The notes under the pieces: generated by a model
What the model was told of the DNA's origin: nothing
Seen by the model: the letters and a program-made list of their open reading frames with translations, nothing else
Databases searched by the model: none
NCBI RefSeq assembly: GCF_028692895.1
Contig: NZ_JAQUWN010000006.1
Span: 1-64,000, forward strand
Source: Pseudodesulfovibrio sp.
GTDB lineage: Bacteria; Desulfobacterota; Desulfovibrionia; Desulfovibrionales; Desulfovibrionaceae
Reading direction: 5' to 3'
Length of the DNA: 64,000 nt
Shown here: positions 1-64,000 of the stretch, one piece after another
How the letters are laid out: the number at the start of each line of letters is the position of its first letter
Position numbering within the stretch: the stretch's first letter is position 1
Program-made: the position numbers and the translations under genes

Positions 1-578
1 ACGTACTTGTTGATGAGGTCGAAGGCCGCGTCGTCGTGGGCCTGGACGGCCTTTTCGTCCTTGGCCCCGAGCGCCCCCTTGGCGATGCGTCTGAGGCCCT
101 TGTCGAGCACGGTGCGGGAGCGCTCGTTGAGCTTGTCCAGGGCGAACTGGTGGCCCTGTTTGAGGAAGGTGTCCTTGATCTTCGGGAGCGACTCGGAGAG
201 GGCGGTGTGCCGCCTGCCGCCCTTGGGGACCATGGAGAGCATGGACTGCTCGTAGTCGTCGAACTGTTTCTTGAGGTTGGTGGCGTCCCCGGACGGGTCC
301 TTGCCGGTCACACCCTTTCGCCAGTCGGCCAGTCCCCTGGTGAAGAAGTCGTGGGCGTCGTTCTCCGCCTCCACGACGTGGTTGAGCCGGTCCAGGTCCC
401 GGTAGGCGTCCCGCTTCTGTCGGCGCGCCTGCTCGCGGTCTTCGCCCTTGAATCGGTTGTTGAAGCCGACGCCCACTCCCCTTTCCAGAGCCGGACGCTG
501 GCCCGGGGTGGCGCTGTCGAGCGCCTTTTGCTGTTCCTCCGCCCCCATGGCGAGGAGCGATTTTCCGAAATCAAACAT
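1..578 (-). CDS. Hypothetical protein, C-terminally truncated by window edge (starts MFDFGKSLLAMGAEEQQKALDSATPGQRPALERG...)
   Basis: Open minus-strand frame from ATG at 578 to base 1, SD-like gggaggttt upstream; helical charged protein. Missing from ORF track because no stop lies in window. Confidence 0.7.
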   Translation of the reverse strand, partial: MFDFGKSLLAMGAEEQQKALDSATPGQRPALERGVGVGFNNRFKGEDREQARRQKRDAYRDLDRLNHVVEAENDAHDFFTRGLADWRKGVTGKDPSGDATNLKKQFDDYEQSMLSMVPKGGRRHTALSESLPKIKDTFLKQGHQFALDKLNERSRTVLDKGLRRIAKGALGAKDEKAVQAHDDAAFDLINKY

Positions 579-919
579 GGTAAACCTCCCGTGCAGTTGT
601 TTCGCGGGAGCATACCCCCGGTTTTCGGCTCAGGGAAAAACGGCGGCCACAGGCATGATAACGGGTGAGAATGGTATGACTTGACGTGTTGACAGGATTT
701 CTGGTTGCCATGGGTTTTGTATTTTAACTGGAAAAACGGTCTGTTGCGAATGAGCGGCGATGTTGCGGAGCGCGCGGTGAAAGGCGTTTTCGCCCTCTCG
801 CGTCCTTTTTGCCGCCGTTCTCACCCGTTCTCAACCGGCGCGGGCAGGGGAGGGCTGGCGGATTCCGGCCGCCTTCCGCAGGGAGCGGGTCCGCCGGGGG
901 TGGCCGCCGCCCCTTTTCC

Positions 920-948
920 TGGACATTTACCCCCGAAGCGCGGACTAT
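920..948 (+). promoter_or_regulatory. Candidate sigma70 promoter for radA: TGGACA-N17-GACTAT, 6 nt before ATG
   Basis: Sequence read; no SD before the radA ATG. Confidence 0.4.
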
Positions 949-954
949 TGCGTC

Positions 955-2280
955 ATGAAAACCAAGGAAGCCTATCGTTGCGCCTCCTGCGGCGCGCAGT
1001 CGCCCCGGTGGCAGGGGCAATGCCCGTCCTGCAAGGAATGGAACACCATGGAGCCGGTCGTCGTGGCCAAGGCCTCGTCCCGGCCCGTGGGCGCGGCGGC
1101 CGGGTCGGCCACGCCCCGTCCGCTGGAGGACCTGACCGCCGAGAACCTGCGCGCCCGGCCCTCGGGCATGACCGGCCTGGACGCGCTGCTCGGCTCCGGG
1201 CTGGTGCCGGGCGCGGCCATCCTGGTGGGCGGCGAGCCGGGCATCGGCAAGTCCACGCTGCTGCTCCAACTGGCCGGGGCCCAGGCCCGCATCGGCCACA
1301 CCGCCGTCTACCTCTCGGGCGAGGAATCCCTGCCCCAGCTACGCGGCCGGGCCGACCGCCTGGGGCTGCTCGGGCCCGGCCTGCTGGCCGTGGCCACCAA
1401 CAAGGTTGAGGACGCCCTGGCCGTGCTGGACCAGCCCGAGCCGCCGGAGATGCTCATCGTGGACTCGGTCCAGACCCTGGCCTCGTCCATGGCCGAGGGC
1501 ATCCCCGGCTCGGTCAGCCAGGTGCGCGCCGTGGCCGCCGAGCTGGTGGAGAAGACCAAGCGCACCGGCACCACGCTGATCCTGGTGGGCCATGTCACCA
1601 AGGACGGCCAGATCGCCGGGCCCAAGATTCTGGAGCACATGGTCGACACGGTCCTCTACCTGGAGGGCGACCGCAAGCACTTCTCGCGCATCCTGCGCGT
1701 GCTCAAGAACCGGTTCGGCCCCAGCGACGAGCTGGTGGTCTTCACCATGAAGGAGAAGGGGCTCGAAGTGGTCGAGGACCCGGCCACCTTCTTCCTGGGC
1801 GCGCGCGACCCCTCGCTTTCGGGCACGGCCATGGCCATGGCCGTGGACGGCCAGCGCCCCTTCGCCGTGGAGGTCCAGGCCCTGGTCAGCAAGTCGTTCC
1901 TCTCCATCCCCCGGCGCACGGCCCTCGGGTTCGACACCAACCGGCTCAACCTGCTTCTGGCCGTGCTGGAAAAGCGGCTGCGGCTCAACCTGAGCGGCCA
2001 CGACATCTACGCCAAGATCACCGGCGGCCTGGCCACGCGTGATCCCGGCCTGGATCTGGCCGTGGTGGCGGCCGTGCTCTCCTCGTTCTACGACCAGCCC
2101 CTGCCCGAGACCTCGGTCTACTGGGGCGAGATCGACCTGAACGGCCAGGTGCGCCCCGTGGCCGCCCACGACGTGCGTCTCAAGCAGGCCGTCCGGCTCG
2201 GCCACGACCCGATCATCCACTCGGACGCGGCCCCGACCCTGGCCGACATGCAGCGGCTGCTCTTCGGGCGCGCGCACTGA
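955..2280 (+). CDS. radA: DNA repair protein RadA
   Basis: N-terminal CASC...CPSC zinc motif, GEPGIGKST Walker A, KNRFGPSDE RadA motif, Lon-like C-terminus. Confidence 0.97.
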   Translation: MKTKEAYRCASCGAQSPRWQGQCPSCKEWNTMEPVVVAKASSRPVGAAAGSATPRPLEDLTAENLRARPSGMTGLDALLGSGLVPGAAILVGGEPGIGKSTLLLQLAGAQARIGHTAVYLSGEESLPQLRGRADRLGLLGPGLLAVATNKVEDALAVLDQPEPPEMLIVDSVQTLASSMAEGIPGSVSQVRAVAAELVEKTKRTGTTLILVGHVTKDGQIAGPKILEHMVDTVLYLEGDRKHFSRILRVLKNRFGPSDELVVFTMKEKGLEVVEDPATFFLGARDPSLSGTAMAMAVDGQRPFAVEVQALVSKSFLSIPRRTALGFDTNRLNLLLAVLEKRLRLNLSGHDIYAKITGGLATRDPGLDLAVVAAVLSSFYDQPLPETSVYWGEIDLNGQVRPVAAHDVRLKQAVRLGHDPIIHSDAAPTLADMQRLLFGRAH

Positions 2281-2415
2281 TTGTTGCGCCCCCGTTTCCG
2301 CCGTTTCAAAATAATGGTGGTTTCGAACCCTCCAAGCTGGTAGACGGAGGGTGTTTCCTTCCCCCATGGCCCGACAGCCGGGGGAATGCACCAGCAATCC
2401 ACGCGGGAGGATGCC

Positions 2416-3756
2416 ATGATGGACATGCTCGACTGGACCTGCGCGAACCTGGACGCGCTCGACATACGGCGATACGAGGCGCGGGCGGACGAGATGGCCG
2501 CCCGGCTGCGGGAGGAGACCGGCGCGGGACGCCTGCCTTTCCTGACCATGCCCTACGCGGCCGACCTGCGGGCGGAGCTGGCCGGGCTCGACACCTACCT
2601 CAAGCAGTTCGACCACATGCTTCTGCTCGGCATCGGCGGCTCGGCCCTGGGCGCGCGGGCCCTGCAAAAGGCCTTCTTTCCCCAGCAGGACCAGCCGGGC
2701 CACGCCGGGCCGTGCCTGTGGATCGCGGACAACGTGGACGCCTACGCCCTGGAGGCCTGCCTGGCCAAGCTGCCCCCGCAAAAGACCGTGGTGGTCACGG
2801 TCTCCAAGTCCGGTGGCACCATCGAGACAGTGGGCCAGTATTTCATCCTCAAGGAATGGATGCGCCAGCAACTGGGCGACGCCTGGCCCGAGCACATGAT
2901 CCTGGTCACCGACGAGAAGAACGGATTCCTGCGCGGCGAGGCCGAGTCCCACGGCATCCGGGCCCTGCCCGTGCCCGACGGCCTGGGCGGGCGCTACTCC
3001 GTGCTCTCGGCCGTGGGGCTGGTCCCGGCCCTGTTCCTGGGCATGGACATCGACGCGCTCCTGACCGGGGCGCGCGCGGTGGCCGATCCCCTGGCCTCGT
3101 CCGAGCTGTCCGGCGCGGAGCTGGCGCGCAGCGCCCCCTTCCAACTGGCGGCCTGGGCGGCCGCGCTCATGGACAAGGGCTACTGCGAGATGATCTTCTT
3201 CGCCTACATCCCGCTGTGGGCCTGCTTCGGCGACTGGTTCGCCCAGCTCTGGGCCGAGTCCCTGGGCAAGCAGGGCAAGGGCAGCCAGCCCGTGCCCGCC
3301 GTGGGCGTCACGGACCAGCACTCGGTCAACCAGATGTTCATGGACGGCGTGCGCAACAAGGCCTGCCTGTTCCTGACCTGCCCGACCCTGCCCTCGGGCC
3401 CCAAGTTCCCGTCGGACCTGCCCGACCAGTTCGCCTACGTGCGCGGCCGCAACTTCGGCGAGCTGATCCAGGCCGAGGGGCTGGGCACGCGCATGGCCCT
3501 CTCCGAGAACGGCGTGCCCCTGGTGGAGCTGCGCCTCGGGCTCGACACCCCGCGCGAGGCGGGCAAGCTGATCGGCCTGCTCGGCGCGGCCACCATCCTG
3601 ACCGGCTGGCTCATGGGCGTCAATCCCCTGGACCAGCCCGCCGTGGAACTGGGCAAGCGGCTGGCCAAGGCGCGCATGGACGCCGACGGCCTGGACGCGG
3701 AGAAGGCGGCCCTGGCCGCGTTCCTGAACGCAAAACGGGACCTGCGGGAGTTCTAG
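2416..3756 (+). CDS. pgi: Glucose-6-phosphate isomerase
   Basis: GIGGSALGARAL and SKSGGTIET sugar isomerase motifs; SD gggagg before ATG 2416. Confidence 0.93.
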   Translation: MMDMLDWTCANLDALDIRRYEARADEMAARLREETGAGRLPFLTMPYAADLRAELAGLDTYLKQFDHMLLLGIGGSALGARALQKAFFPQQDQPGHAGPCLWIADNVDAYALEACLAKLPPQKTVVVTVSKSGGTIETVGQYFILKEWMRQQLGDAWPEHMILVTDEKNGFLRGEAESHGIRALPVPDGLGGRYSVLSAVGLVPALFLGMDIDALLTGARAVADPLASSELSGAELARSAPFQLAAWAAALMDKGYCEMIFFAYIPLWACFGDWFAQLWAESLGKQGKGSQPVPAVGVTDQHSVNQMFMDGVRNKACLFLTCPTLPSGPKFPSDLPDQFAYVRGRNFGELIQAEGLGTRMALSENGVPLVELRLGLDTPREAGKLIGLLGAATILTGWLMGVNPLDQPAVELGKRLAKARMDADGLDAEKAALAAFLNAKRDLREF

Positions 3757-3795
3757 CTTTCCGGCCCGGGCGTGGTTGGTTCACTATGCAAATTG

Positions 3796-3825
3796 AGCAG
3801 GGCGCCGTTGGCGCCCTGCTTTGTT
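3796..3825. terminator. Intrinsic terminator (agcagggcgcc-gtt-ggcgccctgct + ttgttgt)
   Basis: 11-bp perfect stem following pgi. Confidence 0.75.
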
Positions 3826-3860
3826 GTCTAGTTGGTTGTGTTCTCGTCTTCTCCGCCGAG

Positions 3861-4109
3861 TCACTTCCGGGTCCAGCGCGTTGCGCCGGGGACGAGTTCG
3901 AGCATGGACGACTCGTAGCCGTTGAGGAATTGTCCCGTCGTGGTGTTGTAGGACCCCGTGATGGTGGTCAGGTCCGGCGAGCCGTGGAAATGGACCTGTT
4001 GGCCGTTCGGCAGGTTTACCCCTCCGGTGAACGGGCCGCCGAGCGGCCCCCCGCATAGACTGTCGCCCACCGGCTTGCCATCGAACGTGTTCAGGAATTT
4101 GAATCCCAT
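3861..4109 (-). CDS. Small hypothetical protein (82 aa)
   Basis: Own promoter-like region and strong SD (aaggaggt) before ATG at 4109. Confidence 0.7.
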   Translation of the reverse strand: MGFKFLNTFDGKPVGDSLCGGPLGGPFTGGVNLPNGQQVHFHGSPDLTTITGSYNTTTGQFLNGYESSMLELVPGATRWTRK

Positions 4110-4290
4110 GACGACCTCCTTGGGTTGAGGGCATACGACGAACTTGCGTATGATATATGCTATACGTTAATTCCCAAAAAACGCAACCCTCGCATGTCGG
4201 GGAGCCTTGTCGCCCGGCCGCGTGCCGGGAACCGGATGAGCGCGGTTGGCGATTGTCATCCCGCCCGGCCTGCTGTAAGGGTAGGGGGCT

Positions 4291-5802
4291 ATGAACGCCC
4301 GGATCGGCGCGGCGCGGGGCGGGGGGACGAGCCCTTCCGCCTCCGGCCTCGCGGGTGCGGGCAAACCTCGGGTCCATCCTTTGGCAAATCAGAACGAAAC
4401 CGGCAGGCCGCTCCAGTTCGTCCGGGTCATCTCCTGGAGCCTGTTCGCCATCATCCTCGGGTTCAGCCTGCTGCTCTCCATCTTCATCTCCAAGTATGCG
4501 GAGCGCACCCTGCTGGAAAAGCAGGAGGAGTTCGGCCTGCTCCTGGCCGAGAACGTCAGCCACCAGGTCTTCACCCGCTTCGTCATGCCCACGGTCATGC
4601 GCTATGGCGGCATCAGCCTGCGCCACCCGGAACAGGCCTCCACCCTGGACGAGGTGGTCCGCTCCACCGTGCACAGCTTTCACGTCACTTCCCTGCGCAT
4701 CTACGACGCCAAGGGCGTCATCACCTACTCGCTGAACAAGGCCGAGGTGGGCCAGGTCGGCAACGCCCTGTACATGGTCACCCGGACCTGGGAGTCCGCC
4801 GACTTCTCCTCGGAGATCGTGGCCAAGGTCTCCAAGATGGCCTCGCTCTTCCGCTACCAGCTCAAGCCCGGCAGCCTCAAGCTGCGCGCCTTCTATCCCC
4901 TGCGCGCCGAACGCAGCCTGACCGACGTCTCCGAAAACCCGATCATGGGCATCCTGGAGTTCGAGCAGGACATCACCTCGGACTTCATGGCAATGCTCAA
5001 CTTCGAGCGGCTGGTCATCACCTTCTCGCTCGTCACCTCCATGGTCCTCTTCTTCCTGGTCCTGGTCATCCTGCGCCGGGCCGAGCGCATCAGCAACCGG
5101 CAGTTCGAGGAAAAGCAGCGGCTCATGGCCGAGCTGCGGCAACAGGAAAAGCTGGCGGGCATGGGCCGCATGGTCGCGGGCGTGGCCCACGAGATCCGCA
5201 ACCCGCTCGGCATCATCTGCTCCAGCTCGGAGCTGGTGCTCAAGAAGGCGGAAAAGGAAAACAGCTCCCACACCCGCATCCTGCGCGCCCTCAACGAGGA
5301 GGCCAAGCGGCTGACCCGCACCGTGGCCGAGTTCCTGGACTACGCCAGGCCCAAGCAGCCGGTCATGCACGACGTGGACGTGGCCCGGCTCCTCGACCAG
5401 GTGGCCGTGTTCATGGAGCCGGAGTGCGAAAAGCTCGGCGTGACCATCGAGCGCGAGTTCTCCGGCGACCTCTCGGCCAAGGGGGACAAGGACCTGCTCT
5501 ACCGCGCCTTCTACAACCTGGTGGCCAACGCGCTCCAGGCCATGGAGGGCGGGGGCAAGGTCTTCATCCGGGCCGCCACCGAGGAAGGGCGGCTGCATGT
5601 GGTCGTCGAGGACACCGGCCCTGGCTTCCCGCCCGAGCACCTGGACGAGGTGCGCGACCCGTTCTTCACCACCAAGGACGCGGGCACCGGCCTGGGGCTC
5701 GCCCTTGTCTCCACCATCTTCGAGAGCCACGGCGTGGAGATGCACCTCTCCAACGCGGACGAGGGCGGCGCTCGGGTGGACATCATCTTCCCGCAGCGCT
5801 AG
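4291..5802 (+). CDS. Membrane sensor histidine kinase
   Basis: TM segments, HEIRNPLGII H-box, NLVANALQAM N-box, DTGPGFP/GTGLGLA motifs; start uncertain (TTG 4381 possible). Confidence 0.92.
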   Translation: MNARIGAARGGGTSPSASGLAGAGKPRVHPLANQNETGRPLQFVRVISWSLFAIILGFSLLLSIFISKYAERTLLEKQEEFGLLLAENVSHQVFTRFVMPTVMRYGGISLRHPEQASTLDEVVRSTVHSFHVTSLRIYDAKGVITYSLNKAEVGQVGNALYMVTRTWESADFSSEIVAKVSKMASLFRYQLKPGSLKLRAFYPLRAERSLTDVSENPIMGILEFEQDITSDFMAMLNFERLVITFSLVTSMVLFFLVLVILRRAERISNRQFEEKQRLMAELRQQEKLAGMGRMVAGVAHEIRNPLGIICSSSELVLKKAEKENSSHTRILRALNEEAKRLTRTVAEFLDYARPKQPVMHDVDVARLLDQVAVFMEPECEKLGVTIEREFSGDLSAKGDKDLLYRAFYNLVANALQAMEGGGKVFIRAATEEGRLHVVVEDTGPGFPPEHLDEVRDPFFTTKDAGTGLGLALVSTIFESHGVEMHLSNADEGGARVDIIFPQR

Positions 5803-5823
5803 AGAGAGGGGAGGGAGGCGCGC

Positions 5824-6594
5824 ATGTCCAAAGCATGGATTCAGGCCAAGCACCCGGAATTCGTCCGGGATCTCTTCAAGTTCTTCTGCCAGAGCGGCGA
5901 CCTGCTGGAGAGGCAGTTCGCGTCCTTCGACAAGGACGGCCGGCTGGACTTCGAGGTGCTCCGGGACCTGGTTGGCGACGAGATGAACAAGGGGCTGCTG
6001 TGGCGCATGAAGGACACGGCCCACCACGTCTTCCGCAACGACCCGCACTCGCAGTTGGGCGGCCAGTTCCTGGACTGGGCCATGGGCTACATCTTCCACG
6101 AGACCATCAAGCTCAAGGAGGACGCCTACCAGAAACAGAACTACGCGCCGTGGTTCCACCGGCTGCACGAGGGCGACCTGAGCAGCTCGGAAAAGGACAT
6201 CACCGACCAGTTTTTCCAGGTCCTGAGCCAGACGGAAGAGTCCATGCGCCGCGAGATCGACCGCATCCGGTTCATTATCGACAAGTGCCGACGGCTCCTG
6301 CCCTATTACCTGCACCGCTACAGCGAAAACATGCTGCTGGCGCGGTACATCTTCTCCCAGAACGATCTGGTCCGGACCGTGTTCAAGGACGAGTTCGACT
6401 CCCTGATCTTCGCCATCTACGGCAGCGAGCCCGAACGCATGTACATCCTGGCCAGCCAGTCCCTGCGCCTGGGCGGCTGGGTCGAGGAGGCGGGCCAGGC
6501 GGTGGAGCGGGCGCTCCGCCGGAATCCGACCAGCAAAATGGTCTTGCAAGAAAAGAAAATTATTGATAATTGGGCTGATAGGATGAAAGATTGA
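5824..6594 (+). CDS. Conserved hypothetical protein (256 aa), co-operonic with kinase
   Basis: SD gagggaggcgcgc, coding continues operon. Confidence 0.8.
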   Translation: MSKAWIQAKHPEFVRDLFKFFCQSGDLLERQFASFDKDGRLDFEVLRDLVGDEMNKGLLWRMKDTAHHVFRNDPHSQLGGQFLDWAMGYIFHETIKLKEDAYQKQNYAPWFHRLHEGDLSSSEKDITDQFFQVLSQTEESMRREIDRIRFIIDKCRRLLPYYLHRYSENMLLARYIFSQNDLVRTVFKDEFDSLIFAIYGSEPERMYILASQSLRLGGWVEEAGQAVERALRRNPTSKMVLQEKKIIDNWADRMKD

Positions 6595-6646
6595 CCTGCG
6601 CTGAAGCAGAATAATCAGAGAGAAAGACAATTCGAGGAGGCCGTCC

Positions 6647-7117
6647 ATGAAAAAGTTGATTTTCCTCGCAATCGCCATGAGCCTTGTGTTCGCATGGGGT
6701 TGCTCCAAAAAGGTGAAGACCGAGCCCGAAGTGGTTGTGGTCGAAGAAAAGAAGGTCATTGTCGAGGAAGAGAAGCCCGTCGCGGACCCGATGCAGGTCT
6801 ACAAAGCCGAATACGACGCGCTGCCCGTTTCCCACACCGTGACCAAGGGCGAGTGCCTGTGGTGGATCGCCGAGTACAAGCACATCTACAACGATCCGTT
6901 CATGTGGCCCCTGATCTACAAGGCCAACCGTGACAAGATCAAGAATCCCGACCTGATCTACCCCGGCCAGCAGTTCGAGGTGCCCCGCTACGGCTTCGAC
7001 CTCGAAGAGGTCAAGGCTTCCCGCAAGCAGGCGGGCGCTCCCTGGAAGGCCCTTGAGCCCGGCCAGGACGCCATGATCCCCGCCGAGATGCGGGCCGCCC
7101 TCGGCTACAGTTTCTAG
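6647..7117 (+). CDS. LysM domain lipoprotein
   Basis: Lipobox-like FAWGC; HTVTKGECLWWIAEYKHIYNDPFMWPLIYKANRDKIKNPDLIYPGQQFEVP LysM signature. Confidence 0.9.
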   Translation: MKKLIFLAIAMSLVFAWGCSKKVKTEPEVVVVEEKKVIVEEEKPVADPMQVYKAEYDALPVSHTVTKGECLWWIAEYKHIYNDPFMWPLIYKANRDKIKNPDLIYPGQQFEVPRYGFDLEEVKASRKQAGAPWKALEPGQDAMIPAEMRAALGYSF

Positions 7118-7140
7118 TTCGGCCAGCCCAGACATACCTT

Positions 7141-7175
7141 CCGGCTGCGGCGGCATCTCCGCCGCAGCCGGTTTG
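7141..7175 (+). terminator. Terminator (ccggctgcggcgg-catct-ccgccgcagccgg + gtttgttg)
   Basis: 13-bp perfect stem directly after LysM gene. Confidence 0.75.
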
Positions 7176-7365
7176 TTGCGTCCGGCGACCAGAGCGACGC
7201 CCTATCGCTGCTGTCGACGGCTCTAAGAACGAGCACGCTCGGCCTAGACCCGACGCGGCCCCGGCAGGGGCGAAGCCCCTGCACCCCACTCTCCGCTGCG
7301 CTGGCGAGTAGCCCGGAGGCTGTGAGTTGGTGGGCGGAGGGATTGGCTGTCCCTGGCTATGCGGC

Positions 7366-7397
7366 GTCCTGAAAGGTTCGGCCGAACCTTTCAGGAC
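7366..7397. repeat. 32-bp perfect palindrome gtcctgaaaggttcggccgaacctttcaggac
   Basis: Reverse complement equals itself over all 32 bases. Confidence 0.9.
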
Positions 7398-7611
7398 ACA
7401 GGCCCACGCGTGTGAACCGCTTGGAGCAGACGTGAAGATCATGCCCTCACGGCGCCTGACCCATTGGCAGGGGTGAGATTCTTGATTTGAGGATTAGTTT
7501 TTTTCTTTGTCTTCAAAAAACATCCCGGTTGGGCGGGGGCGAGCGGGCAGTCCGTCCCCGCGCAGGAGTCGCCTGACCGGGCTACGGCCCCGCGAAAGCG
7601 GCGCATGGTTT

Positions 7612-7700
7612 CCAAAGGCTCGCCTTTGGCGGGTCCAGGGCAGCGCCCTGGTCTCCACGAAGTGGCCCCCGGAGGGCCGCTGGAGGCATTCTTCCCATGG
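7612..7700. repeat. Intergenic repeat-like element made of nested short GC hairpins
   Basis: ccaaaggc-tc-gcctttgg, ccagggc-agc-gccctgg, ggccc-ccgga-gggcc in succession; resembles intergenic repeats I recall from Desulfovibrio genomes (not checked). Confidence 0.55.
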
Positions 7701-7725
7701 TCTCCCTTCCGCCCGAACGCACCGC

Positions 7726-7763
7726 AAAAAGGCCGCTCCCGTCAATTCGGGGGCGGCCTTTTG
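7726..7763. terminator. Bidirectional terminator at topA 3' side (aaaaaggccgctccc...gggggcggcctttt)
   Basis: Stem flanked by A and T tracts. Confidence 0.75.
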
Positions 7764-7793
7764 CGTTGCGGTGTCGCGCGGGTGTGCGGGCGG

Positions 7794-10208
7794 CTATTTG
7801 TCGTCGGCGGGGCGGGAGTAGCCGCAGCCTTTTTTGGGGCAGGCGATGATTTCGCCCTTGTCCTTGGTGGACTTGCGGGTGAGGACGGGGTGGCCGCATT
7901 CCGGACAGGGCTCGTTGATGGGCCAGTTCCAGACGGCGTAGTCGCACTTGGGGTAGTTGGAGCAGGAGTAGAAGAGCTTGCCCCGGCGCGAGGATTTCTC
8001 GACGAGTTCGCCGGTGCAGCCTTCGACCGGGCAGGGGACGCCGGTGGAGAAGGGTTCGGCGTGGGTGCAGTCCGGGTAGTTGGCGCAGGCGATGAAGCGG
8101 GAGCCGGTGCGGGCCTTCTTGAGCAGCAGTTCGCCGCCGCATTCCGGGCAGGTGCCGACGACCTCGGCCTTTTCGCCCTGGACGACCTTGATCTCGCCGT
8201 TCTCGTCGCGTTCGAAGTTGACGATGTTCTTGCAGTCCGGGTAGCCGGTGCAGCCGAGGAACTCGCCCCGTCGCGACTGCTTGACGGCCATGGGGCGTCC
8301 GCACTTGTCGCAGACGATGCCGGTTTCCTCGGGCTTTTCGCGTTCCACGACGTTGATGGCGCCCTGTTCGTCGCGGGTGAAGTTCTTGATGTTGCGGCAG
8401 GTCGGGAAGTTGGTGCAGCCCAGAAACTCGCCGGTGCGGCCGAACTTGACGGCCATGGGCGCGCCGCAGAGGTCGCATTTGATGTCCGTGACCTGCTGGG
8501 AGCGGGCCATGGCGGTGCGGGCCTTGTCCAGGGTGGGGTAGAAGTCGTCGCCGAAGTTCTTGAGCAGCTCGGCCCAGTCCTTCTTTCCGGCGGCCACGTC
8601 GTCGAGCAGGGACTCCATCTGGGCGGTGAATCCCACGTCCATGAGGGCCTGGAAGTGTTCGGAGAGCTGGTCGGACACGGTGAAGCCGAGCTCGGTGGGC
8701 ACGAACCGCTTGTCCTCCTGCTTGGCGTATTCGCGGTCGAGCAGGGTGGAGATGATGGCGGCGTAGGTGGAGGGGCGGCCGATGCCGAGCTCCTCCAGGG
8801 TCTTGACCAGCGAGGCTTCGGAGTAGCGCGGCGGCGGCTGGGTGAACTTCTGTTCCTTTTTCAGCTCGCGCACGGTGAGCAGGTCGCCCTGGGCGAGCTT
8901 GGGCAGTTCGGTGTCGTCCTCGCTGTCGGTCTTGTCCATGGCGGCGAGGAAGCCGGGAAAGAGCATTCGCTCGCCCTTGGCGCGCCAGACGGTGCGCGGG
9001 GCGTCCACGAGCACGGTGGTGTCCCAGAAGGTGGCCGAGGCCATCTGCGAGGCCACGAACCGCTGCCAGATGAGGCGGTAGAGCTTGTGCTGCTCGGCGG
9101 GCAGGTGCGGCTTGACCTCGTCCGGCGTGATGGAGACGTCGACGGGCCGAATGGCTTCGTGAGCGTCCTGGGCGCTGCCCTTGGTCTTGAAATTGCGGGG
9201 CTTGGACGGATAGTAGTCCGCGCCGAAGCGGTCGAGGATCAGCTCGCGGGCCGCTTCCTGGGCTTCCTTGGCGATGCGCACGGAGTCGGTACGCATGTAG
9301 GTGATGAGGGCTGTGGTGCCGCGCGCGCCGAGCTCGACGCCCTCGTAGAGGCGCTGGGCGATGGACATGGTGCGCTTGGCCGAGAAGCCCATGCGCCGGT
9401 TGGCGTCCTGCTGCAGGGTGGAGGTGATGTAGGGGGGCAGGGGGCTGCGCTTGCGCTGTTTTTCCTGCACGGACTCCACGGTGAACGAGCCGCTTTCCAG
9501 GGCCTGCTCCAGGGCCTCGGCCTCGGACTGGTTGTTGATGTGGTTGGCGCCGGGCTTGACGGCCTTTTTGTCCAGCTTGTGCAGCTCCATCCAGAAGGGC
9601 GGCGGATTGGAGCCCTCCAGCAGTGCCTTGAACGGCCAGTATTCGTCGGCCTTGAAGGCGCGGCGCTCCTTTTCGCGCTCCACCAGAAGCTTGAGGGCCA
9701 CGGACTGGACGCGTCCGGCCGAGATGCCGCGCTTGACGTTCTTCCAGAGGATCGGGGAAATCTTGTAGCCCACCAGGCGGTCGAGGATGCGCCGGGCCTG
9801 CTGGGAGTCGAACAGGTCCGCGTTGAGGTCCTGGGGATGCTCCAGGGCTTCCTTGACCGCGCGCGGGGTGATCTCGTTGAACTGGATGCGCCGGATGTTG
9901 TCGTTGACCGGCTTGAGCAGTTCGGCGACATGCCAGGCGATGGCCTCCCCCTCGCGGTCCGGGTCGGGCGCGAGGTAGACGGTGTCGGCCTTGCCTGCGG
10001 CCGCCTTGAGTCGCTTGACCACGTCCTCCTTGCCCTTGATGACTTCATACTGCGGGGCGAAGCCGTGCTCCTCGTCCACGCCGAGGTCGCGGGTGGGCAG
10101 GTCGCGGACGTGGCCCACGGAGGCGTCCACCAGGAAGTCCTTGCCCAGGAACTTGGAGATGGTTTTCACTTTTGCGGGGGACTCGACGATGATCAGGTCT
10201 TTGGACAT
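7794..10208 (-). CDS. topA: DNA topoisomerase I with multiple C-terminal zinc ribbons
   Basis: MSKDLIIVESPAKVKTISKFLG start; five CxxC...C zinc modules at C-terminus. Confidence 0.97.
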   Translation of the reverse strand: MSKDLIIVESPAKVKTISKFLGKDFLVDASVGHVRDLPTRDLGVDEEHGFAPQYEVIKGKEDVVKRLKAAAGKADTVYLAPDPDREGEAIAWHVAELLKPVNDNIRRIQFNEITPRAVKEALEHPQDLNADLFDSQQARRILDRLVGYKISPILWKNVKRGISAGRVQSVALKLLVEREKERRAFKADEYWPFKALLEGSNPPPFWMELHKLDKKAVKPGANHINNQSEAEALEQALESGSFTVESVQEKQRKRSPLPPYITSTLQQDANRRMGFSAKRTMSIAQRLYEGVELGARGTTALITYMRTDSVRIAKEAQEAARELILDRFGADYYPSKPRNFKTKGSAQDAHEAIRPVDVSITPDEVKPHLPAEQHKLYRLIWQRFVASQMASATFWDTTVLVDAPRTVWRAKGERMLFPGFLAAMDKTDSEDDTELPKLAQGDLLTVRELKKEQKFTQPPPRYSEASLVKTLEELGIGRPSTYAAIISTLLDREYAKQEDKRFVPTELGFTVSDQLSEHFQALMDVGFTAQMESLLDDVAAGKKDWAELLKNFGDDFYPTLDKARTAMARSQQVTDIKCDLCGAPMAVKFGRTGEFLGCTNFPTCRNIKNFTRDEQGAINVVEREKPEETGIVCDKCGRPMAVKQSRRGEFLGCTGYPDCKNIVNFERDENGEIKVVQGEKAEVVGTCPECGGELLLKKARTGSRFIACANYPDCTHAEPFSTGVPCPVEGCTGELVEKSSRRGKLFYSCSNYPKCDYAVWNWPINEPCPECGHPVLTRKSTKDKGEIIACPKKGCGYSRPADDK

Positions 10209-10439
10209 GGCGTGCTCGTGGTCGTGCTGTCGGGGGAAACGCAACCGCCTCAACGACCGGTTATGATGGGGCCGCCCGGCCGGAAGGCGGACGGCGCGCT
10301 TTGAGGGGGAGCTATGCCCGCTAACCGGGGCCGCCGTCAACCCACTTTATATGTATAATGGGCGAAATCGGGGGAAATTCCCGGGCGGCCTGCCGGGCCG
10401 GGCCGGGCTTTGCCGGTTGGGGCTTTTTGATAAAAACGT

Positions 10440-12083
10440 TTATATTCCAGCGGGTTCAAACCCGACGTCCATGCCAAGGCAATCCAGCTTCTTGAGCTTC
10501 GGCAAGTCGAAGAAATACTTGTAGTAGAGCTTCATGTCGTTGGCCACGGCGTTGCCCACCTGGGAGGGGTTGAAGGCGTGGGAGTCCAGGGTCACCCCGG
10601 ACTGCTGGAGGTGCTCGCAGGTGACCGTGCCGCAGTACATGACCTTGTGCCCGGCCAGGCACAGGGCCAGGTCGTGCTCGATGTCGTCCACCTGGGAGGG
10701 GGAGAAGCGGATGTCGAACCCGGCCGGGGCCGCGTCGAGGGCTGAGGTGCGGAGCAGGTGCTGGCAGCCCATGACGTTGCGCGTCTCGCGCACCACGTCG
10801 TAGATGCCGGTGTCGTAGGTGTCGAGCGGCGCGTGCAGGCTCATCTTGAGCAGCTCATGGTCGGCGATGGCCACATGGCGGTAGAGATACTGGAGGCGAG
10901 GGGGCGCGCCGGGAGTGATGATCTTGGCCCCGACCACGGCCACCTTGGGGTCGGACTCGGCCACGGTCAGAAACCTGGCCAGCCAGTCCTTCTGGACCAG
11001 GACGTCGTCGTCCAGGAAGGCGATGTAGTCCGTGGCCCGCACCTCGGGCAGGTTCATGAGCCAGTTGCGGGCCGCAGGCGCGCCGATGTTGACGTGCAGG
11101 GCGTGCACGGTCAGGGCGTTGTGCGGGAACCGGGGGCGCAGGGACTCCACCACCTCGCGGCTGCCGTCCGTGCAGCCGTTGAGCAGGACGTGGATGTCCG
11201 CCGGGCCGATGTCGGATTCGCTCAGGCTCACCAGGGTTCGGCCCAGGACCTCGGCTTTGTTCCATGAGTATAACAGGATGGCCACCTTGCGCTCCGCCAC
11301 CAGGGACGGGGTGACGGGGAAGGGGGAGGCGAGTTCTCGCCTGCGCAGGCGCACCGGGGTCTGGACCGGGTCCAGGGCGATGGATTTGTCGTAGAGGGCC
11401 AGGGCCTGGCCGGCATCGCCCAGGGCCGCGAACATGTCGCCCGCCAGGGCCAGGGCCACCTCGTCGAGGCGGTCGGCGTCCAGGGTGGGCCAGAGGGCCA
11501 TGGCCGACTCCCAGTCGCAGAGCCGGGCGTGGTGGTCGAAGAGGGAGGCCCGCCAGAGGGGCTGGAGCCGCCTGGGGCACTTGAAATCCTTGAGCCACGG
11601 GCCGGGGGGAAGGCCGAGCCCCTTGTCCACGTACAGGGCGTACTGGGCGGCCGCCACATGGGAGGGGTGGGCGTGGATGAGATGGGCCAGGAACTGGCGC
11701 ACGTCGTCGGCGTGTTCGCTCAGGTTCAGCCCGATGATGAGGTCGAAGGTCTCCTTGGCGGCGTTGAGGGCGTTGATGATCTCCAGCCGCTCCATGACCT
11801 CGGGGGTGGGGGCCAGCTTGGCCGCGGCGTCCAGCACGCCGGGCCGGAAGGGGCGCATCTTGATCGCCTTGTCCAGGAGGTAGCGCAGGCAGCGGGCGGC
11901 GGCGGGGTGGGCGTGGACCTGCTGGTCCGAGCCCAGGCGCTGGATGAGGGCGGCGCAGACCCGGTCGTCCAGGAGGAAGGCGTGCAGGTAGTTGCGGACG
12001 TAGGAGACCATCTCGTCCAAGGTCAGCTCGGCGAGCTGGGCGGACATCCCCTTCTGGGTGATTTCGAGGTATTTCGGATTCAT
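10440..12083 (-). CDS. Glycosyltransferase family 2 protein with helical N-terminal extension
   Basis: AILLYSWNKAEVLGRTLVSL, FLDDDVLVQKDWL motifs; SD gggggagcc before ATG. Confidence 0.85.
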   Translation of the reverse strand: MNPKYLEITQKGMSAQLAELTLDEMVSYVRNYLHAFLLDDRVCAALIQRLGSDQQVHAHPAAARCLRYLLDKAIKMRPFRPGVLDAAAKLAPTPEVMERLEIINALNAAKETFDLIIGLNLSEHADDVRQFLAHLIHAHPSHVAAAQYALYVDKGLGLPPGPWLKDFKCPRRLQPLWRASLFDHHARLCDWESAMALWPTLDADRLDEVALALAGDMFAALGDAGQALALYDKSIALDPVQTPVRLRRRELASPFPVTPSLVAERKVAILLYSWNKAEVLGRTLVSLSESDIGPADIHVLLNGCTDGSREVVESLRPRFPHNALTVHALHVNIGAPAARNWLMNLPEVRATDYIAFLDDDVLVQKDWLARFLTVAESDPKVAVVGAKIITPGAPPRLQYLYRHVAIADHELLKMSLHAPLDTYDTGIYDVVRETRNVMGCQHLLRTSALDAAPAGFDIRFSPSQVDDIEHDLALCLAGHKVMYCGTVTCEHLQQSGVTLDSHAFNPSQVGNAVANDMKLYYKYFFDLPKLKKLDCLGMDVGFEPAGI

Positions 12084-12334
12084 GGCTCCCCCTTGGATTG
12101 CAGACCGGGCGCGGGACGGTTCCCCCGAGGGTATGCCACGGGCCCGCGCGGGGTGACAAGGGGCCTTTCCCGCCGAAAAGGTTGCAGATATAGACAAAAT
12201 CTAGACTAATCTTTTGAAAAGACAGGGGATTTTGCGAGTCGAACTTTTTTCCCCATTTCATGTGGTTAGATGATCGCAAGTCGTGATATATCCGCCAGGA
12301 GGAAGAGCTGGGCAAAAATAATTCATTAATTCAT

Positions 12335-12361
12335 TAAACCAAATGATAAACGGGCCGATAA
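12335..12361 (+). promoter_or_regulatory. Sigma-28 (FliA) promoter TAAACCAA-N11-GCCGATAA
   Basis: Exact -10 consensus, TAAA -35 core, exact 11-nt spacing, upstream of yggS-mot operon. Confidence 0.85.
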
Positions 12362-12401
12362 GGCATGTGGAAGTCTAACGCCCGGATTTAACTTGAGACT
12401 T

Positions 12402-13109
12402 ATGAACGAGAGAAGAGAAGAGCTGGCCGGGCGGCTGGCGCGGCTCAGGGAGGAGCTGGCCGAGGTGGCCGGGCGCGCGGGCCGGAAGCCGGGGGACGTG
12501 ACCCTGGTGGCCGTGTCCAAGTACCACCCCGCCTCGGACGTGCGCGACCTTTCCCTGGCCGGGCAGGTGGACTTCGGCGAGAACTACGTGCAGGAGGCCC
12601 TGGCCAAGCAGGAGGCGCTGGCCGACCTGAAGCTGCGGTGGCACTTTATCGGCGGGTTGCAGTCCAACAAGGCCAAGTACGTGGCCGGAAAGTTCGGCCT
12701 GGTGCACAGCGTGGACTCCTCCAAGCTGGCCCAGGCGTTGCATAAAAAGGCGACCAGCCTCGGCCTGGTCCAGGACATCCTCCTCCAGGTGAACATCGCC
12801 GGCGAGGCGCAAAAGTCCGGGATCACGGAAGAAGAGTTGCCGCGCCTGGCCGAGGAGGCCATGGCGGCCGACGGACTCCGGCTCGTCGGTTTGATGACGA
12901 TGCCGCCGTTCTTCGACGAGCCCGAGCGGGCGCGGCCCGTTTTCGCGCGGCTGCGTGAGCTGCGGGACGGGCTGGAAGGGCGGCTGGGCGTCCGACTGCC
13001 CCATCTCTCCATGGGCATGACCGGGGACTTCGTCCCGGCCGTGGAGGAGGGGGCGACCCTGGTGCGGATCGGAACGCGGATTTTCGGGAGCAGGCCTCCC
13101 AAGGGATAA
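12402..13109 (+). CDS. YggS family pyridoxal phosphate-dependent protein
   Basis: VAVSKYHPASDV, HFIGGLQSNKAKYV, LSMGMTGDFVPAVEEGATLVRIGTRIFG. Confidence 0.95.
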   Translation: MNERREELAGRLARLREELAEVAGRAGRKPGDVTLVAVSKYHPASDVRDLSLAGQVDFGENYVQEALAKQEALADLKLRWHFIGGLQSNKAKYVAGKFGLVHSVDSSKLAQALHKKATSLGLVQDILLQVNIAGEAQKSGITEEELPRLAEEAMAADGLRLVGLMTMPPFFDEPERARPVFARLRELRDGLEGRLGVRLPHLSMGMTGDFVPAVEEGATLVRIGTRIFGSRPPKG

Positions 13110-13133
13110 CCGGCGGAAAACAGAGGTTAAGGT

Positions 13134-13895
13134 ATGGATCTCGGGACCATAATCGGAATCGTCCTCTCCTTCGGGCTGGTGGTGTCGGCCATTCTGACGG
13201 GCTCCAGCCTGATGATCTTCGTTTCCATCCCGTCGTTCCTCATCGTCGTGGGCGGGACCGTGGGCGCGGCCCTGGTCAACTATCCCATGGGCTACGTCAT
13301 CGGCGTGGTCGGCGTCATCAAGAACACCTTCTTTTCCGGCCTGGAGTCGCCCCAGGACGTCATCGAGCGGTTCAAGGACTACGCCAACCGCGCCCGCCGC
13401 GAGGGCATCCTCTCGCTGGAGCCGCTCATCAAGGAGATCGACGACGACTACATGCGCAAGGGGCTGCAACTGACGGTGGACGGCCTGGAGCCCCAGACCA
13501 TCCAGGAGATCCTGGAGACCGAGATATCCTATCTTTCCGAACGGCACGCCACGGGCGCGGACGTGGTGGCCGTCATGGGATCGCTGGCCCCGGCCATGGG
13601 CATGATCGGCACGGTCATCGGCCTGGTGCAGATGCTCCAGACCATGTCCGACCCCTCCACCATCGGCCCGGCCATGGCCGTGGCCCTGCTGACAACCCTC
13701 TACGGCGCGCTGCTGGCCAACCTCCTGTTCAACCCCATGGCGGGCAAGCTCAAGGCCCGCAGCAAGGAGGAGGTCCTCCTGCGCGAGATGATAATGGAGG
13801 GCATCCTGGCCATTTCCAAGGGCGAAAACCCGCGCATCATCGAGGAGAAGCTGAACAGCTACCTGCCGCCCAAGGACCGGGTGTCCTCGGACTAG
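13134..13895 (+). CDS. motA: Flagellar motor stator protein MotA
   Basis: Four-TM MotA/ExbB protein; ATGADVVAVMGSLAPAMGMIGTVIGLVQML. Confidence 0.93.
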   Translation: MDLGTIIGIVLSFGLVVSAILTGSSLMIFVSIPSFLIVVGGTVGAALVNYPMGYVIGVVGVIKNTFFSGLESPQDVIERFKDYANRARREGILSLEPLIKEIDDDYMRKGLQLTVDGLEPQTIQEILETEISYLSERHATGADVVAVMGSLAPAMGMIGTVIGLVQMLQTMSDPSTIGPAMAVALLTTLYGALLANLLFNPMAGKLKARSKEEVLLREMIMEGILAISKGENPRIIEEKLNSYLPPKDRVSSD

Positions 13896-13925
13896 CCCCG
13901 GCCGGGCGGCGCGGGAGGGAGCGTC

Positions 13926-14747
13926 ATGGCGAAGAAAGAAAAGAAGCTCGTCTGCGAGGAGATGCCGCCGTGGATGATCACGTTCTCGGACGTGATGACG
14001 CTGATGCTGACCTTTTTCGTGCTCCTGGTCTCCATGTCCAAGGTCGACGCCCGGCGCAAGCTGGTGGCGCTCGGCTCCATCATCGGCACCTTCGGCTTCC
14101 AGAACGCCAGCTACGAGGTCTTCTCCCGCAAGGACACCCGGCGCACCGTCGAGCCCGGTCCCATCGACACCGGCGACCTGGAGCCCCTCAAGGAGCTCAA
14201 CTGGGAGGAGATGGAGCAGGACCTCGACTTCCGCTCGAACCGCTTCGTCCAGATCCTGTCCATCAGCGCGAGCACGCTCTTCGCGCCCGGTTCCGCCGCG
14301 CTCTCCGGGGAGGGCCGGGCGCTGCTCGACCGGTTCATGCCCGTGCTCGCCCAGGTCCAGTACCCGCTGCTGCTGGCCGGGCACACCTCGGAGCTGCGCG
14401 ACGAACTGGGGCTCAACTACCAGCCCGACGACGACCGCCAGTCGCCCGACCTCTCCTGGAAAATTTCCCTCGCCCGCACCCTGGCCGTGTACCGCTTCCT
14501 CATCGAGCGCGGCATGAAGCCGGACATGCTCCGGGTGGAGGCCTTCGGCAAGTTCATGCCCCATTATCCGCAGAATACGCCCGAGAACCGGGCTCGGAAC
14601 CGGCGGGTGGACATCGTCCTGGACAAGCGGGCCATCGACACCGGCGAGCGCCTCCGGGCCGTCGCGCCGACGGCGGCCGGGCGGCCGGACACCCTGAGCG
14701 TGGACGGGTTCGAGTTCGACCTTAAGCCCCCGGCCGGGCTGGAGTAG
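13926..14747 (+). CDS. MotB-like OmpA-domain stator protein (copy 1)
   Basis: PPWMITFSDVMTLMLTFFVLL with conserved Asp; OmpA-like C-terminus. Confidence 0.92.
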   Translation: MAKKEKKLVCEEMPPWMITFSDVMTLMLTFFVLLVSMSKVDARRKLVALGSIIGTFGFQNASYEVFSRKDTRRTVEPGPIDTGDLEPLKELNWEEMEQDLDFRSNRFVQILSISASTLFAPGSAALSGEGRALLDRFMPVLAQVQYPLLLAGHTSELRDELGLNYQPDDDRQSPDLSWKISLARTLAVYRFLIERGMKPDMLRVEAFGKFMPHYPQNTPENRARNRRVDIVLDKRAIDTGERLRAVAPTAAGRPDTLSVDGFEFDLKPPAGLE

Positions 14748-14750
14748 GGC

Positions 14751-15476
14751 ATGGCCCGTAAGAAAAAGGGAACCTGCAAGCCGCTCGAACTGTGGCTGGT
14801 CACCTTCTCCGACCTGGTGACCCTGCTGCTGACCTTTTTCGTGCTGCTCCTGACCATGTCCTCCATGGACAACGCGGTCCTGACCAAGGTCACCCTGCAT
14901 ACCGCCGACCTGGGCGTGCTGGACAAGCGCGGCTCGGGCCGGGCCACGGCCAAGCAGCGGCTTATTTCGGACCTCATGGAAAAGCCGTGGGAAGTGCTGG
15001 ACAAGAAGCAGCGGCTCAAGGACCTGCTCTTCCCGGACGACATCCTGCCCGAGGACATATCCAAGTCCGAGCTGGACCGGAACTTGGCCATCCTGGCCAA
15101 GCCCGACGGAGTGGCCCTGGTCTTCACCGACCGGCTGCTCTTTGCGCCCGATTCGTCCGCGCTGTCGCCCAAGGGCCAGTTCGTCCTGGACCAACTGGTG
15201 CCCATGATGACCCACACCCCGGCCCCCATCAACGTGGCCGGGTATGCGGACAGGAGCGACGCCGCGGCCGACGCCTACGTCCTGTCCGGCGAGCGCGCCC
15301 TGGCCGTGCTCTCCTACCTGGTCGGGGCCGGGATTCAGGACCGCCGCTTCTCCCTGTCGGCCTACGGGGCGGACTCGCCGGTCACGGACGACCGGGGCCG
15401 TCCGGCGGATTCGCCCATGAACCGGCGGGTGGAGATCCTGCTCAAGACCGCCCGGCCCGTGGGCGGGTACCTGTGA
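14751..15476 (+). CDS. MotB-like OmpA-domain stator protein (copy 2)
   Basis: LWLVTFSDLVTLLLTFFVLLL; OmpA-like C-terminus. Confidence 0.92.
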   Translation: MARKKKGTCKPLELWLVTFSDLVTLLLTFFVLLLTMSSMDNAVLTKVTLHTADLGVLDKRGSGRATAKQRLISDLMEKPWEVLDKKQRLKDLLFPDDILPEDISKSELDRNLAILAKPDGVALVFTDRLLFAPDSSALSPKGQFVLDQLVPMMTHTPAPINVAGYADRSDAAADAYVLSGERALAVLSYLVGAGIQDRRFSLSAYGADSPVTDDRGRPADSPMNRRVEILLKTARPVGGYL

Positions 15477-15549
15477 TCTAAACTTTGTCTGGAAAACCCG
15501 GTGAAATCCGGCTATAACCGAGTAACACAGCAAACGGAAGGTGGCCGCC

Positions 15550-16044
15550 ATGGCTGACGAAGATCTGGGACAGGAAGGCAAGAAGGGCGGGAAGCTCAAG
15601 TGGATCATCATCGTGGTGGTGCTGATCCTGCTCGGCGTCGGCGGCTGGTTCGGCTACAAGATGTTTTTCGCCGCGCCGCCCGCGGAGAACGCCGAACAGG
15701 CCCAGGCCCAGGCCGACGCGCAGGTGCCCGCCGAGGCCGTGCAGGGGCAACTGGTTCCGCTGCCCGTTTTCCTGGTCAACCTGGCCGACCCGCTCGGCCG
15801 CCGCTACCTGAAACTCGGCATGGAGGTCGAGGTGCGCGACGAGAAGGTCGCGGCCGCCCTGACCCAGGAGCAGGCCAAGATCAAGGACGCGCTCCTGCTG
15901 CTGCTCTCCAGCAAGACCTACGACGCACTCTCCACCATGGCCGACAAGATGGAGCTGAAGCAGGAGGTCGCCGACCGGCTCAACCAGATTCTGGGCAAGG
16001 GCGCGGTCCTGCGGGTCTACATCACTGAGATGGTCATCCAGTAG
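15550..16044 (+). CDS. fliL: Flagellar basal body-associated protein FliL
   Basis: Single TM, LVPLPVFLVNLAD...GRRYLKLGMEVEV. Confidence 0.9.
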   Translation: MADEDLGQEGKKGGKLKWIIIVVVLILLGVGGWFGYKMFFAAPPAENAEQAQAQADAQVPAEAVQGQLVPLPVFLVNLADPLGRRYLKLGMEVEVRDEKVAAALTQEQAKIKDALLLLLSSKTYDALSTMADKMELKQEVADRLNQILGKGAVLRVYITEMVIQ

Positions 16045-16126
16045 CACGCATCTTGCAGCCTCCGTTGCCGACCGTCGGATTTTTTGACGGGTGCACCCTG
16101 GAAAACCGTTTCGCGAGGTATTCGAC

Positions 16127-16648
16127 ATGAGCGAAGATCAAGACAAACTGGCGCAGGAGTGGGCCGACGCCCTGCTGGAAAGCGGCGACGTGACCGACCC
16201 GGCCGACGCGGGCAGCGGCGAGGTCGCGAGCGACGACGAGGCCCTGGCCGACGAGTGGGCCGCCGCCCTGGCCGAGTCCGAGCAGGCCGAGGTCAAGCAC
16301 GAGAAGGAGCAGGCCTTCCTCTCCACCCAGACCCACGACTACGAGCTCAAGGACATGGGCGAGGACGCCAAGGCCAGCCCCGGCGGCAAGCGCGACCTCG
16401 ACTTCATCCTGGACATCCCGCTGGACGTCTCGGCCGAGCTGGGCCGGGCCAAGCTGCTCATCAACGAGCTCCTGCAACTGGGCCAGGGCTCGGTGGTCGA
16501 GCTGAACAAGCTGGCGGGCGAGCCGCTCGAAATCTACGTCAACGGCAAGCTGGTGGCGCGCGGCGAGGCCGTGGTCATCAACGAGAAGTTCGGCGTCCGC
16601 CTGACGGACATCATCAGCCCCATCGAGCGGGTGAAGCAGCTTGGATAG
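16127..16648 (+). CDS. fliN: Flagellar motor switch protein FliN
   Basis: LDFILDIPLDVSAELGRAKLLINELLQLGQGSVVELNKLAGEPLEIYVNGKLVARGEAVVINEKFGVRLTDII. Confidence 0.97.
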   Translation: MSEDQDKLAQEWADALLESGDVTDPADAGSGEVASDDEALADEWAAALAESEQAEVKHEKEQAFLSTQTHDYELKDMGEDAKASPGGKRDLDFILDIPLDVSAELGRAKLLINELLQLGQGSVVELNKLAGEPLEIYVNGKLVARGEAVVINEKFGVRLTDIISPIERVKQLG

Positions 16649-17030
16649 CGCCGCCGCAGCGAACGCCACCGCTGCGCCCATGCAGCTCCCGCAGGTGGAC
16701 ACCTGGTCCACGCTGCTGACCACCCTCGGCTACCTCAGTCTGCTGTTGGGCGTCATTTTTCTGGCTTACTGGCTGCTCCGGCGGCTCGGGGTGTCCGGCA
16801 TGGGCGTCCAGGGCGGGAGCGGCGCGCCCCGGCTGGTCAGCCGCCTGATGCTCGGCCAGCACCAGTCCGTGGTGGTGGTCCGCCACCGGGGGCGGGACTT
16901 CCTGCTCGGCGTCACCGAGCACGGCATCACCCCCCTGGCCGAGGACGAAACGGACGAGGGCGCGGAGGCGGACGTCGGCCGGCCCGCCTCGTCCTTCGCC
17001 AGCCTGCTCAAGCGGAGCGTGGGCCGATGA
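16641..17030 (+). CDS. fliO: Flagellar biosynthetic protein FliO
   Basis: Position between fliN and fliP, single TM, GQHQSVVVVRHRGRDFLLGVTEHGITPL; TTG start. Confidence 0.85.
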   Translation: MDSAAAANATAAPMQLPQVDTWSTLLTTLGYLSLLLGVIFLAYWLLRRLGVSGMGVQGGSGAPRLVSRLMLGQHQSVVVVRHRGRDFLLGVTEHGITPLAEDETDEGAEADVGRPASSFASLLKRSVGR

Positions 17031-17791
17031 CCGCCCGCAACCGCTGCCTGGCCATTCTCCTGGCCGCCCTGGCGGGGCTCTGCCTGCTCCCGTCCCTGGC
17101 CGCCGCCGCGCCGACCATTCCCAAGCTGACCATGGAGCTGGCCGCGGGCCAGGCCGAGCCCCAGGAGGTCTCCACCCTCCTGGAAATCATTTTTCTGTTC
17201 ACGATCCTGTCCATGGCCCCGGCCATCATGCTGACCATGACCTCGTTCACGCGCATCATCATCGTCTTCCACTTCCTGCGCCAGGCCATGGGCACCCAGC
17301 AGATGCCGCCCAACCAGATTCTGGCGGGCCTGGCCATCTTCATGACCCTGGTCATCATGATGCCGGTGGGCAAGGCCATCAACGACACGGCCCTCCAGCC
17401 CTACATGAACGAGGAGATCCCCTTCCAGGAGATGCTCACCCGCGCCCAGAAGCCGCTGCGGGAGTTCATGTTCAAGCACACGCGGGAGAAGGACCTGTCC
17501 ATCTTCTACTCCATCACCAAGGAGGACCGGCCCAAGAACAGGGAGGAGGTCTCCACCTTGATGCTGACGGCGGCCTACACCATCTCCGAGCTCAAGACCG
17601 GCTTCACCATCGGCTTCCTCATCTACATCCCGTTCCTGATCCTGGACATGGTCGTGGCCTCCATCCTGCTGGCCATGGGCATGATGATGCTGCCGCCGGT
17701 GATGATATCGCTGCCGTTCAAGATTTTGCTGTTCATCCTCATCGACGGCTGGAACCTGCTCGTCGGCTCGCTGGTCAACACCTTCCAGTGA
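17027..17791 (+). CDS. fliP: Flagellar biosynthesis protein FliP
   Basis: SFTRIIIVFHFLRQAMGTQQMPPNQIL; LMLPPVMISLPFK-type C-terminus. Confidence 0.97.
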   Translation: MTARNRCLAILLAALAGLCLLPSLAAAAPTIPKLTMELAAGQAEPQEVSTLLEIIFLFTILSMAPAIMLTMTSFTRIIIVFHFLRQAMGTQQMPPNQILAGLAIFMTLVIMMPVGKAINDTALQPYMNEEIPFQEMLTRAQKPLREFMFKHTREKDLSIFYSITKEDRPKNREEVSTLMLTAAYTISELKTGFTIGFLIYIPFLILDMVVASILLAMGMMMLPPVMISLPFKILLFILIDGWNLLVGSLVNTFQ

Positions 17792-17849
17792 CGACGCGCC
17801 CATTGTCGCCCGGGGAGCCCCGCGCCCCGCAACCCAACGGAGAACTGAA

Positions 17850-18119
17850 ATGACGCCTGAATTCGTAGTGGGATTCGCCAAGCAGGCCATCGAGATGACC
17901 CTGGTCATCGCCCTGCCCATGCTCGGCATCGGCATGGCGGTCGGCATCTTCGTTTCCGTGCTCCAGGCCGCCACCCAGATTCAGGAGATGACCCTGACCA
18001 TGGTGCCCAAGATCGTGGCCATCTTCCTCGCGCTGCTCCTCGCCTTTCCATGGATCATGGACAAGATGATGACCTACACCACCAACCTCTTCCTCAACCT
18101 GCCCAACTACATCCGCTGA
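17850..18119 (+). CDS. fliQ: Flagellar biosynthesis protein FliQ
   Basis: 89 aa, two TM, QAATQIQEMTLTMVPKI. Confidence 0.95.
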   Translation: MTPEFVVGFAKQAIEMTLVIALPMLGIGMAVGIFVSVLQAATQIQEMTLTMVPKIVAIFLALLLAFPWIMDKMMTYTTNLFLNLPNYIR

Positions 18120-18231
18120 CCCCCGCCGGGCCCGGCCGCCCGGCCACGCACATTGCCTGATGACAACCCTGGTGAAAAACCGTATCTTCCCGGTACGGTG
18201 CCTTTGCCGCGCACATAATCCGACACGACAC

Positions 18232-20658
18232 ATGAAGAACAACGCCACCACGCACAAGCCCCTGTCCCCGGACCGCCTCCGGGCCGAGCTCGATCCCGCC
18301 CGCGTCCCCTATGCGGACAGCACGGAGATTCCGGACCGCAACGCCTATCCCCGCTTCCAGCCGAGGGCCATCCACGCCCTGTCGCTGGCCCTCCAGATCA
18401 AGGGCAACGAGCACAACATCTACGTGTCCGGCGAGCCGAACATGGGGCGCACCTATTTCGTCAAGTCCTTCCTCCAGCCCGCCGCCTCCAGGGGCAAGAC
18501 CCCGCGCGACTGGGTCTACCTCTACAACTTCGAGGACAGCGACCGGCCCGTGGCCGTGTCCCTGCCCGCCGGGACCGGCCGCAAGCTCAAGCAGGAGCAG
18601 CAGAAGGCCATGACCCTCATCAAGCAGGAGATCCCGGCCCGGTTCGAGAAGGACGCCTTCCAGAAAAAGCACGAGCGCATGCTCAAGAAGTACAACGCCA
18701 AGCGGGACGAGCTCTTCGGCCGCATGGACGCCACGGCCGCCAAGGAGAATTTCAGCCTCAGCCTGGACGAGGACGGCGTGCTCACCCTCTCGCCCATCGT
18801 GGACGGCAACGTGGTCTCGGACAAGGACTTCGACAAGCTTGAGCCGCGCGCCCGCAAGAAGTTCAAGGCCAAGGGCGAGGAGCTGCTGGCCCGCGTCTCC
18901 TCCATCCTGCGCCAGATCAACCGCAACGAGACCGCCATGCGCGACTCCGAGACGGACCTGCACCGCGAGACGGCCCGGGCCGTCATGGCCGACTGCTTCG
19001 CCCCCATGGCGGAGAAGTTCAAGAAGCACGCCGAGCTGACCGAATACTTCAAGGCCGTCACCGACGAGGTGGTGGACAACGTGGACCAGTTCATGCCGCG
19101 CGACAACTCCCTGGCCGGGCTCCTGCCCGAGGGCGGGCCCGGCGGCGGCGAGGATTTCTTCACCCGGTTCGAGGTCAACCTCTTCGTGGACAACGGCAAG
19201 ACCCACGGCGCGCCCGTGGTGGTGGAGGACCACCCCACGGCCTTCAACCTGCTCGGCTCCATCGAGCGCGAGGCCGAGCTCGGCGCGCTCTACACGGACT
19301 TCACCCTCATCAAGGCGGGCTCCGTGCACCTGGCCAACGGCGGGTTCCTCATCCTGAACATCGAGGACCTGCTCGGCAACCCCAACTCCTGGGAGGGCCT
19401 CCTGCGCGCCCTGCGCTCCGGCAAGTCGCGCATAGAGGACCCCGTGGACCCGGAGCAGGTCCGCGCCCGGACCATCCAGCCCACGCCCGTGGACCTCTCC
19501 CTCAAGGTCGTGCTTATCGGCACGGACGAGCACTACGAGGCCCTGCTCCTGGGCGACGACCGCTTCGCCAAGTTCTTCAAGCTCAAGGCGCACCTTCAGG
19601 CCGCCGCCAGCCGCGACGCCGCCAACGTCAAGAACTACCTCTACGTCATCGGCCGCATCGCCCGCGAGTGCGGGCTGCTCCCCTTCAACCGCGAGGCCCT
19701 GGCCGGGCTGGTGGACTTCGCCTCCCGCCTTGTGGAGGACCAGAAGCGGCTGTCGCTCTACACCCCGCTGGTGCGCGAGCGGATGATCGAGGCCTCGGCC
19801 GTGGCGCGCATGGCCGGGCGCGAGATGGTCGGCCCCGCCGAGCTGAACGAGGCGGTCCGGGCCAAGGACTACCGCGCCAACCTCTATGAAGAGGAGTTCA
19901 TGGCCGACTACGACCGCCAGGTCATCAAGGTGGCCACCCACGGCCAGGCCACCGGGCTGGCCAACGGCCTGTCCGTGACCATGTTCGGCGATTACGAGTT
20001 CGGCCTGCCCCACCAGATTTCCTGCACCGTGGGCGTGGGCCACGGCGGCATCATCGACCTGGAGCGCGAGGCCCAACTGGGCGGGCCCATCCACACCAAG
20101 GGCATGATGATAATCAAGTCCTACCTGGTCCGCCTCTTCGCCCAGGACAAGCCCATCGTCCTGACCGGCTCGCTCTGCTTCGAGCAGTCCTACGCGGGCA
20201 TCGAGGGCGACTCGGCCTCGGGCGCGGAGCTGGCGTCGCTGCTCTCGGCCCTGTCCGGGGTGCCGGTCAACCTGTCCTACGCCTTCACCGGCGCGGTCTC
20301 CCAGTCGGGCGCGATCATGGCCGTGGGCGGCGTGAACCGCAAGATCGAGGGGTTCTTCGAGGTCTGCCGCCGCCGCAAGCTCACCGGCAGCCAGGGCGTC
20401 ATCCTGCCCGAGGACAACGTGGTCAACCTGATGCTCAAGGACGAGGTGGTCCAGGCCGTGGCCGAGGGCAAGTTCCACATCTTCCCGGTCACCTCCATCG
20501 AGGAGGCCATGTTCATCCTGACCGGCATGCGTTGCGGCAAACGGGGCAAGAACGGCAAGTTCCCCACGGACTCCCTCTACCACCGCGTGGACCGTCGGCT
20601 GGCCGAACTGAGCCGCCTGGCCGCCCCAGGCGGGGGAGGGGACTGGTGCAAGCCTTGA
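18232..20658 (+). CDS. Lon-like (S16) ATP-dependent protease / AAA protein
   Basis: N-terminal GEPNMGRTY nucleotide site, C-terminal GDSASGAELASLLSALSGVPVNLSYAFTGAVSQSG Ser/Lys protease region. Confidence 0.9.
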   Translation: MKNNATTHKPLSPDRLRAELDPARVPYADSTEIPDRNAYPRFQPRAIHALSLALQIKGNEHNIYVSGEPNMGRTYFVKSFLQPAASRGKTPRDWVYLYNFEDSDRPVAVSLPAGTGRKLKQEQQKAMTLIKQEIPARFEKDAFQKKHERMLKKYNAKRDELFGRMDATAAKENFSLSLDEDGVLTLSPIVDGNVVSDKDFDKLEPRARKKFKAKGEELLARVSSILRQINRNETAMRDSETDLHRETARAVMADCFAPMAEKFKKHAELTEYFKAVTDEVVDNVDQFMPRDNSLAGLLPEGGPGGGEDFFTRFEVNLFVDNGKTHGAPVVVEDHPTAFNLLGSIEREAELGALYTDFTLIKAGSVHLANGGFLILNIEDLLGNPNSWEGLLRALRSGKSRIEDPVDPEQVRARTIQPTPVDLSLKVVLIGTDEHYEALLLGDDRFAKFFKLKAHLQAAASRDAANVKNYLYVIGRIARECGLLPFNREALAGLVDFASRLVEDQKRLSLYTPLVRERMIEASAVARMAGREMVGPAELNEAVRAKDYRANLYEEEFMADYDRQVIKVATHGQATGLANGLSVTMFGDYEFGLPHQISCTVGVGHGGIIDLEREAQLGGPIHTKGMMIIKSYLVRLFAQDKPIVLTGSLCFEQSYAGIEGDSASGAELASLLSALSGVPVNLSYAFTGAVSQSGAIMAVGGVNRKIEGFFEVCRRRKLTGSQGVILPEDNVVNLMLKDEVVQAVAEGKFHIFPVTSIEEAMFILTGMRCGKRGKNGKFPTDSLYHRVDRRLAELSRLAAPGGGGDWCKP

Positions 20659-20711
20659 CCGCCGGATTCCCGAAACTTGACCTCGACCCGGTTCAGGGCT
20701 AGGCAACGCCC

Positions 20712-21404
20712 ATGAACGAACTGCTCTGGATACTCTTCGCGCTGGCGGACCTGTGCATGGTCCTGGTCATCTACCGCCTTTTCGGCAAGGTGGGGCTCTT
20801 CGGCCTCATGGTCTTCAACCTGCTCCTGTGCAACATCCAGGTGCTCAAGACCGTGGAGCTCTTCGGCCTGACCACCACGCTCGGCAACGTGCTGTACGCC
20901 AGCGTGTTCCTGGCCACGGACCTGCTCAGCGAGTTCTACGGCAAGCGGGAGGCGCGCAAGGGCGTGCTCCTCGGCTTCGTGGCCCTGCTGATGATGGTCG
21001 CCTACATGCAGATAGCCCTGCTTTTCAAGCCTGCGGCCGACGACTTCGCCCAGCCGCACCTCCAGGCGCTCTTCGGGTTCATGCCGCGCATCGCCCTGGC
21101 CTCCATGGCCGCCTATCTCGTCTCGCAGATGCACGACGTCTGGGCGTTCCACGCCATCCGGGAGCGCACCGGGGCGCGTATGCTCTGGCTGCGCAACAAC
21201 GCCTCGACCATGGTCAGCCAGTTCCTGGACTCGGCCATCTTCTGCGTCATCGCCTTCTGGGGGGTGTTCCCCATCAACGTGTTTTGGGAGATCCTGGCGT
21301 CCACCTACCTGATCAAGTTCGTGGTCGCGGCCCTGGACACCCCGTTCATCTACCTGGCCAAGCGGTTGTTCCCGGAGGATCGGCATCAGGCCGAGCACGC
21401 CTAG
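20712..21404 (+). CDS. Queuosine precursor transporter (YhhQ family)
   Basis: NVLYASVFLATDLLSEFYGKREARKGV; multi-TM. Confidence 0.9.
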   Translation: MNELLWILFALADLCMVLVIYRLFGKVGLFGLMVFNLLLCNIQVLKTVELFGLTTTLGNVLYASVFLATDLLSEFYGKREARKGVLLGFVALLMMVAYMQIALLFKPAADDFAQPHLQALFGFMPRIALASMAAYLVSQMHDVWAFHAIRERTGARMLWLRNNASTMVSQFLDSAIFCVIAFWGVFPINVFWEILASTYLIKFVVAALDTPFIYLAKRLFPEDRHQAEHA

Positions 21405-21446
21405 CCGGGCGCGCTTGCGGCGCGGCTTTTTCAATGGCTTTTTTGC

Positions 21447-21479
21447 GGGAGGTCGCCGGTTGGCGGCCTCCCTTTTTTT
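21447..21479 (+). terminator. Intrinsic terminator (gggaggtcgcc-ggtt-ggcggcctccc + T7)
   Basis: 11-bp stem with one G-U, T tract. Confidence 0.8.
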
Positions 21480-21584
21480 GTGGCGGGGGGAGGGGGAGGC
21501 GGCAGAAGAGTGAAGGCGGGCAGGGCGTCGCCTTTTTGCCTTTTCCTCTTTCAAGGCCGACAGGCGGTGACGCGGAAAATGACG

Positions 21585-22400
21585 CTACAGCCCGAAGAAC
21601 CTGCGGGCGTTGTCGCCCGTGATCCGCCAGATGTCCGCGACGGAACGTCCTTTGATTTCGGCTATGCGCTTGGCGGTGAAGGCCACCAGGGCGGAGTGGT
21701 TGCGCTTGCCTCGCCACGGCTCGGGCGCGAGGTAGGGGCAGTCCGTCTCGATCAGCAGCCGCTCCAGCGGAATCCTCGCCACGGCGGCCTGGAGGTCGTC
21801 GGTCTTGCGGAAGGTGACCGGGCCGGGCACCGAGATGTGCCAGCCGTTGTCCAGGATTGCCTTGGCCAGGGCCATGTCCGCGCCGAAACAGTGCCAGAGG
21901 ACCGGATAGTCGCGGAACCCCTCGGCCGCGAGGATGTCCAGGCAGTCGCCGTTGGCGTCGCGCGAGTGGATGACCACCGGGCGCTCCACCTCGCGCGCCA
22001 GGTGGAGCTGGCGGACGAAGGCGGGCTTCTGCACGGCGGGCGGCGCGTCGTCCCAGTAGTAGTCCAGGCCGATCTCGCCCACGCCCTTCAGCCTCGGATC
22101 GGCCAGGAAATGGGCGCGCATCCGCTCCTCGACCTCTTTCGTGAGCTGCGGCGCGTCGTTGGGATGCACGCCGAGCAGGAAGGCGACCTCGGGATGGGCG
22201 TCGAAGAGGTGGCGGTTGCGCTCGTAGGCGTCCGGCCCGAGGAAGACGTTGACGATGTTGGCCACGCCGCTCGCCCTGGCACGGGCCAGGAGGGTTTCGC
22301 GGTCCTCGTCGAAGTCCTCAAGGTCGAGATGGGCGTGGGAGTCGACCCCAAGAGGGGAAAGCGCAAGGGATTCGGGTTCGGGACGGTTTTTCTTCGACAT
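21585..22400 (-). CDS. TatD family metal-dependent hydrolase
   Basis: GVDSHAHLDLEDFDEDR, GEIGLDYYWD, VIHSRDA, ETDCPYLAP. Confidence 0.94.
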   Translation of the reverse strand: MSKKNRPEPESLALSPLGVDSHAHLDLEDFDEDRETLLARARASGVANIVNVFLGPDAYERNRHLFDAHPEVAFLLGVHPNDAPQLTKEVEERMRAHFLADPRLKGVGEIGLDYYWDDAPPAVQKPAFVRQLHLAREVERPVVIHSRDANGDCLDILAAEGFRDYPVLWHCFGADMALAKAILDNGWHISVPGPVTFRKTDDLQAAVARIPLERLLIETDCPYLAPEPWRGKRNHSALVAFTAKRIAEIKGRSVADIWRITGDNARRFFGL

Positions 22401-22410
22401 GGTCAGCGGC

Positions 22411-23397
22411 TCACAGGGTCTCCCACAGGGTGAGGAGGGCTTTGGCCTGCTCCACGGTGGAGTAGGCGTCCGCCGTTTCCTGCCCCGCGCGGAGCACGGC
22501 GTCAAGGGCCGGGCCGGGCGTTTCGATCATGCCCGCGGCCTCCTCCAGGCAGAGGGCCGCGTCCAGCACGTCGCCGTCCGCGCACCACAGGCCGTTGCCG
22601 GACCACGGGACCTCGCGCAGCGGGGTCCAGGGGGCATGGCGCGGACGTAGCTGGGCCTGGCGCATGTAGTCCCACCCGCCCAGGCCGGAGAAGCCCACGG
22701 GCAGGCAGCCGCAGGCCATGGCTTCCAGCGGCGGCAGCGGGCAGCCCTCGGGATAGCCGGTCATGAGAAAAATGTCCGCGCCGCGCAACGCCTCGGCCAC
22801 GCCGAAGGCGTCCAGCCCCTCAAGCGGCCGCCAGCGCACCCGGTCCGGGCCGTTGCGGTGCTCGAACACGGCGCGGATCTGGTCGGCCACGGCCTTGTTC
22901 TTGCGCGGCATGTAGGCCACCACGGGCGGGCCCGACGGTTTGGCCTGGGGCGCGTTAAAGATGGCCCGGTCGATGCCGGGGCGCAGCACCGGGGCGGGCT
23001 TCCCCGTGGCGGTCTCGACGTAGCGGGCCACGGGGTCGGACACGGCCAGGAAGCCCACGGGCAGCCGGTCCCAGCGCACGCCTTCGGGCAGGGAGGAGAA
23101 GAGGTAGGCCCAGTTCTGGACGTAGCTCAGGCAGTCGGCCTGCGCCTCCAGGCCGGGGGTCAGGCCGTTGACCCAGCCCTCGGGCACCACCCAGCGGTCG
23201 CCGGGGCCGAGGTCCAGGTCGGCCCATTCCATGACCGGCGCGGCGTCGGCCAGGCCGGCGGGCCGCCAACCCGAGCGGTCGCGCGCCACCAGTGCGGCGT
23301 CGCGCCCGGCCTGGTGCAGGATGTCGGCCATCTGGCGGAGCACGGTGACGCCCCCGGTGGGCTTGTTCACGGGCGGGAGGAAAATTCGTGTCTTCAT
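22411..23397 (-). CDS. Glycosyltransferase family protein
   Basis: KPTGGVTVLRQMADIL, EGCPLPPLEAMACGCLPVGF. Confidence 0.82.
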   Translation of the reverse strand: MKTRIFLPPVNKPTGGVTVLRQMADILHQAGRDAALVARDRSGWRPAGLADAAPVMEWADLDLGPGDRWVVPEGWVNGLTPGLEAQADCLSYVQNWAYLFSSLPEGVRWDRLPVGFLAVSDPVARYVETATGKPAPVLRPGIDRAIFNAPQAKPSGPPVVAYMPRKNKAVADQIRAVFEHRNGPDRVRWRPLEGLDAFGVAEALRGADIFLMTGYPEGCPLPPLEAMACGCLPVGFSGLGGWDYMRQAQLRPRHAPWTPLREVPWSGNGLWCADGDVLDAALCLEEAAGMIETPGPALDAVLRAGQETADAYSTVEQAKALLTLWETL

Positions 23398-23450
23398 GGA
23401 TACAGGTGAAACCACACTCCCGGCCATTTGGCAAGGCGGGGGAGAGGAGG

Positions 23451-23486
23451 GGCGCGAGGCGGCTGGGGTTGGCGCCGCCTCGCGCC
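23451..23486. repeat. Inverted repeat, 12-bp perfect stem (ggcgcgaggcgg / ccgcctcgcgcc)
   Basis: Between divergent genes. Confidence 0.75.
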
Positions 23487-23572
23487 GGGGAGAGGAATGA
23501 TTTCCGTTGAGGAGACCATACGCTCCTCCGCCGGGAGGCGGGTCACGGTCATGTGACGATTTTTCGGCTTCC

Positions 23573-23610
23573 GCGCGAAGAAAGCACTTGTGCGCGAAGA
23601 AAGGGCTTGT
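23573..23610 (+). repeat. 19-bp tandem duplication gcgcgaagaaag[ca/gg]cttgt x2
   Basis: 17/19 identity; second copy overlaps candidate -35. Confidence 0.8.
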
Positions 23611-23635
23611 GCGGGCCGGGGCGCGGGCCTAGATT
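23607..23635 (+). promoter_or_regulatory. Candidate sigma70 promoter TTGTGC-N17-TAGATT, 6 nt before ATG 23642
   Basis: Spacing and absence of SD suggest leaderless transcript. Confidence 0.5.
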
Positions 23636-23641
23636 GCGCCG

Positions 23642-24547
23642 ATGCGAAACTGGCTCACCCCCGGCATGCGCGTCATGCTGCTCGGCACCTTCCTCTTTTC
23701 CGTCGGCTCGCTCTGCGTCAAGCTGGCGGGCAGCCGCATCCCCACCACGGAGATTCTCTTCGTGCGCGGCCTGGTGGGCATCGTCTTTTGCTGGGCCATC
23801 GTGCGCCGGGCCGGGGTGGGCATGCTCGGCAACCGGCGGTGGACCCTGTTCACGCGCGGGCTGTTCGGGTTCCTCTCGCTCCTGGCCGAGTTCTACGCCA
23901 TCGTCCACCTGCCGCTGGCCGACGCCACGGTCATCATCTTCACCCACCCGGCGGTGGTCGCCCTGGCGGCCTGGTTCGTCCTGCGCGAGAAATTGAGCGC
24001 GGGGGCGCTCGTCTCGATCATGGTCAGCCTGTCGGGCGTGGTCCTGGTCTGCCACCCCGGCTTCCTCTTCGGCGGGGCCGGGCCGGAACTGGATTCCGTG
24101 GCTCTGGGCGTGGCCCTGCTCAGCGTGGCCTTAACCGCCGTGGCCATCATGGCGGTGCGCTCCCTGGCCGCCACCGAGCATCCGGCCGTCATCATCCTCT
24201 ACCCGCCCATGATAATCTGTCTGGCCTGCCCGCTCTTCGCGGCCGACTGGGTGGCGCCCGACTGGGGGGAATGGCTGATGCTCCTGGGCGTGGCCGGATT
24301 CATGAACGCGGGCCAATACTACATGACCGTGGGCTACGCCAAGGACTCGGCCGCGCGCATCAGTTCGGTGACCTGCCTGGAGGTGGTCTTCGCCGCCCTG
24401 TGGGGCGCGATGTTCCTGGGGGAAATCCCGGATATGTGGACCATCGGCGGCGGGCTGCTCATCGTGGCCGGCACCCTGGCCCTGGGCCGGTCGGGCGGGG
24501 GCGAGACCCCGGCGACCCCGGCGGCCCCGGCGGAGCAGCGGTCCTAG
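23642..24547 (+). CDS. DMT/EamA family transporter
   Basis: Ten TM-like segments, EamA repeats. Confidence 0.9.
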
Positions 24548-24572
24548 CGGCCGACGCCGAAAACGCGCCCCG

Positions 24573-24932
24573 CTACCCGTCGACGCCGGGGAAGCGGCCC
24601 AGCTCCTCGTCGATGGCCTCGGGGTCGTCGGCATTGAGCTGGACCAGCCGGTGCAGGGTGGCGAAGCTCAGGTCATCCATCTCCTTGAAGACCATGCCCA
24701 CGCCGCTCTCCCCGACCCGGACCACCTCGCCCTCCACCACGATGCGCAGGCCGGGCGCCAGCGGAATGTTCAGCTCGCAGGCCGTGCCCATCAGGCAGTC
24801 CTCGCATCCGTCGAGCAGCGCGCCCTTGAGGCTCAGGTTGCGGGTGGATACGGGAATGACCACGTCGCCCACGGTGACGTAGGCCTCGAAATCCGCCTTG
24901 ACGCGCGTTCCGCGCCGCTTTTCACTGCTCAT
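24573..24932 (-). CDS. PilZ domain protein
   Basis: EKRRGTRVK ... [14 protein letters not shown] PilZ motifs (RxxxR, D/NxSxxG). Confidence 0.9.
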
Positions 24933-25085
24933 GGCCGTCTCCTTGCCTCCTGCATACCACACAACGGACCGGGTTTGAAGAAAAGAGACGGGCCGCCGGG
25001 AAAGGGCCCCTCTCGGCGCTTGGATTGCGCGGGCAAACATGCTAATGGGCCCTCCACAAGGTTCGTGCAAGGAGCGACAAAGCAG

Positions 25086-26729
25086 ATGAGAGCGAAGCAA
25101 CACCTGGAAGAGGCATTGAGGGCCGCGCTGGCCGACAAGGGCTGGGCCTGGCCGGAAAAGGCCGTCATCGAGCCGCCCAAGGACAAGCGGTTCGGCGACA
25201 TGTCCGCCAACGTGGCCATGCTGCTGGCCAAGGAGGCGAAGAAAGCCCCGCGCGCCATCGCCGAGGACCTCGCCGCAGCGCTTTCCGCCGACGCGCTTTT
25301 CGAGAAGATCGACATCGCCGGTCCGGGTTTCCTGAATTTCACCTTCGCGCCCTCGTTCTGGCGCAAGACCGTGGGCGTCATCCGCGAGGCGGGCGAGGCC
25401 TACGGCGACTCCACCCTGGGCAACGGCACCCGGGTGCAGGTGGAGTACGTCTCCGCCAACCCCACCGGCCCGCTGCACATCGGCCACGGCCGGGGCGCGG
25501 CCCTGGGCGACTCCCTGGTCCGCATCATGGAGAAGGCCGGGTACGACGTCGAGGCCGAGTACTACATCAACGACGCCGGGCGCCAGATGAACATCCTGGG
25601 CAACTCCATCCTCTACCGCGCCCGCGAGCTGGGCGGCAAGAACCCGGCCGAGCCCGAGGACTACTACCGCGGCGAGTACATCATCGACATCGCCCGCGCC
25701 TGCATGGCCCTGAACCCCGGCCTGCTCGACCTGCCCGAGGCCGAGGCCATGGAGGTCTGCAAGGTGTACGGCATGAACGACATCCTCCAGGGCATCAAGG
25801 ACGACCTGGCCGCCTTCGGCGTGCGCCACGACGTCTGGTTCTCGGAGAAGTCCCTGGTGGCGGACGGCAAGGTCGAGGAGACCTTCGCCGACCTCACGGC
25901 GTCGGGCATGGGCTACGAGGCGGACGGCGCGTTCTGGTTCCGCTCCACCCAGCTCGGCGACGACAAGGACCGCGTCCTGCGCAAGAGCAACGGCGACACC
26001 ACCTATTTCGCCTCGGACATCGCCTACCACGACAACAAGTTCAAACGCGGCTTTGACCTGGTGGTGGACATCTGGGGCGCGGACCATCACGGCTACGTGC
26101 CGCGCATGATGGCCGCCTGCGAGGCCCTGGGCAAAAAGGGCGGCCTGGCCGTCATCCTGGTCAACCTGGTCAACCTGCTCAAGAACGGCGAGCCCATCGC
26201 CATGTCCACCCGCGCGGGCCAGTTCGAGACCCTCAAGGACGTGGTGGACGAGGTCGGGTCCGACGCCTCCCGCTTCATGTTCCTGTCCCGCAAGTCCGAC
26301 TCCAAGCTCGACTTCGACCTGGAGCTGGTCAAGCAGCAGTCCATGGACAACCCGGTCTACTATGTGCAGTACGCCTACGCCCGCATCCGCTCGCTCCAGA
26401 AAAAGGCCGAGGAGGCCGGAACCCGCGCGGCCGAGGACACGCCCGCCGCGCTGGCCCCCCTCGACACCGAACACGACATGGAGCTGCTCCGGCTGCTCGA
26501 CCAGTACCCGGACTACGTGGAGAGCGCCGCGCGCACCCAGTCGCCGCACCTCATCAGCATGTATCTCCAGGAGCTTGCCTCGACGCTGCACAGATACTAT
26601 ACCAATTGCCATGTCCTTTCGGCCGGCGAGGACGTGGCCGCCGCCCGTCTCGCCCTGCTCGGCTGCGTGGCCGACGTGCTCAAAAACGGCCTGGGGCTGC
26701 TCGGCGTGAGCGCCCCGGACTCCATGTAG
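25086..26729 (+). CDS. argS: Arginyl-tRNA synthetase
   Basis: [23 protein letters not shown] class I motif; C-terminal DALR-like domain. Confidence 0.97.
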
Positions 26730-26737
26730 GGAAAACC

Positions 26738-27433
26738 ATGGCCGAGGAAAGCGCCTCCAAGATCAAGGTCAAGAAGCCTCCCATCAAGGCCAAGACCTTC
26801 ACCTTCACCCTGTCCCTGCCCGCCATGATAAGCGCGGTGGGGTCCGGCATCCTGGCGCTGTCCTTCTTCTTCGTCATGGGCATCCTCATCGGCCGGGGCT
26901 ACCGGCCCGAGTCCGACGTGCCGCGCCTGGGCGAGCTCATGCCCACCAAGGAGCACGGCCAGCTCACCGAGGAACCGGCCAAGCCCGAGATCCTCAAGGC
27001 CGAGGAGCTGGGCTATCCCGACCGGCTCAAGGCCCAGCCCGACCGCGCCGCTCCCGCCGCGCCCGCGCCCAAGCCCGCGCCCAAGCCTGAACCCAAGCCC
27101 GCGCCCAAGCCCGCCCCGGCCGCCGAGGCGAACGCGGCCGAGAAACCGGCCGCGTTCCAGCCCGAGGCCGCCAAGCCGGGCGAGCCGGTCTTCGACTACG
27201 TCTACCAGGTGGCGTCGTTCCGCAAGGCGGAGATGGCCGACGCCCTGTCCGCCAGGCTGGTGGGAGCGGGGCTGCGCACCGGCATCGCCTCGGGCGACGT
27301 CGGCGGCTCGACCTGGTACCGCGTCCAGGTCCTGCACCACGGCACCCCGGCGTCCACCGGCCCCATGAAGGACGTCCTGGCCCGGTTCGGCATCAGCAAG
27401 CCGCTGCTCAAGAAGAAGACCCCCGCCCAATAG
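26738..27433 (+). CDS. SPOR domain membrane protein with Pro/Lys/Ala linker
   Basis: Single TM, APKPAPKPEPKPAPKPAP linker, YVYQVASFRKAEMADALSARLVGAG...GSTWYRVQVL SPOR. Confidence 0.9.
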   Translation: MAEESASKIKVKKPPIKAKTFTFTLSLPAMISAVGSGILALSFFFVMGILIGRGYRPESDVPRLGELMPTKEHGQLTEEPAKPEILKAEELGYPDRLKAQPDRAAPAAPAPKPAPKPEPKPAPKPAPAAEANAAEKPAAFQPEAAKPGEPVFDYVYQVASFRKAEMADALSARLVGAGLRTGIASGDVGGSTWYRVQVLHHGTPASTGPMKDVLARFGISKPLLKKKTPAQ

Positions 27434-27553
27434 GCCCGCCTTTTCCCGAAATCTTCGCTTCCCGAGTGTCGACATGACATGCCGGGCGGCGTAGCCTTGC
27501 TCCATCGGTCGATTGGCGCACCATGCCGACCACACCTCATACAAGGAGACATC

Positions 27554-28630
27554 ATGCCCTTTTGCATCATCATGCTTATTCTGGCCGTCCTGTTCGTGTC
27601 CGTTCCGGCAACCGCTTGTTCCGACTTCGTGGTCAAGGCCAAGGACGGCACCGTGCTCGATGCCCGCTCCATGGACTTCGCCATTGAGGATCAGGCCGAG
27701 GTCGTCGTCTATCCCCGAGGAAAAGAGTGGGCCTCCGAGGCCCCCGGCAAGGCCAAGGGGTTGAGCTGGAAACAGCGCTACGGCTTTGTCGGTTTCTCGG
27801 CTCTTGGCCTGGAGGTCTCCTCCGACGGCATGAATGAAAAGGGGCTCTCGGCCAAGTTCCTGTGGCTGCCCTCCGTGGGTTTCCAGGCCGTGCCCAAGGG
27901 CCGGGAATCCAAGGCCCTGGCCGCCTCGCTGGTGCCCGACTGGATTCTCGGCAACTTCTCCACCGTGGCGGAGGTCAAGCGCGCCCTGCAAGACGTGCTG
28001 GTCTGGGGCGACTCCCTGCCCGGCCTGGGCGGAACCCTGACCATCCACGTGGCGGTGCACGACGCCAAGGGCGACAGCATGGTGGCCGAATGGGTCGACG
28101 GCAAGCTGAACGTCTACGACAACCCGCTGGGCATCATGACCAACGAGCCGCCGCTGCCCATGCAGCGGGCCAACCTGCGCAACTACGTGAACCTTTCCCC
28201 GTGGGTGCGGGAGGACCTCCAGCTCGACGGCCAGTCCGTGCACGGCACGGGCAACGGCTCGGGCATGCTCGGCCTGCCGGGCGACTGCACGCCGCCGTCG
28301 CGCTTCGTGCGGGTCGCGGTGCTGCGCCAGTTCGCCTACCAGCCGGAGACGGCGGACGAGGCCATTGTCCTGGCCCGCCGCCTGCTGGAGCAGGTCTACG
28401 TGCCGCGGGGCGTGAGCCGCGACAAGGCGCCCCAGGGCGAGATGGCCGACTACACGCAGTGGAGCAACATCTACGACCTGACCCGCCGCGTGCTGTATTT
28501 TGCGGACTACCAGGACCAGACCCTGCGGGTCATCGACCTCAACAAGCTCGACTTCACCCGGTCCGACTACGCCCCGGTTCCGGTCAGGGCCGCCACCGGC
28601 AACGCGTTCAAGGACGTGACGCCGCGCTAG
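27554..28630 (+). CDS. Linear amide C-N hydrolase (choloylglycine hydrolase / penicillin V acylase family), secreted
   Basis: Signal peptide ending ATA then C-SDFVVKAKDGTVLDARSMDF nucleophile Cys; SD aaggagac. Confidence 0.92.
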   Translation: MPFCIIMLILAVLFVSVPATACSDFVVKAKDGTVLDARSMDFAIEDQAEVVVYPRGKEWASEAPGKAKGLSWKQRYGFVGFSALGLEVSSDGMNEKGLSAKFLWLPSVGFQAVPKGRESKALAASLVPDWILGNFSTVAEVKRALQDVLVWGDSLPGLGGTLTIHVAVHDAKGDSMVAEWVDGKLNVYDNPLGIMTNEPPLPMQRANLRNYVNLSPWVREDLQLDGQSVHGTGNGSGMLGLPGDCTPPSRFVRVAVLRQFAYQPETADEAIVLARRLLEQVYVPRGVSRDKAPQGEMADYTQWSNIYDLTRRVLYFADYQDQTLRVIDLNKLDFTRSDYAPVPVRAATGNAFKDVTPR

Positions 28631-28656
28631 GCGTTGTTTACTACGGCGTAATTGGG

Positions 28657-28689
28657 GAGGCCCGGACCGGAATGGTCCGGGCCTCTTTT
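28657..28689 (+). terminator. Intrinsic terminator (gaggcccggacc-ggaat-ggtccgggcctc + tttt)
   Basis: 12-bp perfect stem, T tract. Confidence 0.85.
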
Positions 28690-29100
28690 GTCGTGAACGC
28701 AGGTGGTGCTTTCAAACTGAACACGCCAGGTTGCCAGGGATTCCCAAAATGCGCGTTGCCCTCACACTCAATCTTCACAACGGGAGGACGCCGCCACATG
28801 GGAAAGACGGCTTGACCGAGGAAAAAGGGAAATCCCAGAGCGGTTGGTCATGCGACATCCCGGCATAAGGGATACGGCAGGCGCCCTCGGCTATGGCTCC
28901 TCCGCCGTCTGCCGGAAAATCCATCGGAGTTCAAAAACTGATCGGCGGGCGATTGTTTGCAGCAGCCATGCCGCCCGGCGGAACGCCGGCATGTGGAGGG
29001 GGGGCGCTGAAAACGTGATGATATTACAGCTTGTTGTAGCGCGGACAAGTCGCGAAGGCATTGGCCGTCGGCCTGGTTGCCCCGGAGGCTTTCCCGAACG

Positions 29101-29565
29101 CTACATCTGCTCGGAGTCCAGCAGAATGGTGACGGGGCCCCAGTTGGTGAGGTCGAGGTGCATTTCCGCGCCGAAGGTGCCGGTGGCGACGTGCGCCGGG
29201 GCCCGGGATTTTGCGTCGGCGACGAAGCGGTTGAAGAGTTGGAGCGCGGTATCGGGCGGGCAGGCTGTGGAGAAGGAGGGGCGGCGGCCTTTTTTGCACT
29301 CGGCGTAGAGGGTGAACTGGGAGACGAGAAGGAGGTCGCCGCGCATGTCGAGGAGGGAGCGGTTGAAGCTGGACTGGTCGTCCGGGAAGATGCGCAGGTT
29401 GAGGAGTTTGTCAAGCATCTTCGGCCAGGCCGGGGAGTCGGGCAGGGCGGGGGTGTCGGTCTGGCCGAAACCGACGAGGGCGAGGATGCCGGTGTCGATT
29501 TGGCCAACGGTCCGGTCGTCCACGGCGACGCTGGCTCGGGTGACGCGCTGGAGGAGGATTCGCAT
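29101..29565 (-). CDS. dtd: D-aminoacyl-tRNA deacylase
   Basis: MRILLQRVTRASVAVDDRTVGQI, LLVSQFTLYAECKKGRRPSF, GxxGPVTI region (NWGPVTILLDS). Confidence 0.96.
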   Translation of the reverse strand: MRILLQRVTRASVAVDDRTVGQIDTGILALVGFGQTDTPALPDSPAWPKMLDKLLNLRIFPDDQSSFNRSLLDMRGDLLLVSQFTLYAECKKGRRPSFSTACPPDTALQLFNRFVADAKSRAPAHVATGTFGAEMHLDLTNWGPVTILLDSEQM

Positions 29566-29573
29566 GGGTGCGG

Positions 29574-29813
29574 TCAGGCCCCGGAGGTGGTGGAGGTTGC
29601 CGGCCGGGTGTCGGGCGCGGCGGGCGGGGCGTCGTGCCGACAGCCCCGGCCCAGGGCGGCGATGAGGAAGAAGGCGACGAAGACGATGAAGGCGACGCCG
29701 CTGAGGACGCGCCGGGGGTTGGAGCGCGCGTCCTTGGGGATGAGCATGCCGGTCATGATCTTGCCGTAGGACGGCTCGTTGGGGTCGCGCGGGACCTGTC
29801 TGCGCCGGGCCAT
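29574..29813 (-). CDS. Small single-TM hypothetical protein (79 aa)
   Basis: ATG overlaps queD stop; TM segment. Confidence 0.7.
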   Translation of the reverse strand: MARRRQVPRDPNEPSYGKIMTGMLIPKDARSNPRRVLSGVAFIVFVAFFLIAALGRGCRHDAPPAAPDTRPATSTTSGA

Positions 29814-30193
29814 CAGTCTTCCCAGTAGGTGGCCTTGGAGGAGGACTTTTCGGAGACCGAGACCTCGACGAGGCGGACGTTTCCCGGGAGTCTGCCCTTG
29901 AGCTGGCGGTAGATGTACATGGCCAGGTTTTCGGAGGACGGGTTGATCTCGGCGAAGCAGTCCACCTCGTTGAGGTGGTGGTGGTCGAGCTTGTCGAGGA
30001 CCTCGCCGGTGAGGCGCTTGAGCACCTTGAAGTCCATGAGATACTGGACTTTTTCTTCAAGTTCCGAGCCTTCGACCACGACCTCGACGCCGAAGTTGTG
30101 GCCGTGCATCTGCTCGCATTTGCCGCCGTAGTTGCGCAGTTGGTGCGAGGCGGAGAAATCCTGGGTGACGGTCAGCCGCCATTTGCCGGACAT
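29813..30193 (-). CDS. queD: 6-carboxytetrahydropterin synthase
   Basis: DFSASHQLRNYGGKCEQMHGHNFGVEV, LDHHHLNE. Confidence 0.95.
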   Translation of the reverse strand: MSGKWRLTVTQDFSASHQLRNYGGKCEQMHGHNFGVEVVVEGSELEEKVQYLMDFKVLKRLTGEVLDKLDHHHLNEVDCFAEINPSSENLAMYIYRQLKGRLPGNVRLVEVSVSEKSSSKATYWED

Positions 30194-30195
30194 GG

Positions 30196-30552
30196 TTATC
30201 GCTCCTTGTATTCGTGCGGGCGCAGGGGTTCGTCCTGGAAGGCCTCTTTGGGGTACTTCCCGTCGTTCTTGTCGCATTTTGCGTGGGCGGCCGCAACCAG
30301 GTCGATGCCCAGTTCGTCGGCCAGGCGGACGAGGTAGATGAGCACGTCGGCCATTTCCTCGCCCATGGCCTGGCGGTGCGCGGCGTCCGGGGAGCGGCTT
30401 TCGTCGGGCGTGAGCCACATGAAGAGCTCGTTGAGCTCGCCCACCTCGGCGGTGAGGGCCATGACCAGGTTCTTGGGGGTCTGGTGTTTCTGCCAGTGCC
30501 GTTCCTCGACGAAGCGGCGGTGGCGGTCGTTCAGGTCGTTGAGGGAATCCAT
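30196..30552 (-). CDS. MazG-like nucleotide pyrophosphohydrolase
   Basis: AEVGELNELFMW...EEMADVLIYLVRLADELGID. Confidence 0.93.
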   Translation of the reverse strand: MDSLNDLNDRHRRFVEERHWQKHQTPKNLVMALTAEVGELNELFMWLTPDESRSPDAAHRQAMGEEMADVLIYLVRLADELGIDLVAAAHAKCDKNDGKYPKEAFQDEPLRPHEYKER

Positions 30553-30554
30553 GG

Positions 30555-30674
30555 CTATCCTCGGGATGCGGGTTGCGGGACGGCGGCCGGCCGGGCGTAT
30601 TCCTCCTCGTCTCCGGCCACGAGACGGCCGCGGGCCTTGCGCACGCCGGTGCCGGTGCTGACGTATCCTTGCAT
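30555..30674 (-). CDS. Candidate small protein (39 aa): MQGYVSTGTGVRKARGRLVAGDEEEYARPAAVPQPASRG
   Basis: Stop ends 2 bp before mazG ATG; below track length cut-off; weak SD. Confidence 0.4.
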   Translation of the reverse strand: MQGYVSTGTGVRKARGRLVAGDEEEYARPAAVPQPASRG

Positions 30675-30820
30675 GGCGTGAAGCGGGCGGGGCCGCCCGG
30701 GACCGGAACCCTACAGCGGGCCGGGGCGGAATGCAAATGGCGGGAAGGGGCCGGGTCGTCTAGTCCGGACCGGAGCTGTCCTCGTTGTCCCCCCGCCGCG
30801 TCAAAGCCTCCGGGAGCTGC

Positions 30821-31609
30821 CTACGCGCCGCCGGGGCCGCCGAGAATGCCGAGGATGCGGTCGGCCAGTTGGTCGAGCTGATCGGACTCGGGCAGGCCGA
30901 GGACCGAGGCGTCGGTCATCTGGCGCTCCATGAGTCCCGGCAGGGGCGGTATGGAGACGGCTCGGCCGGGCAGCCCTGCCAGGGCCGGTGGCTGGCCGCC
31001 CGCGTGCCGGTTCAGGACCAGGAGCTGGTTGTCGAGCCCGAGGTCGCGGGCCATGCGGCCGATCTCGGCCCCGGTCTGGAGGCTGCGCATACTCGGCTCG
31101 GAGACCACGACGAGGCCGTCCACGTGGGCCACTGTGCCCCGGCCCAGGTGCTCGACTCCGGCCTCCAGGTCCACCAGGACCCAGGCGTCGCGGTCCATGA
31201 CCACATGGGCGAGCAGGGCCTTGAGCAGCGCGTTGGCGTCGCAGGCGCAGCCGCCGCCCGCGTTGGTCACCGCGCCCATGACCAGCAGCCGCTTGCGGCC
31301 GGGGGCGACGCCGGGATCGGGCCGCCCGGCCAGGGGCGCGTCCACGGCCAGGGATTCCGGCAGGTCGTCCACCTCCGGATTCAGGTTCAGGAACCCGCCC
31401 TCGTGGATGCGCTCGCGGATCAGGTCGCCGCGCCGGATGAGCGGCTCGGGCAGATCCGCCGGGTCGAGGCCCGAGGCCTGGCCCAGGGAGAGCGCGGTGT
31501 CCGCGTCCACCATCCAGACGTCCCGCCCCTGCCGGGCCAGCCGGTCGGCCAGCCAGGAGGTCAGCGAAGTCTTGCCCACCCCGCCCTTGCCCGCCAGTGC
31601 GATCTTCAT
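30821..31609 (-). CDS. cooC: CO dehydrogenase accessory ATPase (CooC-type, MinD family)
   Basis: KGGVGKTSLTSWLA, GCACDANALLKALL; next to cooS. Confidence 0.93.
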   Translation of the reverse strand: MKIALAGKGGVGKTSLTSWLADRLARQGRDVWMVDADTALSLGQASGLDPADLPEPLIRRGDLIRERIHEGGFLNLNPEVDDLPESLAVDAPLAGRPDPGVAPGRKRLLVMGAVTNAGGGCACDANALLKALLAHVVMDRDAWVLVDLEAGVEHLGRGTVAHVDGLVVVSEPSMRSLQTGAEIGRMARDLGLDNQLLVLNRHAGGQPPALAGLPGRAVSIPPLPGLMERQMTDASVLGLPESDQLDQLADRILGILGGPGGA

Positions 31610-31678
31610 GTCTCCACCTCCGGTGGTTGGGAATTCCGGAGGGAGGCCCCTTGCGGGGCCTCCCCGGCTTCGGGTCGG

Positions 31679-33556
31679 CTATTCGCAGAGGCCGAGGGCC
31701 TTGCGCTTCGCCTTGATGCGCGCGTCGAACATCTCTGCCGTCTTCACCGGATCGGGTTCGATGAAGAACGTCGCGCCGACCAGGTCCTCCAGGCCGGAGA
31801 CGGCGAGGTTGGTCACCGTCTCGGACCCGAGGATGTTCGGCGGATGGCCGAGGTGTGTGTAGATGCCCGACGCCACGGCATAAAGACCGATGGCCGCCGC
31901 CTTTTCCGAGTACCATTCGGGCGAGGACGCCCCCACGGGCAGGTCGGAGATGTCCACGTTCAGCTCGTTGGCCAGGGCGGCGCAGAGCTGGAGGATGCGG
32001 GCGTTGTCCACGCAGGAGCCGTAGTGGAGAACGGGCGGGATGCCCAGCGCGCCGCAGACCTTTTTGAGGCCCGGTCCGGCGTGCTCGATGGCTTCGGGCA
32101 CCAGCAGGCCCGCCTTGCCCGCCGCCGTGGTCACGCAGCCGGTGACCAGGACGAGGATGTCGCGCTTGATGAGCTCCCTGGTCAGGCCAACGTTCAGGGA
32201 GTCCTGTTTGATCTTGGGGTTGTTGCAGCCCACGATGCCCACCGCGCCCCGGACGTCGCCCGCGGCGATGGCCTGGACCAGCGGGGTCAGGGAACCGCCC
32301 AGGGCCTCGATGACCGCCTCGTTGGAGAAGCCGGTCATGATCTCCACGGGTTCGCCGGGAATCTCCACCCGGCCGGGGTCGCGCTCGGCAAAGGCCTCCA
32401 CTGCCAGGGACACGATCTCGCGGGCCTGTTGCATGGCCGTTTTCGGATGGAAGCTGAAGTGGATGGCCCCGGTGAAGCGCGCCTTGTCGGCGGTGTCGAT
32501 GAACCGGGTGTGGTAGCAGCCCGCGATCTGGACCAGGCTGGGCATGATGCACTGGTAGTCCACCACCACGGCCTCCACCGCGCCGGTGAGGATGGCCAGC
32601 TCGGTCATCAGGTGGTTGCCCGCCATGGGGATGCCCTGGCGCATCAGCAGCTCGTTGCCCGTGCAGCACAGGCCGGCCACGTTGATGCCGGCGGCCCCCA
32701 GCTCCCTGGCGCGGGCCGTCAGGTCCGGCTCGCGCGCGGCGGCCAGGATCATCTCCGAGACCACGGGGTTGTGGCCGTGGACCAGGATGTTGACCTTCTC
32801 CTTCTTGATGACGGCGAGGTTGGCCGTGGACCGCTTGGGCGTGGGCGTGCCGAAGATGACGTCGGAGAGCTCGGTGCCGATCATGGAGCCGCCCCAGCCG
32901 TCGGCCAGCGCGGTCCGGGCCGCGTGCAGCATGGTGTTGGGCGCGTCGTTGTCGCAGCCCATGTGGGTGCGGTGCATCATCTCGGCGATCTCGCGGTCCA
33001 CGCCGCGCGGGGTCAGGCCGAGCCTCTCCCACTTTTCGCGCCGCACCTTGGGCACGCGGGCGAGAAAGGACACCGCCTTCTTGCGCGACCCGAAGTCCCC
33101 GAAGCAGCATTCCATCAGGTCTTCGGCCACCGCCATGGTCTCGCGCCCCTCGGTTTCGATGCCGACCTCGGCGGCCAGGCGGCGCAGCTTGGCCTCGTCG
33201 GTGATGCGGTAGTCGGAGGTCTCGCCCTCCACGATGGCCTCCAGGACCTCGATGAGGTCGCGGCCGTGGTCGGAATGTCCGGCCGCGCCGCCCGTCACGA
33301 AGCGGCCGAAGTTGCGGGCCACCACCACGTCGGCGTCCGCGCCGCAGACGCCGCGCGGGTTCTTCTCGCTGATGCGGCACGGGCCCATGGTGCAGTTGCG
33401 GCAGGTGGTGCCCAGTTCGCAGAATTTGCAGTGGGGCGTCTGTTTCGCGAGCCGTTCGTGCACGGTCTCGACGCCCTCGGCCCTGCCCTTGCGGATCATC
33501 GCCTTGGCGTCGTCCCAGATGGTCAGCTCGTCAATGGGTTTCGGTTCCTTCGCCAT
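31679..33556 (-). CDS. cooS: Anaerobic carbon-monoxide dehydrogenase catalytic subunit
   Basis: HCKFCELGTTCRNCTMGPCRI, VLHYGSCVDNARI, GCVTTAAGK. Confidence 0.97.
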   Translation of the reverse strand: MAKEPKPIDELTIWDDAKAMIRKGRAEGVETVHERLAKQTPHCKFCELGTTCRNCTMGPCRISEKNPRGVCGADADVVVARNFGRFVTGGAAGHSDHGRDLIEVLEAIVEGETSDYRITDEAKLRRLAAEVGIETEGRETMAVAEDLMECCFGDFGSRKKAVSFLARVPKVRREKWERLGLTPRGVDREIAEMMHRTHMGCDNDAPNTMLHAARTALADGWGGSMIGTELSDVIFGTPTPKRSTANLAVIKKEKVNILVHGHNPVVSEMILAAAREPDLTARARELGAAGINVAGLCCTGNELLMRQGIPMAGNHLMTELAILTGAVEAVVVDYQCIMPSLVQIAGCYHTRFIDTADKARFTGAIHFSFHPKTAMQQAREIVSLAVEAFAERDPGRVEIPGEPVEIMTGFSNEAVIEALGGSLTPLVQAIAAGDVRGAVGIVGCNNPKIKQDSLNVGLTRELIKRDILVLVTGCVTTAAGKAGLLVPEAIEHAGPGLKKVCGALGIPPVLHYGSCVDNARILQLCAALANELNVDISDLPVGASSPEWYSEKAAAIGLYAVASGIYTHLGHPPNILGSETVTNLAVSGLEDLVGATFFIEPDPVKTAEMFDARIKAKRKALGLCE

Positions 33557-33613
33557 AGTGCCTCCAAAGGATGGTTGTCCCGGGGATTGGACCGCGCCAG
33601 CCCGGTGGGTGAA

Positions 33614-33631
33614 GAGAAAGGCTCTCTTCCC
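33614..33631 (-). promoter_or_regulatory. Conserved leader element near predicted +1 of cooS (minus strand GGGAAGAGAGCCTTTCTC)
   Basis: 16/18 identical to element 34529..34546 at matched position. Confidence 0.6.
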
Positions 33632-33662
33632 GCCAGATGTACGCGGACGAGGAGGCTGCGTA

Positions 33663-33678
33663 TGTCAGATGGCCGACA
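33663..33678 (-). promoter_or_regulatory. CooA-type operator TGTCA-GATGGC-CGACA upstream of cooS
   Basis: Matches CooA consensus TGTCA-N6-CGACA. Confidence 0.8.
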
Positions 33679-33713
33679 ACCGGGGTATGAAATGCGGAAA
33701 AGTCCGGGGCGGA

Positions 33714-34370
33714 TCAGGAATCCGCCAGGGCCGCCTTCTCCAGCGCGGCCATGTCCGGGATGAGGTAGACCCTGCGCGCCTGTTTCAGGACCAGCCCCGC
33801 GCGGGCCATGTCGCCGAGCAGGGTGGATACGGTCTGGCGCGTGGCCCCCATGAGCTGGGCCAGTTGCTCTATGGTCAGGTCCAGGGTGACGAGCACGCCG
33901 TCCTCGCGCTTGACGCCGGAATGCCGCGCCTCGGCGAGCAGAAACTCCATGAGCCGGGTGTAGATGTCCTTGAAGGCCAGGCCGCCGATGATGAGGAAGG
34001 AGTTCTTGAGGATATGGCCGAGGACCCGGACCATGGTCCGGGTGAAGTCGGGCATGGTGTCCATGATCCGCTTGACCGAGCGGACGTTGGTCAGGAGCAG
34101 TTCGGCGTCGTCCAGGGCCTGGACGTAGCAGTCGGAGTGGGTGGAATAGACGTCGCCGGGGTTGAGGATGCCCAGGGTGAATTCCTTGTCCTCGTACGCC
34201 AGGTAGATGCGCACGCGCCCGCGCGACACGATGAAGACGAGGTTTTCCTCGGTGTCGGGCGTGAAGATGATGCTCCCGCCGGGGAACGTGCGAGCCCCGA
34301 TCAGGCCGCGCAGCTCGTGCATGTCCTCCCGCGCGAGTTCGTCCAGCAGATTGACCCCGGAAAATTTCAT
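33714..34370 (-). CDS. cooA: CooA-like CRP/FNR family CO-sensing regulator
   Basis: DENLVF-like sensor region, GDVYSTHSDCYVQA aligned with CooA GDMFCMHSGCLVEA, HTH TIEQLAQLMGATRQTVSTLL; SD gggggagc. Confidence 0.88.
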   Translation of the reverse strand: MKFSGVNLLDELAREDMHELRGLIGARTFPGGSIIFTPDTEENLVFIVSRGRVRIYLAYEDKEFTLGILNPGDVYSTHSDCYVQALDDAELLLTNVRSVKRIMDTMPDFTRTMVRVLGHILKNSFLIIGGLAFKDIYTRLMEFLLAEARHSGVKREDGVLVTLDLTIEQLAQLMGATRQTVSTLLGDMARAGLVLKQARRVYLIPDMAALEKAALADS

Positions 34371-34528
34371 GCTCCCCCCGATGGTTGGCCGTATGGCAAC
34401 GCGCATAGCACACGCGGCCGGAATGGTCTAACCCGCCCGGCGTTCCCGGGACGGGCGCCGCGCGATCGCACCCCATGCAACGAGGACCCGGCGCGGGCCG
34501 GGGGGACGGGGCCGGTCCCCCGGGCCGG

Positions 34529-34546
34529 GAGAAAGGGTCTCGTCCC
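34529..34546 (-). promoter_or_regulatory. Conserved leader element near predicted +1 of cooA (minus strand GGGACGAGACCCTTTCTC)
   Basis: 16/18 identical to the cooS element. Confidence 0.6.
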
Positions 34547-34576
34547 TCCTCCGTATCGGCGTTTGCGGGCGGTGTA

Positions 34577-34592
34577 TGTCAGCCAGCCGACA
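34577..34592 (-). promoter_or_regulatory. CooA-type operator TGTCA-GCCAGC-CGACA upstream of cooA
   Basis: Matches CooA consensus. Confidence 0.78.
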
Positions 34593-34633
34593 AAAAACGA
34601 GGGATCGGGGAAAAAACGGGGAGGGGGAGCCGT

Positions 34634-37600
34634 CTATGCGTCCATCTCGGCGCGGTACCTGGCCGCGTCGCCGTTTTGCCACTTTTCGATGTCCTTCCAG
34701 AACTCGCGGCTGGGAAAGACCTGCCATTTCTGGCTGAGCTTGAGGGTGATGACCGAGTCGCGGGTGATGATGCCCAGGTTGACGCCGGTCTTGCCGGGGT
34801 AGCGCTGGAGGATGGTCCGCAGGGCGTGCAGGTGGGCGTCGGTGGCGTTGCTCTCGCCGATCCAGAGGGGCACGGGCCGGTCCGAGCCGAGGACCGCGTC
34901 GGCCAGGTAGGTGATCTTGTCGGCCAGGATCTTGGCGGACTTGGGCGCGTCCTCCGGGCCGTTCTCCTCGCGGCTGTCGATCTTGCCCTGGATGAACAGG
35001 GGGCGGTCGGCGGTGAGGTATTCCTCGGCCTCCTCGAAGAGGTTGGGCAGCACGGTGACCTCGCCCGAGGTGGTCAGGTCCTCCACGGTGCAGAAGGCCA
35101 TGGGCTTGCCGGTCTTGGTGACGTAGCGCTTGAAGTCCGGGACGATGACGGCCAGGCGGACCTCGGTGCCGCCGGGGATGGTCTTGCATTCCTCCAGGGT
35201 GCTGGTGCGCAGCCGGGAGAAGTCGGGCCGGTAGGCGAGCAGGGGGTGGCCGGAGAGGAAGAAGCCCAGCACCTCCTTTTCCATGGCCAGCTTTTCGCGG
35301 TCGTCGTACTCCTCGCAGGAGGAGCAGGTGAGCGTGGCGGTTTCCTCCGCCGCGCCGCCGCCGAGCATGTCGAGCATGCTGAGCATGCCGGACTCCTTTT
35401 CCTTGGCCTTTTTCTGGCCCAGGGCCACGGCCTTGTCCAGGTCCTCCATGAGGGCGGCGCGGGAGCAGTTGAAGCAGTCCAGCGCCCCGGCCTTGATGAG
35501 GGATTCGAGGACGCGCTTGGTGACGCGGCGCAGGTTGACGCGCTCGCAGAAGTCGAAGATGTCGCGGAAGGGGCCGCCTTCCTCGCGGTCGGCCACGATC
35601 TCGTTGATGGCCTCCTCGCCCACGTTCTTGATGGCGGCCATGGCGTAGAGGATTTCGCCGTCGCGCACCGAGAAGCGGGCCTGGCCCGCATTGATGTTCG
35701 GCTGGCGCACCGGGATGTCCAGGTCCCGGCAGGTGTTGACGTACATGATGATCTTTTCGGTGTTGTTCATTTCCGTGGACATGAGGGCGGCCATGAACTC
35801 CACCGGGAAGTGGGCCTTGAGATAGGCGGTGTGGTAGGAGATGAGCGCGTAGGCGGCGGAGTGGGACTTGTTGAAGCCGTATGCCGCGAACTTCTCCATG
35901 GTGTCGAAGATCTCGTTGGCGGTCTTGTCCGGAATCTTGTTCTCGCGCGAGCCTTCCAGGAAGCGGGAGCGCTGCTTGGCCATCTCCTCGGCGATCTTCT
36001 TGCCCATGGCGCGCCGCAGCAGGTCGCCCTCGCCCAGCGAGTAGTTGGCGATGACCATGGCCGTGGCCATGACCTGCTCCTGGTAGACCATGACGCCGTA
36101 GGTGGGCTTCAGCGTGTCCTCCAGGGAGGGGTGGGGATAGGTGACCTTGATGTCCCCGTGCTTGCGCATGATGAACTCGTCGACCATGGAAACGCCGTTG
36201 GAGCCGATCATGCCCAGCGGGCCGGGCCGGTACAGGGCGAGCATGGCCACGATGTCCTCGAAGCGGTCCGGGCGGAGCATCCGCAGGTACTTGCGCATGC
36301 CCGAGGATTCCACCTGGAAGATGCCGTCGGTGTCGCCCTTGGCGAAGATGTCGTAGGTGGCGGGGTCGTCCAGGGCCAGGGTGTCCAGGTTGGGGGCCTC
36401 CTTGCCCTGCTCGCGGATGATGTCCAGGCAGTCCTCGATGACCGTCATGGTCCGAAGCCCCAGGAAGTCGAACTTGATAAGCCCGGCCTTCTCGACCTTC
36501 TTCATGTCGAACTGGGTCACGATTTCGCCCTTCTTCCCCTTGTAGAGCGGAAGGTATTCGACCATGGGCTTGTCCGAGATGACCACGCCCGCCGCGTGGG
36601 TCGAGGCGTGGCGGCACAGCCCCTCCAGCCTCGTGGAGATGTCGATGAGCTTTTCCACCCTCGGGTCGGTGGCCACCATGTCCGAGAGCTCGGTCACGGC
36701 CTTGACCGCGTTGGGCACGGTGATCTTGGCCTTTTCCACGCCCAGCAGCTTGGCCATGACGCCGGGGTCGTCCGGGATGAGCTTGGCGATGCGGTCGGTC
36801 TCGGCAAAGGACATGCCGAGCGCCCGGCCCACGTCCTTGATGACCGCCTTGGCCTTCATGGTGCCGAAGGTGGTGATCTGGGAGACGTGGTCCGCCCCGT
36901 ACTTGCTGGCGCAGTACTTGACCACCTCCAGGCGGCGGCGCTCGCAGAAGTCCACGTCGATATCGGGCATGGAGACGCGCTCCACGTTGAGGAAGCGCTC
37001 GAAGAGCAGGTCGTAGGGGATGGGGTCCAGGTTGGTGATCTTGAGCGACCAGGCCACGATGGACCCGGCGGCCGAGCCTCGGCCGGGGCCCACGGGGATG
37101 CGGTGGTCCTTGGCCCAGTTGATGAAGTCCTGGACGATCAGGAAGTAGGCCGGGAAGCCCATTTCCTTGATGACGCCGAGCTCGTAGTCGAGCCGCTTGC
37201 GGTAGACCGCCTCGTCTACCTTGTAGGTGATGGACTTCAGCCGCCGCTCCAGCCCTTCGCGGGAGAGGCGTTCGAATTCCTCGTCCAGGCTCTTGATGCC
37301 CTCGGGCAGGGTGTAGACCGGGAAATAGTAGTTGCCGAGCTCGATCTCCAGGTTGCACCGCTCGGCGATGCGCTGGGTGTTGGCGATGGCCTCGGGCACG
37401 TGGGCGAAGGCCTGCTCCATCTCCTCGGGCGTCTTGAAATAGAGCTCCTTGGTGTCCATGCGGAAGCGGTTTTCCGCGTCCACGGTGGTCTGGGTCTGGA
37501 TGCAGAGCAGGGTGTCGTGGGCCTCGTAGTCCTCGGCGGTCAGGTAGTGGCAGTCGTTGGTGGCCACCAGGGGCAGGCCGGTCTTCTCCGCGCACTTGAT

Positions 37601-38176
37601 GAGCAGGTCGTTGAGGCGCTGCTGCTTGCGGATGCCGTTGTCCTGGAGCTCCAGGTAGAAGTTGCCGGGAAAGATGTCCGCATAGGTCCGGGCCATGGCG
37701 CAGCCCGCGTCCAGCCCCTCGTTCATCAGGGTGCGGGGCACCTCGCCCGCCAGGCAGGCGGACAGGGCGATGAGCCCCTCGGAATACCGGGTCAGCAGGT
37801 ACTTGCTGATGCGCGGCTTGTAGTAGAACCCCTCCAGGTGGCCCTTGGAGACCAGCTTGATGAGGTTCTTGTACCCGCGCTGGTTCTTGGCCAGGAGCAC
37901 GAGGTGGAAGCCGCCGCCCTGCTCCTTGCGCAGGTGGGCCCCCTCGTCGTCCACGTCGCCGGGGGCCACGTACACCTCGCATCCGATGATCGGCTTGATG
38001 CCCATCTCCATGGCGGCCATGTAGAAGACCACCGCGCCGAACATGGAGCCGTGGTCCGTGATGGCCACGGCGGGCATGCCCAGGTCCTTGGACCTGGAGA
38101 GCAGGTCCTTGATGCGGATGGCGCCGTCGAGCAGGCTGTATTCGGTATGGACGTGCAGATGGACGAATTCGGCCAC
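34634..38176 (-). CDS. dnaE: DNA polymerase III subunit alpha
   Basis: AEFVHLHVHTEYSLLDGA PHP, GPGRGSAAGS, PDIDVDFCERRR; likely GTG start at 38176. Confidence 0.97.
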   Translation of the reverse strand: MAEFVHLHVHTEYSLLDGAIRIKDLLSRSKDLGMPAVAITDHGSMFGAVVFYMAAMEMGIKPIIGCEVYVAPGDVDDEGAHLRKEQGGGFHLVLLAKNQRGYKNLIKLVSKGHLEGFYYKPRISKYLLTRYSEGLIALSACLAGEVPRTLMNEGLDAGCAMARTYADIFPGNFYLELQDNGIRKQQRLNDLLIKCAEKTGLPLVATNDCHYLTAEDYEAHDTLLCIQTQTTVDAENRFRMDTKELYFKTPEEMEQAFAHVPEAIANTQRIAERCNLEIELGNYYFPVYTLPEGIKSLDEEFERLSREGLERRLKSITYKVDEAVYRKRLDYELGVIKEMGFPAYFLIVQDFINWAKDHRIPVGPGRGSAAGSIVAWSLKITNLDPIPYDLLFERFLNVERVSMPDIDVDFCERRRLEVVKYCASKYGADHVSQITTFGTMKAKAVIKDVGRALGMSFAETDRIAKLIPDDPGVMAKLLGVEKAKITVPNAVKAVTELSDMVATDPRVEKLIDISTRLEGLCRHASTHAAGVVISDKPMVEYLPLYKGKKGEIVTQFDMKKVEKAGLIKFDFLGLRTMTVIEDCLDIIREQGKEAPNLDTLALDDPATYDIFAKGDTDGIFQVESSGMRKYLRMLRPDRFEDIVAMLALYRPGPLGMIGSNGVSMVDEFIMRKHGDIKVTYPHPSLEDTLKPTYGVMVYQEQVMATAMVIANYSLGEGDLLRRAMGKKIAEEMAKQRSRFLEGSRENKIPDKTANEIFDTMEKFAAYGFNKSHSAAYALISYHTAYLKAHFPVEFMAALMSTEMNNTEKIIMYVNTCRDLDIPVRQPNINAGQARFSVRDGEILYAMAAIKNVGEEAINEIVADREEGGPFRDIFDFCERVNLRRVTKRVLESLIKAGALDCFNCSRAALMEDLDKAVALGQKKAKEKESGMLSMLDMLGGGAAEETATLTCSSCEEYDDREKLAMEKEVLGFFLSGHPLLAYRPDFSRLRTSTLEECKTIPGGTEVRLAVIVPDFKRYVTKTGKPMAFCTVEDLTTSGEVTVLPNLFEEAEEYLTADRPLFIQGKIDSREENGPEDAPKSAKILADKITYLADAVLGSDRPVPLWIGESNATDAHLHALRTILQRYPGKTGVNLGIITRDSVITLKLSQKWQVFPSREFWKDIEKWQNGDAARYRAEMDA

Positions 38177-38447
38177 GATGAACCCCGTGCAAATGGATGA
38201 ACGAAAAAGGACCTCAAGGTATACCGGATTTGGTTTCTCAAGGGAAGGCGGCAACGGCAGCCCGGTCAATATTTGTCCGTAATCCTTCGGTATCCCAGGC
38301 TATTGGCCGCCAGGTCTGCGCTGCGGCAAAGGCGCCCCGGCAAAAGCGGCGAGGTGACCGCGCCCGCTATTCGTCGTTGACCGGATAAAGCCGGGAAGAT
38401 ACATTCGTGCCAGTATTTGCTAAACCTAGGCTTTGAGCCGGAATTTC

Positions 38448-39674
38448 ATGACAGAATCAATATTGGTTGACGAAGCAGCCGTCCTGGATGTCGTCAAGTC
38501 CCGGAACGTGCAAACCTATTTCCAGCCCGTGGTCTCCCTGGCCGCGCGGTCCATCGTCGGTTTCGAGGCGTTCTCGCGCGGGGGCGGGGCCAAGGAAGGC
38601 GGCCCCTCGATGGAGCCCTCCGCCCTGTTCCATTGCGGCCTTTCGCCGGAGACCAAGATCAACGTGGACCGGCTGTGCCGCGAGACGGCCCTGGCCCAGT
38701 TCAAGCCCATTCATAGGAGCCATCGCGATCTGCTCCTCTTCCTGAACGTCAACACCGACATCCTGCCCTTTGTGGACATGCAGACCCAGGTGCTCAAGCA
38801 CCAGGTGACCAACATGGGCCTCGACCTGGCCGACGTGGTCGTCGAGGTGCCGTTGCGCGTGGCCCTGGGGAAGGAGGTCGTCCGCTTCGCCGAGGCGTAC
38901 CGGGAAATGGGCTTCAAGCTCAGCCTGGACAACTGCGGCGCGGGCGACGGGCTGGAGAACATCCTCGGCGCCGTCCGCCCCGCCTTCCTGAAAATCAGTC
39001 CCGCGCTCTACGGCCCTGGCAGGGACCTGGACGGCCTGAAGCGGCTGGTGGAGAGCGCGGGACGGCTGGGGGCCATGGTCGTGGGCCAGGGCGTGGAGAG
39101 CGAGGAGGCGTCCATCCGCCTGCTCTCCGCAGGGGTGCACCTCCAGCAGGGCTACTACTATTCCAAGGACGGGGACGGCGCGGGCGACCAGGCCCAGTCC
39201 TTCGCCCGCAAGATCCAGGCCGCGAACGACAAGTACAAGCTCGCGGGCCGCAGCATGGTCCGGCAGCGCAAGGAGCAGTTCCAGGCCATGTTCCGCACCG
39301 TGGGCACGGTCTGCTCGCGCCTCGCCAGCCTGGGCGAGGCGCGGTTCGAGGACGCCTGCCGGGCCATGGTCCGCGTGACCAGGGGGGTGGTCTCGGTCTT
39401 CGTGCTCAACGACAAGGGGTTGCAGATCACCTCCCGACCCCATGCGGAGGGCGGGGCCAAGGCGATCTCCGCGAGCCTCCTCGGCTCGGCCAGGGGCGTG
39501 GACCACTCGGTGCACGACTATTTTCTCTATCTGGACATGGGGTACGAGAAATTCGTCACCCAGCCGTTCATCTCGCCCTTCACCGGCGCGCCCGTCCGGC
39601 TCATCACGCGCTCCATCTACAACAGCGAGGGGAGCCGCTACGTGGTCTGCGTGGAGACGGCCCTGCCCGAGTAG
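38448..39674 (+). CDS. Degenerate EAL-domain protein
   Basis: YFQPVVSLAARSIVGFEAFSRG; key EAL residues altered. Confidence 0.82.
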   Translation: MTESILVDEAAVLDVVKSRNVQTYFQPVVSLAARSIVGFEAFSRGGGAKEGGPSMEPSALFHCGLSPETKINVDRLCRETALAQFKPIHRSHRDLLLFLNVNTDILPFVDMQTQVLKHQVTNMGLDLADVVVEVPLRVALGKEVVRFAEAYREMGFKLSLDNCGAGDGLENILGAVRPAFLKISPALYGPGRDLDGLKRLVESAGRLGAMVVGQGVESEEASIRLLSAGVHLQQGYYYSKDGDGAGDQAQSFARKIQAANDKYKLAGRSMVRQRKEQFQAMFRTVGTVCSRLASLGEARFEDACRAMVRVTRGVVSVFVLNDKGLQITSRPHAEGGAKAISASLLGSARGVDHSVHDYFLYLDMGYEKFVTQPFISPFTGAPVRLITRSIYNSEGSRYVVCVETALPE

Positions 39675-39739
39675 TTGACACCGGGCCGGGAAAACGGTCC
39701 ATTGCCGGAGCATGGACGACCCGGACGGGAGGGCGCTTT

Positions 39740-40987
39740 TTGGAATCCTTCGGCGACATCACCACCTACGCCTGGCGGCGGCTGCCGCTGATCCTGCTGT
39801 TCTGCGGCGGCTACCTGGTCTATCGGCTCATGGCCGCGACCAAGCTGACCGACGCGTTCGTCCACTGGGCCCTGCGCCGCTGCAAGGGGAGCGCCCCGCT
39901 GCTGCTCCTCTACGTCATCGGCACGGCCGCCGTCCTATCCTCGTTCATTCCCAACACCATCGCCGTGCTCACCCTCCTGCCCGTGCTCAAGCGGCTGGAC
40001 CGGGACTTCGCCGACCGTGGCGCGTCCGGCATGACCACCGTGCTGATGTGCGCCGCCATCTACGGCGCGGCCATCGGCGGGATGGGCTCCATGATCGGCT
40101 CCCCGGCCAACGCCGTGCTCTTCGCCGCCCTGGACCTCTTCAACGTGCCCGGCCGCGAACGGCTCAACTTCTTCAACTGGTTCCTCTGGTCCGTGCCCCT
40201 GGTGGCCCTGTTCGTGCTGGCGGCCTGGGGCGTGGCCGCCGGGCTGGGGCTGCCCCGGAGCGCGCGCGGCGTCCGGGTGGTTGCGGCCGCTCCGGACGGC
40301 CCCTCGGGCGCGGACGCCCGCCAGCGCTACGGCGGCCGCCTCTTCTGGACCTACATGGGCTTCTGGGTCCTGGAGGCCGTGGCCGGGCAGGTCGCGCCCG
40401 GCTTCGGCCGCGTCGCGCCCTGGGTCAGCCTGGCCTTCACCGTCCTGTACCTGTACCTGCTCTTTATCCGCCCGGCCCCGGCCCTGCCCCGCGCCTCGGG
40501 CCCGCTGCTGCGGGTCCGCGACCTGGTCTCCGGCGTGCCCCGCCGGGGGCTGGCCTTCATCATCCTCCTGGGCGGTCTTTTCGCCATGGTCCACTGGCTG
40601 CGCCTGGACGAGCGGGCCGTGGCCCTGGCCGAGCCCCTGCTCCGGGGCGACCTCTCTCCCCACGTCCTCTTTCTGGCCACCATCCTGGCCGTGATTTTCC
40701 TGACCGAGGTCCTGTCCAACACCGCCGTGGTCGCGGCCTTCTTCACCATCGCCTACGCCGCGGCCAAGGCCCACGGCCTGCCGCCCCTGCACCTCATGCT
40801 CGGGGTCAGCCTGGCCTCCACCTGCGCCTTCATGACCCCCATCGCCACCACCACCAACGCCCTGGCCTTCGGCGAGATGCGCGGCGCGTCGCTCCGGGTC
40901 ATGCTCCTGCTCGGGCTCGTCCTCAACCTGGCCGGGGCCGCCATCCTGACCGGCTGGCTGGCGTGGGTCCTGCCCTTGATTTACTAG
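39740..40987 (+). CDS. SLC13-type anion permease
   Basis: SSFIPNTIAVLTLLPVLKRL, MIGSPANAV, EVLSNTAVVAAFFTIA; SD gggaggg, TTG start. Confidence 0.85.
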   Translation: MESFGDITTYAWRRLPLILLFCGGYLVYRLMAATKLTDAFVHWALRRCKGSAPLLLLYVIGTAAVLSSFIPNTIAVLTLLPVLKRLDRDFADRGASGMTTVLMCAAIYGAAIGGMGSMIGSPANAVLFAALDLFNVPGRERLNFFNWFLWSVPLVALFVLAAWGVAAGLGLPRSARGVRVVAAAPDGPSGADARQRYGGRLFWTYMGFWVLEAVAGQVAPGFGRVAPWVSLAFTVLYLYLLFIRPAPALPRASGPLLRVRDLVSGVPRRGLAFIILLGGLFAMVHWLRLDERAVALAEPLLRGDLSPHVLFLATILAVIFLTEVLSNTAVVAAFFTIAYAAAKAHGLPPLHLMLGVSLASTCAFMTPIATTTNALAFGEMRGASLRVMLLLGLVLNLAGAAILTGWLAWVLPLIY

Positions 40988-41084
40988 GTCCGGCCCGCCT
41001 CGTTCAGGCCCGGTGCGCTTGACAGTGCGGGCCACGCTCTGTCAACAATTCGGTATGACGCCATGAATACGCGGGAGGTGCGGC

Positions 41085-41330
41085 ATGACGCGGAAGGTGC
41101 GTTCGGTCAGGGTGCCCAGGGAGCTGGAGACGTTGAATCTTTCAAGCCTCGTGCGCGAGTGCGAGAAACACCTGCGCGACTTGGAGTCCGCCACCCTGCT
41201 CAAGCAGCAGGGGGACCCAGAGGCGGCCGAGGCGCTCATGAAGGCGCGCCAGGCCGACCTGGGGCGCAAGGTGGGCCGCCTGGTTTGGGAGGCCCGTGTA
41301 CAATATGGAAAAAGCAGGGGAGAACAATAG
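41085..41330 (+). CDS. Small hypothetical protein (81 aa)
   Basis: Good frame, SD gggaggtg upstream region, adjacent to thioesterase. Confidence 0.65.
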   Translation: MTRKVRSVRVPRELETLNLSSLVRECEKHLRDLESATLLKQQGDPEAAEALMKARQADLGRKVGRLVWEARVQYGKSRGEQ

Positions 41331-41331
41331 A

Positions 41332-41832
41332 ATGCAGCCTAAATCCGCCAAGGAATCGGAAGTGATAATGACCCACCTGGTCATGCCGCAGGACACCAAC
41401 CCGGCGGGCAACCTGCACGGCGGCGTGATCCTGCGCCACGTGGACACGGCGGGCGGCGTGGTGGCCAAGCGCCATTCCCGCTCCAACACGGTCACCGTGT
41501 CCATCGACCGGATGGCCTTCAAGGAGCCGGTCCACATCGGCGAGCTCCTGATCTTCAAGGCCAGCCTGAACCACGTGGGCCGGACCAGCATGGAGATCGG
41601 CGTGCGCGTGGAGGCGGAGAACCTGCGCACCGGCGAGGTCCGCCACACCAACTCCGCATACCTGACCTACGTCTCGCTCGACGACAACGGCAGGCCCTCC
41701 CCGGTGCCGCCGCTGCTCCTCGACACCGAGACCGCCGTCCGCCGCCATCGCGAGGCCGAGCTGCGCCGCGAGCTGCGGCAGCAGGAGCGCGCCCTGGAGG
41801 AATGCGGCGAGCCCTGTATGCGGAAGGAGTAG
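41332..41832 (+). CDS. Acyl-CoA thioesterase (hotdog, YciA-like)
   Basis: MPQDTNPAGNLHGGVILRHVDTAGG. Confidence 0.93.
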   Translation: MQPKSAKESEVIMTHLVMPQDTNPAGNLHGGVILRHVDTAGGVVAKRHSRSNTVTVSIDRMAFKEPVHIGELLIFKASLNHVGRTSMEIGVRVEAENLRTGEVRHTNSAYLTYVSLDDNGRPSPVPPLLLDTETAVRRHREAELRRELRQQERALEECGEPCMRKE

Positions 41833-41834
41833 CC

Positions 41835-42425
41835 GTGCCGACCTACACCGGCGTCAACCACCTGGCCATGGTCACGGGCGACATGGACGGCACGGTTCGC
41901 TTCTGGCGCGACCTGCTGGGCATGCGGCTGGTGGCCGGGCTGGGGCGGCCGGGGTATCGCCACTATTTCCTGGAGATATCCGGGCACGACATGATCGCCT
42001 TCTTCGAGTGGCCCGGCGTCCTGCCCATCGAGGAGAAGGACCACGGCGTGCCCGTCACGGGCCGCCGCGCCTTCGACCACGTCTCCTTCGAGGTGGCGGG
42101 CGAGGACGACCTCTGGGAGATCAGGGACAGGCTGGAGGCGGCCGGGTTCTGGTGCTCCGAGGTGGTGGACCACGGCTTCATCCACTCTGTCTATTCCTTT
42201 GATCCCAACAATATCCCCATCGAATTCAGCGCGCCGGTCCCCGGCGTGGACGTGCGCGCCACCCCGGTCATGGCCGACCGCGACCCTTCGGACGAGGCGC
42301 GCAAGGGGGCGGAGCCGCAGCCCGGCGCATGGCCCCCGGTGGTCCGCCCCACGCCCGAGGACGAGCGCGAGGTCTACGACGGCGAGGCCGAGACCATCCT
42401 GCGCGCCATGGGGCGCATCGGGTAA
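41835..42425 (+). CDS. VOC/glyoxalase family protein
   Basis: GVNHLAMVTGDMDGTVRFWRDLLGMRLV; GTG start with SD ggaagga. Confidence 0.88.
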   Translation: MPTYTGVNHLAMVTGDMDGTVRFWRDLLGMRLVAGLGRPGYRHYFLEISGHDMIAFFEWPGVLPIEEKDHGVPVTGRRAFDHVSFEVAGEDDLWEIRDRLEAAGFWCSEVVDHGFIHSVYSFDPNNIPIEFSAPVPGVDVRATPVMADRDPSDEARKGAEPQPGAWPPVVRPTPEDEREVYDGEAETILRAMGRIG

Positions 42426-42456
42426 TCGGGAATAGGAGGCCGGGCGGCCCGGAGGA

Positions 42457-43707
42457 TCAGCCCCTGGGGAAGAAGGCGGCCATGATGGTGTCGGCCTGGC
42501 GCTCCGCCTTGTGGGTCAGCTCGGCCAGCTCGGCCACGGGGATGCCCAGGGCGTCCCAGGCCGAGGGGTTGAGCTCCGGCACCAGGGTGGGACCGCTCTC
42601 GCCCATGTCCAGGCCGTGGGCCATGAAGTCCGCCACGTTGACCACGGCGGCCTCGCGGGGCATGGCGCTCCGCTTGGGCTGGTGGTGGCCAGCCACCACC
42701 TCGGCCAGGAAGTCCGGCAGCCCCCATTTTCGCAGCATCCGGCCGCCGATGTCGGCATGGGTGCAGCCCCAGACGGACCGCTCCACGTCCACCAGCGACT
42801 TGCGGCCCGAGGCGGCCAGGTTCAGGACCTCCCCGGCCCGCCGGGGATGGTTGCGGAGCATGACCAGGCGGCCGATGTCGTGCAGGAGCCCGGCCACGAA
42901 GAATTTTTCGTCGCCGTCCAGGCCGATCCGCACGGCCAGGAGCCGGGAGAGGATGCCGCAGGCCACGGAGTGGAACCAGAATTCCTTGAGGGTGAAGGCC
43001 TTTTCCGGGATGCCCTCGAACACGCTGATGACCGAGAGGCCGAGGGCCAGGTTGGTCAGTTGGGCGGTGCCCACGATGGTCACGGCGCGCGACAGGGTGT
43101 CGATCTTCTGGGTGAACCCGTAGAAGGGCGAGTTGACCATGCGCAGCAGCTTGGCGGCCAGGGCCACGTCCTTGCTGATGACCTCGGCCACGTAGGCGGC
43201 GGAGCTGCGCGGATTGCGCAGGGATTCGGAAATCTGGAAATAGATGTCGGGCAGGGAGGCGAGTTCCATCTCGCGGTCGACCACCTTTTCGGGATCGACG
43301 GGCTCCGCCTCGGCCGAGGGGGCGAAGAGGTCCACGTCGTCGTCGTGGGGCGAGGCCGAGAGCATCCACTGCGCCTTTTCGGGATTGAGCCCCCTGGCCT
43401 GGCGCAGGACGAAGAGCCGGGCTATCTCCCGCACCGCCGGATGGGTGGTGGGGTTGAGCACGAACCGCCGGGCGGCCAGCAGCTTGCAGACGTCGAGGAC
43501 CTCGGGGTCGATCTGGTCGAAGGAGGTGGGGTAGCCGTCATCCTCGCCCTGGATGGCGGCCTCGGGAATCCCCCAGACCCGGCAGGTGCGCAGGTGGGAT
43601 TCGGTCAGCACCGCCCCTTTGGGCAGGAGCATGCGCCCGTCCGGGGTGGTCAGGTCCTCCGCCAGGACCATGCCCGGTTCGAGGGAGTCTAGGGTCAGAA
43701 TCGGCAT
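42457..43707 (-). CDS. HDOD domain protein
   Basis: AAKLLRMVNSPFYGFTQKIDTLSRAVTIVGTAQL. Confidence 0.92.
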   Translation of the reverse strand: MPILTLDSLEPGMVLAEDLTTPDGRMLLPKGAVLTESHLRTCRVWGIPEAAIQGEDDGYPTSFDQIDPEVLDVCKLLAARRFVLNPTTHPAVREIARLFVLRQARGLNPEKAQWMLSASPHDDDVDLFAPSAEAEPVDPEKVVDREMELASLPDIYFQISESLRNPRSSAAYVAEVISKDVALAAKLLRMVNSPFYGFTQKIDTLSRAVTIVGTAQLTNLALGLSVISVFEGIPEKAFTLKEFWFHSVACGILSRLLAVRIGLDGDEKFFVAGLLHDIGRLVMLRNHPRRAGEVLNLAASGRKSLVDVERSVWGCTHADIGGRMLRKWGLPDFLAEVVAGHHQPKRSAMPREAAVVNVADFMAHGLDMGESGPTLVPELNPSAWDALGIPVAELAELTHKAERQADTIMAAFFPRG

Positions 43708-43743
43708 GGCGAATCCTTTGGGCAACGGATATCCATTTCATCT

Positions 43744-43772
43744 ATTATAGACTTTTTGGGAGGCGCGGGCAA
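43744..43772 (-). promoter_or_regulatory. Sigma70 promoter TTGCCC-N17-TATAAT for HDOD gene
   Basis: Perfect -10, 17-nt spacer. Confidence 0.75.
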
Positions 43773-43841
43773 CAGGATATGCTTGCCAACCGTGCGAATA
43801 GATGCGAAACGGCAGGCTTCAACCCCCCCAAGGATGCCGTC

Positions 43842-44570
43842 ATGTCCCGTCCCCAGTGCTCGCTTCCCTTTCCCGTCCCGTGTCGGCGGGCGGCCTTCGT
43901 CGGCCGGTACAAGCGGTTCACGGTGCGCGCCCGCGCCCTGGACGGCCTGGACGCCGGGCGGGAACTCTTGGCCCACACCAACAACACCGGCGCCATGCTC
44001 GGCCTGCTCCGGCCCGGCGCAGCGGCCTTGCTCTCGCCTGCGGCCAACCCGGATCGCAAGCTGCCCTATACCTTGGAGGCCCTGGCCTTGGACCGGGGCT
44101 GGGTGGGCGTGAACACCCTGACCCCCAACCGTATGCTGCACGCGGCCTGGCGCGCCGGGGCCCTGCCCGAGACGGCGGGCTACGACCGCTTCAAAAAGGA
44201 GGCGGCCACGGGCGACAGCCGGTTGGACGCCCGGCTGGACGGCCCGGAAGGCGCGCTTTGGGTGGAGTGCAAGAACGTGACCCTGGTGGAGGACGACGTG
44301 GCCCTGTTCCCGGACGCCGAGACCGAGCGGGGGCGCAAGCACCTGCGCGAGTTGATGCGCCTGCGGGCCACGGGCGCGCGGGTGGCCCTGTTCTTCCTGG
44401 TCCAGCGGCCGGACGGGCGCTGCTTCGGCCCGGCCGACGTGGTGGACCCGGAATACGCCCGGCTCTTCCACGAGGCCCTGTCCGCCGGGGTGGAGGCGTG
44501 GCCCTACGTGGCCCGCGTGGACGAGACGGGCGTCACGCTGGGCGAGCGGCTCACGGTGGCGCGGTCATGA
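43842..44570 (+). CDS. sfsA: DNA/RNA nuclease SfsA
   Basis: AAFVGRYKRFTVRA, HTNNTGAMLGLL, WVGVNTLTPNR, VECKNVTLVED. Confidence 0.95.
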   Translation: MSRPQCSLPFPVPCRRAAFVGRYKRFTVRARALDGLDAGRELLAHTNNTGAMLGLLRPGAAALLSPAANPDRKLPYTLEALALDRGWVGVNTLTPNRMLHAAWRAGALPETAGYDRFKKEAATGDSRLDARLDGPEGALWVECKNVTLVEDDVALFPDAETERGRKHLRELMRLRATGARVALFFLVQRPDGRCFGPADVVDPEYARLFHEALSAGVEAWPYVARVDETGVTLGERLTVARS

Positions 44571-45439
44571 CCGGTCTCTTCATCGGCGCGGTGCTGATAA
44601 GCTTTTCCTCGGTGATGGTCCGGCTTTCGGACGTCCCGCCCGACGTGGTCGGGTTCTACCGGCTGTTCGTGGGCGGCCTGGGCATGGCCGCGTTCCTGTG
44701 GCGGATGGGGCGGCTCTCGCGCATGAACTTGCACGTCTGGGGCTGGGGGCTGCTGGCGGCCCTGTTTTTTGCTGGCGATTTTTTCTTCTGGCACCGGTCC
44801 ATCGGGCTGGTGGGGCCGGGGCTGGCCACCATGCTGGCCAACTTCCAGGTCATCGTCCTGGCGGGCGTGTCCGTGTTCCTGATGCGCGAGGGGGTTTCCA
44901 AACCGCTGCTGGCGGCCATCCCCCTGGCCCTGGTCGGGCTTTACCTCATGGTCGGCGTGTCCTGGCAGGATTTCACGCCCGAGTACCGGCTGGGCGTGTC
45001 CTACGGCCTGTTCACCGCCCTGTTCTACGCCCTCTACCTGCTCAGCCTGAAGGTCTCCCTGAACAGGGCCGAGGCCGATCCCCTGGCCATGGCCTGCGCC
45101 GTGGCCCTGCTCACCGGGCTGTTGCTGGGCGGCCTGTCCGCGGCCGAGGGCGAGTCCTTCGCCATCCCGAACCTGCGCACCCTGGCGGCCCTGGCCACCC
45201 TGGCCCTGGTCTGCCACGCCGTGGGCTGGTACCTCATCACCAGGGGCATGCAGCGAGTGCGCACCTCCCTGGTGGGGCTCATCCTGCTCCTCCAGCCCTC
45301 CCTCTCCTTTGTCTGGGACATCCTTTTCTTCGCCAAGCCCGTCAATCCGGTGGAGATCTCGGGCGTGGTCCTGGCCCTGGCCGCCATCTACATGGGCTCC
45401 CTGGGCGGCAGCCGGCCCGCCAAGGCGAAAAAAGGCTGA
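44567..45439 (+). CDS. DMT/EamA family transporter
   Basis: Multi-TM EamA repeats; overlaps sfsA stop by 4 nt. Confidence 0.9.
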   Translation: MTGLFIGAVLISFSSVMVRLSDVPPDVVGFYRLFVGGLGMAAFLWRMGRLSRMNLHVWGWGLLAALFFAGDFFFWHRSIGLVGPGLATMLANFQVIVLAGVSVFLMREGVSKPLLAAIPLALVGLYLMVGVSWQDFTPEYRLGVSYGLFTALFYALYLLSLKVSLNRAEADPLAMACAVALLTGLLLGGLSAAEGESFAIPNLRTLAALATLALVCHAVGWYLITRGMQRVRTSLVGLILLLQPSLSFVWDILFFAKPVNPVEISGVVLALAAIYMGSLGGSRPAKAKKG

Positions 45440-45576
45440 TTCCGGCCCCCGGAGCCGCTTTGGTCGCGCCTTTGCCTTTCGCGCCGCCAGGTGGTAGGAG
45501 AGGCCACCCCGGACGGCGGACGATCCGCCGCCCTCCCACACCGGCCTCCAACCCGGCCCCCAACCCGGAGATAATA

Positions 45577-46362
45577 ATGTCCGACGAAACCAAGGAATTC
45601 CTGGCCTCCCTGCCCGAGCTGGAGGAAGGCCGGACCTACCATTTCCGCTGCCACCCCGGCATCGGCTGCTTCAACGCCTGCTGCAGCGACCTGACCCTGG
45701 TCCTGACTCCCTACGACATCCTGCGCATGCGCCGCGCCCTGCACATGGGCAGCGTGGACTTCCTGTGCGCCCACGCCGTGGGCCATCGCGATCCCGGCAC
45801 CCATTTCCCGGCCTTCCAACTTCGCATGACCGACAGCGAGAACCGGGCCTGCCCCTTCGTTACGCCGCAGGGCTGCTCCATCTATGCCGACCGGCCGGGG
45901 GCCTGCCGCATGTATCCCCTGGGCCGGGCCACCAGCCCGGACGGCGAGGGCGGCGTGCGCGAGCGCTTCTTCCTGGTCCGCGAGGACCACTGCATGGGAT
46001 TCCACGAGGACCGGGAGTGGACCGGCGCGGCCTGGAAGCGGGATCAGGGGTTCGAGGACTACACGGCGAGCAACGACCGCTACATGCAGCTCCTGGCCAG
46101 GGTCCGGGAGACCGGCAGGTCCGTGTCGGACAAGCTGAGCCACATGGCCGTGCTGGCCATGTACAAGCTGGACGAGTTCCAGAAGTTCATCACCATGATG
46201 CGCCTCTTCGACCGCCTGGAGGTGGACGAGGAGCGGCAAAAGGCGATACTCACGGACGAGGAGGCCTGCCTCGATTTCGCCATGGACTGGTTCGAGGTCA
46301 TGCTCTTCGAGGACGAAACCCACCTGCACGACAAAGGAGCCGACAATGGGTCTGCCGAATAA
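45577..46362 (+). CDS. YkgJ family cysteine cluster protein
   Basis: CHPGIGCFNACCSDLTLVLTPYDILRM, CPFVTPQGCSIYADRPGACRMYPL. Confidence 0.92.
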   Translation: MSDETKEFLASLPELEEGRTYHFRCHPGIGCFNACCSDLTLVLTPYDILRMRRALHMGSVDFLCAHAVGHRDPGTHFPAFQLRMTDSENRACPFVTPQGCSIYADRPGACRMYPLGRATSPDGEGGVRERFFLVREDHCMGFHEDREWTGAAWKRDQGFEDYTASNDRYMQLLARVRETGRSVSDKLSHMAVLAMYKLDEFQKFITMMRLFDRLEVDEERQKAILTDEEACLDFAMDWFEVMLFEDETHLHDKGADNGSAE

Positions 46363-46828
46363 TCCCAAGCTGATGAGCGTGCGCACCTTCCTGAAGCGCA
46401 AGGCGGAGTTCGCCCCCGGCCACCGGCTGGTCTTCACCAACGGCTGCTTCGACGTGCTTCACCCCGGGCACGTGGACCTGCTCGCCCGGGCCCGCGCCCT
46501 GGGCGACTCCCTGCTCCTCGGCCTCAATTCCGACGAGTCCGTGAAGATGCTCGGCAAGGGCGACGACCGGCCCCTGAACACCCAGGAGGAGCGCGCCTTC
46601 GTCCTGGCCGGGCTGGCCTGCGTGGACTACATCGTCATCTTCCACGAATCCACGCCGCTGGAGCTGATCAAGGCGGTCCGGCCGCAGGTGCTGGTCAAGG
46701 GCGGGGACTGGACCCCGGACAGGATCGTGGGCCGCGAGGCGGTGGAGCAGGCGGGCGGCAAGGTGGTCAGCCTGCCCCTGCTGGAGGGGTATTCCACGAC
46801 GAAGTTTTTGGAGCGGGTCCGCGCCTAG
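46346..46828 (+). CDS. D-glycero-beta-D-manno-heptose 1-phosphate adenylyltransferase (RfaE2-like)
   Basis: FTNGCFDVLHPGHVDLLARAR, VKGGDWTPDRIVGRE. Confidence 0.94.
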   Translation: MGLPNNPKLMSVRTFLKRKAEFAPGHRLVFTNGCFDVLHPGHVDLLARARALGDSLLLGLNSDESVKMLGKGDDRPLNTQEERAFVLAGLACVDYIVIFHESTPLELIKAVRPQVLVKGGDWTPDRIVGREAVEQAGGKVVSLPLLEGYSTTKFLERVRA

Positions 46829-46846
46829 CCGGGGCGGTTCCGCGTC

Positions 46847-48484
46847 CTATGCCGCGGGGTCGGGCAGGGTCACGGTCATGGTCGTGCCCAGCCCCTCGGC
46901 GGCCTCGCAGCGGATGGAGCCGCCCATGGTCTCGATGATGAGCCGGGCGGAGTAGGTGCCGAGGCCCGTGCCGCTTTTTTTCCCTTCGGTCACGTATTTT
47001 TCGAACAGCCGGTCGCGGATGGCCTCGGGCACGGGCTTGGCGTTGTGCAGGGCGAGGACCACGCCGCCTTCCTCCCGGCGGACGTCCAGGGTCACCTCGT
47101 CGTCCCAGGCCGAGCCTTCCACCGCGTTCTTCATCAGGTTGGAGAGCATCGAGTAGAGCAGCGACTCCTCGCAGCGCAGGGGCACGGACGCATCCGGCCC
47201 GGCCTCCCTCCCGTCCACCCGCATCCGCAGCCGGACCCCGCCCGCGCGCAGGGTGTCCCGCAGGTCCGCGGCCACGTCGCGGACCACGTCCATCAGGTCG
47301 CCCTTCCACGGTTCGTAGACGTAGGTCCCGATCTCCATCTTGTACAGGTCGAGGGACATGTTGATCATGCGCAGCAGCTTGGTGCCCGCCTCCCGGATGA
47401 AGCGCAGCCCCTCGACCTGCTCGCCGGTCAGGTTGTCGCCCCCGGCCAGGAGCATGGCGGGCAGGCCGATGATGCCGTTGAGCGGGCCCTTGAGGTCGTG
47501 GCGCATGATCCGGTCCACGTCCTCGCGCAGGGTTTCCAGCTTTTTCTGCTGGGTGATGTCGATGAAGCTCTCCACCAGGTGCTGGCGGCCGCCGACCATG
47601 ACCCGGCTCACGGTCTTGAGGATGGGGATGGTCTCGCCCGAGGCGTTCTTCATGAGCCTTTCGGCGCTGTCCACGGACTGGCCGTTATCCAACACCGGGC
47701 AGGCGTTCTCCTGGGCCGGGCAGAAATACTCGGTGCAGCGGCGGCCCACCACCCGGTCCCTGGGCAGGCCCACCATGCGCAGGGCCTCGGGGTTGGCGTC
47801 CACGATGGTCCGGCTCTCCGGCTCGATAAGCAGCACGCCCGCCTGCATCCCGTCCACGGTGGTGCGCAGCCGCTCGAAGGCCTCCACCAGGTCGGCGGTG
47901 CGGGCCTGGACCTTGCGGTCCAGCTCGCGGGCGTGGTTCTCCATGGCCTCGCGCATTTCCTGGTTCTCCAGGGCGTGGGCGGCCGAGTGCATAACCACGC
48001 CGAAGAGCTTGAGGGCGATGTCCGAGATGCGGTCCTTGCGCTCCAGGAGCCGGCCCGCGAACATGCCCAGGGCGCGGGTCCGGGTGGCGATGGGGTGCAG
48101 CAGGAGCTGGCGGGTCCGGTCGGAACCCAGGAAAAAGCCGGTCTCCCCGGACTGGAGGACGTGGGCGAAGGACTGGTCCGCTATGAGCGCGCGGACCTCG
48201 TCGTCCAGCTCCCCGGCCGCCTGGGGCGGATCGGTCAGAGCGCGGACGAAGTCGCCGGAGGCCTCGTCGGCCAGGTAGAGGGACATGGCCTGGAACGGGA
48301 GCATCCGGTTGGCCCTGGCGCAGATTTCGCGCACCAGCTCGGCCCGCGTGTCCCGCTCGCGGGAGTGGAGGGCGAAGGCGCCCAGGTCCCCGGCCATGTC
48401 CAGGGCCTCCAGGGCGGCGTCGCGCTCCTCTTCGAGAAAGGCCACCTGCCGTTCGAGCAAGGCGTTCCGTTCCGATTCGCTCAT
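46847..48484 (-). CDS. PAS sensor histidine kinase
   Basis: RIMRHDLKGPLNGIIG H-box, PAS region, GTGLGTYSARLI; overlaps HDOD gene by 4 nt. Confidence 0.92.
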   Translation of the reverse strand: MSESERNALLERQVAFLEEERDAALEALDMAGDLGAFALHSRERDTRAELVREICARANRMLPFQAMSLYLADEASGDFVRALTDPPQAAGELDDEVRALIADQSFAHVLQSGETGFFLGSDRTRQLLLHPIATRTRALGMFAGRLLERKDRISDIALKLFGVVMHSAAHALENQEMREAMENHARELDRKVQARTADLVEAFERLRTTVDGMQAGVLLIEPESRTIVDANPEALRMVGLPRDRVVGRRCTEYFCPAQENACPVLDNGQSVDSAERLMKNASGETIPILKTVSRVMVGGRQHLVESFIDITQQKKLETLREDVDRIMRHDLKGPLNGIIGLPAMLLAGGDNLTGEQVEGLRFIREAGTKLLRMINMSLDLYKMEIGTYVYEPWKGDLMDVVRDVAADLRDTLRAGGVRLRMRVDGREAGPDASVPLRCEESLLYSMLSNLMKNAVEGSAWDDEVTLDVRREEGGVVLALHNAKPVPEAIRDRLFEKYVTEGKKSGTGLGTYSARLIIETMGGSIRCEAAEGLGTTMTVTLPDPAA

Positions 48485-49704
48485 GTCCGCTCCCGGAAGA
48501 CGGTCAGCAGGTCGTCCACCTGGCGGCGGGACCTGGCGAGGGTGACGGCCAGGGCGCTTTCCGGCAGCCCCAGCGACCCCCATGCCCCGGCGGGCGGAGC
48601 GTGCACCAGCCCGTTGCCGCCGTCGCCGTACTGCATGGCCGTGGCCAGGAGGCCGCCCACGGCGCAGACCGCGCCCTCGACCGGGCCGTCGTCCAAGGCC
48701 GGGTCCCGGCGCTCGGTGGCCGCGATGATCTCGTCGGGAAAACGCCAGGAGGTGAACAGGGTCCGCACGGCCTGGCTCTGGTCGAACCCGAAGATTCGTC
48801 GTTCGGCCGCGTCCAGGGGGATGGCGTTGGCCAGGCTCATGCGCCGGGCGGTTTCCGAGGCTTCCGGGGCCATGCGCAGCATGACCAGGCGGCCCACGTC
48901 GCGCAGCAGCCCGGCCACGAAGCAGAGGTCCTGGGAGACGCCCCGGACCTGGACGGCCAGGATGCGGCAGATGGCCGCCGTGGCCACGCAGTGCCGCCGG
49001 AACCGGGCCAGGGCCGGGCGCCCGTCGCGGTCCGTGCCGAACTTGTGCATCACCGTCACGGCCAGGGCCAGTTGGGTCAGCCCCTTGGTGCCCACCAGGG
49101 CCACGGCCCGGCTCAGGGAGTCCACGGGCTGGCTGTATCCGTACAGGGCGCTGTTGACCAGGGCGAGCAGGCGGGCGGACAGGCCGGGGTCCTCGGCGAT
49201 GATGTCCGCCAGGGAGCCGGACGAGGAGACCGGGTCGTGCAACGCCTCGACGATGCGGTGGTAGATGGCCGGGAACGCGCCCAGGTCCACGTCGGCGGAC
49301 AGGAACTCCCGGGCGTCGGCGAACAGGGGGGCGGGCGGCGGCTCCACCGGCCCGGCCACGGGCTCGGGCGGCGGGGGCAGCCGCTCCCCGGCGGCCAGGC
49401 GGTCGGCGTAGAAGTTGGCGCAGGCCCGCTTGAGCTCGACCATGGGGGGGACGGAGAGGTCGGCATGGGCGAAGAGGGCGTCGGCGTGGGCCGAGGCCAG
49501 GGCGGCTTGCGCCGGGTTGCGGGGCGCGGCCGGGCGGACGCTGTCCGGGCGCACCTCGGCCTCGGTCACGCCCCAGATGTTCAGGATGCGCAGGTGGTTC
49601 TCGTCCAGAACGGCTCCGGCCGGGAGCAGCAGCTTCCCGCCCGCGTCCGAGACGCCCTCGTCGAGCACCATGCCCGGCTTCAGTTCGTTCGCCCAGAGTT
49701 TCAT
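48481..49704 (-). CDS. HDOD domain protein (paralogue of 42457..43707)
   Basis: LSARLLALVNSALYGYSQPVDSLSRAVALVGTKGL. Confidence 0.92.
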   Translation of the reverse strand: MKLWANELKPGMVLDEGVSDAGGKLLLPAGAVLDENHLRILNIWGVTEAEVRPDSVRPAAPRNPAQAALASAHADALFAHADLSVPPMVELKRACANFYADRLAAGERLPPPPEPVAGPVEPPPAPLFADAREFLSADVDLGAFPAIYHRIVEALHDPVSSSGSLADIIAEDPGLSARLLALVNSALYGYSQPVDSLSRAVALVGTKGLTQLALAVTVMHKFGTDRDGRPALARFRRHCVATAAICRILAVQVRGVSQDLCFVAGLLRDVGRLVMLRMAPEASETARRMSLANAIPLDAAERRIFGFDQSQAVRTLFTSWRFPDEIIAATERRDPALDDGPVEGAVCAVGGLLATAMQYGDGGNGLVHAPPAGAWGSLGLPESALAVTLARSRRQVDDLLTVFRERT

Positions 49705-49822
49705 CGGCCTCTCCCCGTGCGTCGTGGTTGGGATGCGGGGGGCGGGCGCGGTCCGACGAGGACCGACCCGTCGATTGAAACCCTAAGGGGAGAGGGAAAA
49801 GCGGGCTATTATTTTAACGGGG

Positions 49823-52276
49823 TCAGGCGGCCCGGTTGCGCCCGGCCACCTGGGTGCCGAAAATCTCCCAGGTCTTCAGGAAGGTGGAGTCGAAGGTGCG
49901 GCGTTCCACGTGGTTGCGCGCCTTGCGGCCCATGTATTCGATGCGCTCCGGGGTGTCCACCAGGTGGAGGATGGCGCGGAGCAGGGCGTCGGCGTTGCCG
50001 GCCGGGAAGACCAGGCCGGTCTCGTCGGGCAGCACGTTCTCGCGCGGGCCGCCCTTGTCGCTGACGATGACCGGCAGGCCCGAGGCCTGGGCCTCCAGGA
50101 CCACGTTGCCGAAGGTGTCCGTGGCCGAGGGAAAGACGAAGACGTCGGCCGAGGCGTATGCCTGGGCCAGGGGTTCGCCCGCGAGCACGCCGGTGAAGGT
50201 GGCGGGCGCGTTCTTCAGGGCGCGGCGCATCTCGTCCAGGTAGGGGCCGTCGCCCACCACCACGAGGTGGAGGTTGTCGCGCAGCCGGGTCGCCTTGAGG
50301 AAGGCCTCGGTGAGCACGTCCAGCCCCTTTTCCACGGACACGCGGCCCACGTAGAGGATCTTGGTCCGGCCCTGGATGTCGTAGCGGTGGTAGAATCCGT
50401 TCCGCTTGCCGGGGTGGAAGCGGTCGGTGTCCACCCCGCGCGGGTAGGTGACGATCTTGCCGGGGTCGATGCCGCGCCCGGCCAGTTCGAGCCGGGTGGC
50501 CTCGCTGGGCGCGTAGATGACCTGCATCTGGTTGTAGAACCAGCTCATGTAGCGCCAGCAGCCGTCCACCAGCCCGGCGTCCTCGGTGAAGGCGGCCACG
50601 TATTCCGGGAACGCGGTGTGGTAGGTGCCGTGGAAGGGGAGCTTGAGAATCTTCGAGATGGCCAGGGCGGCCAGCCCCACCGGGCCGGGCGTGGCGGCCA
50701 GGATGCAGTCGTACTCCTGCTCGAAGCAGTGGGTGAGCATGTCCAGGAAGGGCGGGTAGGAGAGGGTGATCTCCGGGTACTCCGGGATGTTGAACCGGCC
50801 TACGGGTTTGAAGCTCACCGCGCCGGGCACGTCCACCGCGCTGCCGCAGGTGATGACGGTCATGTCCTTGCCGTGGCGGGCCACCATCTGGAGCTGCTGG
50901 CGGATGGTCCGGGCCACGCCGTTGACCTCGTCGAAGGTGTCGGTGAAGTGGGCGATCTTGAGGTCGCGGCCGGTCCGGGCGGCCCGCTTGCCGCCCCGGA
51001 ACCGCTCCAGGCACCGGCGCGAGAAGTCGCGCTCGCCCGCGAAGAGGTCGTAGCCGACGAAGTAGGGCGCGAGCAGGGCGTAGAGCGACCCGGCCGAGCC
51101 GATGGAGTGGAAGACGTCGAAGAGGTTGGCCCCGAGCACGGACTGGAGGGTGCGGTCCGCGAACTGGGAGATGACACGGCTGGCGGCCATGGAGACGAAC
51201 CGGCTCCACTCCCGCTCCAGGACCAGGACGTCGCGGGTTCTGCCCCGGGCGATGTCCATGAGGGCCGGGTCGTGGGCGATGATGTCGGCGGCCTCCTTGA
51301 GCAGGGCGTCCTGCACGGTCTCGCTGGGGCCGTATTCGCGGTGCAGGGTGGCCTTGCCCCGGCCGATGAGCCGCAGGAAGCGGTTCATCAGCCCCGTTTC
51401 GTCGGGCTCGCGGCCCGGGTCCAGCGCGCCCTTGGCGAAGCGGAAGCAGAGGTGCTCGCTGGCGGCGTGGCTCATGGTCCCCATGCGCGAGCGATAAAAA
51501 TTGTAGGCGATGCCGTAGAGGTTGTGGGCCATGGTCCGGGGCGTGGCCGGGGTTCCGGCCGGGCGGCAGGTCCCGGCGCGGAGGCCCTGGTGGACGTTCG
51601 CCACGCTCGGCGCGCCGGGGAGCACGGTGTGCATGCGGGCCACGTTCAGGGAGGAGTGGTCGTCGGACCCGCCCATGATCGCCTTGACCCACGGCTCGTC
51701 GCCCACCGGGGCGATGCCGTGGGCGTTGGCCAGCCGCTCGATGTCGCCGGGGGTGAGCCGGGTCAGGATGTCGCGCACCACCTGGTTCTGGCGGGCGTCG
51801 CGGGTGCCGTTTTCCTCGAAGGTCTTGAAAAGCAGCAACGCCTGCTCGAAGTGGGCAGGCGTCAGCCGGTCGTTCACCGCGAAGAGGGGGTGGGCCAGCG
51901 CGTGGGTGACGCCCTCCCCCCTGAGGTAGGGGACGAGGTCGAAGACGTTCTCCCTGACCCGCTGGATCTCCTCGTGCTGGGCCTCGGTGATGTCCCAGGC
52001 CAGGACGTGCAGCTTGCACCGGTCCTCGGGGAAGTAGGTGGTGATCTCCTCGGAGACGAAGGTCCCCGGCAGGTGGGCGATTTCGAGGCTCCCCCGGATG
52101 GTGTTGTGGTCGGTGATGGTCACCAGGTCCATGCCGCGCGACCGGGCGATGGCGTAGAGGTCGGCGGGCTCGGTGAAGCTTTCGGGGCAGCCGATCTTCT
52201 GGAGGATCCACTGCGAAGGGCGCGTGGAATACTTGGAGTGGACGTGCAGGTCCACCTTGAAAGTCGGTTCGGCCAT
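49823..52276 (-). CDS. PHP-like N-terminal domain fused to GT4 glycosyltransferase
   Basis: VDLHVHSKYSTRP...TITDHNTIRGSLE and C-terminal YVGRVSVEKGLDVL, VFPSATDTFGNVVLEAQASGLPVI. Confidence 0.92.
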   Translation of the reverse strand: MAEPTFKVDLHVHSKYSTRPSQWILQKIGCPESFTEPADLYAIARSRGMDLVTITDHNTIRGSLEIAHLPGTFVSEEITTYFPEDRCKLHVLAWDITEAQHEEIQRVRENVFDLVPYLRGEGVTHALAHPLFAVNDRLTPAHFEQALLLFKTFEENGTRDARQNQVVRDILTRLTPGDIERLANAHGIAPVGDEPWVKAIMGGSDDHSSLNVARMHTVLPGAPSVANVHQGLRAGTCRPAGTPATPRTMAHNLYGIAYNFYRSRMGTMSHAASEHLCFRFAKGALDPGREPDETGLMNRFLRLIGRGKATLHREYGPSETVQDALLKEAADIIAHDPALMDIARGRTRDVLVLEREWSRFVSMAASRVISQFADRTLQSVLGANLFDVFHSIGSAGSLYALLAPYFVGYDLFAGERDFSRRCLERFRGGKRAARTGRDLKIAHFTDTFDEVNGVARTIRQQLQMVARHGKDMTVITCGSAVDVPGAVSFKPVGRFNIPEYPEITLSYPPFLDMLTHCFEQEYDCILAATPGPVGLAALAISKILKLPFHGTYHTAFPEYVAAFTEDAGLVDGCWRYMSWFYNQMQVIYAPSEATRLELAGRGIDPGKIVTYPRGVDTDRFHPGKRNGFYHRYDIQGRTKILYVGRVSVEKGLDVLTEAFLKATRLRDNLHLVVVGDGPYLDEMRRALKNAPATFTGVLAGEPLAQAYASADVFVFPSATDTFGNVVLEAQASGLPVIVSDKGGPRENVLPDETGLVFPAGNADALLRAILHLVDTPERIEYMGRKARNHVERRTFDSTFLKTWEIFGTQVAGRNRAA

Positions 52277-52340
52277 GACGGGCCTCCTCTATGTCGCCGC
52301 GGCGCGGTCGCGGCGTGTTGTGTCTTCGGTCGGCTTGGCT

Positions 52341-52688
52341 TTAAGCGCAGCGGTTCAGGCCGTCCTCCAGCGCCGACTGGCAGTGGACGCACAGGCGGGC
52401 CGAAGGGTTGGCCTTGAGCCGGGCCAGGCCGATCCGGTCGCCGCACTCCTCGCACTCGCCGAAGTCGGCGTCGGAGACGCGGCGCAGCGCGTTCTCCAGC
52501 TCCATGATCCGGGCGGTGCGCCGCTTGCGCACGGCCAGGTTCACGCCCTGGAGGGTGAGCTGGCTCGCGAAGTCGGTCTCGTCCGGGCAGTTTTCCAGGA
52601 CGAAGGGTTCGTTGGTGTCCTGCCCGCTGAGCACGGACAGGGTATGCATCAGGTGGTTGCGAATGGCCTTGCGGTTGGTGTTGGTCAT
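52341..52688 (-). CDS. DksA/TraR-type C4 zinc finger protein
   Basis: CEECGDRIGLARLKANPSARLCVHCQ. Confidence 0.92.
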   Translation of the reverse strand: MTNTNRKAIRNHLMHTLSVLSGQDTNEPFVLENCPDETDFASQLTLQGVNLAVRKRRTARIMELENALRRVSDADFGECEECGDRIGLARLKANPSARLCVHCQSALEDGLNRCA

Positions 52689-52810
52689 TTGGGTCGCTCC
52701 CGGTTGAAGGTGGTCCGTTGCCCCGGTCTACCCCCATCCCGGGGCCGTTGAATGGCGCTTGGGTTACGGAGAGCCGACAGTTTGCGCCCATCCGCGCGTC
52801 CCTAAATCCG

Positions 52811-52839
52811 TGGACGAACCCTCCCGATCGCGGTACCCT
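52811..52839 (+). promoter_or_regulatory. Candidate promoter TGGACG-N17-TACCCT, 6 nt before ATG 52846
   Basis: Sequence read; no SD. Confidence 0.4.
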
Positions 52840-52845
52840 GCGCGC

Positions 52846-53286
52846 ATGAAGTGGATATTCATCTTGCTGGCCCTGGTGGCCGGGGCGGCCATGCCGGTTC
52901 AGGCGGGCATCAACCTGCGGCTGCGCTACGCCATGGGCGACCCGATCTTCGCGGCCTTCGTCTCGTTCGCGGTGGGGGCCGTTGCCCTGGCCGCCTACAC
53001 CTTCGCCGCCCGGCCGGTCCCGACCCTGGCCATGGCCGCGTCCGCGCCCTGGTGGGCGTGGACCGGCGGCCTGCTTGGGGCCTTCTTCGTCACCATCACC
53101 ATCATCCTGGCCCAGCAGATAGGGGCGGCGTCCTCCATGGCCTGGCTCCTGGCCGGCCAGTTCCTGGCCGCTCTGGTGCTGGACCATTTCGGCCTGGTCA
53201 GCTATGCCGTGCACGCGGCCTCGTGGCCCCGGCTGCTCGGGGTGGTCCTGGTCGTGGCGGGCGCCATTCTGGTCAACAAATACTGA
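52846..53286 (+). CDS. DMT transporter, YdcZ/DUF606-like
   Basis: Five TM-like segments, MPVQAGINLRLR, GGLLGAFFVTITI. Confidence 0.85.
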   Translation: MKWIFILLALVAGAAMPVQAGINLRLRYAMGDPIFAAFVSFAVGAVALAAYTFAARPVPTLAMAASAPWWAWTGGLLGAFFVTITIILAQQIGAASSMAWLLAGQFLAALVLDHFGLVSYAVHAASWPRLLGVVLVVAGAILVNKY

Positions 53287-53300
53287 GGGAAGGGAAGCGG

Positions 53301-54164
53301 ATGTCCATTGCACGGGATCTCGGCCTGGTCTGCCGGATGATAAAGATCGAGCACTCGGTGTTCGCCCTGCCGTTCGCCTTCGCCGGAGCGTTCCTGGCGG
53401 CGCGCGGCTGGCCCGGCGCGTGGAGCCTGCTGGTCCTCACCGTGGCCATGGTCGCGGTGCGCTCCTTCGCCATGGCCTTCAACCGCTATGCGGACCTGGA
53501 GATCGACCGCGAGAACCCCCGGACCCAGGGCCGCCCCCTGGTCACGGGCGAGCTCTCCACCCGGTTCACCCTGGCCTTCATCGCGGCCACGGCCCTGATC
53601 TTCGTGGGCGCGTGCGCGCTGATGAACCCGCTGTGCCTGCTGCTCTCGCCCGTGGCGCTGGGGGTGAGCGCCTTCTACAGCTTCTGCAAGCGGTTCACCT
53701 ACTGGTGCCATTTCGTGCTCGGCGCGGTGCTGGGGCTGGCCCCGGTGGCGGGCTGGCTGTGCGTGGACCCGGTCTTCACCCCCGCGGCCGCGCTGCTTTT
53801 CCTGGGCGTGACCCTGTGGGTGGCCGGGTTCGACCTGCTCTATGCCTGCCAGGACGCGGACTTCGACCGCGAGCGCGGGCTGTGGTCCATCCCGGCCCGG
53901 CTGGGCGTCCCGGCGGCCCTGGCCGTCTCCAGCCTGGCCCACGCCGTGGCCGCCGCGTGCTTCCTGCTGGCGGGCTGGGTGGCCGGGCTGGGCGGGTTCT
54001 ACTTCCTGGTGGCCGGGGCCATGGCCGTGGTCCTGGTGGCCGAGCACCTGCTGGTCCGGCCCGACGACATGAGCCGGGTCAACGTGGCCTTCTTCACCCT
54101 GAACGGCGTCATTTCCGTGATCCTCTTTTTCGGCGTGGCCGTTGATCTGTGGCGGGCCTCCTGA
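53301..54164 (+). CDS. ubiA: UbiA-family polyprenyltransferase (4-hydroxybenzoate type)
   Basis: KIEHSVFALPFAF, NRYADLEIDRENPRTQGRPL, DLLYACQDADFDRERGLWSIP. Confidence 0.93.
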   Translation: MSIARDLGLVCRMIKIEHSVFALPFAFAGAFLAARGWPGAWSLLVLTVAMVAVRSFAMAFNRYADLEIDRENPRTQGRPLVTGELSTRFTLAFIAATALIFVGACALMNPLCLLLSPVALGVSAFYSFCKRFTYWCHFVLGAVLGLAPVAGWLCVDPVFTPAAALLFLGVTLWVAGFDLLYACQDADFDRERGLWSIPARLGVPAALAVSSLAHAVAAACFLLAGWVAGLGGFYFLVAGAMAVVLVAEHLLVRPDDMSRVNVAFFTLNGVISVILFFGVAVDLWRAS

Positions 54165-54191
54165 CGCCACGGACGCTAGCCGGAGGTGACG

Positions 54192-55502
54192 ATGGAGCAG
54201 CGACTGGCCGCCGCCTATGAGTTCCTGCTGACCTGGTTCCAGGCCAACGTCCTGACCTGGAACACGGCCGCCCAGTGGGTGTGCGTGGCCCTGGCCTATG
54301 TCCTGACGGCCCTGGCCTGGCGCGGGTACGAGCGCCGCCTGCTGGAGCGGGTGGACGCCAAGGGGTTCGGCGGCATGGTCCGGGCCGTGGTCCGGGCCGT
54401 GGTGGACGTGGGCAATGTGGCCGCGTTCGTGGTGGTCCTGGAGGCGTGCGCGGGCGTGTTCCGCGCCCTGGAGCGCCAGCCCGGCGTGCTCGGCGCTGCC
54501 TGCGACGTGGCCGTGGCCTGGATCGTCATCCGCCTCCTGACCTCGATCATGCCCAACCGCGCCCTGGCGCGCGGCGTGGTCTCCCTGGTCTGGGCCGTGG
54601 CCGCCCTGTCGGTCTTCGGCCTGCTTTCGCCCATCACCGATTTTCTCGGCGGCCTGCGCCTGACCGTGGGCGGGACCTCGTTCTCGGCCCTGGGCGTCAT
54701 CAAGGGCGTGGTCCTGGCCGTCATCTTTCTCCAGGCCGCTTCCCTGGGCGTGCAGTTCGTCAACCGGCGCATCGCCACGGCGCGCGGCCTCTCGCCCTCG
54801 CTCCAGGTTCTCCTGGCCAAGGGGTTCAAGCTCGCGCTTTACACCTCGGCCGTGCTGGTGGCCATGTCCTGGGTGGGCATCGACCTGACCAGCCTGGCCA
54901 TCTTCTCCAGCGCGCTCGGCGTGGGCATCGGCTTCGGGCTCAAGACCATCTTCTCCAACTACGTGGCGGGCGTCCTCCTGCTCATGGACCGCTCCATCAA
55001 GCCCGGCGACACCATCGAGGTGGGCGGCGTCTTCGGCGTGGTGCGCGACATGCAGGGCCGCTACACCTCCATCCTGGCCCGCAACGGCAAGGAATACCTA
55101 ATCCCCAACGAGCAGCTCATCACCGGCGAGGTGGTCAACTGGACCTACACGGACCGCAACATCCGGCTGGAGGTCCCGGTGGGCATCGCCTACGAGTCGG
55201 ACCTGGACAAGGCCATGGCCCTGCTGCCCGAGGCCGCCGGCGCCGTCCCGCGCGTGCTGGCCTCCCCGCCGCCCGCGCCCCGGCTGGTGGGCTTCGGCGA
55301 CAACTCGGTGAACCTGGAGCTTCGCTTCTGGATCGCGGACGCCGAGGCCGGGCTGGCCAACGTCGAGAGCGACGTGCTGGTGCGCATCTGGCATCTCTTC
55401 CACGAGAACGGCATCGCCTTCCCGTTCCCGCAGCGGGACGTGCTGCTCAAGCCGGACTCCACCCTGACCGTGAAGCTCGACAAGGAGACGGACCATGAGT
55501 GA
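54192..55502 (+). CDS. MscS family mechanosensitive ion channel
   Basis: GVGIGFGLKTIFSNYVAGVLLLMDRSIKPGDTIEVGGVFGVV. Confidence 0.94.
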   Translation: MEQRLAAAYEFLLTWFQANVLTWNTAAQWVCVALAYVLTALAWRGYERRLLERVDAKGFGGMVRAVVRAVVDVGNVAAFVVVLEACAGVFRALERQPGVLGAACDVAVAWIVIRLLTSIMPNRALARGVVSLVWAVAALSVFGLLSPITDFLGGLRLTVGGTSFSALGVIKGVVLAVIFLQAASLGVQFVNRRIATARGLSPSLQVLLAKGFKLALYTSAVLVAMSWVGIDLTSLAIFSSALGVGIGFGLKTIFSNYVAGVLLLMDRSIKPGDTIEVGGVFGVVRDMQGRYTSILARNGKEYLIPNEQLITGEVVNWTYTDRNIRLEVPVGIAYESDLDKAMALLPEAAGAVPRVLASPPPAPRLVGFGDNSVNLELRFWIADAEAGLANVESDVLVRIWHLFHENGIAFPFPQRDVLLKPDSTLTVKLDKETDHE

Positions 55503-56337
55503 CGCGCCGACCATCCGGACCATGGGCCGGGAGGACGTGGACTTCGCCATGGCCCTGGCCACGGGCGAGGGCTGGAACTCCGGCCTGTCCGACGCAGAGA
55601 GCTTTTTCGCCGCCGATCCCGAGGGCTTCTTCCTGGCCGAGCTGGACGGCAGGCCCGTGGGCTGCATCTCGGCCGTGCGCTACGGCGACGGCTTCGGGTT
55701 CGCCGGGCTGTACATCATGATCCCGGAGGCGCGCGGCCGGGGCTGGGGGCTGCGCCTCTGGAACCACGCCCTGCGCCGTCTGGACGGATGCGCCAACATC
55801 GGGCTGGACGCGGTCCCGGCCCAGGAGGCCAACTACGTCCGTTCGGGCTTCGCCACGGCCTACCGCTCGGCCCGGTACGAGGGCGTGGCGGGAGGGACCG
55901 TTCCCGAAAGCGTTCATCGGCTTGGGGAGGCGGACTTCGCGGACGTGGCCGCCTATGACCGGCAGTGTTTCCCGGCCCCGCGCGACGCGTTTCTGCGCGC
56001 CTGGCTGGCCGCGCGCGGCAGCCACGCCTTCGGCGTCCGGCGGGGCGGCGTCCTGGCCGGATACGGCGTGATCCGCCCCTGCATCCGGGGCTGCAAGGTC
56101 GGCCCGCTCTTCGCCGACGACGCGGCGGCCGCCCGGGACCTGCTGGAGGCCCTGACGGCGTCCGTGCCGGGCGAGACCTTCTACCTGGACGTGGCCCGGC
56201 CCAACCGGGCGGCCGTGAAGCTTGCGGAGGGGCTCGGCCTGACCGAGGTCTTCGCCACCGTGCGCATGTACACCGCCGGGCAACCGGCCGTGGACCTGGA
56301 CAAGGTCTTCGGCGTGACCTCCTTCGAGCTGGGGTAG
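55495..56337 (+). CDS. GNAT family N-acetyltransferase
   Basis: GLYIMIPEARGRGWGLRLWNHAL. Confidence 0.9.
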   Translation: MSDAPTIRTMGREDVDFAMALATGEGWNSGLSDAESFFAADPEGFFLAELDGRPVGCISAVRYGDGFGFAGLYIMIPEARGRGWGLRLWNHALRRLDGCANIGLDAVPAQEANYVRSGFATAYRSARYEGVAGGTVPESVHRLGEADFADVAAYDRQCFPAPRDAFLRAWLAARGSHAFGVRRGGVLAGYGVIRPCIRGCKVGPLFADDAAAARDLLEALTASVPGETFYLDVARPNRAAVKLAEGLGLTEVFATVRMYTAGQPAVDLDKVFGVTSFELG

Positions 56338-56340
56338 GCC

Positions 56341-56775
56341 GTGCGTTGGCTGGGCATCCTCATCACCGCCATCGTCCTCTTCATCGCCTGGGACGTGACC
56401 TGGTGGCTCGGGTTCGGGGTCTCGGACATGAGCCCCTGGACCCTCAGGCAGATGGTGGAGCAGCACAACGCGCCGGTGATCATCGACGTGCGCACCCCGG
56501 CCGAATACCGCTCCTTCCACATCCCCGGGGCCATCAACGTGCCCTGGCCCGCCACCCTGGCCGAACTGGCCTACGCCTCGCCCGACCCGGACAACCCCAT
56601 CGTGGTGGTGGGGCTGACCGGCCACCGCTCCCCCCAGGTGGCGCACCAACTGACCGCGGGCGGCTACACCGCCGTGACCAACGCGCCCTGGGCCATGCTC
56701 GCCTGGAAGCTCCTGGGCGGCGTGGTGGTGGAGGGGGCCAGCCCCGGTCCGCTGCCGGCCGCCACGGGCTCGTGA
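56341..56775 (+). CDS. Rhodanese-like domain protein, membrane-anchored
   Basis: N-terminal TM, IIDVRTPAEYRSFHIPGAINVP; active-site Cys position appears to be VVGLTGHRS (Cys absent). Confidence 0.85.
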   Translation: MRWLGILITAIVLFIAWDVTWWLGFGVSDMSPWTLRQMVEQHNAPVIIDVRTPAEYRSFHIPGAINVPWPATLAELAYASPDPDNPIVVVGLTGHRSPQVAHQLTAGGYTAVTNAPWAMLAWKLLGGVVVEGASPGPLPAATGS

Positions 56776-56868
56776 TCGGGCGCGATTTGTTATCAGATAT
56801 CTTATTTACTTATCGCACCGCTTTTGTTAGCTTCCTTTGAAATTACGTTCGAACCGGGAGACCTGCCC

Positions 56869-58110
56869 ATGCCGATTTTCAAGAGCGCGCTTTTCGTCGA
56901 CTTCGACAACATCTACCTCAGCCTGAAAGGCCAGGACCAGCGGTTGGCCGACAGCTTCGCCGAGCATCCGGACCGCTGGCTCCAGTGGCTCGAAAACAAC
57001 GTGCTCGTACGTGACAGGGGCATGGAAAGGCGGGAGGTGCTGGTCAGGAAATGCTATCTCAACCCCTCCTCGTTCAGCCGGTTCCGGCCTTATTTCATCA
57101 AGGCGGCGTTCAGCGTGGTCGACTGCCCGACCCTGACCTCCCAGGGCAAGAACAGCTCGGACATCCACATGGTTCTCGACATCCTGGAGACCCTGGACAA
57201 GGAGAACCCGACCTACGACGAGTTCATCATCTTTTCGGGCGACAGCGACTTCCGGCCGGTGCTCATCAAGCTGCGGGAGAACGCCCGGCTTACCACCGTG
57301 CTGACCGTGGGCGGGGCGAACCTGGCCTACAAGGCGGCGGCCACCGTGCTCCTGGGCGAGGAGCGGTTCATCGACGAGGCCCTCGGGGCCGACGTCAACG
57401 CGGACCTGGAGCTGGACCTGGGCGCGGCCGAGGACGAGGCCGAGGCGGCGGACGAGGACATCCGGAAGGACATCGCGGAGCTCGTGCTGCGGATGGTCCG
57501 CTCCGCTTCGACGCCGACGGTCATCGCCACCATCGGCGACGCCATCCGCAAGCGGTATCCGGACAGGCGCTCCGACGACTGGTTCGGGGCGGGGCGGCTG
57601 AAGGATTTTCTGTCCTCCCTCGACCTCGACGGGCTGGAGATGTCGTTCGCCATCCCCGGCTACGTCTACGATCCGGAAAAGCACGCGCTGCCCGAAGCCG
57701 AGGCCGCGAGCAACCCCTTCCTCGAAGCGCATCCCGACATTTTCGATCTGGCCAAGCAGGTCCACCAGTTGACGGACACGCCGCTGCTCTCGCCCGAGAC
57801 CTACGCCGTGCTCTTCCGGGAGCTGGCCTCGTCCATCAACGAGAACGGCCACGGCTTCACGGAGACGTCCCGCAGAGTCAGGGACCGGTGCGTGGCCAGC
57901 GGGGCGGCCATCTCGCGCCAGCAGGCCAACTTCGTCATCTACGGGCTGTACCGGTGCAAATACCGTTTCGACAAGGAGGCGCATTCGGCCAAGGAGCTGG
58001 CGGAGGCCTTTGCCCAGAACGTCTACAACATGTGCCTGTCGGCCCAGATGGAGATGAACGAGGCCCGGCGCAAGCTTTTCTTCGCCTGGCTGTTGCCCAA
58101 GGCGGCCTGA
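56869..58110 (+). CDS. NYN domain (LabA-like) protein with LOTUS/OST-HTH-like region
   Basis: ALFVDFDNIYLSLKG, SSDIHMVLDILE, FIIFSGDSDFRPVLIKLRE. Confidence 0.85.
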   Translation: MPIFKSALFVDFDNIYLSLKGQDQRLADSFAEHPDRWLQWLENNVLVRDRGMERREVLVRKCYLNPSSFSRFRPYFIKAAFSVVDCPTLTSQGKNSSDIHMVLDILETLDKENPTYDEFIIFSGDSDFRPVLIKLRENARLTTVLTVGGANLAYKAAATVLLGEERFIDEALGADVNADLELDLGAAEDEAEAADEDIRKDIAELVLRMVRSASTPTVIATIGDAIRKRYPDRRSDDWFGAGRLKDFLSSLDLDGLEMSFAIPGYVYDPEKHALPEAEAASNPFLEAHPDIFDLAKQVHQLTDTPLLSPETYAVLFRELASSINENGHGFTETSRRVRDRCVASGAAISRQQANFVIYGLYRCKYRFDKEAHSAKELAEAFAQNVYNMCLSAQMEMNEARRKLFFAWLLPKAA

Positions 58111-58148
58111 TCCGCCCGGGGGGGTGATCCCGGCCTTTGCCCCGGCCA

Positions 58149-58177
58149 TTGACCCCGGACCCGGCCTGCCTTACCTT
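58149..58177 (+). promoter_or_regulatory. Candidate promoter TTGACC-N17-TACCTT, 7 nt before metX ATG
   Basis: Sequence read; no SD. Confidence 0.45.
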
Positions 58178-58184
58178 CCCCGGA

Positions 58185-59363
58185 ATGGAAGCGAATCTTG
58201 ATCTCGGCCCCTCGGTTGGGCAGGTTGAAAAACGGTACTTCACCTTCGGCGACGAGGGCGGGGGACTCAAGCTGGACTGCGGGCGCGAGCTGGCCCCGGT
58301 GACCCTGGCCTACGAGACCTGCGGCGAGCTCAGCGCCGACCGGTCCAACGCCATCCTTGTCTGCCACGCCCTGACAGGGGACTCCCACGCTGCGGGATAC
58401 TACCACCCCGACGACCCCAAGCCGGGCTGGTGGGACCGCATGGTCGGGCCGGGCAAGCCCGTCGACACCAACAAATATTTCGTCATCTGCTCCAACGTCA
58501 TCGGCGGGTGCATGGGCTCCACCGGGCCCATGTCCGAAAACCCGGCCACGGGCAAGCCCTATGGCGCGGCCTTTCCGGTGGTGACCATCGGCGACATGGT
58601 CCGCTGCCAGCGGCGGCTGGTGGACCACTTGGGCATCGACACGCTCCTGGCCGTGGTGGGCGGGTCCGTGGGCGGTATGCAGGTCCTGGAGTGGGCCGTG
58701 CGCTATCCCGGCCGGGTCCGGGCCGCCATCCCCCTGGCCACCACCACCAAGCACTCGGCCCAGGCCATCGCCTTCAACGAGGTGGCCCGCCAGGCCATCA
58801 TGGCCGACCCCAAGTGGAACCACGGCGACTACTACGACGCCGGGCGGCCCGAGCACGGCCTGGCCGTGGCCCGCATGGTCGGCCATATCACCTATCTTTC
58901 CGACGAGTCCATGCGCCAGAAGTTCGACCGCCGCCTCCAGGACCGGTGCGAGCTCTCCTTCGACTTCGAGGCGGACTTCCAGGTGGAGTCCTACCTGCGC
59001 TACCAGGGCAACAAGTTCGTGGACCGGTTCGACGCCAACTCCTTCCTCTACCTGACCAAGGCGGCGGACTACTTCAACCTGGAGAACCGGCACGGCGACG
59101 GCTCGCTGGTGGCCGCCTTCTCCCGATCGAAGAGCCGCTACCTGGTGGTATCCTTCACCTCGGACTGGCTTTATCCCACCTACCAGTCGCGGACCATGGT
59201 CAAGGCCATGAAGAAGAACGGGCTCGACGTCAGCTTCTGCGAGATCGAAGCCCCGTGGGGGCACGACGCCTTCCTCCTGCCCAACGAGCGGCTGGAGGCC
59301 CTGCTCCGGGGATTCCTGGACCGCGCCCACGCAGACCTCACGGGAGGTGGCCATGCGTTTTGA
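58185..59363 (+). CDS. metX: Homoserine O-acetyltransferase
   Basis: [37 protein letters not shown]. Confidence 0.96.
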
Positions 59364-59982
59364 TCTCCAGGTCATCGCCTCCTGGATCGAGCCGGGCTCC
59401 AAGGTCCTCGACCTCGGCTGCCGCACCGGCTCGCTGCTTACGCACCTGACGCGCGAGAAGGGCATCAAGGGCACGGGCGTGGAGATCGACGAGCGGGCCG
59501 CGGGCGAGGCCATCGCCAAGGGGCTGACCGTCATCCACGGCGACATCTACGAGGAGATCGAGGACTACCCGGACGACGCCTTCGACTACGTCATCCTCTC
59601 GCGCACCCTGCAACAGGTGGCGGACCCCACCCGGCTGATCCGCGAGATGCTGCGCGTGGGACGGCTCGGCGTGGTCTCGTTTCCCAACTTCACCCACATC
59701 CGCAACCGCTTCCAGATGTTCTTCCAGGGCCGCGCGCCCATCTCGCGGGAGTTGCCCTACGAGTGGCACAACTCCCCGAACATCCACGTGGTGCCCATCG
59801 TGGACTTCCGCCGCTTCTGCCGGGACCTCTCCGTACCCATCGTGCGCGAGGTGGCCATCTCCACCCACCACCACGACGACAAGGGGCGGATCATCACCTT
59901 CCTGCCCAACCTGCTGGCCACCTTCGGCATTTTCCTGCTGGGCCGACCACAGTCCCAGGCGCGTCGTCCGGTCTTCGCCTGA
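59347..59982 (+). CDS. metW: Methionine biosynthesis protein MetW
   Basis: [33 protein letters not shown]; overlaps metX. Confidence 0.95.
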
Positions 59983-60073
59983 ATTTTGGGGGAGTGACAC
60001 ATTTATAAGGGATTCTTCTTGTCATCTGGGATAGAACGCTATTGAATCCTCACGTCACCCCAATACGCATGCC

Positions 60074-63000
60074 ATGACCAGCGACGCCAGCAAGACCAAA
60101 GCCCAGCTCATCGAGGAGCTCAATCTGCTGCGCGCGCGGTCGGCGGCGAACCCGGTCCGCGAGCTGCTGGACCACTCGCCGCTGCCCTACATGTCCGTGG
60201 ACGGAGAGGCCCGGCTCCTGGCGGTCAACCGGGCCTGGCTGGACATGCTGGGCTACGGGAGCGAGGACGAGGTCGTGGGCCGGGGTATCGGCGAGTTCCT
60301 GGACGAGGCATCGAGGCGGCGGCACAATGACGTCTTCCCCGGCTTCCTGGAACAGGGGGCCGCGAGCGGCCTGGAGTACACCTTGCTGCGCCGGGACGGT
60401 TCGCCGGTCCTCGTCAGCCTGGACAGCCAAATGGAGCGGACGGGAAAGGGGGCGCGCGCCCACGCCATCCTGCACGACATCACGGCCCGGCGCCGGAGCG
60501 AGCGCCGCCTGTCGATCAGCGAGCAGCGGTTCCGGGGGCTGTTCGACGCCACGGCCGACGGCATCCTCTTCACGAATCTCCAGGGCGTGATCGTCGAGGT
60601 CAACCCGGCCCTGGCCACCCTGCTGGGCCGGACCCGCGAGGAACTGCTCGGCGTGAGCGCCCACTCCCTGTCGCCCGACGAATTCGGTCCGCACATCGGG
60701 TCCGTCTTCTGTGACCCTGCGGTGGGCCAGGGCCGCTGCGGCGAGTATGAGAAGGCCTACTACCATGCCGACGGCAGCCTGGTGCCGGTCCTGGTTCACA
60801 ACGGGGTCATCCGGGACGAGAAGGGCGCCCCCCAGGCCGCCTGGGCTCTCGTCAAGGACCTTTCCGGCCAGCGGGAGGCCGTCCGCTCCCAGCGCCTCTA
60901 CCGGATGCTGGCCGAAAATTCCGGGGACGTTCTCTGGACCCTGGATAACGAGCTGCGGATCACCTACATCAGCCCGTCCATCAGCTCGCTGCGGGGGTAC
61001 CTGCCAGAGGAGATGATCGGCCGGAGCGTTCTGGACGGGGTGACGCCCGCCTCGCGGGTGTGCATCGAGAAGGCCTACTGGAGGCTCATCGCCGACGAGG
61101 CCGAGTCGGCGGACTCCGAACCCCGTCTGAACGAGGCCGAGCTGGTGCGCAAGGACGGCTCCACCGTCTGGGCGGAGGTGGTGGTCCGGACCATGCGCAA
61201 CGAAAAGGGCGAGCGCATCGGTTTCATGGGCGCCACCCGGGACATTTCCGAGCGCAAGCGGATGGAGCTGCGGGTGCGCGACAGCGAGCGTTCCCTGCGC
61301 GCCCTGTTCGAGGCCACGGCCGACGCCATGGCGCTGCTCTCGCGGGAGGGAACCATCCTCACGCTGAACCGGAACATGGCCGAGCTGCTGCGGCTCGATC
61401 CGGCGAAGGCCGTGGGCAGGCCCGTGCTGGATTCGCTCTCCGGGCGGCTCAGGGAAGAATTGCGCCAGGCCTTCGGCCACGTCGTTTCGAGCGGGGGGGC
61501 GTCCAGCCTGCAGGCGTCGTTCCGGGGCCGCGAGCTGGACGCGGCCATGTATCCCGTGACGGACGAGGCCGGGCGGATCTCCAAGGTGGCCGCGTACGTC
61601 CGCGACGTTACCGCCCGCATCCAGGCCGAGCAGGCCCTGGAGCAGCGCGCGGTCCAGTACCGGCGCATCGTGGAGACGGTCAACGAGGGCATCATGGGCC
61701 TGGACGCGGGCGGCCGGGTGACCTACGCAAACCGCAAGACCGGCGAGTTTCTGGGGCGCGGCGTGGGGCGGATGCTGGGCCAGCCCGTGGCCGGCTTCCT
61801 GGCGCCCGAGGTGCGGGAGGCCATGGAGGGACGCTTTCTGAGCCCCGGCGAGGCCGGTCCCGGCCGGTTCGAGTGCCGGTTTCTGCGCGAGGACGGCGAG
61901 GAGGTGTGGGGACTGGTCTCGGCCGCGCCGCTGCGCGAGGAAAGCGGCGAGTTCATCGGCGTCTTCGCCATGATCGCCGACATCACGGAGTCCAAGCGGG
62001 CCGAGGCGCTGCTGCGCGAGAGCGAGGCCCGATACCGCAACATTTTCGAGCACTCCGTGGCCGGGTTGTTCCAGTCCCTGCCCGAGGGCCGCTTCCTGAA
62101 CGTCAACCCCTCCCTGGCCCGCATCCTGGGCTACGACACGCCCGAGCATGTCATGGAGAGCGTGACGGACATCTGGACACAGCTCTATGCCGATGTCGGC
62201 GACCGGACCCGGATGCTGGCGGAACTGCGCCGCGAGGTGGACATCCGCGACCACGAGGTGCGGATGCTGCGGCGGGACGGAGAGGTCCTGTGGGTCGCGG
62301 TGAACGTGCGGGCCGTGCACGACGCCGAAGGGCGTCCGGAGATGTACGAGGGCAGCATCGTGGACATCACCGAGCGCAAGCGGGCCGAGGAGGCCCTGCG
62401 CCTGACGCAGTACTCGGTGGACGTGGCCCCCATCGACATCTTCTGGGTCGACGAGCGCGGTCGGCTGGTCTACGTCAACGAGGCGGCTGTGAAGAGCCTC
62501 GGCTACTCCCGCGAGGAAATGCTCACGATGAGCATAAGCGACGTCAACAGCGAGATCGGCAAGGGGGAGTGGGCGTCCTACTGGGCCGACCGCCGGTCCC
62601 AGGGCATCCTCCGGTTCGAGGCGGTGCACCGCCGCCGGGACGGCTCACCCATGCCCGTTGGCGTCACCAGCCACCACCGGCGGTATGGCGGGCGGGAGCT
62701 CCTCTTCGCCTACGCGTACGACCTGACCGAACGCAACCGGGTGGAGGAGGAGCTCCGGCGCAGCCAGGAGCTGCTCAACGAGGTGCAGCGCATCAGCCGG
62801 ACAGGCGGCTGGGAATACGACCTGGAGGCCAACGAACTGCACTGGACGGAAGGGCAGTACCGGCTGCACGGGGTGCGGCCCGATTCCCGTCCGTTCTCCT
62901 TTGACGCGTGCCTGGACCGTTACGTCCTACCGGAAGACCGGGCCAAGCTCGCCTCGGTGTTCACCAGGGTCATTCGCGACAAGCGGCCGCTGGAAGTGGA

Positions 63001-64000
63001 GTACCGGCCCGCCCTGCCGGGGAACGAGGAGACCATCCTGGTGGGCAAGGCGATTCCCGAGCTGAACGCTGCGGGCGTGGTCCGCCGCGTCTACGGCTCC
63101 ACCCGGGACGTGACCCTGGAGCGGCGCGCCGCAGAAAACCTGCGGAAATCCCACGAGCGGCTGCTGACCATCCTTGACGCCATCGACGCCGACATCTTCG
63201 TTTCGACCCTGGATGGCGAGGTTGTGCTCTTCATGAACGCCCACATGCGCGAGGCGTTCAACGCCGCGCCCGAGGATGCGCAGTGCCTCGACCTGTTCCG
63301 GGACGATCCCGACCAGCGCGGGCCCGAAGCCTCGAACCGGCTGCTGAACGAGGCGGGCGAGCCGGTGGACACCCTGGTCCGCGAGCGCTACAACCCCCGG
63401 ACCCGGCAATGGTCCCTGGACCATGACCGGGCCATCCGCTGGCTGGGGGGCGAGATGGTCCACATGCATATGAGCGCGGACATCACCGAGCTCAAGAACA
63501 TGGCCGAGGACCTGCGCGTGGCCATGTCCGAGGCCAAGGCCGCCAGCCTGGCCAAGAACGAATTCCTGGCCAACATGAGCCACGAGATCCGGACCCCGCT
63601 CAACGGGCTGCTCGGTATGCTTCAGATCCTCCAGCTCTCCGACCTGGACGAGGAGCAGCGCGACTACCTGGACACCGCCGTGAACTCGGGCCGCAACCTG
63701 CTCCAGATCCTCAACGACATTCTGGACCTGTCCAAGGTGGAGTCGGGCAAGCTGGAGCTGGAGGGGCAACCCTTTGAGCTCGGCGAGTTGCTGGAGTCCG
63801 TGGTTTCGGTCTTCCGCTTTCAGGCGGAGGCGCGGGGGCTCTCCATCGACTGGCGCATCGACGAGTCCCTGCCCCGCCACTTCATCGCGGACAAGGGGCG
63901 GCTCCGGCAGATTCTCTTCAACCTGGTGGGCAACGCCTCGAAGTTCACCGAGACCGGCTGGATAGAGGTGGCGGCCTACCCCCTGGCCATTCCCATGCCC
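60074..64000 (+). CDS. Multi-PAS sensor histidine kinase (C-terminus beyond window)
   Basis: Open frame from ATG 60074 (MTSDASKTKAQLIEELN) to the last base; about nine PAS-like units; FLANMSHEIRTPLNGLLGML H-box. Not in ORF track. Confidence 0.93.
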   Translation, partial: MTSDASKTKAQLIEELNLLRARSAANPVRELLDHSPLPYMSVDGEARLLAVNRAWLDMLGYGSEDEVVGRGIGEFLDEASRRRHNDVFPGFLEQGAASGLEYTLLRRDGSPVLVSLDSQMERTGKGARAHAILHDITARRRSERRLSISEQRFRGLFDATADGILFTNLQGVIVEVNPALATLLGRTREELLGVSAHSLSPDEFGPHIGSVFCDPAVGQGRCGEYEKAYYHADGSLVPVLVHNGVIRDEKGAPQAAWALVKDLSGQREAVRSQRLYRMLAENSGDVLWTLDNELRITYISPSISSLRGYLPEEMIGRSVLDGVTPASRVCIEKAYWRLIADEAESADSEPRLNEAELVRKDGSTVWAEVVVRTMRNEKGERIGFMGATRDISERKRMELRVRDSERSLRALFEATADAMALLSREGTILTLNRNMAELLRLDPAKAVGRPVLDSLSGRLREELRQAFGHVVSSGGASSLQASFRGRELDAAMYPVTDEAGRISKVAAYVRDVTARIQAEQALEQRAVQYRRIVETVNEGIMGLDAGGRVTYANRKTGEFLGRGVGRMLGQPVAGFLAPEVREAMEGRFLSPGEAGPGRFECRFLREDGEEVWGLVSAAPLREESGEFIGVFAMIADITESKRAEALLRESEARYRNIFEHSVAGLFQSLPEGRFLNVNPSLARILGYDTPEHVMESVTDIWTQLYADVGDRTRMLAELRREVDIRDHEVRMLRRDGEVLWVAVNVRAVHDAEGRPEMYEGSIVDITERKRAEEALRLTQYSVDVAPIDIFWVDERGRLVYVNEAAVKSLGYSREEMLTMSISDVNSEIGKGEWASYWADRRSQGILRFEAVHRRRDGSPMPVGVTSHHRRYGGRELLFAYAYDLTERNRVEEELRRSQELLNEVQRISRTGGWEYDLEANELHWTEGQYRLHGVRPDSRPFSFDACLDRYVLPEDRAKLASVFTRVIRDKRPLEVEYRPALPGNEETILVGKAIPELNAAGVVRRVYGSTRDVTLERRAAENLRKSHERLLTILDAIDADIFVSTLDGEVVLFMNAHMREAFNAAPEDAQCLDLFRDDPDQRGPEASNRLLNEAGEPVDTLVRERYNPRTRQWSLDHDRAIRWLGGEMVHMHMSADITELKNMAEDLRVAMSEAKAASLAKNEFLANMSHEIRTPLNGLLGMLQILQLSDLDEEQRDYLDTAVNSGRNLLQILNDILDLSKVESGKLELEGQPFELGELLESVVSVFRFQAEARGLSIDWRIDESLPRHFIADKGRLRQILFNLVGNASKFTETGWIEVAAYPLAIPMP

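Follow-up and report, generated by a model that had tools for sequence, protein, structure and literature searches.

The window, by which we mean the whole 64,000-nt stretch of DNA analyzed here, from a sulfate-reducing Pseudodesulfovibrio sp., carries a CooA-type operator upstream of cooS and a second one upstream of cooA, and downstream of each, about where transcription is predicted to begin, lies a nearly identical 18-nt sequence. The question that this locus raises is whether the shared sequence is a working part of CooA promoters in general, as the original prediction had proposed in describing a conserved 5'-leader hairpin, or whether it reflects the history of these two promoters in one lineage. 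The reading that we favor, with a probability of roughly 55%, is that the locus has two CooA class II promoters, that the distal cooA promoter was copied from the cooS promoter or kept like it, and that the cooS mRNA opens with a hairpin. The features are collected in Table 1.

Table 1. Features of the cooS-cooA locus, in window coordinates
Feature	Position	Strand	Basis or remark
cooS, anaerobic CO dehydrogenase catalytic subunit	31679..33556	-	TIGR01702, 693 bits, above cutoff
Conserved leader stem-loop, CCGGG (33605..33601) with CCCGG (33584..33580)	33580..33605	-	Upstream of cooS Shine-Dalgarno sequence
7-bp hairpin GAAGAGA-GCCTT-TCTCTTC, predicted 5' end of cooS mRNA	33611..33629	-	Pairing rules
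18-nt element, cooS copy, GGGAAGAGAGCCTTTCTC	33614..33631	-	Predicted +1 near 33629; lineage-specific
-10-like hexamer TACATC of cooS	33636..33641	-	T at nt 22 after operator
CooA-type operator of cooS, TGTCGGCCATCTGACA	33663..33678	-	Kept before cooS in 24 Pseudodesulfovibrio and ~50 more distant loci
cooA, CO-sensing CRP-family regulator	33714..34370	-	Start MKFSGVNLLDEL by homology
Likely ancestral sigma70-like proximal cooA promoter, TTAGAC-N18-TATGCG	34402..34431	-	Sequence reading
18-nt element, cooA copy, GGGACGAGACCCTTTCTC	34529..34546	-	Predicted +1 near 34543; outer stem pairs lost
-10-like hexamer TACGGA, distal cooA promoter	34550..34555	-	Poor consensus match beyond TA
CooA-type operator upstream of cooA, TGTCGGCTGGCTGACA	34577..34592	-	Sequence match

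Two CooA-type promoters with class II geometry

The regulator encoded at this locus is CooA by sequence: the top PDB match of the cooA product is CooA-1 (2fmy; E value of 1.4e-52), and R. rubrum CooA (1ft9) matches with an E value of 2e-35. The listed open reading frame opens at 34406; the ATG at 34370 is favored as the start by homology and by a GGGGGAG ribosome site, and it is kept in relatives. Upstream of cooA lies dnaE. A CooA-dependent promoter presupposes a CooA in the same genome, and here it is present alongside both operators.

Both operators are 16-bp palindromes near TGTCGGCNNGCCGACA, which is the consensus reported upstream of cooS (PMC545781). With leader nucleotides numbered from the operator's final base, TA falls at nt 22 to 23 in both promoters, and the distance from the operator center down to the first T in the -10-like hexamer is 29.5 nt in each. 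The operators and this class II spacing had both been predicted for cooS and cooA, and both are found at the positions given. In the class II geometry of CRP, the activator is centered at -41.5, and the similar spacing here places the predicted +1 of each promoter at nt 34 (Table 1). The operator position predicted in the window, ~-41.5, compares with -43.5 and -38.5 for the R. rubrum operators. A search of the open literature found no mapped transcription start for a Desulfovibrio cooS gene.

The arrangement of operator, N21, and TA occurs with zero mismatches at two places in the 3.69-Mb genome, which are the cooS and cooA promoters only. A third palindrome (C48:8167) was rejected as a further CooA-type promoter, since the TA spacing is missing there. 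TA is present at nt 22 to 23 in 22 of 24 Pseudodesulfovibrio cooS leaders, the window included, and in 44 of 53 more distant ones; over these 77 leaders, the operator and T22/A23 are nearly fixed, while most spacer columns are almost without information. Based on operator match, spacing, and the presence of CooA, we infer that both promoters belong to the CooA-dependent class II type and are switches of a known kind, whose activity would depend on CO. They resemble the CooA regulon of R. rubrum and the Desulfovibrio cooS/coo operons in operator consensus, in having a CooA orthologue, and in the class II-like distance from operator to -10. Unlike the known regulon, for which only the cooSC and cooM operons are given as CooA targets (PMC545781), the window adds an operator and promoter before cooA itself.

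The distal promoter of cooA

The other Pseudodesulfovibrio cooA loci that were tested showed no CooA operator before the gene, and many relatives have a sigma70-like stretch of the TTGGAC..GTGCTAT type just upstream of the gene. Since the proximal stretch is retained in the window while the other tested loci of the genus have no operator, the distal CooA promoter is a gain of this lineage. Its -10, TACGGA, is weak. The cooA operator marks an extra, distal promoter that would bring about positive autoregulation, which would mean that a CO-sensing switch built on one operon can gain a feedback loop in a single lineage by way of a second, target-like promoter.

At three loci of other lineages (L010, L105, and L120), cooA and cooS are likewise each preceded by a CooA operator, so that cooA autoregulation may have more than one origin. 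One Pseudodesulfovibrio genome, G091 (L013), has CooA and a CooA-type operator and is missing an orthologous cooS, so that the targets of CooA may differ there.

An 18-nt sequence shared by the two start regions

The two copies of the 18-nt element are identical at 16 of 18 positions. They begin at nt 32 (cooS) and nt 31 (cooA), so that their distances from the operator differ by no more than 1 nt, and they span approximately -3 to +15 relative to the predicted +1. When up to 2 mismatches are allowed, the genome contains these two sites only; the identity that the original prediction had noted is upheld, and the element was rejected as a genomic repeat or as a regulator site used elsewhere.

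We regard it as unlikely that the match is a coincidence, aided by the purine-then-pyrimidine composition that follows the start site. When the two 80-nt regions were dinucleotide-shuffled, an in-phase match of 16/18 arose in 1 of 40,000 shuffled pairs, and a match of 16/18 at any offset arose in 2 of 6,000. The sequence is of low complexity, the finding was picked out of a large window, and in-phase matches of at least 15/18 arose in 15 of 40,000 shuffles, all of which favor chance; however, the probability is small even after several comparisons, and chance does not readily account for the register of both copies with the operator. Copying, or conversion that keeps the two promoters similar, fits better. 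Identity between the promoters is 12/24 in the spacer versus 16/18 in the element (Fisher P value of 0.01), and outside the spacer and element there is no evident similarity. These values are compatible with an old copy in which the start region has been kept alike, and because homology is this patchy, with the spacer at 50% and nothing evident beyond, copying is not proven.

The 18-nt element is missing from the 23 other Pseudodesulfovibrio cooS leaders, in which the operator and the -10 TA are conserved, and from ~50 more distant cooS leaders, which also keep both. A one-mismatch search of 285 genomes of the family found it in 10 others, a rate close to that of the reversed control pattern, and in none of these at a cooS locus. 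At L010, L105, and L120, the cooA and cooS leaders agree at no more than 7 to 11 of the 18 positions that follow the -10, which indicates that loci with two operators do not as such share the 18-mer. CooA promoters do not require the 18-nt element, which is special to one lineage; in its place relatives have other sequences, some of which are also hairpins.

These observations make it very improbable that the element is a functional 5'-leader RNA element conserved in CooA promoters generally. That proposal drew on the 16/18 identity of the copies and on their conserved loop, and it had itself named as refuting evidence the pattern that is found here, namely orthologous loci that keep the operator and not the 18-mer. 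The control-level frequency in 284 family genomes, with never an occurrence at cooS, the dissimilar leaders of the other two-operator loci, and the lack of any Rfam match all argue against it as well.

Hairpins near the predicted start of cooS mRNAs

By pairing rules, the cooS copy folds into a perfect 7-bp stem that starts from the predicted +1 and leaves almost no unpaired 5' nucleotides. In the cooA copy, the 4 inner pairs (GAGA/TCTC) are kept and the outer three pairs are mismatched. A fold of 33 nt of the cooA transcript gives a minimum-energy structure that differs from the hairpin, and within its first 20 to 24 nt a bulged local stem is possible (-5.7 to -7.4 kcal/mol). The same stem-loop is thus not found in the cooA transcript, and the 5' hairpin that had been proposed is solid in cooS and not equally shared by cooA. 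Because the outer stem is lost and the longer fold differs, a function for the hairpin in cooA is doubtful.

In the CooS tree, the window falls closest to its sister species L041 and L042 (support of 95/93 for the clade), which have an unrelated 6-bp stem, GTGGCG/CGCCAC, that starts 3 nt further on than that of the window, so that all 3 members of the clade have a hairpin at the predicted 5' end. Since no base-by-base alignment of the two stems is possible, we treat this as positional recurrence and not as formal covariation. When a 5'-end stem is defined as a perfect stem of at least 6 bp starting at nt 31 to 42 after the operator, it is present in 4 of 24 Pseudodesulfovibrio leaders (0.28 expected), of which L041 and L042 are sisters, so that the count represents about three independent cases, and in 5 of 53 more distant leaders (1.22 expected); neither count was reached in any of 60 shuffles. 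In the 53 distant leaders, stems are also raised in the following 12 nt (7 versus 2.4 expected), and later positions are not raised. A test on 87 sites took in at least two operators read in reverse (L030-1332 and L167+159), and we rely on the cooS-oriented counts.

Most cooS leaders have no strong hairpin at +1, and a genus-wide thermodynamic signal was not detected there, the mean z score being no different from zero, because the hairpin is carried by a minority only. A weaker form of the original claim therefore holds in part: hairpins of unrelated sequence do recur at the same place, but only in a minority of cooS leaders. These leaders form a small set for comparison, in which selection may act on where a 5' hairpin lies and not on its sequence. 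A bolder conjecture, which we put forward tentatively and think unlikely, is that CooA-activated cooS mRNAs have been under recurrent selection for a short hairpin at +1, arising independently from unrelated sequences in several lineages and coupling induction by CO to mRNA stability, and that the organism of the window has extended this promoter-plus-hairpin module to cooA, which encodes its CO sensor.

The GAGA-N5-TCTC dyad over the start could instead be a DNA site at which a second regulator represses both promoters. Positions +1 to +19 are a typical location for a repressor site, the inner dyad and the central CCTT are both conserved between the copies, whereas a plain hairpin needs no such center, and the genome has 2 perfect copies of GAGANCCTTTCTC, both at these promoters. 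A regulator with only two sites would be required, however, and there is no candidate for it; in addition, the sequence at this place is unrelated in the sister species, and the cooA copy does not form a perfect dyad. We consider this explanation to have a low probability.

Proposed mechanism

In the reading that we favor, CO-bound CooA centered at ~-41.5 would activate cooS and the genes after it. In the same lineage, CO-bound CooA would also fire the distal cooA promoter, and this would add positive autoregulation on top of an older sigma70-like promoter. The distal promoter is probably a copy of the cooS promoter from the operator to approximately +15, or has been kept similar to it by conversion, and the shared 18-nt initially transcribed sequence would be the best-preserved remnant of that copying.

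The most likely effect of the cooS hairpin would be to protect the mRNA from decay that depends on the 5' end. RppH and RNase E require single-stranded 5' termini, and 5' structures stabilize mRNA (PMC3997798); it is from this preference that we infer stabilization of the cooS mRNA. The predicted cooS hairpin is like the 5' stabilizers of the ompA/papA type in being short, in lying at the very 5' end, and in leaving few unpaired nucleotides, and it is unlike them in that the cooA copy in the window is degraded. A weaker alternative is that the cooS hairpin affects promoter escape.

Other structures and motifs in cooS leaders

A second stem-loop, nearer the ribosome site, is better conserved than the +1 hairpin and has counterparts at the same place among L037 to L061 (Table 1). 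Stem-loops ending 19 to 24 nt before the start codon are present in 15 of 24 Pseudodesulfovibrio leaders, compared with 1.4 expected and with 0 of 60 shuffles reaching this count, and their stems show compensating changes (CCGGG/CCCGG, GCCGGG/CCCGGC, ATCGGACT/AGTCCGGT, and GTTGGGCA/TGTCCGGC). RNAalifold found no consensus structure in a MAFFT alignment of 17 leaders, because the stem sequences vary and are aligned wrongly by MAFFT, and the leader stems were instead analyzed stem by stem. Rfam covariance models gave no plausible match to the leaders, the hits being weak and biologically implausible. The leaders are thus like the cis-regulatory RNA families of Rfam in that a structured leader precedes a regulated enzyme gene, and unlike them in having no plausible match among those families. 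The analysis points in this way to a cooS leader structure that is better conserved than the one with which it began. The idea, suggested by L037 and L040, that a pyrimidine tract in the start region pairs with the Shine-Dalgarno sequence was rejected (mean z score of -0.09 over 25 leaders).

A different start-region motif, roughly AATAGGGTTT, is found at nt 35 to 48 after the operator in L037, L040, L045, L054 to L056, L060, L061, and L146. Its retention in many other Pseudodesulfovibrio leaders, by which this zone seems constrained in sequence as well, and the location of the 18-nt element at approximately -3 to +15 would both suit a role in which the initially transcribed sequence that the two promoters share adjusts how RNA polymerase escapes or pauses early on, and not mRNA decay. 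The sequence differs between clades, however, and no direct evidence speaks for such a role, which we think improbable. L146 belongs to another genus, yet its CooS is 89% identical, and together with the AATAGGGTTT-type motif this suggests horizontal transfer of the locus.
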